Of a DNA stretch of 35,361 nucleotides, positions 1 to 35,361 are shown in pieces. This DNA is from Clostridia bacterium (GTDB taxonomy: Bacteria > Bacillota > Clostridia > Oscillospirales > CAG-272): NCBI GenBank assembly GCA_017621085.1, contig JAGATW010000104.1, forward strand, positions 1-35,361, read 5' to 3'. The position numbers were made by a program, and so were the translations under genes. The notes below the pieces were generated by a model. That model had not been told where the DNA came from and did no database searches. It saw only the letters and a program-made list of their open reading frames with translations. Each line of letters starts with the position of its first letter. The first letter of the stretch is position 1.

Positions 1-122
1 GGCTTCTTTACAGGTACAGGCTTTTTGTATTCTGTACCATCTTCGTTATATCATTCTCCTTTTCATATTTAATTATATTGCCTTTAGGCAAAAGTGGCAT
101 AGCATAGTCTGATATTGAGCTT

Positions 123-152
123 ATAATATTTTGAATAATATGTATTTGTCAA
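123..152 (-). promoter_or_regulatory. Candidate promoter reading left off the window
   Basis: On the minus strand a perfect -35 TTGACA (147-152) is followed after 18 bases by TATTAT (123-128). It lies in the left arm of the inverted repeat and would transcribe toward position 1, where only a short reading fragment is visible. The spacer is one base longer than ideal. Confidence 0.4.
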
Positions 153-198
153 CAGGCTAATTATCTACACTCGTGTGTAAAAATATTGTATAAAAAGA

Positions 199-228
199 AA
201 AAAGCCAAGTATCGCTACTTGACTTTTT
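199..228. terminator. Terminator-like hairpin, usable on both strands
   Basis: A 13-bp stem (199-211 with 216-228, one mismatch) closes on the loop TCGC. It is flanked by an A-run on the left and a T-run on the right, so it could stop transcription in either direction. It lies downstream of the HEPN-like gene on the minus strand. Confidence 0.6.
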
Positions 229-279
229 AAGGTATATGTAATTTAAGTTTTCAACAATATTTGCTTTAAGTAATATCTG

Positions 280-307
280 TTGACAAATACGAGGACTATG
301 CTAAAAT
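280..307 (+). promoter_or_regulatory. Candidate promoter antisense to the HEPN-like gene
   Basis: TTGACA (280-285), a 16-base spacer and TAAAAT (302-307) form a promoter-like pair in the right arm of the inverted repeat. Transcription from it would run straight into the 3' end of the minus-strand gene at 336-923 and make an antisense RNA. The boxes are good, but no plus-strand gene follows. Confidence 0.35.
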
Positions 308-335
308 ATGCCACTCGAAAGGCAATTAAATATAC

Positions 336-923
336 TTAGCTCGTTCTTTTACAGATATAGTTCATCTTTTTGATAAAATTCTCTCTTAACTGTAGTTCCA
401 ATGGATTGGCTAATTTAGTTTTGTATTCATTATAGTATTCTTCTAATTTATTGAACAAAGCGTTAATATACACTGTAAAAACATTATTTTTGATTTCTAC
501 AATTTTTCTGCTTTCAACTACAGAAATACGACTTCCGTTTTGAGTTTGTGCTTGATGTAATATGCCACAACGAATCTTCTTATAAAATAACGTTGATGTA
601 TCATTATCAAAATGTTGTGGGAAGTGTTTTATTAAAAAATTTTTACATATTTCTCCGCTGCGAGGACTATTATCTAAACCATTTTCAAACTGTGCTAATG
701 TTTCTATCAACAAACAAATTATTGCTGTCATTGAAAAACCATTGTCTTTAACGTTTTGCTTTAACAATCTTACTTGACTTATAAATCTACCATTTATTCT
801 GTCATCAAAGATTTCAATGGCTTTTTGCCAAGCGTCCATTCCTGCAACTGCCTTTAAATTTAATGAAAGATAGTCAGATGCTTTGTGATTGATTGAAATT
901 AGTACATTCTTTTTGGTTTCCAT
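336..923 (-). CDS. HEPN-like hypothetical protein with an Rx4H motif
   Basis: A soluble protein of 195 residues that I do not recognise as a named family. The middle contains RCGILH at residues 118-123, which fits the Rx4-6H signature that HEPN-fold ribonucleases use as a catalytic pair. The flanking regions are polar and look helical (about 60-85 and 140-175), as expected of a HEPN bundle. The start ATG has AAGGAG about eight bases upstream, and a good promoter lies at 963-991. No antitoxin or nucleotidyltransferase gene sits beside it. The motif is seen; the RNase role is inferred. It could equally be a non-catalytic HEPN relative or an unrelated helical protein. Confidence 0.65.
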   Translation of the reverse strand: METKKNVLISINHKASDYLSLNLKAVAGMDAWQKAIEIFDDRINGRFISQVRLLKQNVKDNGFSMTAIICLLIETLAQFENGLDNSPRSGEICKNFLIKHFPQHFDNDTSTLFYKKIRCGILHQAQTQNGSRISVVESRKIVEIKNNVFTVYINALFNKLEEYYNEYKTKLANPLELQLRENFIKKMNYICKRTS

Positions 924-1230
924 AATAATTCTCCTTAATTCAATAATTTATCTTGTATATAAATTATATCATATTTAACGATAATTATCAAATGGTAGGT
1001 GTACTAATAATGGTACATATTGTATGTAACAATGTTTGCAAAATGCGATTGTTATTTAGTCTATTAAGTATGCAACTTTTAATGAAAACTGGTTAAGAGT
1101 GTTGCTTATATTTGCACTCTTGAATTTGTGCTTGATGCCTTGTGAATGTTGACTTTTGCTTTTAAAATATTGCAAGAATGCAAGGTTTGTCTGTGTGAAC
1201 AAACATACAAATATATCTGCCTTATAAAAC
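924..1230. other. Non-coding stretch between the HEPN-like gene and tRNA-Gln
   Basis: This AT-rich gap contains the promoter of the minus-strand HEPN-like gene (963-991). It also has a small dyad, AAGAGTG at 1095-1101 paired with CACTCTT at 1115-1121, which has no T-run. Short open frames here overlap the tRNA or lack ribosome-binding sites, and I see no gene. Confidence 0.6.
963..991 (-). promoter_or_regulatory. Promoter of the HEPN-like gene
   Basis: On the minus strand TTGATA (986-991), a 17-base spacer and TATAAT (963-968) lie about 40 bases upstream of the start codon. Confidence 0.7.
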
Positions 1231-1267
1231 AAAAAAAGACCGACTCAAACTTAGCGTTCGAATCGGT
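1231..1267 (-). terminator. Terminator of tRNA-Gln
   Basis: The arms 1256-1267 and 1239-1250 form a 12-bp stem with G-U wobble pairs around the loop GCTAA (minus-strand reading). Seven T residues follow on the minus strand. It starts six bases after the tRNA 3' end. Confidence 0.85.
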
Positions 1268-1273
1268 ACTTAT

Positions 1274-1347
1274 TGGCTGGGGATCTAGGATTCGAACCCA
1301 GACATACAGAGTCAGAGTCTGCTGTGCTACCTTTACACAAATCCCCA
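1274..1347 (-). tRNA. tRNA-Gln (anticodon CTG)
   Basis: A complete cloverleaf can be read on the minus strand. The acceptor stem is TGGGGAT with ATCCCCA, followed by discriminator G and an encoded CCA. There is a D-arm with the AAAGGTA loop, an anticodon stem GCAGA/TCTGT around CTCTGAC (anticodon CTG), and a T-arm with TTCGAAT. The U1-A72 end and the G discriminator are typical of tRNA-Gln. It has its own consensus promoter and terminator, so it is a single-gene unit. CUG is the minor glutamine anticodon in AT-rich genomes. Confidence 0.95.
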
Positions 1348-1358
1348 ATGCGTGAATA

Positions 1359-1387
1359 ATTATAGCACAGAGATTTTAATTTGTCAA
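1359..1387 (-). promoter_or_regulatory. Consensus promoter of tRNA-Gln
   Basis: Perfect TTGACA (1382-1387) and TATAAT (1359-1364) are separated by exactly 17 bases on the minus strand. The tRNA 5' end is about 11 bases downstream of the -10 box. Confidence 0.9.
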
Positions 1388-1457
1388 CATATTTTTTTAA
1401 AAATTTGTCTGAATGTGAAAATCCGCTGACTTATGTGTTAACAATGGCTTTGGACAA

Positions 1458-1486
1458 TTGACAATTTGTTATTTTTGGTGTATAAT
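1458..1486 (+). promoter_or_regulatory. Promoter of the Gly-rich membrane protein gene
   Basis: Perfect TTGACA (1458-1463), a 17-base spacer and TATAAT (1481-1486) lie 48 bases before the ATG. Confidence 0.9.
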
Positions 1487-1534
1487 CTTACTATGTTAAT
1501 TTTTACTTTTATTTAATGAAAGGGAGGATTTATT

Positions 1535-2470
1535 ATGCCAGGACCAGGTGGAGGCTCACGAGGTGGAGGATTCGGCGGAGGCGGCTCTCGTGGAGGAGGC
1601 TTTGGTGGAGGTGGTTTTCACCACAGACCACACGGACATCATCACCATTTTGGATTTTACCACAGACCCTTTGGATTTGGATTTTTTGGTGGTGGGCTAT
1701 TAAGTCTTATTTTAGCTCCGATTATTGTTATTTTATTTGCCTTGCTTTTCCTTGGCATTTACCTATACTCTACTATTACAATTATTGCAAATGGCGGTCA
1801 GATTATTTATGACGAGGAGAAATTCCAAGACTATGCAATGAGCGAATACTCAAAGCATTTTACAGACTCGCAAACCTATGAGGACAACTTATTAATTGTT
1901 ACTCTTACAAGTGAGGACCACAATCAATACTACTGTATTGCCATTGTTGGTGACAATGTTGACCCAAGCATTAATGAAATGTTTGGTGATGAAAGAACTG
2001 AATTTGGCAGTGCCATTACAAGCTCAATTGCTGAGAATTACAAGTATTCCTTGGACTCTAATTTAGCTATGGCTATGAGCAAAATGAAGAATTATGTTAC
2101 ACGTTTAGGTCTTGACTCCTCTTTTGTTGAGAATTACGGTCCACATATGACACAATCTAAGCTTGTTAACTACACGGACCTTACAATGACGGAAAAGACT
2201 GTTAATGACAGCCTTAAGTCCTTTACCGAAGCAACGGGAATTCCTACTGTAATTGTTGTGGAAACGGCTGAAAATGTATTTGGAAAAACAATGCCTTTAG
2301 GCTCTATTGTTCTTATTTTGGCTCTTGTTGCCTTGATTGCTGTTTGCGTTGTACAAATTGTTAAAAAGACACGTGAAAAGAAAGCACGTGACAATGATTT
2401 TAAAGCCTCAGCAGGTACAAGCAGCAAAAGTGACGTATTTGACGGATTAGACAACGACACGTTTGAATAA
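1535..2470 (+). CDS. Gly/His-rich two-pass membrane protein of unknown function
   Basis: A protein of 311 residues. The first 50 residues are a low-complexity tract of Gly with Arg, Phe and Ser, followed by a His-rich patch (residues 29-38 include HHRPHGHHHH). A long hydrophobic stretch (about 54-88) follows, then a polar domain (about 90-250), a second membrane helix (about 253-277) and a charged tail. The middle domain would sit between the two helices, probably outside the cell. Layout and size recall TPM/YgcG-like membrane proteins, which often have Gly-rich tails, but here the Gly tract is at the N-terminus and I cannot confirm the family. The start is supported by AGGGAGG at 1521-1527. 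The gene is monocistronic, with its own promoter and terminator. Confidence 0.85.
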   Translation: MPGPGGGSRGGGFGGGGSRGGGFGGGGFHHRPHGHHHHFGFYHRPFGFGFFGGGLLSLILAPIIVILFALLFLGIYLYSTITIIANGGQIIYDEEKFQDYAMSEYSKHFTDSQTYEDNLLIVTLTSEDHNQYYCIAIVGDNVDPSINEMFGDERTEFGSAITSSIAENYKYSLDSNLAMAMSKMKNYVTRLGLDSSFVENYGPHMTQSKLVNYTDLTMTEKTVNDSLKSFTEATGIPTVIVVETAENVFGKTMPLGSIVLILALVALIAVCVVQIVKKTREKKARDNDFKASAGTSSKSDVFDGLDNDTFE

Positions 2471-2475
2471 TATGT

Positions 2476-2509
2476 AAAAATTCCTTCTCCCACAGGAGAA
2501 GGAATTTTT
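2476..2509. terminator. Bidirectional terminator between convergent genes
   Basis: The stem AATTCCTTCTCC / GGAGAAGGAATT closes on the loop CACA and is flanked by A and T runs. It serves the plus-strand gene ending at 2470 and the minus-strand gene ending at 2509. Its right end touches the latter's stop codon. Confidence 0.9.
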
Positions 2510-4194
2510 TATTTGATTTTTAATTGACTTGCTATTTCAAGCATTACTTCCTTATCAACCTTTAATTTTTTACGGTCATAGGTTAAAAGTCCGTTTGTTT
2601 CGTCCTCTACGTCTGATAATTGAGTATAAACAGAGGCGCACAAGCCCTTTTCTATATTTGGTACAATTTCCTCAAGGTAAAGCTTACTTATTCCTGCAAT
2701 CAGCTCGTCCTTGCTTTCATATAGCTTGTAGCCATAGGTTTTTTTGTCATTGGCACAATGGCTTTGCACCTTGTAGGAATAGCCGCCAAATTCCGACAGA
2801 ACAATTGGCTTTTCACTCTTTTTAAGCTTAACCCTTTTAAAGTAGATATGAAGGCTTTCCACATCACTCTTTTTGCCCTTAAACCAGCCCGAGGTTGAGT
2901 CAATAAATCTTGTGCTATCCAATTTTTTAACTAAATCGTACACTTCATCGCTATCAAATTGTCCCCAGCCCTCATTAAATATGGTCCAATAGCAAATGCA
3001 AGGGTGATTGTATAGCTGTTTTATTGTTCTTTTAAGTCCATCTATAAACCATTCCCTTTGAGCCTTTGTTCTTACCATTAGCTTTTCGGGGAATTTTTTT
3101 GTAAGAACGGTTGGCAGGGCTGTATCACGCACAAAGGAATATGAGCCATTGTTTACAAAGTCCTGAAATACTATCATTCCGTGTAGGTCGCAATAGTAAT
3201 AAAACCAGTCCGGCTCTACCTTAATATGCTTTCTTAGTGTATTAAAGCCAAGCTCCTTCATTCTTAAAATGTCCTGCTCATAAAGTGATGGAGTGGCAGG
3301 GGTGAAAATACCGTCACTAAAATAGCCTTGGTCTAACACGGCGTGGAAGAAAAACGGCTCACCGTTTAGGCAAAGACGGGGGTACGTATCGATAATTTTA
3401 ATGTCGAGAGTACGAATTGCAAAATAGGATTCTATTTTGTCCTGTCCTGCTTTAACTGTAAAATAGTACAAATACGGGTCAGACGGCGACCACAATCTTG
3501 GGTTATCAAGAGCTATATTGCAAATGCCGTTTTCTATGTTAAATCGCTTTTTGCCATTAGGAGTTTGTAAAACCAAATCGCCCTGCAAAATGCCTGTAAA
3601 ATATATTTTTGCGCCATTTTTGTTTGCTTCAATACGCAACGCCTTTACATATTCCTTTGGCACACTTTCAAGCCATACACTTTGCCAAATACCGCTTATG
3701 GGAGTGTACCACATTCCCCCCGGCTTATAGGTTTGCTTGCCATAGGGTAGATTTTTGCTTGAAAGGTTATCCCTTACAACAACCTTAATTGTGTTTACTT
3801 CCTTTAAGTGACTTGTAATATCAAAGGAAAAATGGTTATAGCCACCTACGTTTTTGCCTACATTAATATCATTTATATATACTGTACACATTTGGTCAAC
3901 TGCACCAAAATTTAAAATTACTCTGTCCTTAATAAAGTCCCTTGGTAAGATAAATTCTCTTGTGTAGGTTATACAAGGGTCCTTGCCCATATCCTTGAAT
4001 ACACCTGATAAAATTGACTCCGGTGGGTATGGGACTTTAATGTATATTTTTTCACCGTTTCCGTAGGTTAAAAGCCATTTTCCGTTTAGTGAATAGAAGG
4101 AATCACGCTTTAGCTGTGGACGTGGGTAGATATCATACTCGTTACCCTTTAATGCTTCTCCCTCTTTTGTGTATAAATGCTTAATTTTTCTCAT
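2509..4194 (-). CDS. Glycoside hydrolase family 2 (beta-galactosidase/beta-glucuronidase type)
   Basis: A retaining beta-glycosidase of the GH2 fold, 561 residues, without a signal peptide and so cytosolic. The N-terminal sugar-binding jelly roll covers about residues 25-180, an immunoglobulin-like domain about 180-270, and the TIM barrel the rest. The acid/base is Glu408 in FNEGWG, and the likely nucleophile is Glu468 in VLSEFGG. The length fits compact GH2 enzymes rather than the 1000-residue LacZ type. The start overlaps the end of the upstream transporter gene by 14 bp, which implies translational coupling and shared substrate. Specificity (galactoside, glucuronide or other) cannot be decided by eye. 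Confidence 0.92.
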   Translation of the reverse strand: MRKIKHLYTKEGEALKGNEYDIYPRPQLKRDSFYSLNGKWLLTYGNGEKIYIKVPYPPESILSGVFKDMGKDPCITYTREFILPRDFIKDRVILNFGAVDQMCTVYINDINVGKNVGGYNHFSFDITSHLKEVNTIKVVVRDNLSSKNLPYGKQTYKPGGMWYTPISGIWQSVWLESVPKEYVKALRIEANKNGAKIYFTGILQGDLVLQTPNGKKRFNIENGICNIALDNPRLWSPSDPYLYYFTVKAGQDKIESYFAIRTLDIKIIDTYPRLCLNGEPFFFHAVLDQGYFSDGIFTPATPSLYEQDILRMKELGFNTLRKHIKVEPDWFYYYCDLHGMIVFQDFVNNGSYSFVRDTALPTVLTKKFPEKLMVRTKAQREWFIDGLKRTIKQLYNHPCICYWTIFNEGWGQFDSDEVYDLVKKLDSTRFIDSTSGWFKGKKSDVESLHIYFKRVKLKKSEKPIVLSEFGGYSYKVQSHCANDKKTYGYKLYESKDELIAGISKLYLEEIVPNIEKGLCASVYTQLSDVEDETNGLLTYDRKKLKVDKEVMLEIASQLKIK

Positions 4195-5485
4195 TCTTTT
4201 TTCCTTTTACAAAAAACAGTATGCCTAAGCCAATAATAAGCGCTATATCAACAATTAACGCACCTAAGAAAATATTTTCATTCGGAATAAAGGTAATTTG
4301 TCCGTTTATTAGCTCCTGCTTAGCATTTCTTAAAATAAACGAGCCTATGTAAGGACCAATAACGCCGGGGATTAAAACCTGACCAACTATTCTTAATCCT
4401 TGGAACATTCCTGATTTGTTTTGCGGAATATTGTCACGAATTACAGCGCCAAACACAGCCATGCCTGAAAGGTAGCCGCACATCATAAGAAGTGAGCCTA
4501 TAAATACAAGGGCTGAGTGCTTAAATACGAATAAAATTATATAGCCAAGTGCCAAAAGAACGACACAGGGTAGGACGGAAAGCTTAAATTTAAGCTTATC
4601 GTACATCTTACCCCAAATGGCTGTAAACACGGACGCAAGTACAATGGCAGGTGCCATTATAAATACGTAATTTGACATTTGCAGCCCTCTTTCATAATAA
4701 ATGATAAGATAAGGCATAAATATTTGAATTGATATTCCAAAAACAGTAAACAAAATAAGGTAAATATAAAGCATTGGATTTTTCTTTATAACCGAGGGTC
4801 TAAAGCCATAGATTATATTACCAAAATAGCTTTTGTTTTCAGTTATCTCGATTTTAGGCTCTTCAATTAAGAATATGCCCAAAATTCCAATCAAAATAAC
4901 AACTCCACCTATTATTGAAAAGATAATTGTCCAATAATTCTTCTCTGTTTGCTCAAGCGGAATCAGCATAGCCCCACCAAACACAACAAGAATTGCTACA
5001 AGTGGCATCATTGCGTTAATTCCCTCTGCACTACCACGATTTTCACTTGTTGTAGTGTCTGTCAGCCAAGCATTAAAGCAAGCATCATTTGCGCTTGAGC
5101 CAAAAAAGGTCATTACACAGTCAAGAATTATTGCAATAGTTACACAAATTGCGCTAACCGATACAGCTGCCGGGAATATTGCTCCTATTATGTCCTGCCT
5201 TACAAGGGCAAAGCCTAAAATTGATATGCCCCATAATATGTAGCCACCAAAAATAAACACCTTTCTTTTACCAAGCTTGTCAGACAAGGCGCCTATTAAA
5301 AGTGTGGTAAGTGTTGCAGTAACTGCACTTAGCGCCACCATTAAAGAAATATCATCCGACGATGCGCCAAACATATTGTAAATAAATACGTTAAAGTACA
5401 TATTTTCAACAACCCAAGCAATTTGCCCAACAAGGCTAAAAATTACAAGGGTGGAAATGAACTTTTTCTTGCTTTTCTTTTCCAC
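4181..5485 (-). CDS. MFS sugar transporter
   Basis: A 12-helix major facilitator protein of 434 residues. The loop between helices 2 and 3 carries the MFS signature GALSDKLGKRK (residues 65-75), and an early WVVEN element recalls the glycoside-uptake branch of the superfamily (GPH or SLC45-like). The start codon is GTG, placed after an AGAGGTG ribosome-binding site, and it gives a short charged N-terminus. It is the first gene of a two-gene operon with the GH2 enzyme, so it probably imports the glycoside cleaved by that enzyme. The direction of transport and the substrate are inferred from context only. Confidence 0.9.
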   Translation of the reverse strand: MEKKSKKKFISTLVIFSLVGQIAWVVENMYFNVFIYNMFGASSDDISLMVALSAVTATLTTLLIGALSDKLGKRKVFIFGGYILWGISILGFALVRQDIIGAIFPAAVSVSAICVTIAIILDCVMTFFGSSANDACFNAWLTDTTTSENRGSAEGINAMMPLVAILVVFGGAMLIPLEQTEKNYWTIIFSIIGGVVILIGILGIFLIEEPKIEITENKSYFGNIIYGFRPSVIKKNPMLYIYLILFTVFGISIQIFMPYLIIYYERGLQMSNYVFIMAPAIVLASVFTAIWGKMYDKLKFKLSVLPCVVLLALGYIILFVFKHSALVFIGSLLMMCGYLSGMAVFGAVIRDNIPQNKSGMFQGLRIVGQVLIPGVIGPYIGSFILRNAKQELINGQITFIPNENIFLGALIVDIALIIGLGILFFVKGKKNEKN

Positions 5486-5514
5486 AAAATCACCTCTTTT
5501 GTAATACTATCTTT

Positions 5515-5543
5515 ATTTTATCATAAGTTACGCTTATTTTCAA
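5515..5543 (-). promoter_or_regulatory. Promoter of the MFS-GH2 operon with an embedded dyad
   Basis: On the minus strand TTGAAA (5538-5543), 17 bases and TAAAAT (5515-5520). The spacer contains a perfect 15-bp dyad, ATAAG-N5-CTTAT (5523-5537), which fills nearly the whole gap between the boxes. That is a classic position for a repressor or a MerR-like activator. Confidence 0.75.
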
Positions 5544-5545
5544 GT

Positions 5546-5575
5546 AAAAAGAGCTGTCATAGCGACAGCTCTTTT
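5546..5575 (-). terminator. Terminator of the heparinase-like gene
   Basis: GAGCTGTC (5551-5558) pairs with GACAGCTC (5564-5571) around a five-base loop, with a T-run on each strand. It begins directly after the stop codon of the upstream minus-strand gene and isolates it from the MFS-GH2 operon. Confidence 0.9.
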
Positions 5576-5576
5576 G

Positions 5577-7250
5577 TTACATGGAAAATGTTATTTTAAA
5601 ATCGTATTTGCCCTTTGGCAGGGTGTAATCTATGAGGTATGCGTTGTATATAGAGCCATCTAAGTGTCTTTTAACCTCCTTGACTGTGATTTTTGGCTGA
5701 AGGTTGTCTTGAACAATAAGGGAAACATCGTCAATTACAGCCACTCCGTCCACTATTTTTGGCTCTATTACGGAAACAAAGCGTTCGGTAATTTCCGTTT
5801 CCTTTGTTACCTCAAGGGTATCAATCATTGTTATACTGTCCTTTTTAAAGTCAAAAGCTCTTTCTGCTTTTGTTAAGAAATCAACACCGAAGGCATTTGA
5901 AAATTCAAGGCTTGCTCTTTCCTTTTCCCAATCGTAATTTACGCAAGCGTCTTCACGTCTTACACTGTCCTCGCCTACTCCGTTTAGCATAGGAATATTG
6001 TGGGCATAGGCTGAAGGGTTAAAGAAGGTATATCTTCTTTCTGTATGATAGCCGTCCTCATAGGGTCCTGCACCTAAGTCACATATAATTTGCTTATTGT
6101 TTCTTGCAAGAATAAAGGAGCCAACATCTATATGGTTATGGCTTTCACCATTATTGCCACCCTTTACCGCAAAGCCATAATTTTCTGTTCTTTTAAACAG
6201 ATATGAAGAATTTTCAACGCTATATGTTACGTCATTTGACATTTTGTCTGCTAAAAAGTCCTTGCTATAATAAATAAAGGAGCGAAGGGCAAAGTTAAAG
6301 TGGGTATTGTCATAGACAACTATTCCGTGGTCGGGTGGTAAATTTTCAATTTCGTCACCGTAAATATGCTTTAGCATATGAGGCAAGCCAAAGGAATAGG
6401 GTGAGTCAATGCCTGCGTCACTAAAGGAAACAAGGACATTTCTTTGTAAAAAGGTCTTTTGAATAAACTTGGAAATTTCCTTAACTTTTTCTTCCTTAAA
6501 CCAGTCAATCTCCCCATTTGTCAGCTCTTTTTCAAGCATTGCAAAGGTTACAAAAAATCCAAAGCCAAAGCTCCAATACCCAACGCCCTCAACGCACATT
6601 CCATCGTCCTTATAGCTGTCAAGATAGCATTTCATTGATGCGTGCAGTCTTTCCCTGTTTTCGTAGTAAAGCTCTGGAGCTTCGTAAATTAAAACGCTAC
6701 CAACTGCGCCTGTGCAAACGGCTGTCCAGTTATTATCGTGGCTTTCCCAAAAATACTTACGTGTTAGATATGGCTCAATTGTTCTTCTTCTTAATTCATA
6801 GGTAATTCTATCAATTAAAAGCTTAGGAAATCTGTCTTGAAACAGGCTTTTAATTTCTGCTAAGGCAAGAGCTGCCGAGGATGCAAAAATATCTATTAAG
6901 CCAAAGTCAAAGTCCTTTGGTGTTTTGCCATAGTATTGCTTGGTGTAATGTCCAAGAGGCGCCCAGGTATAGTCATCAAGATACGCCCAAACGGACTTTA
7001 ATAAATTGTCGTAATATTCCTCATTATCAGGGTAAATCAGTGACAAAATAGCGCTTGATTGAAGGTGGTCAAATTGCAATCTCCAAAGGCCATTATCGTT
7101 ATTTTCTAAAATTTCCTTGGCTGAGTGGGCTCTTGGCTCGGTCTTAAAGGCTTTTTCGTAAAGCTCCTTTACCTCCTTGCGATGCTGAATAAATTCATCA
7201 CTTGTGCGAATTTTTTCCCATAGCATTTTATCACGTGCAAAATCTAACAT
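5577..7250 (-). CDS. Heparinase II/III family protein (putative polysaccharide lyase)
   Basis: A protein of 557 residues with the two-part layout of heparinase II/III-like lyases: an N-terminal (alpha/alpha) toroid (about 1-320) and a C-terminal beta-sandwich (about 340-557). Conserved catalytic-site elements are visible: HDNNW (171-175), EGVGYW (221-226), SHNH (370-373) and YAHNIP (415-420). These families cleave uronic-acid glycosidic bonds by beta-elimination. There is no signal peptide, so the substrate must be an imported oligosaccharide. AAGGAG precedes the ATG. The gene is divergent from the GH127-GH5 operon and upstream of the MFS-GH2 operon, so it is likely part of the same catabolic system. 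The exact PL family and substrate are not resolved. Confidence 0.9.
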   Translation of the reverse strand: MLDFARDKMLWEKIRTSDEFIQHRKEVKELYEKAFKTEPRAHSAKEILENNDNGLWRLQFDHLQSSAILSLIYPDNEEYYDNLLKSVWAYLDDYTWAPLGHYTKQYYGKTPKDFDFGLIDIFASSAALALAEIKSLFQDRFPKLLIDRITYELRRRTIEPYLTRKYFWESHDNNWTAVCTGAVGSVLIYEAPELYYENRERLHASMKCYLDSYKDDGMCVEGVGYWSFGFGFFVTFAMLEKELTNGEIDWFKEEKVKEISKFIQKTFLQRNVLVSFSDAGIDSPYSFGLPHMLKHIYGDEIENLPPDHGIVVYDNTHFNFALRSFIYYSKDFLADKMSNDVTYSVENSSYLFKRTENYGFAVKGGNNGESHNHIDVGSFILARNNKQIICDLGAGPYEDGYHTERRYTFFNPSAYAHNIPMLNGVGEDSVRREDACVNYDWEKERASLEFSNAFGVDFLTKAERAFDFKKDSITMIDTLEVTKETEITERFVSVIEPKIVDGVAVIDDVSLIVQDNLQPKITVKEVKRHLDGSIYNAYLIDYTLPKGKYDFKITFSM

Positions 7251-7284
7251 TTTATCTTTCTCCTTAAAGAACTTTCTTTTTCTA

Positions 7285-7313
7285 ACTATACCATATCAAG
7301 CCTTGAAAATCAA
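7285..7313 (-). promoter_or_regulatory. Promoter of the heparinase-like gene
   Basis: On the minus strand TTGATT (7308-7313), 17 bases and TATAGT (7285-7290). It is back to back with the GH127 promoter, the two -35 boxes being only 19 bases apart. Confidence 0.7.
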
Positions 7314-7331
7314 TTATTTTGGGGAATAATT
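7312..7331. promoter_or_regulatory. Possible shared operator between divergent promoters
   Basis: A perfect dyad AATTATT-N6-AATAATT lies exactly between the two divergent -35 boxes and touches both. A protein bound here could control the lyase and the GH127-GH5 operon together. Its bases are AT-rich, so chance symmetry is possible. Confidence 0.4.
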
Positions 7332-7332
7332 A

Positions 7333-7361
7333 TTGACAAATTTTCCTTGTTAATATATACT
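7333..7361 (+). promoter_or_regulatory. Promoter of the GH127-GH5 operon
   Basis: Perfect TTGACA (7333-7338), 17 bases and TATACT (7356-7361). Confidence 0.85.
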
Positions 7362-7392
7362 GAATTTAAAGACTTAGCCTATGGGGGTAAAT

Positions 7393-9210
7393 ATGAAAAG
7401 AGTTGAATTTTTTGACACGAAAATTACAGATGGCTTTTGGAAGCAAAAGCAGGACTTAATAAGAAATGTAACAGTTAAAGCTGTTTATGATAGATTTTAC
7501 GACACGGGACGAATTGACGCATTCAAGTGCGACAAGAACAGTGAAATCAAGCCTCACTTTTTCTGGGACTCCGATGTTGCAAAATGGATTGAGGGCGTTG
7601 CCTACCTTACAAGAGAAAAAAGAGAGATTTGGCTTGAGGAAATAGTTGACAATATAGTTGACGAGATTGAGAAAAATCAAGACCCCTGTGGCTATTTTAA
7701 TATATTTTTTACTTCTGTTGAGCCACAAAATCGCTTTAAAAACCGTGACTGTCACGAGCTATATTGCTTAGGCCATTTAATAGAGGCAGGTGTTGCCTAC
7801 TATGAGGCAACGGGCAAAAGTAAGCTCCTTAACCTGATGTGCAAATATGTTGACTATGTAGAAAAGGTATTTGTGAGAGAAAAGAGTGTGGGCTTTACAA
7901 CTCCGGGACACGAGGAAATTGAGCTTGCACTTGTAAGGCTTTATGAATGTACAAAAAAAGAAAAATACTTAGAGCTTTCTAAGTTCTTTGTTGACGAAAG
8001 AGGAAAAAGAGCTGAGGAAACGATTGATTGGGGAGAATTCTCCTACAACCAATCCCACAAGCCCGTAAGAGAGCAAGAAACTGCCGAGGGTCACGCAGTA
8101 CGTGCAGTTTACCTATACTGTGCTATGGCTGACCTTGCTCTTAAGTACAAGGATGACGCACTTAAAAACGCTTGTGAAAAAATATTTGATAACATTATTA
8201 ACAAAAGGATGTACATAACAGGTGGTATTGGCTCATCCCATATGGGAGAAGCATTTACGGTTGACTATGACCTATCTAACCTTTTTGCTTATACTGAAAG
8301 CTGCGCTGCCCTGGGTCTTATTCTCTTTGCTAACAGAATGCTTTTGCTTGATAACGACTCAAAATATTCCGACACTGTTGAAAGAGCCTTATATAATGGC
8401 TTTTTGTCCTCTACCTCTTTAGATGGTCGTTCATTTTTCTACACCAATCCTTTAGAGATTTTGCCACAGCTTTACACAAGAGATGTAAGCGTTTTGGAGA
8501 AAAACTATTTAAAATTGCCTGTTACGCAAAGGCAAGAGGTGTTTGGTTGCTCCTGTTGTCCACCTAATATAGTTAGATTTATTCCGTCAATTGGCAATTT
8601 GCTTTATACCTATGACGAGGACACAATTTACGTTCATCAATTTATGCAAAGCGTTGCAAAAATAAAAATAGGCGATGACGTGTACGAAATCGAGCAAAAA
8701 ACAAGCTATCCATATGATGGAAAAATTGATATTACAGTTAAGGGTGGCAGCATTAAATTAGCTGTTCGTGTACCGTATTGGCATAGTGGTAATTTAGAAA
8801 ATGTTACAAAGGGCTATGCGTATTCTGACATAAATGAAAATAGTAACACAGTACATTTAGACTACGATATGACACCACGCTTTGTATATGCAAATCCTAA
8901 TGTTATATCAGACTCCTGTAAGTGCGCAGTTATTTCCGGTCCTATTGTATATTGTATGGAGGGACACGACAACAAGGGTCACTTAAGAAATATTGTTCTT
9001 GACACAAACGGGAAAATATCAAAAGGCTTTGATGAAAAATTAGGTGTGCCAACACTTAAAATTGACGCGATTACAAGGGCTGAGTGTGATATGCTTTATT
9101 CCTTTAGCCAAGGAAAATACGAAAATACAACAGCACACTTAATTCCTTACTTTGCCTTTGCAAATAGAGGAGAGAGTGAAATGCAGGTTTGGCATAGCTA
9201 CAAAATTTGA
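7393..9210 (+). CDS. GH127 family protein (beta-L-arabinofuranosidase type)
   Basis: A DUF1680/GH127 enzyme of 605 residues. Known members such as Bifidobacterium HypBA1 remove beta-L-arabinofuranose with a zinc-bound cysteine nucleophile. The zinc site is intact: Glu302 and Cys304 in TESC, and Cys388 and Cys389 in GCSCCPPN, with Cys388 matching the nucleophile. There is no signal peptide, so it acts in the cytosol. I chose the ATG at 7393 because GGGGG sits just upstream and the family N-terminus begins there; the in-frame ATG at 7381 lies only about 13 bases after the predicted transcription start and has no ribosome-binding site. It is followed after nine bases by GH5. Other activities are known in GH127 relatives, so the sugar remains unproven. 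Confidence 0.93.
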   Translation: MKRVEFFDTKITDGFWKQKQDLIRNVTVKAVYDRFYDTGRIDAFKCDKNSEIKPHFFWDSDVAKWIEGVAYLTREKREIWLEEIVDNIVDEIEKNQDPCGYFNIFFTSVEPQNRFKNRDCHELYCLGHLIEAGVAYYEATGKSKLLNLMCKYVDYVEKVFVREKSVGFTTPGHEEIELALVRLYECTKKEKYLELSKFFVDERGKRAEETIDWGEFSYNQSHKPVREQETAEGHAVRAVYLYCAMADLALKYKDDALKNACEKIFDNIINKRMYITGGIGSSHMGEAFTVDYDLSNLFAYTESCAALGLILFANRMLLLDNDSKYSDTVERALYNGFLSSTSLDGRSFFYTNPLEILPQLYTRDVSVLEKNYLKLPVTQRQEVFGCSCCPPNIVRFIPSIGNLLYTYDEDTIYVHQFMQSVAKIKIGDDVYEIEQKTSYPYDGKIDITVKGGSIKLAVRVPYWHSGNLENVTKGYAYSDINENSNTVHLDYDMTPRFVYANPNVISDSCKCAVISGPIVYCMEGHDNKGHLRNIVLDTNGKISKGFDEKLGVPTLKIDAITRAECDMLYSFSQGKYENTTAHLIPYFAFANRGESEMQVWHSYKI

Positions 9211-9219
9211 GGTAAAAAT

Positions 9220-10305
9220 ATGAAATTTACATACAAAAAGGGTATGGGAATTGGTGGTTGGCTAACCAACTACAAAAGATTTAACGTTTTGCCAACAGAC
9301 AAGCGATTAGTTATTACCATTGGCGATATGGAGCATTTTGAAAGCTACATTGATGAAAGCGACGTTATTAATATAAAAAATATGGGCCTTGACCACATAA
9401 GGCTTGGCTTTGACCAAATTGTGCTTGAATGTGAGCCTTACAAATATCGTGAAAAGATTTTTGCAATTCTTGAAAAATTTGTTGGATGGTGCGAAAAGCA
9501 CGGTCTTGGCATTGTTTTAAATTTGCACAAGGCAATCGGAAACTATTGCGATATTGAGGAAAGCGTTACTCTTTTTGACAGTGAGGAGTTGCAAAACAGA
9601 TTTATTTCTCTTTGGTTGGAGCTTGAAAAACGCTTTGCCCACAAGGAAAATGTAATGTTTGAGCTTTTGAATGAGGTAAGAGAAATTGAGCCTGATTTAT
9701 GGAATGATTTAGCTGAAAAAACGATAAATGCTATTCGCCAGGTTAACAAAACAAGAAAAATTATTATAGGTCCGATTTGCTGGAATAACCCAAATAAGCT
9801 ACACTTACTTAGGGTTTTTGATGATGAAAACGTAATTTACACCTTCCACGTTTATGACCCAAGTGAGTTTACCCATCAAAGGGGAGTTTTGCAATGGGCT
9901 CAGCTTTACTACAACAGAAAGCTTGAATACCCTTGTGACGATATTGAAAGATACCGTGACTATTATCGCTTACTGTTTAATAAGCAGGACGCATATTCTC
10001 ACATAAGTAAAATGGACATTGAATATATGCGTGAAATTTTAGCCCCTGCCATTGAATTTACCAAAAAACACCCCGATAAAGAATTATGGTGTGGGGAGTT
10101 TGGTACAATTCGCCACGCAGACATTAAAAGCCGTGAAAACTGGATGCGTGATGTTATTACAATTTTAAAGGAAAATAATATTCCGTATTCCGTTTGGAAT
10201 TACCTAAGCACGCCAAACGACGGAAATCGTTTTAGCTTAGTTGATGATGACACAAGAGTAATTTTAAGCAAGGAAATGCTAAAAATTATTAACGGTGATG
10301 TGTAA
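9220..10305 (+). CDS. Glycoside hydrolase family 5 (cellulase superfamily), intracellular
   Basis: A 361-residue TIM-barrel hydrolase of clan GH-A. Family landmarks are Arg61 in IRLGFD, the acid/base Asn151-Glu152 in FELLNEV, His210 and Tyr212 in FHVYDP, and the nucleophile Glu293 in WCGEFG. It has neither a signal peptide nor a binding module, unlike secreted cellulases, so it should act on imported oligosaccharides as an exo-acting or short-chain enzyme. Its GAGGT ribosome-binding site overlaps the GH127 stop codon, so the two genes are co-transcribed. The GH5 subfamily and linkage cannot be assigned by eye. Confidence 0.92.
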   Translation: MKFTYKKGMGIGGWLTNYKRFNVLPTDKRLVITIGDMEHFESYIDESDVINIKNMGLDHIRLGFDQIVLECEPYKYREKIFAILEKFVGWCEKHGLGIVLNLHKAIGNYCDIEESVTLFDSEELQNRFISLWLELEKRFAHKENVMFELLNEVREIEPDLWNDLAEKTINAIRQVNKTRKIIIGPICWNNPNKLHLLRVFDDENVIYTFHVYDPSEFTHQRGVLQWAQLYYNRKLEYPCDDIERYRDYYRLLFNKQDAYSHISKMDIEYMREILAPAIEFTKKHPDKELWCGEFGTIRHADIKSRENWMRDVITILKENNIPYSVWNYLSTPNDGNRFSLVDDDTRVILSKEMLKIINGDV

Positions 10306-10343
10306 TATCAATAATTAGTTGTATTAACTAAACTAAGCGTTGC

Positions 10344-10372
10344 TTGACTTTGTGCGTAATAATTGCTATACT
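10344..10372 (+). promoter_or_regulatory. Promoter of the DUF2500-like gene
   Basis: TTGACT (10344-10349), 17 bases and TATACT (10367-10372). It lies downstream of an in-frame ATG at 10340, which therefore cannot be the start codon. Confidence 0.8.
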
Positions 10373-10396
10373 GATTATAGAAAGGGAGTGATTTTT

Positions 10397-10786
10397 ATGA
10401 AGGTAATAGTTTTGCTTTTGCCACTTATGGCACTACTTGTAATAGGTGGTGGCGTGGTATTCCTTTTAAGAATATTATTTGCCGGCTCTGTTACTTACAT
10501 TAAAACTCCCACACAAAAAAACGTGGATGCAACTGTAATTAGTAAGCGAAAGCAGGATATGATGCGCTCATCCGGTGTTTATACTAACTACTTTATTCTT
10601 TTTAAGATTGGGGAAAATGACTCCTTGGAATTTCCTGTTGGTAAGCATATATACAAAAAATGCAACTCGGGGGACAGGGGAAAGCTATCATATAAGGGCA
10701 GTATATTTATGTCCTTTGTTCTTGAAAAGGACCTACCGCCAAAAAAGGAAACCTACATTTTAAATGGCGAGGTTGTGGAAAAGTAA
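10397..10786 (+). CDS. DUF2500-like small membrane protein
   Basis: A 129-residue protein with one N-terminal membrane helix (about residues 4-29) and a small beta-rich domain outside or along the membrane. The body matches the DUF2500 pattern: a VISKR-like strand, a tyrosine-containing turn, a FxxGExxxLEFPV strand, a GDRGKLSYKG strand and a final FxxF strand. Function is unknown in the family. The start at 10397 is set by AAAGGGAG at 10381-10388 and by the promoter position. The gene is monocistronic and ends at a bidirectional terminator. Confidence 0.8.
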   Translation: MKVIVLLLPLMALLVIGGGVVFLLRILFAGSVTYIKTPTQKNVDATVISKRKQDMMRSSGVYTNYFILFKIGENDSLEFPVGKHIYKKCNSGDRGKLSYKGSIFMSFVLEKDLPPKKETYILNGEVVEK

Positions 10787-10787
10787 T

Positions 10788-10827
10788 AAAAAAGAAGAAT
10801 TTTTCATTTCGAAAAATTCTTCTTTTT
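10788..10827. terminator. Bidirectional terminator between convergent genes
   Basis: A perfect 17-bp stem (10789-10805 with 10811-10827) closes on a five-base loop and ends in A and T tracts on either side. It serves both the DUF2500-like gene and the acyl-CoA synthetase gene. Confidence 0.9.
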
Positions 10828-10831
10828 GTTT

Positions 10832-12541
10832 TTATTTAACTAAGAATCTCTTAATCTTCTTTGCAGCGGTCTTTTCAAATGGCTCTTTTCTTATTTCTAC
10901 TTGATTAATGTGCTTGTATGCAACAAGCTTTTTGTTAACCTCGTTTATCCTTTCGTGAAGTGTGTTGTAAATAGCCTCGTCATCAGTTAAGCCCTGTGCC
11001 TCGCACTCATCCATATTAGGAACAACAACAGCAACTATTGAAATTTCACCGTTTCTCTTTTCATCTCTGCCAACTACTACAACCTCTTCAACAAGGGAAA
11101 TTTCAGAAATATACTCTTCAATTTCCTCAGGGAATACGTTCTTACCGTTGGAAGCTATAATAATATTCTTCTTTCTGCCTGTAATGTAGATATAGCCACG
11201 CTTGTCAACATAGCCGTAGTCACCTGTTCTGAACCAGCCGTTGTTAAGAACCTCATCGGTTAGCTCCGGTGCGTTATAGTAGCCAAGCATTACGTTGTCA
11301 CCCTTAACAACAATTTCGCCTGTTAGGTCGTCAGGATGCTCCTTGTCAATCATAACCTGCATACCAGGTATAGCCTTACCACAGGATGATGGATTGTAAT
11401 CCTTTAGGTCAATTACGGAAATAAGCGGTGCGCACTCTGTAATACCGTAGCCCTGTGAAATATGAATACCAAGGGACTTAAAGCTGTCAACAAGCTCGGG
11501 ATTTAGGGCAGCTCCACCTACTACAAAGTACTTTAAGCGACCACCAAGTGCCTCAAGCACCTGTGCAAAAAGCTTTTTACGAAGGTCAACGTGAAGCTTT
11601 AAAAGGAAGTTACTTACCTTAATACCTGTCTTTAAGGTCTTTTCCTTACCCTGCTTTTGAACAGACTTCATAATTGTTTTATAAAGTGTTGCTGCAAAAA
11701 GTGGAACAAGGGTCATAATTGTTGGTTGGAATTGCTTCATATTCTTTGCAACATACTTAATTCCGTCACTTATATTAATTGTACAGCCATAAAGCATTGG
11801 AGCTAAAATACCGGCACTCATTTCATAGGTGTGGTGAATTGGAAGAACGGACATTACAGCATCATCGGGAGTTAAAACATTAAGTGTTGGCTCAATGCCC
11901 TTCATAACCGCGCAAATGTTCTTTTGGCAAAGCATAACACCCTTGCTTGTGCCTGTTGTACCTGATGTGAACAAAAGAATAGATAGCTTTTCGTTATCCT
12001 GCTCAGGTAAAACAAAGCCCTCTTCTCCAAGATTTGCATAAAGGTATTCGCCAAGAGCTAAAATATTATTAAAGGTTGTGTATCTTGAAGCCTCGTATGC
12101 TTCCTCTGTTGTAAGTGTAAATGAGCTTTTGTCTGTTTGAACAAACATTTCAACAGTTTTAAGCTCGTTTCCTCTTTCCTGGAAAAGCTTTTCAAAGGTC
12201 TTTGAGTAAACAACAACCTTTGCCTCGGCAAGATTGATAAAGTTTACCATTTCGTCCTCTAAAATACCCGGGTCAAGCGGAACAATAACACCGCCTGCTG
12301 TAACGGTTGAAACGTAAGCGGTTATCCATTGTACAGAGGTTTCACCTAAAACAACTACCTTTTCGTCCTTATTTACAAGCTGTGAAAAAGCAAGTGTCAT
12401 TTTTTGAAGGAACGGCATATACTCGTCGTAATTAACGCTTACCATTTCCTCCTTGTCCTTGTTAAATCTATAAAGTGGGTGTGCGCCATAAAGGTCAGCA
12501 CCTCTTTTGTATAAATCGTATATGCAATTTAATTCTAACAT
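10832..12541 (-). CDS. Long-chain acyl-CoA synthetase (AMP-binding enzyme)
   Basis: An ANL-superfamily adenylating enzyme of 569 residues that activates a carboxylic acid with ATP and joins it to CoA. All core motifs are present: the P-loop FTSGTTGTSKG (191-201), GYGITE (364-369), the adenosine-binding Asp441 in RTGD, the hinge TGRKKN (454-459), and a C-terminal Lys in the KKIKRF tail. The sequence resembles FadD-like enzymes more than acetyl-CoA synthetase. It is the second gene of an operon behind a MarR regulator, three bases away. There are no beta-oxidation genes in the window, so it may recycle fatty acids for membrane lipid or make another acyl thioester. Confidence 0.9.
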   Translation of the reverse strand: MLELNCIYDLYKRGADLYGAHPLYRFNKDKEEMVSVNYDEYMPFLQKMTLAFSQLVNKDEKVVVLGETSVQWITAYVSTVTAGGVIVPLDPGILEDEMVNFINLAEAKVVVYSKTFEKLFQERGNELKTVEMFVQTDKSSFTLTTEEAYEASRYTTFNNILALGEYLYANLGEEGFVLPEQDNEKLSILLFTSGTTGTSKGVMLCQKNICAVMKGIEPTLNVLTPDDAVMSVLPIHHTYEMSAGILAPMLYGCTINISDGIKYVAKNMKQFQPTIMTLVPLFAATLYKTIMKSVQKQGKEKTLKTGIKVSNFLLKLHVDLRKKLFAQVLEALGGRLKYFVVGGAALNPELVDSFKSLGIHISQGYGITECAPLISVIDLKDYNPSSCGKAIPGMQVMIDKEHPDDLTGEIVVKGDNVMLGYYNAPELTDEVLNNGWFRTGDYGYVDKRGYIYITGRKKNIIIASNGKNVFPEEIEEYISEISLVEEVVVVGRDEKRNGEISIVAVVVPNMDECEAQGLTDDEAIYNTLHERINEVNKKLVAYKHINQVEIRKEPFEKTAAKKIKRFLVK

Positions 12542-12544
12542 ATC

Positions 12545-12991
12545 TTACTCCTTTATTAGATAAGCGATGCCTGTGTCAATCTTTTCAAGCACCTCGTAGA
12601 AGATTTCCAATTTTTTTGATGTAAAGCTTGCATCAACATGTGTAAAGCATTCCTCGAGAATGTTAACTATAACGTGGTTTATTTCTATACCCTTGTCAGT
12701 GAGTATAAGCTTAGTTTTATACTTGCCCGTTGCATTCTTTTCATCCTTCATTATATATTCTTTCTCCATTAGCTCACTTGTTATGCGTGAGATAAATGCC
12801 TTATCAACACCACAAGCCTCTGCAAGAGCTGTTGAGGACAAGCCACCCTCGTTTTTTGCAAGCTGAAGAATGCACATAACGTGAGATGACCTAAGTCCGT
12901 ATGGCTCCATTTTTTCATCAGCTATTCTTTTTATGTTTTTTGATATTCTTTCAATGAAAAGCACAAACGGCGAAAATCTTTCTGAGTCCAT
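12545..12991 (-). CDS. MarR family transcriptional regulator
   Basis: A 148-residue winged-helix regulator. The DNA-binding part is about residues 30-100, with the recognition helix around ACGVDKAFISRITSELM and a charged wing (KDEKNATGKYKTK). The flanking helices form the dimer. It leads the acyl-CoA synthetase operon and probably controls it and itself, with a fatty acid or acyl-CoA as a plausible ligand, although that is inference. A pair of GTTGACTT repeats in its own leader is the likely binding site. Divergent fucO is also a possible target. Confidence 0.92.
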   Translation of the reverse strand: MDSERFSPFVLFIERISKNIKRIADEKMEPYGLRSSHVMCILQLAKNEGGLSSTALAEACGVDKAFISRITSELMEKEYIMKDEKNATGKYKTKLILTDKGIEINHVIVNILEECFTHVDASFTSKKLEIFYEVLEKIDTGIAYLIKE

Positions 12992-13020
12992 TATTCCTCC
13001 CTTATATTCATTATGTATTT

Positions 13021-13056
13021 GTTGACTTTTAAAACCAATTAAGTTGACTTATCAAC
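13021..13056. promoter_or_regulatory. Probable MarR operator: two GTTGACTT repeats
   Basis: GTTGACTT occurs at 13021-13028 and again at 13043-13050, 22 bases apart, which is about two helical turns. The second copy is part of the perfect dyad GTTGACTTATCAAC (13043-13056), which covers the predicted transcription start of the marR operon. This location suits autorepression. Confidence 0.6.
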
Positions 13057-13062
13057 ATTTCT

Positions 13063-13091
13063 ATTATACACCCTTTATTTCCTTTTGTCAA
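13063..13091 (-). promoter_or_regulatory. Promoter of the marR-acyl-CoA synthetase operon
   Basis: Perfect TTGACA (13086-13091), 17 bases and TATAAT (13063-13068) on the minus strand. Confidence 0.9.
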
Positions 13092-13100
13092 CCTTTTTCC

Positions 13101-13137
13101 AATTTATCCACATTTTGCACTATAAAGTGGGTAAATT
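13101..13137. repeat. Long dyad between marR and fucO
   Basis: AATTTATCCAC (13101-13111) faces GTGGGTAAATT (13127-13137), giving an 11-bp arm with one mismatch around a 15-base centre, followed by a T-rich run. It lies between the two divergent promoters. It may be a regulator site or a barrier terminator; neither is proven. Confidence 0.4.
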
Positions 13138-13158
13138 TTTAAATTTTTTTGGCAAATA

Positions 13159-13187
13159 TTGAATTTGAGCTTAATATGTGTTATACT
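13159..13187 (+). promoter_or_regulatory. Promoter of fucO
   Basis: TTGAAT (13159-13164), 17 bases and TATACT (13182-13187). A 19-bp dyad TGTTATA-N5-TATAACA (13179-13197) overlaps the -10 box and the start point and could bind a repressor. Confidence 0.7.
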
Positions 13188-13225
13188 GTATATAACAAAA
13201 TATATTAAAAAAGGAGATTATTCCA

Positions 13226-14374
13226 ATGGCAAACAGATTTATTTTAAATGAAACATCTTATTTTGGTGCAGGCTCTCGTGAGGTGTTGAGCACTGAGGTT
13301 GCAAGAAGAGGCTATAGCAAGGCTTTTATTGTAGCTGACAAGGACTTAATTGGATTTGGCACAGTTAAGCTTGTAACTGACGTTTTAGGTGATTTACCAT
13401 ACGAAATTTTTGATGGCTTCAAGGCTAACCCGACTGTTAATAACGTAAAAGCTGGTGTTGAAGCATATAAAAGCTCAGGCGCTGACTTTATTATTGCTAT
13501 TGGTGGCGGCTCCTCTATTGATACTGCAAAGGCTATTGCTATTATTATTAATAACCCTGAATTTGGCGATGTTGTTTCACTTGAGGGTGTAGCTGACACA
13601 AAGAAAAAGTGTGTTGATATTATTGCTCTTCCCACAACAGCAGGTACTGCTGCCGAGGTTACAATTAACTATGTAATTACAGACGAGGAAAGTGGAAGAA
13701 AGATGGTTTGCGTAGATGCAAACGACATTCCTGTTCTTGCTATTGTTGATGCTGAGCTTATGGCTACTATGCCTAAGGGCTTAACTGCTGCTACCGGTAT
13801 GGATGCTCTTACACATGCAATTGAGGGCTACATTACAAAGGGCGCTTGGCACTTATCAAATGTTCTTTCCATTAACTCCATTAAGCTAATTGCCGACAAC
13901 CTAAGAAATGCTACCTTTGATGGCTCTAATATGGAGGCTCGTGAGCAGATGGCTCTTGGTCAGTATATGACAGGAATGGCATTTTCAAACGTAGGTCTTG
14001 GTTGTGTACACTCAATGGCTCACCCACTTGGTGCAAGATTTGATATTCCTCACGGTGTTGCAAATGCGCTTTTACTTCCAACCGTTATGGAATTTAATAT
14101 GCCATCATCTATTATTAAGTATGGCAGAATTGCAAAGGCTATGGGTGTTGATACAACAAATATGAGCGATGAGGAGGCTGCAAAAGCTGCAGTTGAGGCT
14201 GTTAAGCAATTATCCCTTGACCTTGAAATTCCACAAACACTTCGTGAAATTGGTATTCCGGAGGAAGCACTTGAGCAGCTTGCAAAGGATGCGTTTAATG
14301 ACGTATGCACAGGTGGTAACCCACAGCCAATTACCGAAGAGGACATTCTTGAGCTTTACAAGAAGGTATTCTAA
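13226..14374 (+). CDS. fucO: Lactaldehyde reductase / 1,2-propanediol oxidoreductase
   Basis: An iron-dependent group III alcohol dehydrogenase of 382 residues that reduces lactaldehyde to 1,2-propanediol with NADH, the redox-balancing last step of anaerobic fucose or rhamnose breakdown. From memory it tracks E. coli FucO along its whole length, including MANRxILNET at the start and DVCTGGNP near the end. The NAD-binding GGGSSID is at 93-99. Metal ligands Asp193, His197, His262 and His276 are in place. The start has AAGGAG upstream. It is a single gene divergent from marR. The aldolase, isomerase and kinase genes of the pathway are not in the window. Confidence 0.93.
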   Translation: MANRFILNETSYFGAGSREVLSTEVARRGYSKAFIVADKDLIGFGTVKLVTDVLGDLPYEIFDGFKANPTVNNVKAGVEAYKSSGADFIIAIGGGSSIDTAKAIAIIINNPEFGDVVSLEGVADTKKKCVDIIALPTTAGTAAEVTINYVITDEESGRKMVCVDANDIPVLAIVDAELMATMPKGLTAATGMDALTHAIEGYITKGAWHLSNVLSINSIKLIADNLRNATFDGSNMEAREQMALGQYMTGMAFSNVGLGCVHSMAHPLGARFDIPHGVANALLLPTVMEFNMPSSIIKYGRIAKAMGVDTTNMSDEEAAKAAVEAVKQLSLDLEIPQTLREIGIPEEALEQLAKDAFNDVCTGGNPQPITEEDILELYKKVF

Positions 14375-14388
14375 TTCAACAACAATTT

Positions 14389-14417
14389 GGCGAGGAATGA
14401 AAATTCCTCGCCTTTTT
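14389..14417 (+). terminator. Terminator of fucO
   Basis: GGCGAGGAAT / ATTCCTCGCC with a GAAA tetraloop, followed by TTTTT. Confidence 0.93.
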
Positions 14418-14440
14418 ATATATTAAATATTTATTATATA

Positions 14441-14469
14441 TTGAAATGAGCTGAATTATTTGTTATAAT
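14441..14469 (+). promoter_or_regulatory. Promoter of the alkD-dut operon
   Basis: TTGAAA (14441-14446), 17 bases and TATAAT (14464-14469). No other strong promoter or terminator is seen before 18411, so it may drive six genes. Confidence 0.8.
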
Positions 14470-14502
14470 TAATATGTATATACATTGAAAGGGTGCTTTT
14501 TT

Positions 14503-15192
14503 GTGAATATTATTCTTGATGAATTGTTAGATAATAGGGATTTAGGCTACAAGGATTTCCACAAAAGGCTTATTCCCACAATAGACGAGGATACGCTTAT
14601 TGGTGTACGCTCACCAATTGCACAAGCAATTGCAAAAAAATATGCAAATACAGACACGGGGTATGCTTTTTTAAACAGCTTACCTCATAAATATTATGAT
14701 GAAAATATAGTACACGCATTTATGCTTGGTAAATTAAAATGTGACACTGACACATTAAAGGGCTTTGTTTCAGACTTTTTACCATATGTTGATAACTGGG
14801 CTGTTTGTGATGGACTGTGTGCGCATTTGAAAAATTTGTTTAAAAGCAAGGACGATATTTATCCCTTTGTCCTTGATTGTATAAAAAGCGACAAAGCTTA
14901 TACCGTGCGCTTTGGTCTTGTTTGCTTGCTTAACTACTACATTGACAGCCTTTACATTGACCGTATTTTAGAAATTGCCAAGAGCATTAAAAGCGATGAA
15001 TACTATATTAATATGGCACTTGCTTGGCTGATTAGCTTTTGCGTTATTAAGGAATATGACAAAGCGCTTGTATTGCTTGAAGGCTACTATCTTGACAAGT
15101 GGGTGCATAATAAGTCAATACAAAAATCTATTGAAAGCTATCGTATTTCAGACGACAAAAAGCAACATTTAAAATCATTACGAATTAAATAA
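14503..15192 (+). CDS. AlkD-like DNA alkylation repair protein
   Basis: An all-helical HEAT-like protein of 229 residues related to the AlkC/AlkD DNA glycosylases, which excise bulky or cationic alkylated bases without flipping them. Active-site positions known from Bacillus AlkD are matched: Trp99 and Asp103 in DNWAVCD, Arg138 in VRFG, and Trp175 in ALAWLIS. I place the start at GTG 14503, with AAAGGGTG at 14488-14495; the in-frame TTG at 14485 would precede this ribosome-binding site. It is the first gene of an operon with other nucleotide-pool cleaning enzymes. Confidence 0.88.
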   Translation: MNIILDELLDNRDLGYKDFHKRLIPTIDEDTLIGVRSPIAQAIAKKYANTDTGYAFLNSLPHKYYDENIVHAFMLGKLKCDTDTLKGFVSDFLPYVDNWAVCDGLCAHLKNLFKSKDDIYPFVLDCIKSDKAYTVRFGLVCLLNYYIDSLYIDRILEIAKSIKSDEYYINMALAWLISFCVIKEYDKALVLLEGYYLDKWVHNKSIQKSIESYRISDDKKQHLKSLRIK

Positions 15193-15214
15193 GCTATAAC
15201 CTTAAAAGGAGAAT

Positions 15215-15230
15215 TTGCACTCTTGTGCAA
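15215..15230 (+). promoter_or_regulatory. Hairpin between Shine-Dalgarno site and dut start codon
   Basis: AAGGAG lies at 15206-15211, but the dut ATG is at 15239, which is 27 bases away and too far for normal use. The perfect stem-loop TTGCAC-TCTT-GTGCAA fills the space. Folding it away leaves about 11 bases, a workable spacing, so it may be a translational control element. Confidence 0.5.
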
Positions 15231-15238
15231 TTAAGAAA

Positions 15239-15676
15239 ATGAAAGTAAATATTAAAAAGCTAAATGAAAATGCGGTTATACCAACCTATGGCTCACCTTA
15301 TGCAGCAGGGGCTGATTTGTATGCCTGTATTGAAAATGACGAGGTAATTGAGCCAAATGAAACTAAGCTTATTAAAACAGGCTTAGCAATTGAATTGCCT
15401 ATTGGCTATGCGGCATTTATTTATGCAAGAAGCGGTCTTGCCTCAAAAAGAGGTCTTGCTCCCGCTAACAAGGTAGGAGTTGTTGACTGTGACTATCGTG
15501 GTGAAATTATGGTGGCACTTCACAACCATTCAAGCGTTTCCCAATCAATTGCACCAAGGGAAAGAATTGCGCAAATGGTAATTGCCCCATATATTACAGC
15601 CGAATTTAACGAAACAGATACATTATCGGACACCGTGCGCGGTCAGGGCGGCTTTGGCTCAACAGGAACAAAATAA
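15239..15676 (+). CDS. dut: dUTP diphosphatase (dUTPase)
   Basis: A trimeric dUTPase of 145 residues that hydrolyses dUTP to dUMP and keeps uracil out of DNA. All five family motifs are present: AAGADL (22-27), ARSGLASKRG (63-72), GVVDCDYRGEI (80-90), ERIAQMVI (108-115) and RGQGGFGSTG (134-143). The family N-terminus favours ATG 15239 over the in-frame TTG 15215, although only the TTG sits close to the AAGGAG. The stop overlaps the next ATG by one base (TAATG), so translation is coupled. Confidence 0.96.
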   Translation: MKVNIKKLNENAVIPTYGSPYAAGADLYACIENDEVIEPNETKLIKTGLAIELPIGYAAFIYARSGLASKRGLAPANKVGVVDCDYRGEIMVALHNHSSVSQSIAPRERIAQMVIAPYITAEFNETDTLSDTVRGQGGFGSTGTK

Positions 15677-16308
15677 TGGATTTAAAAAGCAAAAAGGGTC
15701 TTGTAATTTTTGTACGTCACGGTCAAACTGACTGGAATACCGTGGGCAAAATGCAAGGACGTGAGGACATTCCCTTAAACGAAAAGGGACTTATGCAGGC
15801 AAAGCTTACAGCCGATGGAATCAAGAGTGCTTGTGATAATACAGGCATTGTATTTGACAGGGTTATATCAAGCCCACTTATGCGCGCATCCGTTACAGGC
15901 GAAATGATAGCCAAGGCTATTGGATGCTGCAATTTTTACTGTGATAATCGAGTAATTGAAAGAGATTTCGGAGAGCTTTCCGGTAAGCTTTATGACCACA
16001 ACAGCAGAGCCATTACTCAGGATGTTGACGAGTGTCCCTCTTTGGAAAGGGTTAGTGCTTTAGTTGACAGGGTAAATGAATTTATTTGCGAAAATGCATC
16101 GGTAAAGGAAAACATTTTAGTAGTTACTCACGGTGCTGTTACAAGGATTTATGCAAACAATGCAAAAAAACGTGATGGCTATGAAATAACCGACCCGTTT
16201 TTATTAAATTGCCATTTGGTTGTATATTCCTACAATGGCAAGGAAGCGATTTTACAGGGCTACAATATTCCAAGCGACAGGCTTGATAAATTTTTGGAGG
16301 AGATATGA
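15676..16308 (+). CDS. Histidine phosphatase family protein (phosphoglycerate-mutase-like)
   Basis: A 210-residue member of the histidine phosphatase superfamily. The phosphohistidine motif is RHGQTDWN at 14-21, the SSPLMRASVTG element follows, the acid sits in ERDFGELSG, and the second histidine is in VVTHGAVTR. Such proteins include phosphoglycerate mutases, cobalamin phosphatases (CobC) and broad phosphatases, and the sequence alone does not decide between them. Its coupling to dut and a Nudix hydrolase suggests a nucleotide or metabolite phosphatase rather than glycolysis. It overlaps dut by one base and the next gene by four. Confidence 0.9.
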   Translation: MDLKSKKGLVIFVRHGQTDWNTVGKMQGREDIPLNEKGLMQAKLTADGIKSACDNTGIVFDRVISSPLMRASVTGEMIAKAIGCCNFYCDNRVIERDFGELSGKLYDHNSRAITQDVDECPSLERVSALVDRVNEFICENASVKENILVVTHGAVTRIYANNAKKRDGYEITDPFLLNCHLVVYSYNGKEAILQGYNIPSDRLDKFLEEI

Positions 16309-16988
16309 AAAAGATAATATGCTTAATGCTTATTTGCATATGCGTAATAGGACTTGTTTCGTGTAGCGATTTTGATAAGGACTACGTTTATGACGGTCAC
16401 TCATTGCTTGGCAAATGGCGTGAAAAGGAATATAAGGACAGCTACTATATCTCCTACGAGTTTTTTGACAACGGTGAGGTTGCGTTAAATGAATACAACT
16501 ACGGAATAGAAATGTTATCTATAATCGGTAAATATTCCGTCGAAACAAATAAGATTTTAATTGATGTAACAAATTACGATAAAACAGTTGTACATTATGT
16601 GTATAAATTCTGTATCACCGACAAGGGTGAGTTAATTGTTATTTATCTTGACGATGACCAAATGAAGGAAAAGGAAATGACCCTTGTCCCATACGATATT
16701 GAATACAATGAGGACAATTCAAAAATCGTTGGCAAATGGGAGGACACAAATAACAAGGGCGAATATTGGACCTTTAATGAAAATTACACAGGCACTATTT
16801 CAAATGACGAGGTGTCGTATAAAATGCACTATTCCATAAAAAAGAATAAGATGTATATGGCATATGAGTTTGTCGATGGTGTAAAGCAGGGCTTAGTAGA
16901 GTTTGAATACAAAATCAAGGACGACACTCTTACAATAGAGGGTAGCTTTGATGGTAAAAAATTAGAATATACATTTGAAAGGAAATAA
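16305..16988 (+). CDS. Lipoprotein of unknown function, two lipocalin-like repeats
   Basis: A secreted lipoprotein of 227 residues. It has a hydrophobic signal (about 3-18) and a lipobox ending in Cys20 (LVSC). The mature part holds two beta-rich halves, each opening with a similar phrase (LLGKWREKEY near residue 34 and IVGKWEDTNN near 141), as in small lipocalin-like domains common in Clostridia. No catalytic motif is seen. It overlaps the preceding gene by ATGA and precedes a Nudix gene. Confidence 0.85.
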   Translation: MKKIICLMLICICVIGLVSCSDFDKDYVYDGHSLLGKWREKEYKDSYYISYEFFDNGEVALNEYNYGIEMLSIIGKYSVETNKILIDVTNYDKTVVHYVYKFCITDKGELIVIYLDDDQMKEKEMTLVPYDIEYNEDNSKIVGKWEDTNNKGEYWTFNENYTGTISNDEVSYKMHYSIKKNKMYMAYEFVDGVKQGLVEFEYKIKDDTLTIEGSFDGKKLEYTFERK

Positions 16989-16992
16989 AGTT

Positions 16993-17535
16993 ATGGAGCT
17001 TTTTGAAAAGAAGCTTAGCTCACGTCAAATTTTTGATGGTGTTGTAGTTAAGCTATATGTTGATGATGTTGAATTACCAAACGGTAAAAAATCCGTGCGT
17101 GAGGTTGTGCGCCATCCGGGTGCTGTTTGCGTAGTACCTGTAACCGACGAGGGTGAGGTAATTATGGTACGTCAATTCAGATATGCCTTTAATCAGGTGC
17201 TTTTAGAGGTGCCTGCCGGTAAATTAGAGCCAAACGAGGACCCACTTGAGGCTGCGCTTCGTGAGCTTGAGGAGGAAAGCGGAGTTGTAGCAAGCAAGGT
17301 TGAGCATATTGGCGAAATATACACAACCGTTGCAATTATTGACGAAAAAATTCATGTTTACTTGGCAACAGGATTAACATATAAAAATGCTCATCCTGAT
17401 GATGATGAGTTTTTAGAGGTTGAAAAAATTCCTTTAAAAACCCTTGTTGATATGGTTATGAACGGTGAAATTAAGGATTCCAAAACTCAAATTGCTATTT
17501 TAAAGGCAGATAAAATACTATCGGAAAGAAAATAA
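16993..17535 (+). CDS. ADP-ribose pyrophosphatase-like Nudix hydrolase
   Basis: A 180-residue Nudix enzyme of the NudF/ADP-ribose pyrophosphatase type, which splits ADP-ribose into AMP and ribose 5-phosphate. The Nudix box runs from residue 77 to 99 (Gly77, REL then EEE and SG), with an intact acidic metal site. The N-terminal strand region (VREVVRHPGAVCVVPV) is typical of this branch. The start is ATG 16993, with AAAGGA nine or so bases upstream; the in-frame TTG at 16975 lies in the previous gene. It is an operon member. Confidence 0.92.
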   Translation: MELFEKKLSSRQIFDGVVVKLYVDDVELPNGKKSVREVVRHPGAVCVVPVTDEGEVIMVRQFRYAFNQVLLEVPAGKLEPNEDPLEAALRELEEESGVVASKVEHIGEIYTTVAIIDEKIHVYLATGLTYKNAHPDDDEFLEVEKIPLKTLVDMVMNGEIKDSKTQIAILKADKILSERK

Positions 17536-17556
17536 ATTCTTTTGTTGGGGTGTAAT

Positions 17557-18411
17557 ATGAAAAAGGGGTTAGCTGTATTTTTGTCAATATTTATGCTTTT
17601 GTCCCTGTGCCTTTTTTCCTGCGAAGCTGTTGAAAAGGTTAAATATGTGGACATTAAGCTGACAAGCGAGCAATATGCCTTTGGCATAAATAAGGACAAT
17701 TATGCTCTTTATAACGACACCTGCACCCTAATTGACGAAATTAAAAGAGATGGCACGCTTAAAGCCATATTAGATAAGTATTTTTCCGATACTGACGATG
17801 AATATCTATGGGTAAGCGCGGGAGTTGAGAGTGAGGAAAGAAACCAATTAATTGTTGCTACCCACACTCCCTTTTCTCCCTTTGAATTTTCAAAATATGA
17901 TGAAAACAGGAAATTATATTCAGGCATTGATATTGAAATTGCATATCTTCTTGCACAAAGGCTTAACCTTGAGCTTGTTATAAAGGATATGCCGTTTAAT
18001 GAGGTATTGGCAAGTGTTAATAACGGACAAGCCGACATTGCTATGGCAGGAATAAGCATAAGTGATGAACGATGCTTGCTTGTTGACTTTACCGACTATT
18101 ATTATGAAGCATCACAGGTCGTTGTTACAAGAGGCGATGATACACGCTTTAACGGTTGTATGACAAAGCAGGACGTAGAGCTTATTTTAAACAGCTTAAA
18201 TCCCGAAACAACCGTTGGCTATCAAGCAGGCACTACAAGTGAGCTTTACATAAGAGGAAATGAGTCCTTAGGCTTTAAGGGCTATGACCTATTGCCTATT
18301 GGCTACGAGTCCCCTGTCCTTGCAACGCAAGCATTAATAAATGGTAAGGTGAGCCTTGTTATAATGGACAAGGAAGCTGCTTTGTCCATTATAGAAAGCA
18401 TAAACAACTGA
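17557..18411 (+). CDS. Amino-acid-type solute-binding lipoprotein, apparently circularly permuted
   Basis: A lipoprotein (284 residues, Cys22 in the lipobox LFSC) related to polar amino acid binding proteins (SBP_bac_3). Its order is rearranged. Residues 38-78 (EQYAFGINKDN to ILDKYF) look like the last strand and helices of such proteins, and match the C-terminus of the neighbouring binding protein, where EQYAICVNKEN is at 241-251. Residues 98-280 then supply the rest, starting with the family's usual N-terminal strand (LIVATHTPFSPFEF) and ending at VIMDKEAALSIIE, where ordinary members still have about 65 residues to go. Start ATG 17557 follows GGGGTG. It is the last gene of the dut operon, and a normal binding protein follows. 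Confidence 0.88.
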   Translation: MKKGLAVFLSIFMLLSLCLFSCEAVEKVKYVDIKLTSEQYAFGINKDNYALYNDTCTLIDEIKRDGTLKAILDKYFSDTDDEYLWVSAGVESEERNQLIVATHTPFSPFEFSKYDENRKLYSGIDIEIAYLLAQRLNLELVIKDMPFNEVLASVNNGQADIAMAGISISDERCLLVDFTDYYYEASQVVVTRGDDTRFNGCMTKQDVELILNSLNPETTVGYQAGTTSELYIRGNESLGFKGYDLLPIGYESPVLATQALINGKVSLVIMDKEAALSIIESINN

Positions 18412-18441
18412 AAATTTATGCAACAATATTCACATTTACTA

Positions 18442-18470
18442 TTGACAATTTGAATATTTAATAGTATAAT
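18442..18470 (+). promoter_or_regulatory. Promoter of the amino-acid ABC transporter genes
   Basis: Perfect TTGACA (18442-18447), 17 bases and TATAAT (18465-18470), 35 bases before the ATG of the second binding protein. Confidence 0.9.
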
Positions 18471-18504
18471 GACATATACTATAAAATTTTGTGAGGAGAT
18501 TATT

Positions 18505-19374
18505 ATGAAAAAGATTATTTCAATCGCACTTATTTTGGTAATGCTTTTAGGTTGCATTGGTGCTCTTGCATCCTGTGGCGACAATAGCATTATCGTACAC
18601 ACAAATGCCTTCTTTGCTCCATTTGAATATTATGATGGAACAAATATCGTTGGCGTTGACGTTGAAATTATGAATATGGTAGGTAAGGAGCTTGGCAAGG
18701 ACATTAAGTTTGAAAACGTTGAGTTCTCCGCTATTATCGATAATGTTCAAGCCGGCGAAAAGTGTGATGCCGGTGCTGCAGGTATTACAATTACAGATGC
18801 AAGAAAGGAAAAGGTTGCTTTCTCCGTTCCTTACTACACATCTATTCAGTATGTAATTGTTCCTGCCAACTCCACAATCGCTACAAGAACAGGCGATAAT
18901 GGTGAGTACATAGTTTGGGAGGCTCTTGAGGGCAAAAAGATTGGTACTCAGCTTGACACAACAGGTTGGATTTACACAGACGGTGAAATCAATGCAACAG
19001 AGGACAACGACTACGGCTATGCAGGTACTCTTTACGGTACAAACACAGAGCACAAGGGCTTTGACAATGCTCAGCTTGCAGCTGACGGTATCGCAAGCAA
19101 CATTGTTGACTGCGTAATCATTGACGAGCTTCCTGCTAAGTATATTGTAAGCAAGAACAGTGGTCTTAAGTGCATTCCACTTTACTACTCAGGCGAAACA
19201 CAGGCAGAGGATGAGCCTGTTCAAGAGCAATATGCTATTTGCGTTAACAAGGAAAACACCGAGCTTTTAGACGCTATTAACAAGGTTCTTAATTCCTTAC
19301 TTAACGACAAGGACGAAAACGGTGTTAATGCTATCGAAAAGATGGTTATGAAGCACATGGGCATGGAAAAATAA
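18505..19374 (+). CDS. Amino acid ABC transporter substrate-binding lipoprotein
   Basis: A polar amino acid binding protein (289 residues) in the normal domain order. The signal peptide ends in the lipobox LASC (Cys24), so it is anchored outside the membrane. IIVHTNAFFAPFEYYDG begins lobe 1, with GAAGITITDARKEKVAFSVPYY in the usual place. EQYAICVNKEN (241-251) leads into the final helices. The ligand is unknown. The start at 18505 has GAGGAG upstream; the upstream in-frame codon at 18469 overlaps the -10 box. It is followed by permease and ATPase genes and shares ancestry with the permuted protein upstream. Confidence 0.93.
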   Translation: MKKIISIALILVMLLGCIGALASCGDNSIIVHTNAFFAPFEYYDGTNIVGVDVEIMNMVGKELGKDIKFENVEFSAIIDNVQAGEKCDAGAAGITITDARKEKVAFSVPYYTSIQYVIVPANSTIATRTGDNGEYIVWEALEGKKIGTQLDTTGWIYTDGEINATEDNDYGYAGTLYGTNTEHKGFDNAQLAADGIASNIVDCVIIDELPAKYIVSKNSGLKCIPLYYSGETQAEDEPVQEQYAICVNKENTELLDAINKVLNSLLNDKDENGVNAIEKMVMKHMGMEK

Positions 19375-19382
19375 TTAATCTT

Positions 19383-19417
19383 GAAAAAGAACTGTGCAAA
19401 ATGCACCGTTCTTTTTC
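19383..19417 (+). terminator. Intergenic hairpin between binding protein and permease
   Basis: GAAAAAGAAC (19383-19392) pairs with GTTCTTTTTC (19408-19417), with an inner GTGC/GCAC stem and an AAAAT loop. No clean T-run follows the stem. It may act as a partial terminator or as an RNA stabiliser, giving more binding protein than membrane components. Confidence 0.5.
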
Positions 19418-19438
19418 CACGTTATGAGGACATAAGTA

Positions 19439-20131
19439 ATGAATTTTTTTGAAAAAATATTTGAGCTTTTCTCTACCGAAAAGTATATGGATATTATTTT
19501 TGAGGGCTTTAAAACCACAGTAATAATTTCCGTTTTTGCTGCAATATTGGGCCTTTTAATCGGTACTATGGTGGCTCTTGTTTCAATTAGCGAGGTTTCC
19601 CCTGTTACTAAGGTTTTAAAGGCTATTTGCAAGGTATATATCACAATTATTCGTGGTACACCTATGGCACTTCAGCTTTTTATAATGGCTTATGTAATAT
19701 TTACCTTCAGAGGCTTCCCAGAGGAGGTAACAGCAATTATTGCCTTTGGTATTAACTCAGGTGCTTACGTTGCTGAAAATATTCGTGGCGGTATTCTCTC
19801 CGTTGACATCGGTCAAACAGAGGCGGGAAGAGCTCTTGGCTTAACAAGTCGCGTAACAATGTTTAAAATAGTAATTCCACAGGCGATAAAGAATGTTATT
19901 CCTGCTATTGGTAATGAGCTTATCGCTCTTATTAAGGAAACATCTATTGTCAGTATGATTGGTATGTTTGACTTAACTATGGCTGCAAAGATTATCGGTA
20001 GCGGTAACAATATGGCAAGCTATGTTGTTCCTATGAGTGTTGTTGCTTTGTTCTACTTGGCAATTGTATATTTACTTACCTTTGCTATTAAGCTTATAGA
20101 AAAGAGGTTGAGAGCAAGTGATAAGCGTTAA
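19439..20131 (+). CDS. Amino acid ABC transporter permease
   Basis: A 230-residue permease of the HisM/GlnP family with about five membrane helices. RGTP at 72-75 and the cytoplasmic coupling loop ([15 protein letters not shown], 128-142) are typical of polar amino acid uptake systems. The start ATG has GAGGA nearby. It overlaps the ATPase gene by 14 bases. A single permease gene implies a homodimer. Confidence 0.93.
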
Positions 20132-21041
20132 CAATATATATAAATATTTTGGGGACTTAAAGGTTTTAAACGGAGTTTCCTGTGAAATTGAAAAGGGTGA
20201 GCGAATTGTTATTATCGGTCCGTCCGGCAGTGGCAAAAGCACACTTCTTCGCTGTATGAACTTACTTGAGCATCCAACCTACGGTGAGGTTTGGGTAAGC
20301 TCCAAGCTTTTAACTCCGCCTGACCCATATTTGCATTTTGATGTAATTAAAAAATCAAAAACCTATAATTCTTTATTTGAGCAGTTGAAGGCTGAAAATC
20401 CTAATTTGAGTGATAACGAGCTTGAAGAAATGGCTATTAAGAAAATTAAGGCTGAGGACCTTCTTAAAAAGTATGAGGGTAGTGAATACAAAAAGGCTTT
20501 AAAGCAAATTACTAAGGACTTTGGTATTGATATTAACTTAGCCCGTCAAAATATGGGAATGGTTTTCCAGCACTTTAATCTTTTTAATAACCTGACCGTA
20601 ATTGATAATTTAACCTTAGCTCCCGTTCAGCTTGGACTTAAAACTAAGGAAGAGGCTGAAAAAACAGCTATGGAGCTACTTAAAAGAATTAACTTAGAGG
20701 ACAAAAGGGATGAATATCCATCAAAGCTTTCAGGTGGTCAAAAGCAACGTATTGCAATTGTACGTGCCTTGGCTATGAGCCCTGATGTTATGCTCTTTGA
20801 CGAGCCTACAAGCGCTCTTGACCCTGAAATGGTTGGAGAGGTTCTTGATTTAATTAAGGAGCTTGCAAACGAGGGAATGACAATGGTTATTGTTACTCAC
20901 GAAATGGGCTTTGCCCGTGAGGTTGGCACACGTGTTCTATTTATGGATGGCGGCGTTATTGCAGAGGAAGGAGCTCCTTCCGAGCTGTTTGACAATCCTA
21001 AGAACCCACGTACTGTTCAATTTTTAAAGGCCGTCTTATAA
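20118..21041 (+). CDS. Amino acid ABC transporter ATP-binding protein with an insertion
   Basis: The ATPase that drives the preceding permease. Walker A is GPSGSGKS (34-41), the Q-loop is VFQHF (Gln151), the signature is LSGGQ (204-208), Walker B is VMLFDE (224-229), and a switch His lies in VTHEMG. The start is GTG inside the permease gene, preceded by GAGG. At 307 residues it is about 65 longer than usual GlnQ-type proteins. The extra segment (about 66-138, Lys/Glu-rich and probably helical) sits between Walker A and the Q-loop, where family members normally have around 20 residues. Confidence 0.93.
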
Positions 21042-21056
21042 TTTTTTACAAACATA

Positions 21057-21085
21057 GTGACTTTTTAATAATAATGTGATAGAAT
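21057..21085 (+). promoter_or_regulatory. Possible promoter of the Ap4A-hydrolase-like gene
   Basis: GTGACT (21057-21062), 17 bases and TAGAAT (21080-21085), with TG one base before the -10 box (extended -10). The -35 box is weak. Confidence 0.45.
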
Positions 21086-21116
21086 ATAAAAGTATTTTTT
21101 GAAGGGAGATGATTAT

Positions 21117-21575
21117 ATGAAATTTGAAAAGTCCTGTGGCACTGTGATTTTTCGCAAGGCGAGAGGAAAATATGCTGTGCTTTTAATTAAAAACAGATAT
21201 ACAGATTTCTGGTCATTCCCTAAGGGTCACGTTGAGGAGGGGGAAAACGAGTACCAAACTGCAATTCGTGAAACAAAAGAGGAAACAGGCATTGATGTTA
21301 AAATAGAAAACGGCTTTAGAATGGAGTCTGTTTACCTAATAGGAAAGCGTAAAAATACTGAAAAAAAGGTTGTTTATTTTACTGCTCTTACCACAAGAGC
21401 CTATGTTGTTCCTCAGCCTGAGGAAATATCTGCCTTTCGTTGGTTTTTCGAGGACGAGTTTCCTTACGACTTAACCTTTGAAAATGACAAGGTTATCTTT
21501 GGCGAGGCGCTTAAGTTTATTAAGGGTCGCTTTGGTGAAGCTACTGAGAATAACTTCAGAAAGAAAATTCAATAA
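21117..21575 (+). CDS. Nudix hydrolase, Ap4A-hydrolase-like
   Basis: A 152-residue Nudix protein resembling bis(5'-nucleosyl)-tetraphosphatases. The opening SCGTVIFRK and WSFPKGHVEEGE are typical, and the Nudix box spans residues 37-59 with RETKEETG. It would hydrolyse diadenosine polyphosphates or related nucleotides. The start is ATG 21117 with AAGGGAG upstream; the TTG at 21099 precedes that site and is not used. It ends at a bidirectional terminator. Confidence 0.88.
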   Translation: MKFEKSCGTVIFRKARGKYAVLLIKNRYTDFWSFPKGHVEEGENEYQTAIRETKEETGIDVKIENGFRMESVYLIGKRKNTEKKVVYFTALTTRAYVVPQPEEISAFRWFFEDEFPYDLTFENDKVIFGEALKFIKGRFGEATENNFRKKIQ

Positions 21576-21593
21576 TATAATGCAACAAATAGC

Positions 21594-21632
21594 AAATCAC
21601 GGCATATCCATTCAAAGGATATGCCGTGATTT
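21594..21632. terminator. Bidirectional terminator between convergent genes
   Basis: AAATCACGGCATATCC (21594-21609) pairs perfectly with 21617-21632 around a seven-base loop. It serves the Nudix gene and the minus-strand secreted protein gene. Confidence 0.9.
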
Positions 21633-21635
21633 TGA

Positions 21636-23129
21636 TTATTTTGTATATAGTGTTGAAGTATTTGGCACGTAAATTTTAAATGCGCTGATTACCCTTTCAA
21701 AATCGCCTTCCTCTAAAAGCTCATCCTTAAGGATTGTGCAAATGTTAAATGCTCTGTGGCATTCCTTGTCCCAAAAATCCTCTGTTATCTTAAATCTATA
21801 CTCGCTTGTTACGCTGGCACGGCTACTATCGCCTACCTTTGCATCATTTATCCAATATTCAGGACGGTACATCCAGCCATCCTCAATTACAATAACAGTG
21901 CCTACGGGAAGCTCTTCCTTTGTAAACTTGCGAGTTGCATAATATACTGCGCCTTGGTCTTTATTAGTGGTCATGTTTGTATGACCTGTACTTGTATAAT
22001 AGCTATTTTTAAACATATTCTCGTTCAAAACAAATTGAACCTGCTGTAAGCCCTCAATGCTTGGAAGCGTTTCTGTTTCCTGCTCTGTTGACTTAACATT
22101 TGTTGCAAATGGCACCTGTAATTTAAATGCGTGCATTATTCCCTCTACTGTCATTGCATGGTTTGTAAAGCCATCATCTGTGGAAATATTAAAGGTGATG
22201 TACTTGTAGTCATTTCCCTTTGCCCACATATCATCGATAGAGTAAGCTCCTGCTTTAAGCTCATTTGAGTAAACGCGTGAGCCTTTAATAGGATTGCCCT
22301 CTGCATTAACCTTCCAAAGCTCCGGACGCACCTTCCAGCCGTTGCCTACAATAAGCTTTGAGCCCGTTGGCAGCTCATCTCTTGAAAATCTGCGTGTAGA
22401 GGAGAATTTTCGCGACGTGTTATCACCAATATATTGGTTAGCGCTGCTTCCTGCATTCCAATAGCTACCAGGAGTTATGCCAAGCTCCTCGGCAGTTAAA
22501 TACCTTACACTGCTTAAGCCCTGTGGCTTAACATTGTCATTAATAAGGCTTACAAGCTCATTATAGCTAATGCCCGCAACACCATTATCAATGTATGTAT
22601 TATCACCATAAATCACAATGCCATCTGTTATTGCATATGCGCAAGCAATAATTTTTTCATTCCACTTATCAGCACTTATATTTATAACCTTTATATCAAA
22701 ATACTCAGTTTTCTGCTCATCCATGCTGATAACAATAGCATTTTCGCTATTAGCAGTAGCATCTGAGCCTACGGGATTTGTGCCAACAACACCTGCTGCC
22801 GCAGCTACAACTCCGTATTTAAATTCTTTTTTAGTGTAATTTTCATACTTTTCAATGGATGCTCTGTTTGCAAAAAAGCCCTGTGTAAAGCTTTCATTAA
22901 AATAAGAATAGCCAAGAGATACTATAAGAGGCTCTATTATCTCGTCCTCAAGAACTAAATTGCACTCCTTGCACGTATTAACAGCAATAATTTCGCCAAA
23001 CACACCGTCTTCGCCAAAGGTAAGAGTCCAGTTGTCTGTATGCGCGCTACATTCTGCATTTACAGAAAAGGCAAAAATGCAAATAACCGCCACTAAAAGA
23101 GTGACAAATAAAACAATTCTCCCTTTCAT
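21636..23129 (-). CDS. Secreted protein of unknown function with a duplicated domain
   Basis: A 497-residue exported protein with a signal peptide (about 1-25, cleavage likely after VNA). After a short region with a CKEC pair (53-56), and a middle domain (about 70-220), two related blocks follow: about 226-340 and 376-489. Each has an R[KR]F[ST]..ELP.G pattern, then GW..RPE.W (264-272 and 418-426), then a polar stretch, and ends in AFK[LI].VP. The repeat indicates an internal duplication, probably of a surface binding module. No catalytic motif or anchoring signal is seen. GGAGG precedes the ATG, and the promoter matches consensus. Confidence 0.88.
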   Translation of the reverse strand: MKGRIVLFVTLLVAVICIFAFSVNAECSAHTDNWTLTFGEDGVFGEIIAVNTCKECNLVLEDEIIEPLIVSLGYSYFNESFTQGFFANRASIEKYENYTKKEFKYGVVAAAAGVVGTNPVGSDATANSENAIVISMDEQKTEYFDIKVINISADKWNEKIIACAYAITDGIVIYGDNTYIDNGVAGISYNELVSLINDNVKPQGLSSVRYLTAEELGITPGSYWNAGSSANQYIGDNTSRKFSSTRRFSRDELPTGSKLIVGNGWKVRPELWKVNAEGNPIKGSRVYSNELKAGAYSIDDMWAKGNDYKYITFNISTDDGFTNHAMTVEGIMHAFKLQVPFATNVKSTEQETETLPSIEGLQQVQFVLNENMFKNSYYTSTGHTNMTTNKDQGAVYYATRKFTKEELPVGTVIVIEDGWMYRPEYWINDAKVGDSSRASVTSEYRFKITEDFWDKECHRAFNICTILKDELLEEGDFERVISAFKIYVPNTSTLYTK

Positions 23130-23160
23130 ATATTTTCCTCCAATATAATAATATGTATAA

Positions 23161-23189
23161 ATTATATCATTTAACTTTTATTTTGTCAA
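23161..23189 (-). promoter_or_regulatory. Promoter of the secreted protein gene
   Basis: Perfect TTGACA (23184-23189), 17 bases and TATAAT (23161-23166) on the minus strand. Confidence 0.9.
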
Positions 23190-23218
23190 TTGTACAAGAT
23201 ACACAATAATAAGGTTAA

Positions 23219-23268
23219 GAAAATCCGTGTACCAGCACTTAATTTGTGCAATTACACGGACTTTTTTA
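23219..23268 (-). terminator. Terminator after the small membrane protein gene
   Basis: TCCGTGTA (minus strand) pairs with TACACGGA, with an inner GCAC/GTGC stem, and is followed by TTTTC. It overlaps the stop codon region of the gene ending at 23266. Confidence 0.75.
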
Positions 23269-23775
23269 CATCTCATATTTGCTTTTTTCGTTTTCAGCAG
23301 CTCTTTTTATATATTCAAAGGATGCTGTATCAAGCTGGCATACAACCGCGTCGTGGTAGCCTTGATTTTTAAATACAATTACATATTTGTCCTTTATAAA
23401 TTGGTTATGAAAATATTTAAAAACATACGTTTTGCCATACTGTGCATTTAGCTTTTTCCTTGTTCCCTTTTCGTATTTTTCAATTAACACAAGGTCGCAC
23501 AAGGGGTAATAGCACACATAAGCGCTACGTCTGCCAACTGCTCTGTCTACATAAAAGTCAATTCGATTTTCGTTTTCCATAGCTATATAGGTATAGGTGG
23601 TTAAATCATACCTTATAAAAAGGTAAAGTCCTGTGCCGATTAGCACAAGGGACAAGCATGTAAATATAAGCTGAATATTGCCACTGCCAAGCATATACAC
23701 AATAAAGCCAATTGTAATTAAAGCACCGTATATTACACGCATACGCGTATCATTATGCTTAGGTGAATAATTCAT
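23266..23775 (-). CDS. Small two-helix membrane protein of unknown function
   Basis: A 169-residue protein with two membrane helices (about residues 13-33 and 36-56) followed by a soluble domain of about 110 residues containing many Tyr and Lys. The layout (two helices and a basic beta-rich domain) resembles small PH-like membrane proteins, but no family is clear. The start is set at 23775 because AAGGAG lies seven bases upstream; the TTG at 23793 precedes that site. It follows rpmF after 61 bases that include a hairpin. Confidence 0.8.
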   Translation of the reverse strand: MNYSPKHNDTRMRVIYGALITIGFIVYMLGSGNIQLIFTCLSLVLIGTGLYLFIRYDLTTYTYIAMENENRIDFYVDRAVGRRSAYVCYYPLCDLVLIEKYEKGTRKKLNAQYGKTYVFKYFHNQFIKDKYVIVFKNQGYHDAVVCQLDTASFEYIKRAAENEKSKYEM

Positions 23776-23793
23776 TAATTTCTCCTTTATCAA

Positions 23794-23838
23794 AAGTGAA
23801 AAGGGGTGATGCTACCGCAACACCCCATATTTTCACTT
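23794..23838 (-). terminator. Hairpin after rpmF
   Basis: AAGTGAAAA..TGGGGTG pairs with CACCCC..TTTTCACTT in a long stem overlapping the rpmF stop. Downstream transcription of the membrane protein gene may depend on leakage through it. Confidence 0.65.
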
Positions 23839-24022
23839 ATGCGTTTTCCTTCTTAATAATCTCTTTTCCGTCGTAGTAGCCACACTCAGAGCATACACGG
23901 TGTGTGAGGTTGTATTCACCACACTGCTTGCACTTAGCCATTGTAGGAGCTGTGAGCTTGCTATTGTTTGATCTTCTCAAATTTGTACGGGAATGAGACT
24001 GCTTTCTCTTTGGTACTGCCAT
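23837..24022 (-). CDS. rpmF: 50S ribosomal protein L32
   Basis: A 61-residue ribosomal protein of the large subunit. It starts MAVPKRKQSHSR, as usual, and has the zinc-ribbon pairs CKQC (31-34) and CSEC (44-47), so this is the Zn-binding form. It follows yceD, the conserved neighbour in most bacteria. AGGAGGT precedes the ATG. Confidence 0.97.
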   Translation of the reverse strand: MAVPKRKQSHSRTNLRRSNNSKLTAPTMAKCKQCGEYNLTHRVCSECGYYDGKEIIKKENA

Positions 24023-24069
24023 TGTGAGTTACCTCCTGTAAACAATATTTCTAAAGTATTATACTACAC

Positions 24070-24594
24070 TTATTCATCATTTTCAAGTAGTTTTTGCAAA
24101 ATTGCGAGTCTTGGATCAATTTCTTTTTTCTTCGGGCAATCGCACGCACCATAATTTAGGCTTTTACCGCATTTTGGACAAAGGCCTGCGCATTCCTCTT
24201 TACACAGGAGCTTTGACGGAAATTCAAGCATTAAGTCCTCTACAAGCTGACGGTCGATGTCCAATTTACCGCCCTTGACAATAACATATTCGTCATTTGT
24301 CTCGTCCTGTAAGGTGCCTGAATCCGCAACTGTACGATTGAATTCAAGGATAAATGTGCCAAAAATATCCTCAAGACATCTTGCACAGCGTGATTTATAA
24401 TCAATTTCTGCCCTTGCGCAAAGTGACATATACCCTGCATTGTCAGTAATATAGCCCTTTACACGAACAGGCGCTGTAAAAGAAACATCATCCGGTGGGA
24501 GAATATCGTTTTCCTCATCATCTTGAATAATTTCATACTCAAAATCTATTCTTGAGCTCTTACCACTCAATAGTGATGATAAATCTAAAACCAT
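24070..24594 (-). CDS. yceD: YceD/DUF177 family protein
   Basis: A 174-residue protein of the DUF177 family, linked in other bacteria and plants to 23S rRNA accumulation, and usually co-transcribed with rpmF as here. A CARC pair lies mid-protein. The tail contains CKEECAGLCPKCGK and CDC, a likely metal-binding cluster. I place the start at 24594 because AGGAGAG lies just upstream; the ATG at 24624 lies two bases upstream of the predicted transcription start and cannot be used. Confidence 0.92.
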   Translation of the reverse strand: MVLDLSSLLSGKSSRIDFEYEIIQDDEENDILPPDDVSFTAPVRVKGYITDNAGYMSLCARAEIDYKSRCARCLEDIFGTFILEFNRTVADSGTLQDETNDEYVIVKGGKLDIDRQLVEDLMLEFPSKLLCKEECAGLCPKCGKSLNYGACDCPKKKEIDPRLAILQKLLENDE

Positions 24595-24628
24595 TATCTT
24601 CTCTCCTATCGCGTATTTTGGCATACCT

Positions 24629-24657
24629 ATTATATATAAAATTTATTGTTTTGTCAA
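24629..24657 (-). promoter_or_regulatory. Promoter of yceD-rpmF
   Basis: Perfect TTGACA (24652-24657), 17 bases and TATAAT (24629-24634) on the minus strand. Confidence 0.9.
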
Positions 24658-24675
24658 GTATTTTTTTAAAATTTC

Positions 24676-24704
24676 TTGATTGGTTCATAATTATGTGCTA
24701 CAAT
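24676..24704 (+). promoter_or_regulatory. Promoter of the gene at 24736
   Basis: TTGATT (24676-24681), 17 bases and TACAAT (24699-24704). Confidence 0.75.
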
Positions 24705-24735
24705 AGTACAAGAATTACTTGTAAGGAGGTACGCT

Positions 24736-25329
24736 ATGGAAGAAAACACAAAAGCAAAAAGATTCGGCATTATTGTAAAAATTGCTTTAACTGTTGCTCT
24801 TTTTGTATTCATTGGCGCTTTAGTTTTCAGAATGTGCCAAGCATCTCACAAAGCGCTTGAGGGTCTTGAAATTACTTCTGCCTTTAAGGAAGCCTATAAA
24901 AATTGCGACGATGTGCGTACCCACGCAGTAAATGATGAATTTTCGGAAAACGGCGCAGTTTACGCATACTCCCTTGTATATATTGAAGATGAGGGCTACC
25001 TACAATTTACGGTAAGATACAACAAAAGGCATATTGATGAGGTTAAGCTTACCTACCCACAGTTTGATGAAAATAATATTCGCTACCAGCTTGTAGGCGA
25101 TGGGGACAAGGTGTATTCCCCTAACATTATAAAAACCGAGGACAAGTATAATTACAGGTATTTTAAAATGGAGTTTACAGACGTTGACTTTTCCGATAAT
25201 ACCCTAAGCGTAAAAATGATACTTGACGGAATAGATATAAATGTTGGTGAAAAATCCACCCTTGTTATTCACCGTAAAGACGACACATACATTCCTTATG
25301 AGTTTAGCTCAAAGGAAAAAATAGATTAA
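24736..25329 (+). CDS. Membrane-anchored extracytoplasmic protein, unknown
   Basis: A 197-residue protein with one N-terminal membrane helix (about 12-33) and an outside domain of about 160 residues rich in acidic and aromatic residues. I do not recognise the family and see no catalytic motif. AAGGAGGT precedes the ATG. It is monocistronic, with its own promoter and terminator. Confidence 0.85.
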   Translation: MEENTKAKRFGIIVKIALTVALFVFIGALVFRMCQASHKALEGLEITSAFKEAYKNCDDVRTHAVNDEFSENGAVYAYSLVYIEDEGYLQFTVRYNKRHIDEVKLTYPQFDENNIRYQLVGDGDKVYSPNIIKTEDKYNYRYFKMEFTDVDFSDNTLSVKMILDGIDINVGEKSTLVIHRKDDTYIPYEFSSKEKID

Positions 25330-25364
25330 AAAGGCATTTGATAGTTAAGTCAAATGCCTTTTTT
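25328..25364 (+). terminator. Terminator of the gene at 24736
   Basis: AAAAAGGCATTTGA pairs with TCAAATGCCTTTTT, and a T-run follows. Confidence 0.92.
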
Positions 25365-25434
25365 ATGCCATAAAAAATATATTCGCATAAAATAATAGCA
25401 TAGGAAGTTTAAACCACAAAAAAGTGTCAATAAT

Positions 25435-25453
25435 AGAATTACAAGAAAATTCT
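25435..25453. promoter_or_regulatory. Dyad upstream of the mazF ribosome-binding site
   Basis: A perfect inverted repeat AGAATT-N7-AATTCT ends one base before the AAGGAG of mazF. It could be an operator or a small leader hairpin. No convincing -35/-10 pair was found for this gene. Confidence 0.35.
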
Positions 25454-25469
25454 AAGGAGTGATAAAGTC

Positions 25470-25901
25470 TTGAATATTAGACGTGGCGATATTTATTATG
25501 CTGACCTAAGCCCCGTTATTGGCTCTGAGCAGGGTGGGCTTCGCCCTGTTTTAATAGTCCAGAATGATGTGGGCAACAAATATAGTCCAACAGTAATTGC
25601 AGCCGCCATTACAAGCAAAATGTCAAAGGCAAAGCTACCAACTCACATTGATGTTTTTGCAAATCAGGTAGGCTTAGCTAAGGACTCGGTAATACTATTA
25701 GAGCAAATAAGGACAATTGACAAGCAAAGATTAAAGGAAAAGATGGGACATCTTGATGATAGCGTAATGAACGAGGTAAACGATGCAATAACCGTTTCCT
25801 TCGGTCTTTCTGCCTACAAGGGAGATACATCCCCTGCCCCTATCTCTCCCTTGGCACAGGAAACATATGTTGCCAGAGCTAATTTGCCAAGCGTTACTTA
25901 A
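25470..25901 (+). CDS. MazF/PemK family endoRNase toxin (NdoA-like)
   Basis: A 143-residue MazF-type mRNA interferase. [10 protein letters not shown] (4-13), [12 protein letters not shown] (22-33), AAITSK and [12 protein letters not shown] are the conserved blocks, including the catalytic Arg25 and Thr48 positions known for Bacillus NdoA. The start is TTG with AAGGAG ten bases upstream. A tail of about 25 residues after the core ([13 protein letters not shown]...) is longer than in NdoA. The usual antitoxin gene directly upstream is missing: 25365-25469 contains no ORF with a ribosome-binding site. The antitoxin may be encoded elsewhere. Confidence 0.92.
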
Positions 25902-25908
25902 TTTGCCT

Positions 25909-25948
25909 AAAATGGCTATCTCTTTTACGATAGCCATTTTATTTTTTA
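25909..25948 (+). terminator. Terminator of mazF
   Basis: AAAATGGCTATC / GATAGCCATTTT around an eight-base loop, then ATTTTTT. Confidence 0.92.
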
Positions 25949-25959
25949 CATTATTATAC

Positions 25960-25988
25960 TTGAAAAAATGCGAAAAACGTGATAGAAT
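25960..25988 (+). promoter_or_regulatory. Promoter of the thioesterase gene
   Basis: TTGAAA (25960-25965), 17 bases and TAGAAT (25983-25988). Confidence 0.7.
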
Positions 25989-26017
25989 AGCTTAGATATT
26001 TTTTTGAGGTGCTTTTA

Positions 26018-26740
26018 ATGAATTGGTCAGAGGAATATAAGATTTTATATCACGATACAAATTCCAATGAATTAGTTGGAATTTCTCGCATATTTAAATA
26101 TTTACAGGAAACTGCAACAAGCCAAATGAGAGGTCAGCGACCCTCATATAATGAGCTTTTAAGTCAGGGGAAGGCTTTTATTTTAAGTGGTATTCGTGTT
26201 GAATGCTATGAGCCTCTTTCCTATGGTGAAAAAATTACTGTGCAGACCTGGGGATGTGATGCAAGGGGCTTTACTTACCCACGTTCATACAGAATTTTAC
26301 GTGATGACGAGGTTGTTTGTGAGGCAAATTCCACATGGGCGCTTGTTGACACACGCACAAAAAAGCTTATTAAGGCAGGCGAGGTTGAGCTTAATTATTC
26401 TCTTGACAAGCCCCTTGAGCTTGCAAGCCCTGTGCGCATAAGAATACCCGGTGAATTACAGCTGTCCTTAGTTGGTGAATACACAATTCGCTACACGGAT
26501 ACAGATATTAACGGTCATATGAACAACACAAATTACCCCGATATGCTATTCAATGCCCTGCCAAGCCCTGAAAATAAGCTTGTTAAGTCAATTGCCATTT
26601 CATACCTAAATGACGCAAAGACAGGGGACTATTTAAAGCTTTATATGGGCAAGACCGACGGAAAATATTATATGCGCTCTGTACACGAGGACGGTCGTGT
26701 AAATGTTGAGGCTGAAATTATTGTAGAAAATTTGGGCTGA
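26018..26740 (+). CDS. Acyl-ACP thioesterase
   Basis: A 240-residue double-hotdog thioesterase of the FatA/FatB-like bacterial group. It releases fatty acids from acyl carrier protein in the cytosol. The catalytic block of the second hotdog, DTDINGHMNNTNY, is intact. The first hotdog begins with YHDTNSNELVGISRIFKYLQETA. The start is ATG 26018 after GAGGTG; the in-frame GTG at 26009 lies inside that ribosome-binding site. It is monocistronic. Together with the acyl-CoA synthetase at 10832-12541 it could form a release and re-activation pair, though they are far apart. Confidence 0.92.
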   Translation: MNWSEEYKILYHDTNSNELVGISRIFKYLQETATSQMRGQRPSYNELLSQGKAFILSGIRVECYEPLSYGEKITVQTWGCDARGFTYPRSYRILRDDEVVCEANSTWALVDTRTKKLIKAGEVELNYSLDKPLELASPVRIRIPGELQLSLVGEYTIRYTDTDINGHMNNTNYPDMLFNALPSPENKLVKSIAISYLNDAKTGDYLKLYMGKTDGKYYMRSVHEDGRVNVEAEIIVENLG

Positions 26741-26758
26741 TATTACAAAATATACTTG

Positions 26759-26787
26759 TTGACAAAGCGAATAATTTATGATATTAT
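26759..26787 (+). promoter_or_regulatory. Promoter of the small gene at 26820
   Basis: Perfect TTGACA (26759-26764), 17 bases and TATTAT (26782-26787). Confidence 0.8.
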
Positions 26788-26819
26788 TTTCTTGACAAAA
26801 AATGAAAAGGAGATTTATT

Positions 26820-27050
26820 ATGCAAAAGATTATTTGTAAAAAGCTTTACGATACTGAAGCATCAGAGATAGTTAAAAAGGTTACATATGGTAATTTCGGC
26901 GACGCTGATGGCTATGAGGAAACTCTTTATGTAACAAGCGACGGCTCTTATTTCCTTTATGAAAACGGTGGAGAAAATTCCATTCATCCAAAGGAAAACA
27001 TTAAGAGAATGTCTAAGAAAACTGCTCAAGAGTGGTTAGAAAACAACTAA
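26820..27050 (+). CDS. Small conserved protein of unknown function
   Basis: A 76-residue soluble protein. The pattern KKLYDTE, YEETLYVTSDGSYFLYENGG and a tail AQEWLENN recalls a small protein family common in Firmicutes and plasmids, without known function. The start is ATG 26820, seven bases after AAGGAG; the ATG at 26802 is upstream of that site. It has its own promoter and terminator. Confidence 0.85.
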   Translation: MQKIICKKLYDTEASEIVKKVTYGNFGDADGYEETLYVTSDGSYFLYENGGENSIHPKENIKRMSKKTAQEWLENN

Positions 27051-27056
27051 AAAAGA

Positions 27057-27089
27057 AAATAGCGTGCTCTTAAAAGGGACACGCTATTT
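27057..27089 (+). terminator. Terminator of the small gene
   Basis: AAATAGCGTG (27057-27066) pairs with CACGCTATTT (27080-27089), followed by an AT-rich tail. Confidence 0.85.
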
Positions 27090-27119
27090 ATTCTAAATAA
27101 GAATTTCAAAGGATTTTTT

Positions 27120-28520
27120 ATGGACAACAATAACTCACCTAAAAGAGAAAGACTTGGCAGTCGCTTAGGCTTTATACTTTTAAGCGCAGGCTGTGCCATT
27201 GGCATAGGTAATGTATGGCGCTTCCCTTACATTACTGCAAAAAACGGTGGTGGACTTTTTGTGCTTTTGTACCTTATATTCCTTGTTATTATGGGTATTC
27301 CTGTAATGTGTATGGAATTTTCAATGGGTAGAAGCGCTCAGGCAAGCCCTGTAAAAATTTATCACAAAATCAAGCCACAGGACAAAAAGTGGCGTGCCCA
27401 CGGCTATGCTTCCTTAGTCGGTAATACAATGCTTATGATGTTTTACACATCTGTTACTGCTTGGATGCTTCAGTATTTTGTTTATATGGTAAGCGGCAAA
27501 TTTAATAATGTAACCGATACAAGCGGTGTATCTTTGGTTTTTGGTGATATGCTGTCTCATCCTTGGATTATGCTTTTATTTGTTGCCTTTGTAGTTATAG
27601 TAGGCTTTTTAGTTTGCTCCTTTGATATGCAAAAGGGACTTGAAAAGATTTCTAAAATTATGATGGTTATGCTTCTTGGCTTAATTGTGGTTTTGGCTAT
27701 TCACTCCTTTACCTTAGATGGTGCTTCAGAGGGACTTAAGTTCTACCTTATGCCAAGCCTTGAAAAAATAAAGGAAATCGGATTATTTACTGTTATAGTT
27801 GAGGCTATGAACCAAGCCTTCTTTACACTTAGCTTAGGCATTGGCTCAATGGCTATTTTTGGTAGCTTTATCGGTAAGGAGCGTTCACTTTTAGGAGAGA
27901 GCGTTAATATTGCTTGTCTTGATACCTTTGTTGCGCTTATGTCCGGTCTTATTATTTTCCCTGCGTTCTTTACCTATATGCCGGGTGCTGATATAACACA
28001 GGCAGCAGGACCAAACCTTATTTTTGTAACTCTACCGAATATATTTATTAATATGCCTCTTGGTAAATTGTGGGGAGCTTTATTCTTTCTATTTATGTCC
28101 TTTGCTGCTTTTTCCACTATTTTTGCGGTTTTCCAAAATATCTTGTCATGCGTTCAGGAAATTAGTGGCTGGAGCAAGAAAAAAGCTTGCTTAATTTGTG
28201 GTATTGCAATACTTATTCTTTCAATTCCTTGTGTTCTTGGCTTTAATTTGTGGGCAGGCTTTGAGCCTTTAGGTCAAGGCTCAGGCATTATGGACCTTGA
28301 GGACTATATTGTAAGCAACATTTTACTACCCTTAGGCTCACTTGTAGTTGTTATCTTCTGTAACCATAAATTCGGTTGGGGCTTTAAGAGCTTCCAGGAT
28401 GAGGCAAACCAAGGCAAGGGCTTAAAGGTTAAAAATTGGATGCGTATTTACTTTGCATACATTTTGCCATTTATAATTTCTGCAATATTAATTTACGGAG
28501 TTATAACTCCATTTATATGA
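27120..28520 (+). CDS. Neurotransmitter:sodium symporter (NSS) family transporter
   Basis: A sodium-coupled amino acid importer of the LeuT/MhsT fold, 466 residues and about 11-12 membrane helices. The N-terminal RLGSRLGFILLSAGCAIGIG segment and NVWRFPY (residues 31-37) form the unwound first helix with the Na+ and substrate sites. EAMNQAFFTLSLGIGSM is the matching sixth helix. The substrate is probably an amino acid such as tryptophan or a branched-chain residue, but is not decided. The ATG follows AAAGGA. No clear promoter is seen between it and the preceding terminator, although an ATTCT-N5-AGAAT dyad lies at about 27090-27105. Confidence 0.94.
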   Translation: MDNNNSPKRERLGSRLGFILLSAGCAIGIGNVWRFPYITAKNGGGLFVLLYLIFLVIMGIPVMCMEFSMGRSAQASPVKIYHKIKPQDKKWRAHGYASLVGNTMLMMFYTSVTAWMLQYFVYMVSGKFNNVTDTSGVSLVFGDMLSHPWIMLLFVAFVVIVGFLVCSFDMQKGLEKISKIMMVMLLGLIVVLAIHSFTLDGASEGLKFYLMPSLEKIKEIGLFTVIVEAMNQAFFTLSLGIGSMAIFGSFIGKERSLLGESVNIACLDTFVALMSGLIIFPAFFTYMPGADITQAAGPNLIFVTLPNIFINMPLGKLWGALFFLFMSFAAFSTIFAVFQNILSCVQEISGWSKKKACLICGIAILILSIPCVLGFNLWAGFEPLGQGSGIMDLEDYIVSNILLPLGSLVVVIFCNHKFGWGFKSFQDEANQGKGLKVKNWMRIYFAYILPFIISAILIYGVITPFI

Positions 28521-28522
28521 TT

Positions 28523-28551
28523 AAAAAACACAGGGAAAGCCTGTGTTTTTT
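28523..28551 (+). terminator. Terminator of the NSS transporter gene
   Basis: AAAAAACACAGG pairs with CCTGTGTTTTTT around a five-base loop. Confidence 0.92.
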
Positions 28552-28552
28552 A

Positions 28553-28581
28553 TTTACAAGTGAGCTTTTGAGTGCTATAAT
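28553..28581 (+). promoter_or_regulatory. Promoter of the GH78 gene
   Basis: TTTACA (28553-28558), 17 bases and TATAAT (28576-28581), with TG one base upstream of the -10 box. The last T of the -10 box is the first base of the tandem repeat that follows. Confidence 0.7.
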
Positions 28582-28631
28582 TTAAGTAACTAACATTTAA
28601 GTAACTAACATTTAAGTAACTAACATTTAAG
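28581..28631 (+). repeat. 15-bp tandem repeat in the GH78 leader
   Basis: TTTAAGTAACTAACA occurs three times without any mismatch (28581-28595, 28596-28610, 28611-28625), plus a partial fourth copy (TTTAAG). It fills the whole leader between the -10 box and the ribosome-binding site AAGGAG (28629-28634), whose first bases are part of the fourth copy. Confidence 0.95.
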
Positions 28632-28639
28632 GAGCCTTT

Positions 28640-30523
28640 ATGTTTAAAAACGCAAAATGGATTTGGTATGAGGAAACAGGAAATATAAACAGCTATGGGG
28701 AGTTTTATTCTGCCTTTAATTCCTGTGGAAACGAAACTGTTAAATTAAGCTGTGATGGGGATTATGCTCTATTTATAAACGGAAGATTTGTAAGCAGTAA
28801 TCAATATGGAGATTTTGAGCATTACAAAAGCGTTGACGAAATTGACATTTCCAAATATACGATTAATGGCAAAAACCATTTAGCAATTGTTGTGTGGCAT
28901 TTTGGCAAAAGCACACAGAGATATAAAAAGTATAATGCGGGGGTAATTTTTGAAATTTACGATAAAACCGGTATTTGCCTGTCAAGTAATGAGAGTGTAT
29001 TATCAAGGAAAAGCTCTACTTATGTAAGTGGCTTTAATCGTGAAATTTCCCCTCAGCTTGGCTTTAGCTATAAATATGATGCTACAAATGAGGATTTATG
29101 GACACAGGGTCAAGTAAAAGGCTTTAATTGTTCTATTTTGGCAAATAAAAATTGTGTCTTTGTTCCACGTCCAAGCAAAAAGCTGCTCTTAGGCGAATTT
29201 ATCTCTGCAAAGGAGCTTTACAATGATGGCAAAGTGCGTATTTTCGACCTCGGAAAGGAATACGTTGGGCTTTTGAGCTTTAAATTAACCTCACCCTGTG
29301 TAGATAATATTAATATTTCCTATGGTGAATATTTGGAAAACGGCTTTGTTAAAAGAATTATACACAACAGAGATTTTAGTATTGATTATGTAGCAAAGAT
29401 GGGTGAAAATGCTCACACAAGCTATATGCTAAGGTTTGCTTGCAGGTACATACAAATTGAGTGTAACAGTGACACGGTAATTGACAAAATAGGTATTATT
29501 CCACAATACTATCCTGTTAAGGCTAAGGAAATTAATTCTTTAGACGGAGCCTATAAGGAAATTTATTTAGCCTGTCTTAACACCCTTAATTTATGTATGA
29601 TGGAGCATTATGTTGACTGTCCTTGGCGCGAGCAATGCTTATACGCCTTTGATTCAAGAAACCAAATGCTAAGTGGATATTATGCCTTTGAGGGTGGCAA
29701 TTTTGAATATGCAAAAAGCAACCTGATTTTAATGAGCAAGGATTTAAGAAATGATGGCTTACTTTCCATTTGCTACCCCTGTGGAATTGACTTAACTATT
29801 CCATCTTTTTCCCTACATTACATAACTGCAATTAAGGAATATATTGAATATTCAAAGGACATCTCAATAATAAACGAGGTGGACTTTAAGCTAAAGGAAA
29901 TTTTAACTACCTTTTTAGGCAATATGAAAAATGGTCTTGCCACTACCTTTACAAATAGCTGTCATTGGAACTTTTACGATTGGTCACCACTTTTAGATGG
30001 CTATATACCGGACTGTGAAAAGGGCAAGATAGACGAGATGGCAAGTCTTTTGTTGCTTTATGCATTAAGGTCATACAAAAAAATTTGTGAGCTTTGCGCT
30101 CTTTCCTTTGAATATGAAAATATTATAAATGAGCTATCTATCAATATTAAAAGGGAATTTTACAGTAAGGAAAGAGGTATAATTTTAACTAAAGATAAAG
30201 GTATTGAGCTTGCAAATGCTTTAGCTGTTCTTACAGAGGCTACAAGCATAGAGGAAAGCAAGAAAATTTGCGAATTATTGACACAGGGTGATTTAATTTC
30301 CTGTTCCTTAAGCATGAAATGCTTTGTTTATGATGCACTTTTAAAGGTTGATAAGGAAAAATACAAGTCCTTTGTTTTAGATGATATTAAGAAGAATTAC
30401 ACTCCTATGCTAAAAACTAAAACTGTTTGGGAAACTGTTTCAGGAAAGGACGACTTTGACGGAGCGGGAAGCCTTTGCCACGGTTGGAGCAGTATGCCTA
30501 TTTACTATTTTAATATTTTATAA
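28640..30523 (+). CDS. GH78 family alpha-L-rhamnosidase-like protein
   Basis: A 627-residue protein with the GH78 architecture: N-terminal beta-sandwich domains (about 1-290) and an (alpha/alpha)6 barrel (about 300-600). The family block is DCPWREQCLYAFDSRN (326-341), with Glu331 as the likely general acid. TVWETVSG and GSLCHGWSS near the C-terminus match the other conserved part of the barrel. No signal peptide is present, so it should trim imported rhamnosides. The usual WxGD after the DCPxRE motif is replaced by YAFD, so activity or specificity may differ. It is monocistronic, without a nearby transporter or regulator. Confidence 0.87.
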   Translation: MFKNAKWIWYEETGNINSYGEFYSAFNSCGNETVKLSCDGDYALFINGRFVSSNQYGDFEHYKSVDEIDISKYTINGKNHLAIVVWHFGKSTQRYKKYNAGVIFEIYDKTGICLSSNESVLSRKSSTYVSGFNREISPQLGFSYKYDATNEDLWTQGQVKGFNCSILANKNCVFVPRPSKKLLLGEFISAKELYNDGKVRIFDLGKEYVGLLSFKLTSPCVDNINISYGEYLENGFVKRIIHNRDFSIDYVAKMGENAHTSYMLRFACRYIQIECNSDTVIDKIGIIPQYYPVKAKEINSLDGAYKEIYLACLNTLNLCMMEHYVDCPWREQCLYAFDSRNQMLSGYYAFEGGNFEYAKSNLILMSKDLRNDGLLSICYPCGIDLTIPSFSLHYITAIKEYIEYSKDISIINEVDFKLKEILTTFLGNMKNGLATTFTNSCHWNFYDWSPLLDGYIPDCEKGKIDEMASLLLLYALRSYKKICELCALSFEYENIINELSINIKREFYSKERGIILTKDKGIELANALAVLTEATSIEESKKICELLTQGDLISCSLSMKCFVYDALLKVDKEKYKSFVLDDIKKNYTPMLKTKTVWETVSGKDDFDGAGSLCHGWSSMPIYYFNIL

Positions 30524-30525
30524 CG

Positions 30526-30549
30526 GGGAGAATTATATTCTCCCTTTTT
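30526..30549 (+). terminator. Terminator of the GH78 gene
   Basis: GGGAGAA / TTCTCCC with a five-base loop, followed by TTTTT. Confidence 0.9.
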
Positions 30550-30551
30550 AA

Positions 30552-30580
30552 TTGACAATTTTATGGTTGTGTGATAAAAT
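30552..30580 (+). promoter_or_regulatory. Promoter of the MATE gene
   Basis: Perfect TTGACA (30552-30557), 17 bases and TAAAAT (30575-30580). Confidence 0.8.
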
Positions 30581-30610
30581 TTACTTAATTAATATTAAGG
30601 GAGGAGCAAT

Positions 30611-31966
30611 ATGAGTGTAAATGTTGATAGCAAGTTTAGAAAAATGACAGAAACACCTATACCACGTCTTGTTTTGTCCCTTGGTATTCCTACAACTATT
30701 AGTATGCTTATTACTAATATTTACAATATGGCGGACTCATATTTTGTTAGCAAAATTTCCTTGAGCGCAGGGGGAGCTACCAGTATTGTTTTTGGAATTA
30801 TGTCTATTTTACAGGCATTTGGCTTTATGTTCGGGCACGGGGCAGGTAGCAAGGTTAGCCGTTTACTTGGAGAAAAAAGAGTTAACGAGGCTAGTAAATA
30901 TACCTCAACGGGCTTTTTTTACTCTCTTGGGTGTGGGTTAATTATTTCAATAGTTGGCTTATGCTTACTGGAGCCTTTAATGAGACTTTTAGGTAGCACG
31001 AATACTATTTTGCCCTACGCAATGGATTATGGCAAGTGGATTTTAATTGCTGCGCCTGCTATGACATCAAGCTGTGTTTTAAATAACATATTAAGATACG
31101 AGGGAATGGCAACCCTTGCTATGATTGGCTTAACAACAGGTGGTATTTTAAATATTGCCCTTGACCCTATATTTATTTTTGCGCTTGATATGGGAATTAG
31201 TGGCGCCGGACTTGCAACTGCCCTTTCCCAGTTTATTTCTTTTTCCATTCTTTTGTCTATGTTTGTTTTTAAAAGGACACAGAGTAGATTAAGCTTAAGG
31301 TATTTTGCCAAGGAAATTAAAGTAATTGGAGAAATAATTGTAACAGGGCTTCCAAGCTTTGCAAGGCAGGGCTTAAACAGTGTTTCCACAATGGTTTTAA
31401 ACTCTCAGGCTAAAATGTTCGGGGATGTTGCAATTGCAGGAATGGGCTATGTGGCAAGGACATCAAGCTTAATTTTTAGCGTTGGTCTTGGCATAGGTCA
31501 AGGCTTTCAGCCTGTTTCTGCCTTTAACTACGGTGCTAAAAAATATTCAAGAGTTAAGAGTGCAACAATTTTTACAATGATATTTGGCGCTTTATTTATT
31601 GGTGTAATTTCAGCTATTTGCTTTATACTCGCACCTGAAATTATCAGCTTATTCAGAAATGAGCCTGAGGTTATTAAAATCGGTAGCGAGGCTTTAAGAA
31701 TACAATGTGTATTTTTAGTTTTCTTGCCTATTGCAGTAGTTGCCACTATGCTTTTTCAAAGCATTGGAAAAAGCCTGCTTGCCCTTGTGCTTTCCTGCTT
31801 GCAAAGTGGAATGATTTTTATTCCCTTGTGCTTGATTTTGCCACGCATAATTGATATTTTAGGGCTTCAGGTAGCACAGCCCATTGCCTACTTTACCACA
31901 GCTATGATTTCTATTCCTATGATGATTATATTCTTTAAGAAATTGCCACTTGAGACACATAAATAA
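30611..31966 (+). CDS. MATE family efflux transporter
   Basis: A 451-residue exporter with 12 predicted membrane helices in two related halves. The first helix region (LVLSLGIPTTISMLITNIYNMADSYF) and the mirrored GLPSFARQGLNSVSTMVLN are typical of the MepA/NorM-like branch, which expels cationic drugs or metabolites using Na+ or H+. GGGAGGAG precedes the ATG. It is monocistronic, and the substrate is unknown. Confidence 0.94.
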   Translation: MSVNVDSKFRKMTETPIPRLVLSLGIPTTISMLITNIYNMADSYFVSKISLSAGGATSIVFGIMSILQAFGFMFGHGAGSKVSRLLGEKRVNEASKYTSTGFFYSLGCGLIISIVGLCLLEPLMRLLGSTNTILPYAMDYGKWILIAAPAMTSSCVLNNILRYEGMATLAMIGLTTGGILNIALDPIFIFALDMGISGAGLATALSQFISFSILLSMFVFKRTQSRLSLRYFAKEIKVIGEIIVTGLPSFARQGLNSVSTMVLNSQAKMFGDVAIAGMGYVARTSSLIFSVGLGIGQGFQPVSAFNYGAKKYSRVKSATIFTMIFGALFIGVISAICFILAPEIISLFRNEPEVIKIGSEALRIQCVFLVFLPIAVVATMLFQSIGKSLLALVLSCLQSGMIFIPLCLILPRIIDILGLQVAQPIAYFTTAMISIPMMIIFFKKLPLETHK

Positions 31967-31981
31967 AAAATCGCATAAAAC

Positions 31982-32012
31982 AAGCCTTCTCCGTTGCAGG
32001 AGAAGGCTTTTT
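31982..32012 (+). terminator. Terminator of the MATE gene
   Basis: AAGCCTTCTCC / GGAGAAGGCTT around GTTGCA, then TTT. The core stem CCTTCTCC / GGAGAAGG is the same as in the terminator at 2476-2509. Confidence 0.9.
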
Positions 32013-32043
32013 GTTTATTCAATTGGAATTTTTGCCAAATGCA

Positions 32044-32595
32044 TTATTGCAATTCGTAAATATCCACAATGCTAATTTTAGAATTTAAAAATTCAACAAA
32101 GCTATCAAATTGCTCCTTGTTATCAAAGGTTGACAGTGGAAGAATGTATGATGCCAAGCTATTTACGTGTAAGTAAATTGCTTTGCCTCTTACAACGCTT
32201 ACCCTTTCCACGCTTGAATATTTTTGCTCTGTTTTAACGTTATCTGTTACCTCTGTAAAGGTTTCTTCAAAAAACTCCATAGTAGCAGAAGGAGAATATG
32301 CTACCTTGCCCTTTTTCTTTAAATTCTTTAAATTTGCCTTTAAGGTAAAGGCAATATATTTTTTAAGAAGCAATTCCATAATAGCTAAGAAAATTATAAG
32401 CGCTATTACGCCTATTAGCGCGCCTTCGGAAAATCCGTTAATTACAAGGATTAAAGCAATAAAAACGCAAACCATTATAGCTAACATAATTCGCATAGAT
32501 ATAATTTGCCCTTTTCCGTAATGTGACCTGAAATTCCAAAATTTGTTATACTCTAAATAGTCGTCATCTGTTAAATTAACATTAAATTTAAACAT
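32044..32595 (-). CDS. YcxB-like membrane protein
   Basis: A 183-residue protein with an N-terminal segment, two membrane helices (about 36-55 and 58-78) and a C-terminal YcxB-like domain (about 95-175), recognisable by the ...FFEETFTEVTDNVKTEQKYSS... pattern and the closing LPLSTFDN element. Function is unknown. It is the last gene of a tight minus-strand cluster, ten bases after the TPR gene, with AAAGGGGG before the ATG. Confidence 0.85.
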   Translation of the reverse strand: MFKFNVNLTDDDYLEYNKFWNFRSHYGKGQIISMRIMLAIMVCVFIALILVINGFSEGALIGVIALIIFLAIMELLLKKYIAFTLKANLKNLKKKGKVAYSPSATMEFFEETFTEVTDNVKTEQKYSSVERVSVVRGKAIYLHVNSLASYILPLSTFDNKEQFDSFVEFLNSKISIVDIYELQ

Positions 32596-32605
32596 AAATC
32601 CCCCT

Positions 32606-34003
32606 TTATATTTTAATTTCGTCGGCTAAGCCCTTATAGTATTTTGCTTTTTCAAGGTCACCCATTTCAATGTATAAGGTATTTAAGCTTTCGTATGAGT
32701 CCTTTAAGCTCTCGGCATGTTTTTCCCAATTTTCCGAGGCTAAGTATTTCCATATTTCCGTTGACAAAAGATAGTACTCCTCAGCACTCTTGTATTCGTC
32801 ATTGTTATAATATACAGTTGCCAAGTTGCCAAAGGCAACTGCTAAATTTGGCTCATACTCGTTTGGATGCTTTTCTACTAAGTATTCATATTCCTCAACA
32901 GCTAATAAAGCATATTTCTCTGCTTTTTCATAGTCTTCTTCAACAGCATACATATACCCGATATTATTGTAATTATGAGCTAAGTCAAGCTTGTATTTAT
33001 CAGGATTTAACAATGCTAAATTTTCATACACATTGATTTCTAACAGTAAATACTTTCCCTGTTGCTCTATCTCGTGGCAAGCGTCATATGCAACGGCAAG
33101 GTTATCGTAGCATATAGCTAATCTTTCCCCATAGAATTCAAAGTCAGCCTCTGCCAGCTTTTGCATTATTTCTGCTGAAGAAAAATAACTTTCCTTTGCC
33201 TTATCGTAATTCTTTATATTCATATAGGAATGGCCAAGCTGAGCATAGCTTAACGATAGCTTTACTGCATAGCCTTCATAATCCTCTTCGGCTAAATCCT
33301 TGCATATTTCAATTGCCCAAAGAGCATATTTTTTAGCTTGCTCATATTCGTCGTTTTCCTCGGCTAATTCATATAGCGTGTCATAGCAATTATATAATTT
33401 TTCCTTGTACTCCTTTGGGTTTTTTAAATACATTAGCTTATTGCACACATCACACATTCCTTCGTAGGTATCAATTAATTCCGGTATGTGCACATTTTCC
33501 TCTGCTAAATCATCCCATATTTCAATTGCTAAATCATAGCATTTCTCGGCTTTTTCATATTCCTTTTTTCTAAAATATATCATACCGATGCTATTATAGC
33601 TTGCCGCTAAATATGGCTTATAATCTTCATGGCTTTTAACTACCTTTTCAAATAGCTCATTTGCCAAAAAATGATATTTTTCTGCCTTGTCATTATCATC
33701 CATATTCCCATATACGAAAGCAATATCTCTATAGCTTGTAGCCAAAAATTTCTCGTACTCCTGTGGGTCTTGTTTTGCCAATTCTTGGTATAATTTAATT
33801 GCCACATCAAGATAGCTCTCTGCTTTTTCATAGTCCTCAATTTTATTATATACATTTCCAAGACATTTACAGTCCAATGCCAAATTTGGCGCATACAATT
33901 CAGGGTCTTTCTTAGCTAATTTTTCCAGCTCTCCAATTGACAAAAGATAGTCCTTTATAGCCTTTTTATAATCTTGATTGGGCGCTTCGTTTGATTTTTT
34001 CAT
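32606..34003 (-). CDS. Tetratricopeptide repeat protein
   Basis: A cytosolic 465-residue protein made almost wholly of TPR-like helix pairs, about nine repeats. Each repeat is about 42-46 residues, longer than the usual 34, and carries a recurring phrase such as Y.KAE.YY.LA.E....LA....E.Y...LA.SY..LG..Y. This resembles the NlpI/kinesin-light-chain style of extended TPRs. It is probably a protein-binding scaffold. The partner is unknown; the neighbours are an SDR oxidoreductase 11 bases upstream and a YcxB-like membrane protein downstream. Confidence 0.92.
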   Translation of the reverse strand: MKKSNEAPNQDYKKAIKDYLLSIGELEKLAKKDPELYAPNLALDCKCLGNVYNKIEDYEKAESYLDVAIKLYQELAKQDPQEYEKFLATSYRDIAFVYGNMDDNDKAEKYHFLANELFEKVVKSHEDYKPYLAASYNSIGMIYFRKKEYEKAEKCYDLAIEIWDDLAEENVHIPELIDTYEGMCDVCNKLMYLKNPKEYKEKLYNCYDTLYELAEENDEYEQAKKYALWAIEICKDLAEEDYEGYAVKLSLSYAQLGHSYMNIKNYDKAKESYFSSAEIMQKLAEADFEFYGERLAICYDNLAVAYDACHEIEQQGKYLLLEINVYENLALLNPDKYKLDLAHNYNNIGYMYAVEEDYEKAEKYALLAVEEYEYLVEKHPNEYEPNLAVAFGNLATVYYNNDEYKSAEEYYLLSTEIWKYLASENWEKHAESLKDSYESLNTLYIEMGDLEKAKYYKGLADEIKI

Positions 34004-34014
34004 TTTAATCTTCC

Positions 34015-34821
34015 TTAAATTTCCTTAAAAATTTCAAGCCTTGATTTTTTTATTACCCTTGTAAAAAGCTTTGGGGCAAGACGGGGAAACAGGCGATACA
34101 TTATGCTCATTATGTGTCCGTCAAAGCCTAAAACTATTCTCTTTTTTCTTTTGCCTGTGCGCCAAAGTAGCTTTTTTACTGTTTTTTGTGGGTCGGCACT
34201 TACCTTGCCTATTAGTTTTTCGTCCTTTTTGGTTGCCCCTTGCTCCTTCATTATATCGGTTTTAACAAAGCCGGGCATTACGCAGGAAACGGACAAGTCC
34301 TTTTGTTCACAGCTAAGAGCTTCGGAAAATCTTAAAAGGGCTGACTTTGATGCAGAGTAGGCACTAATTCCCCCAAAGGAGCAAAGCGCTGACGCACTTG
34401 ACACATTTACAACCATGCCACCCTTATTCATAATGGGCATTATAATTTTACAGGAATATACGCAGGACATAAAATTAACGTCCATTGCTTTTTCTATATT
34501 TTCTATGCTTGTATTATTAACACTTGCAAATTTTGGTAAAATTCCTGCACAGTTTATTAAAATATCGGGATGCTCGTTTTGTGTTTCAAAATAAACTCTT
34601 AATTTTTCCCAGCTGCATCTGTCAGATACATCCATTGTACAGCACAAAAAATTATGTGGCCCTAATTCTTCTCTTAAGTGTTCTAATTTTTTAACGCTTC
34701 TTGCAATACCATATACCTTACAGTTGTATTTTTGAATTAAGGTCCTTGCAATTTCGTAGCCAATGCCTGATGTAGCCCCTGTTACTATGGCAATTTTATT
34801 GTTATAGTCAAATTTTTTCAT
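34015..34821 (-). CDS. Short-chain dehydrogenase/reductase (SDR)
   Basis: A 268-residue NAD(P)-dependent oxidoreductase. The Rossmann motif is TGATSGIG (14-21), then NCAG (90-93, in place of the usual NNAG), the catalytic serine around 141-142, and Tyr155 and Lys159 in YSASK. A basic residue near the end of the second strand (ARS, 40-42) suggests NADP. A C-terminal hydrophobic stretch could associate with the membrane. GAGGAG precedes the ATG. It leads the SDR-TPR-YcxB cluster. No credible promoter is visible in front of it. Confidence 0.92.
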   Translation of the reverse strand: MKKFDYNNKIAIVTGATSGIGYEIARTLIQKYNCKVYGIARSVKKLEHLREELGPHNFLCCTMDVSDRCSWEKLRVYFETQNEHPDILINCAGILPKFASVNNTSIENIEKAMDVNFMSCVYSCKIIMPIMNKGGMVVNVSSASALCSFGGISAYSASKSALLRFSEALSCEQKDLSVSCVMPGFVKTDIMKEQGATKKDEKLIGKVSADPQKTVKKLLWRTGKRKKRIVLGFDGHIMSIMYRLFPRLAPKLFTRVIKKSRLEIFKEI

Positions 34822-34840
34822 TTTACTCCTCGTTATAAGA

Positions 34841-34883
34841 AAGGGCAGAGAACCTCACAAGACTTGTGAAAACCTCTACCCTT
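34841..34883 (-). terminator. Terminator of the KDG kinase gene
   Basis: AAGGGTAGAG pairs with CTCTGCCCTT (minus strand), with an inner TCACA/TGTGA stem, followed by a short T-rich run. Confidence 0.75.
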
Positions 34884-34906
34884 GCCTTTATCTTGTAAAT
34901 AAGTAC

Positions 34907-35361
34907 TTATCTTTGAACGCGTCCGCTTCCGCCACCCTTGATTAAGCCTTCAACCTCACTTACGCTAACTAAGTTATAGTCGCCAATGATTGTGTGCTTT
35001 AAGCAGGATGCAGCAACTGCAAATTCAATAACATCCTGTGAGGACTTGTTCATAAGTGATGCGTATATAAGTCCACCACCAAAGGAGTCACCACCGCCAA
35101 CACGGTCAACAATATGTATGTTGTAGGAGCGAGAGAAATAGTACTCATTCTCTGCCTTGTCATAAAGCATAGCTGCCCAAATGTTATCATTTGCAGAAAT
35201 ACTTGTACGTAAAGTAATTGCTACTCTCTTACAGCCAAAACGGTCAGACAACTGCTTTGCAACACTCTTATAGCCCTCGTGATTTACAACACCCTTATCA
35301 ACGTCTGTATTTTCAGCCTTGATACCGAATACCTATTCAGCATCCTCCTCGATAGCGATAC
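34907..35361 (-). pseudogene. kdgK: 2-keto-3-deoxygluconate kinase, 3' part, with in-frame TAG
   Basis: This is the C-terminal part of a PfkB-family sugar kinase; the 5' part lies beyond the window. DRVGGGDSFGGG is the PfkB signature with its catalytic Asp, and the end SGRVQR is typical of KDG kinases, which phosphorylate 2-keto-3-deoxygluconate in uronate breakdown. Reading upstream in the same frame gives IAIEEDAE, then TAG (35333-35335), then VFGIKAENTDVDKG, so a normal conserved region is split by one amber codon where family members usually have a lysine or other residue. AAG to TAG is a single change. It is either a real nonsense mutation, a sequencing error or readthrough. The downstream frame from 35251 (TTG) has no good ribosome-binding site. 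Confidence 0.7.

Follow-up and report, generated by a model that had tools for sequence, protein, structure and literature searches.

The window, a stretch of 35,361 nucleotides from the genome of a Clostridia bacterium, carries a gene for a 284-residue lipoprotein of the SBP_bac_3 family, which lies between a NUDIX hydrolase gene and an operon for a second SBP_bac_3 lipoprotein, an amino-acid ABC permease and an ABC ATPase (Table 1). The Pfam profile PF00497 matches the 284-residue protein with 101.9 bits against a cut-off of 26.4, and the lysine/arginine/ornithine model TIGR01096 scored 90.8 bits, under its NCBIfam cut-off of 256.35. Amino-acid binders of the SBP_bac_3 type, such as LAO-BP, belong to type II, or cluster F, of the substrate-binding proteins (SBPs) (PMC5087393). 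A hydrophobic leader ends at Cys22, which is invariant in 74 rows of alignment A3, and with a lipobox recognised by eye the protein is predicted to be lipidated. Arg172 and Asp271 are also invariant in those 74 rows and align with the Arg and Asp of AncQR, a solved chain (4zv1). In amino-acid SBPs this Arg and Asp presumably hold the alpha-carboxylate and the alpha-amino group, and we assign these roles to Arg172 and Asp271. Three segments, named N, M1 and M2, are delimited in Table 1. A normal SBP_bac_3 protein has the order M1-M2-N; we call the order N-M1-M2 form A, and the order M2-N-M1 form B.

Table 1. Genes, protein segments and a promoter-like site at the permuted locus, in window coordinates.
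Feature	Coordinates	Strand	Basis
NUDIX hydrolase gene, upstream of the permuted gene	16990..17535	+	label by eye
Gene for the form-A SBP_bac_3 lipoprotein, 284 aa	17557..18411	+	ORF list, Pfam PF00497
Signal peptide and lipobox, to Cys22	17557..17622	+	by eye; Cys22 invariant in 74 rows of alignment A3
N segment, residues 28-77: hinge strand 2, last lobe-1 strand and two helices; C-terminal in normal proteins	17638..17787	+	phmmer, model, profiles
Linker, residues 78-94, from former C-terminus to former N-terminus	17788..17838	+	segment comparison
M1, residues 95-196: first part of lobe 1 and first crossover; holds Arg172 (18070-18072)	17839..18144	+	phmmer, alignment A3, profiles
M2, residues 214-281: most of lobe 2, near the chain end; holds Asp271 (18367-18369)	18196..18399	+	phmmer, alignment A3, profiles
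Promoter-like TTGACA-17-TATAAT, 12/12, between the permuted and the normal SBP gene	18442..18470	+	consensus match
Normal-order SBP_bac_3 lipoprotein P0002, a distant paralogue	18505..19374	+	Pfam, segment order
Amino-acid ABC permease, neighbouring operon	19439..20131	+	ORF list, similarity search
ABC ATPase, neighbouring operon	20118..21041	+	ORF list, similarity search

A preliminary description of this DNA proposed that the lipoprotein is circularly permuted, its front matching the C-terminal end of the binding protein encoded downstream. The underlying observation is real: residues 28-77 resemble the C-terminal strand and helices of a normal protein and residues 95-281 the remainder, after which the chain ends. 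The pairwise match of the front to the neighbour's C-terminal end is weak: residues 38-65 against 241-268 of the downstream protein gave a score of 44 that 30 of 2000 shuffles reached. As this is unconvincing by itself, we relied on profiles built from 36 normal-order SBPs. The C-terminal-segment profile matched residues 33-75 with 32.3 bits (E 3.7e-12 in a one-sequence search; best of 1000 shuffles, 5.9), the M1 profile residues 98-190 with 88.4 bits (best of 1000 shuffles, 8.2), and the M2 profile residues 219-278 with 28.1 bits (best of 1000 shuffles, 4.4). Searched separately, the front and main segments each score far above shuffles, and the three matches lie along the protein in the rotated order N, M1, M2, with the mild circularity that the models that picked the 36 proteins were first grown from form-A segments. 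Against AncQR, phmmer placed residues 95-280 on chain residues 9-176 (66.1 bits) and, weakly, residues 28-77 on 183-232 (12.0 bits, i-E 1); these are the same parts as in the query, in rotated order.

By phmmer and profiles, the window protein consists of the last part of lobe 1, the first part of lobe 1 and then lobe 2, and so departs from the canonical cluster F order of lobe 1 first part, lobe 2 and lobe 1 last part. The usual last part is absent from the C-terminus, as the preliminary description had stated, since the chain stops where lobe 2 ends. Every segment is present once, in rotated order, with a linker across the old termini, as in a circular permutant. The protein does not belong to type Ic, or cluster Bc (Tp0684-like, with a type I fold and a permuted N lobe); it matches SBP_bac_3.

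A search of genome contigs with the form-A alignment found 97 relatives, of which 80 were kept, at least 12 of them already in an earlier relative set. All 80 have the order N-M1-M2, a proportion that is partly by construction and not an unbiased rate, because the relatives were found with a form-A query. A permease lies within 600 bases downstream in 69 of the 80 loci, followed by an ATPase in 65. Form A and permease make one open reading frame of 516-528 aa in four others (L081, L121, L130 and L131); in these, the permease is fused at the C-terminus of form A, in lobe 2, so that anchor and permease hold different ends of the cut protein. The remaining seven comprise L055, cut off by a contig end, L058, where a partial second SBP precedes the contig end, L052 (similar to the window), L053 (a pair of forms A and B) and three Riflebacteria loci, L113, L117 and L122, with no permease or ATPase found nearby, for which transfer and a role apart from transport are possible. 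Record titles include Clostridia, Oscillospiraceae, Lachnospiraceae (including P6B14), Erysipelotrichaceae, Bacilli and Riflebacteria, and the records from the last three may reflect transfer or contamination. As MAGs supply most loci, an assembly artefact might be suspected; with 80 distinct records, the same order in 16 species of one genus, and a record for Lachnospiraceae bacterium P6B14 (L116) that is not titled as a MAG, this explanation has a negligible chance of being right.

In Clostridia more widely, a class sample of 118 genomes including the window's own, with order verified by segments, contained permuted proteins in at least 20 of the 117 others. Form A was present in at least 14 (G063, G074, G101, G114, G118, G129, G136, G143, G145, G156, G162, G163, G167 and G170) and form B in at least eight (G074, G086, G095, G106, G118, G134, G159 and G168), with both forms in two. 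Weaker evidence puts form B in G067, G144 and G146; the G067 protein (L138) is form B by eye and by its placement in A6, its M2 having been missed by the segment model. Only part of the class-sample matches was fetched, so these counts are minimum values. The classifier was checked on 20 likely-normal loci (L152-L171), all of which it read as M1-M2-N, one of them (L164) with M2 in two pieces. The protein L144 (G126), full-length at first look, has normal order by segments. In a phylum-wide sample of 249 genomes (E <=1e-45, at most nine candidates scored per genome), the matches at this threshold came only from the window's own genome and from two others of its class, G143 and G168.

An AlphaFold model of the 284-residue protein has a pLDDT of 94 and a pTM of 0.84. 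This pTM and the residue couplings hint that the N segment would take the place in lobe 1 that it has in normal proteins. Couplings between N and M1 in the permuted set partly resemble those of normal proteins, with a weak overlap of the top 20 (3 versus 0.9; 28 of 500 shifts as high) in a test whose effective sequences were few (51 and 38) and whose null was crude. In the form-A set, the strongest N couplings join Thr55 to Thr179 and Leu132 and are not among the leading ones of the combined normal and form-B set, whose strongest, Tyr52-Leu230, is not among the leading ones of the form-A set. Foldseek and VIA-align keep chain order and thus hardly probe residues 28-77, so the absence of these residues from their results is no evidence; of the 50 rows, most begin at model residues 90-97 and seven at 46-48. 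Among the 60 matches listed of 111, no solved chain has the form-A order except at the tandem-domain junction of 6h30, which we take to be tandem substrate-binding domains of the GlnPQ type. There the end of domain 1 plus domain 2 gives the form-A order (profile 41-270 on chain 187-395), while, unlike form A, each domain is individually in normal order by phmmer pieces. The circular permutation is backed by the profiles, by the segment order of all 80 kept relatives and by a confident model, and more weakly by the couplings.

In structural terms, the chain would be cut at the second crossover between the lobes, and a linker of about 20 residues would bridge the former termini. The last lobe-1 strand and helices, now behind the lipobox, presumably fold back in cis onto lobe 1; the chain would then end in lobe 2, with one covalent crossover between the lobes in place of two and the lipid anchor attached to the loose end of the severed hinge strand. 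The anchor might thereby come to lie on another face of the fold and docking on the permease might change, as the preliminary description proposed. Because Arg172 and Asp271 are kept, the protein should still close on an amino acid, presumably bound through these two residues, and deliver it to an ABC permease. Alternatively, the N segment could complete lobe 1 in a different chain, within a domain-swapped dimer or by complementing the neighbouring SBP. The sequence fits cis and trans alike, and the linkers, which span 18-36 residues between segment boundaries among 34 proteins listed, permit both. In cluster F, however, the termini lie on the same lobe, as in LAO-BP (PMC5087393), so that linkers of this length are able to connect them within one chain; the model of the single chain has high confidence, and most of the 80 loci showed no second SBP next to the permuted gene. 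We consider completion of another chain improbable and prefer folding in cis.

The preliminary description also placed the permuted gene outside the transporter's transcription unit and next to its normal paralogue. The first point fits the window, where the gap between the two SBP genes holds the only 12/12 promoter-like site among 43 in 7.4 kb (23.8 expected at >=9/12), but it is local, given the adjacent or fused permeases of 69 and four of the kept relatives. As to the second, P0002 is of normal order but is a distant relative and not an unpermuted twin: it shares 30% identity with the permuted protein over query residues 95-236 and lies elsewhere in the tree, and so is not its parent. Of the operons compared, those of L189 (SBP 430, permease 337 (336.6) and ATPase 523 bits) and L181 (SBP 203, permease 236 and ATPase 532 bits) come closest to the neighbouring operon, and both have a normal SBP; for the permease, L189 is the nearest outside the relative L032. 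Permeases beside form A reach at most 212 bits to the window permease among 16 matches listed; as a counter-point, the ATPase of the form-A operon L092 is also near the window ATPase, at 467 bits. The window ATPase has 307 aa and those of L181, L189 and L092 have 305-307 aa, the other ATPases among the 16 matches listed being 240-285 aa long; by eye, the extra stretch of the long ATPases lies in the first half, ahead of the signature region.

In the window's genus, a NUDIX homologue lies upstream of form A in 10 of 13 form-A loci. The order NUDIX, a gene of about 335-345 aa resembling a membrane protease (by eye), form A, permease, ATPase, NUDIX recurs in seven of the 14 same-genus loci other than L032. 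The window, G025 and probably G006 (contig end) have form A without a permease directly after it, and the next genes in the first two encode a normal SBP and the permease and ATPase that go with it. The window copy is an orphan upstream of another amino-acid transporter, whose permease it may feed. It is 74% identical to its L032 counterpart, the neighbouring proteins being 90-96% identical, and with a dN of 0.168 and a dS of 0.911 (dN/dS about 0.18) the gene is constrained, less so than its neighbours. Lacking its own permease and changing faster than its neighbours, the copy could be drifting to another role. The same two observations would suit a decaying remnant that has lost its C-terminus and whose front segment is left over from a fused neighbour. 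This we judge unlikely, as the dN/dS indicates constraint, the frame is intact in both species, and all 80 kept relatives share the architecture with conserved ligand residues. Judged from its sequence, the window protein most likely works as an amino-acid binder in permuted form.

Permuted and normal orthologues occur together within one genus, g81, as at L143 (form A) and L157 (normal). A match to the form-A query was found in 56 of 59 g81 genomes. Sixteen of these 56 orthologues, from the query's own genome and 15 others (81-87% identity), cover the query end to end; in the other 40 the match begins no earlier than query residue 81 (65-88% identity). All 14 of the 40 that were checked by segments are M1-M2-N, and the other 26, one of them partial, are classed by match range alone. 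A permease adjoins the gene in 16 of 16 form-A and 13 of 14 normal loci, the last of which ends early, and on the opposite side a gene whose product begins much as MKR.LILGCN was seen at 10 of the 16 form-A and 11 of the 14 normal loci. Comparison of L143 and L157 DNA demonstrated that about 150 bp have shifted from the 3' end of the gene to directly behind the lipobox: L143 3850-3998 corresponds to L157 2076-2224 on the reverse strand with 81% identity, and the flanks are colinear (67% upstream and 83% over 65 bp downstream). The deeper rows of the g81 tree are normal, and one change suffices for the 16 form-A rows, which sit in an unresolved fork that includes eight normal rows.

A tree of 75 rows, on 200 columns rearranged into one common order, requires the order to have changed 12 times. 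The AU test rejects one clade for all permuted rows (p 7.2e-4), for all form-A rows (p 2e-107) and for all form-B rows (p 6.5e-4). The window's form-A family (17 rows) and four nested form-B rows make up one clade (100/99), and this nesting suggests that the form B found there arose from form A via a second rotation. By eye, the linker, which is confined to permuted chains, is alike in form A and the nested form B (e.g., VESA..D..Q before LVVATN) and differs between other clades. The mixed tree might instead reflect a single ancient permutation seen at poor resolution, with the nearby normal proteins as reversions. The alignment has only 200 columns, parsimony is blind to gain versus loss, 11 of 72 inner branches are drawn open, and reversal is conceivable for the eight normal g81 rows, which form a clade beside the form-A rows. 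Such a history nevertheless appears as unlikely as the decay of the window gene, given the AU rejections, the unlike linkers of different clades, and the normal order of the deeper g81 rows, among which one change is enough. We conclude that the window protein is very probably a lipid-anchored SBP_bac_3 (type II, cluster F) amino-acid binder, permuted at the second lobe crossover and representing one of several independent permutations in Clostridia. In the standard model, circular permutations originate by duplication followed by loss of both ends; tandem binding-domain proteins such as 6h30 are a plausible kind of intermediate.

Form B is cut at the first crossover or about 25 residues beyond it. 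It accompanies form A at the same-genus locus in G003, lies beside another form-A gene in G013, and also occurs in G014, G029 and G041. In a model of one form-B protein (L053 5420-6250, alignment A5), residues 24-72 and 74-91 fell below a pLDDT of 50 with most others near 97 and a pTM of 0.67, the M2 rows of A5 being of no help. The form-B alignments A4, A5 and A7 were padded with fragments, some of which MAFFT misplaced in each (A4 and A7 as inspected, A5 from its summary). A separate SBP subfamily (L091:1983-2882, L145, L177, L190 and L191) contributes four form-A rows, one form-B row and no normal row to the tree set; its form-B row is N-M1 only by the segment model, M2 having been judged by eye.

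Units in the M2-N-M1 register also occur in tandem ahead of a terminal permease, including two units in L151:2061-4304 (747 aa), three in L146:2203-5190 (995 aa) and four in L150:620-4291 (1223 aa), with M2 matches that are weak in several cases (7-12 bits in some units). A single such unit precedes the permease in L147 and L148. By spacing, the array junctions resemble those of normal and permuted proteins, and the units could fold as M2-N-M1, or as M1-M2-N with both array ends paired to close a ring. In the 574-aa protein L149:1978-3702 (G099), M1 is followed directly by N and M2 (lobe 2) is apparently absent; it is possibly a one-lobe binding protein within a larger protein.

Natural permutation is known in other SBP classes; what is unusual here is that it recurs and that one genus holds a permuted and normal pair. 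Tp0684 (MglB-2) of Treponema pallidum, the proposed type Ic (cluster Bc), is a naturally permuted cluster B glucose binder (PMC4990184). Like form A, it is a natural circular permutation of a lipid-anchored ABC binding protein; it binds glucose, changes conformation and has relatives in Gram-positive gut bacteria (PMC4990184). In this type I (cluster B) sugar binder, N-lobe strands are reordered and a fourth crossover is added (PMC4990184), whereas in form A one of the two crossovers of a type II amino-acid binder is cut. Glycine-betaine binding proteins and molybdate binders, linked by CPSARST in a permuted relationship, likewise have conserved pocket positions (PMC2395249). Any pair compared shares <24% identity (PMC2395249), and those permutations therefore look old, while g81 orthologues of different order are up to 88% identical in the part they have in common. 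In a sensor, an engineered permuted LAO-BP (argT) whose termini are joined by (GGS)4 has a lysine affinity of 107 uM, versus 3 uM quoted for the single native protein, a loss that the authors attribute to the permutation plus the fused fluorescent proteins (PMC5087393). Like form A, it is a cluster F protein with one crossover cut and a flexible linker across the termini; unlike form A, it is man-made and is without a lipid anchor or permease context, and it binds more weakly than the native protein (PMC5087393). Its binding of lysine indicates that the design is workable, perhaps at a cost. No report of a naturally permuted SBP_bac_3 protein was found in the literature searched, most subscription papers being outside its reach, and none of the binding-protein terms looked for occur in CIRPIN (PMC12667903).

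Profile annotation hides topology here, as the SBP_bac_3 match is ordinary although chain order and the position of the membrane anchor differ. As a rule, natural circular permutations are deduced from old proteins that have little similarity left. The permuted and normal g81 pairs are up to 88% identical over the shared part, with much the same gene neighbours, and this near-identity makes the origin of the permutation, its cost in stability or affinity, and its retention directly testable. Biosensor designers cut SBPs in a similar way (PMC5087393), and natural permutants may supply optimised solutions. More speculatively, and with doubts of our own, the order of amino-acid SBPs in Clostridia may be fluid, re-cut repeatedly at either crossover and selected for altering which lobe bears the lipid anchor or permease fusion, thereby tuning opening, closing and docking; the form-B-register arrays fused to permeases would then be seamless rings laid out in a line, a possible source of any rotation. 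Gut Clostridia seem to have made such cuts several times, once inside one genus, and the order of parts in these widespread binding proteins seems less fixed than assumed.
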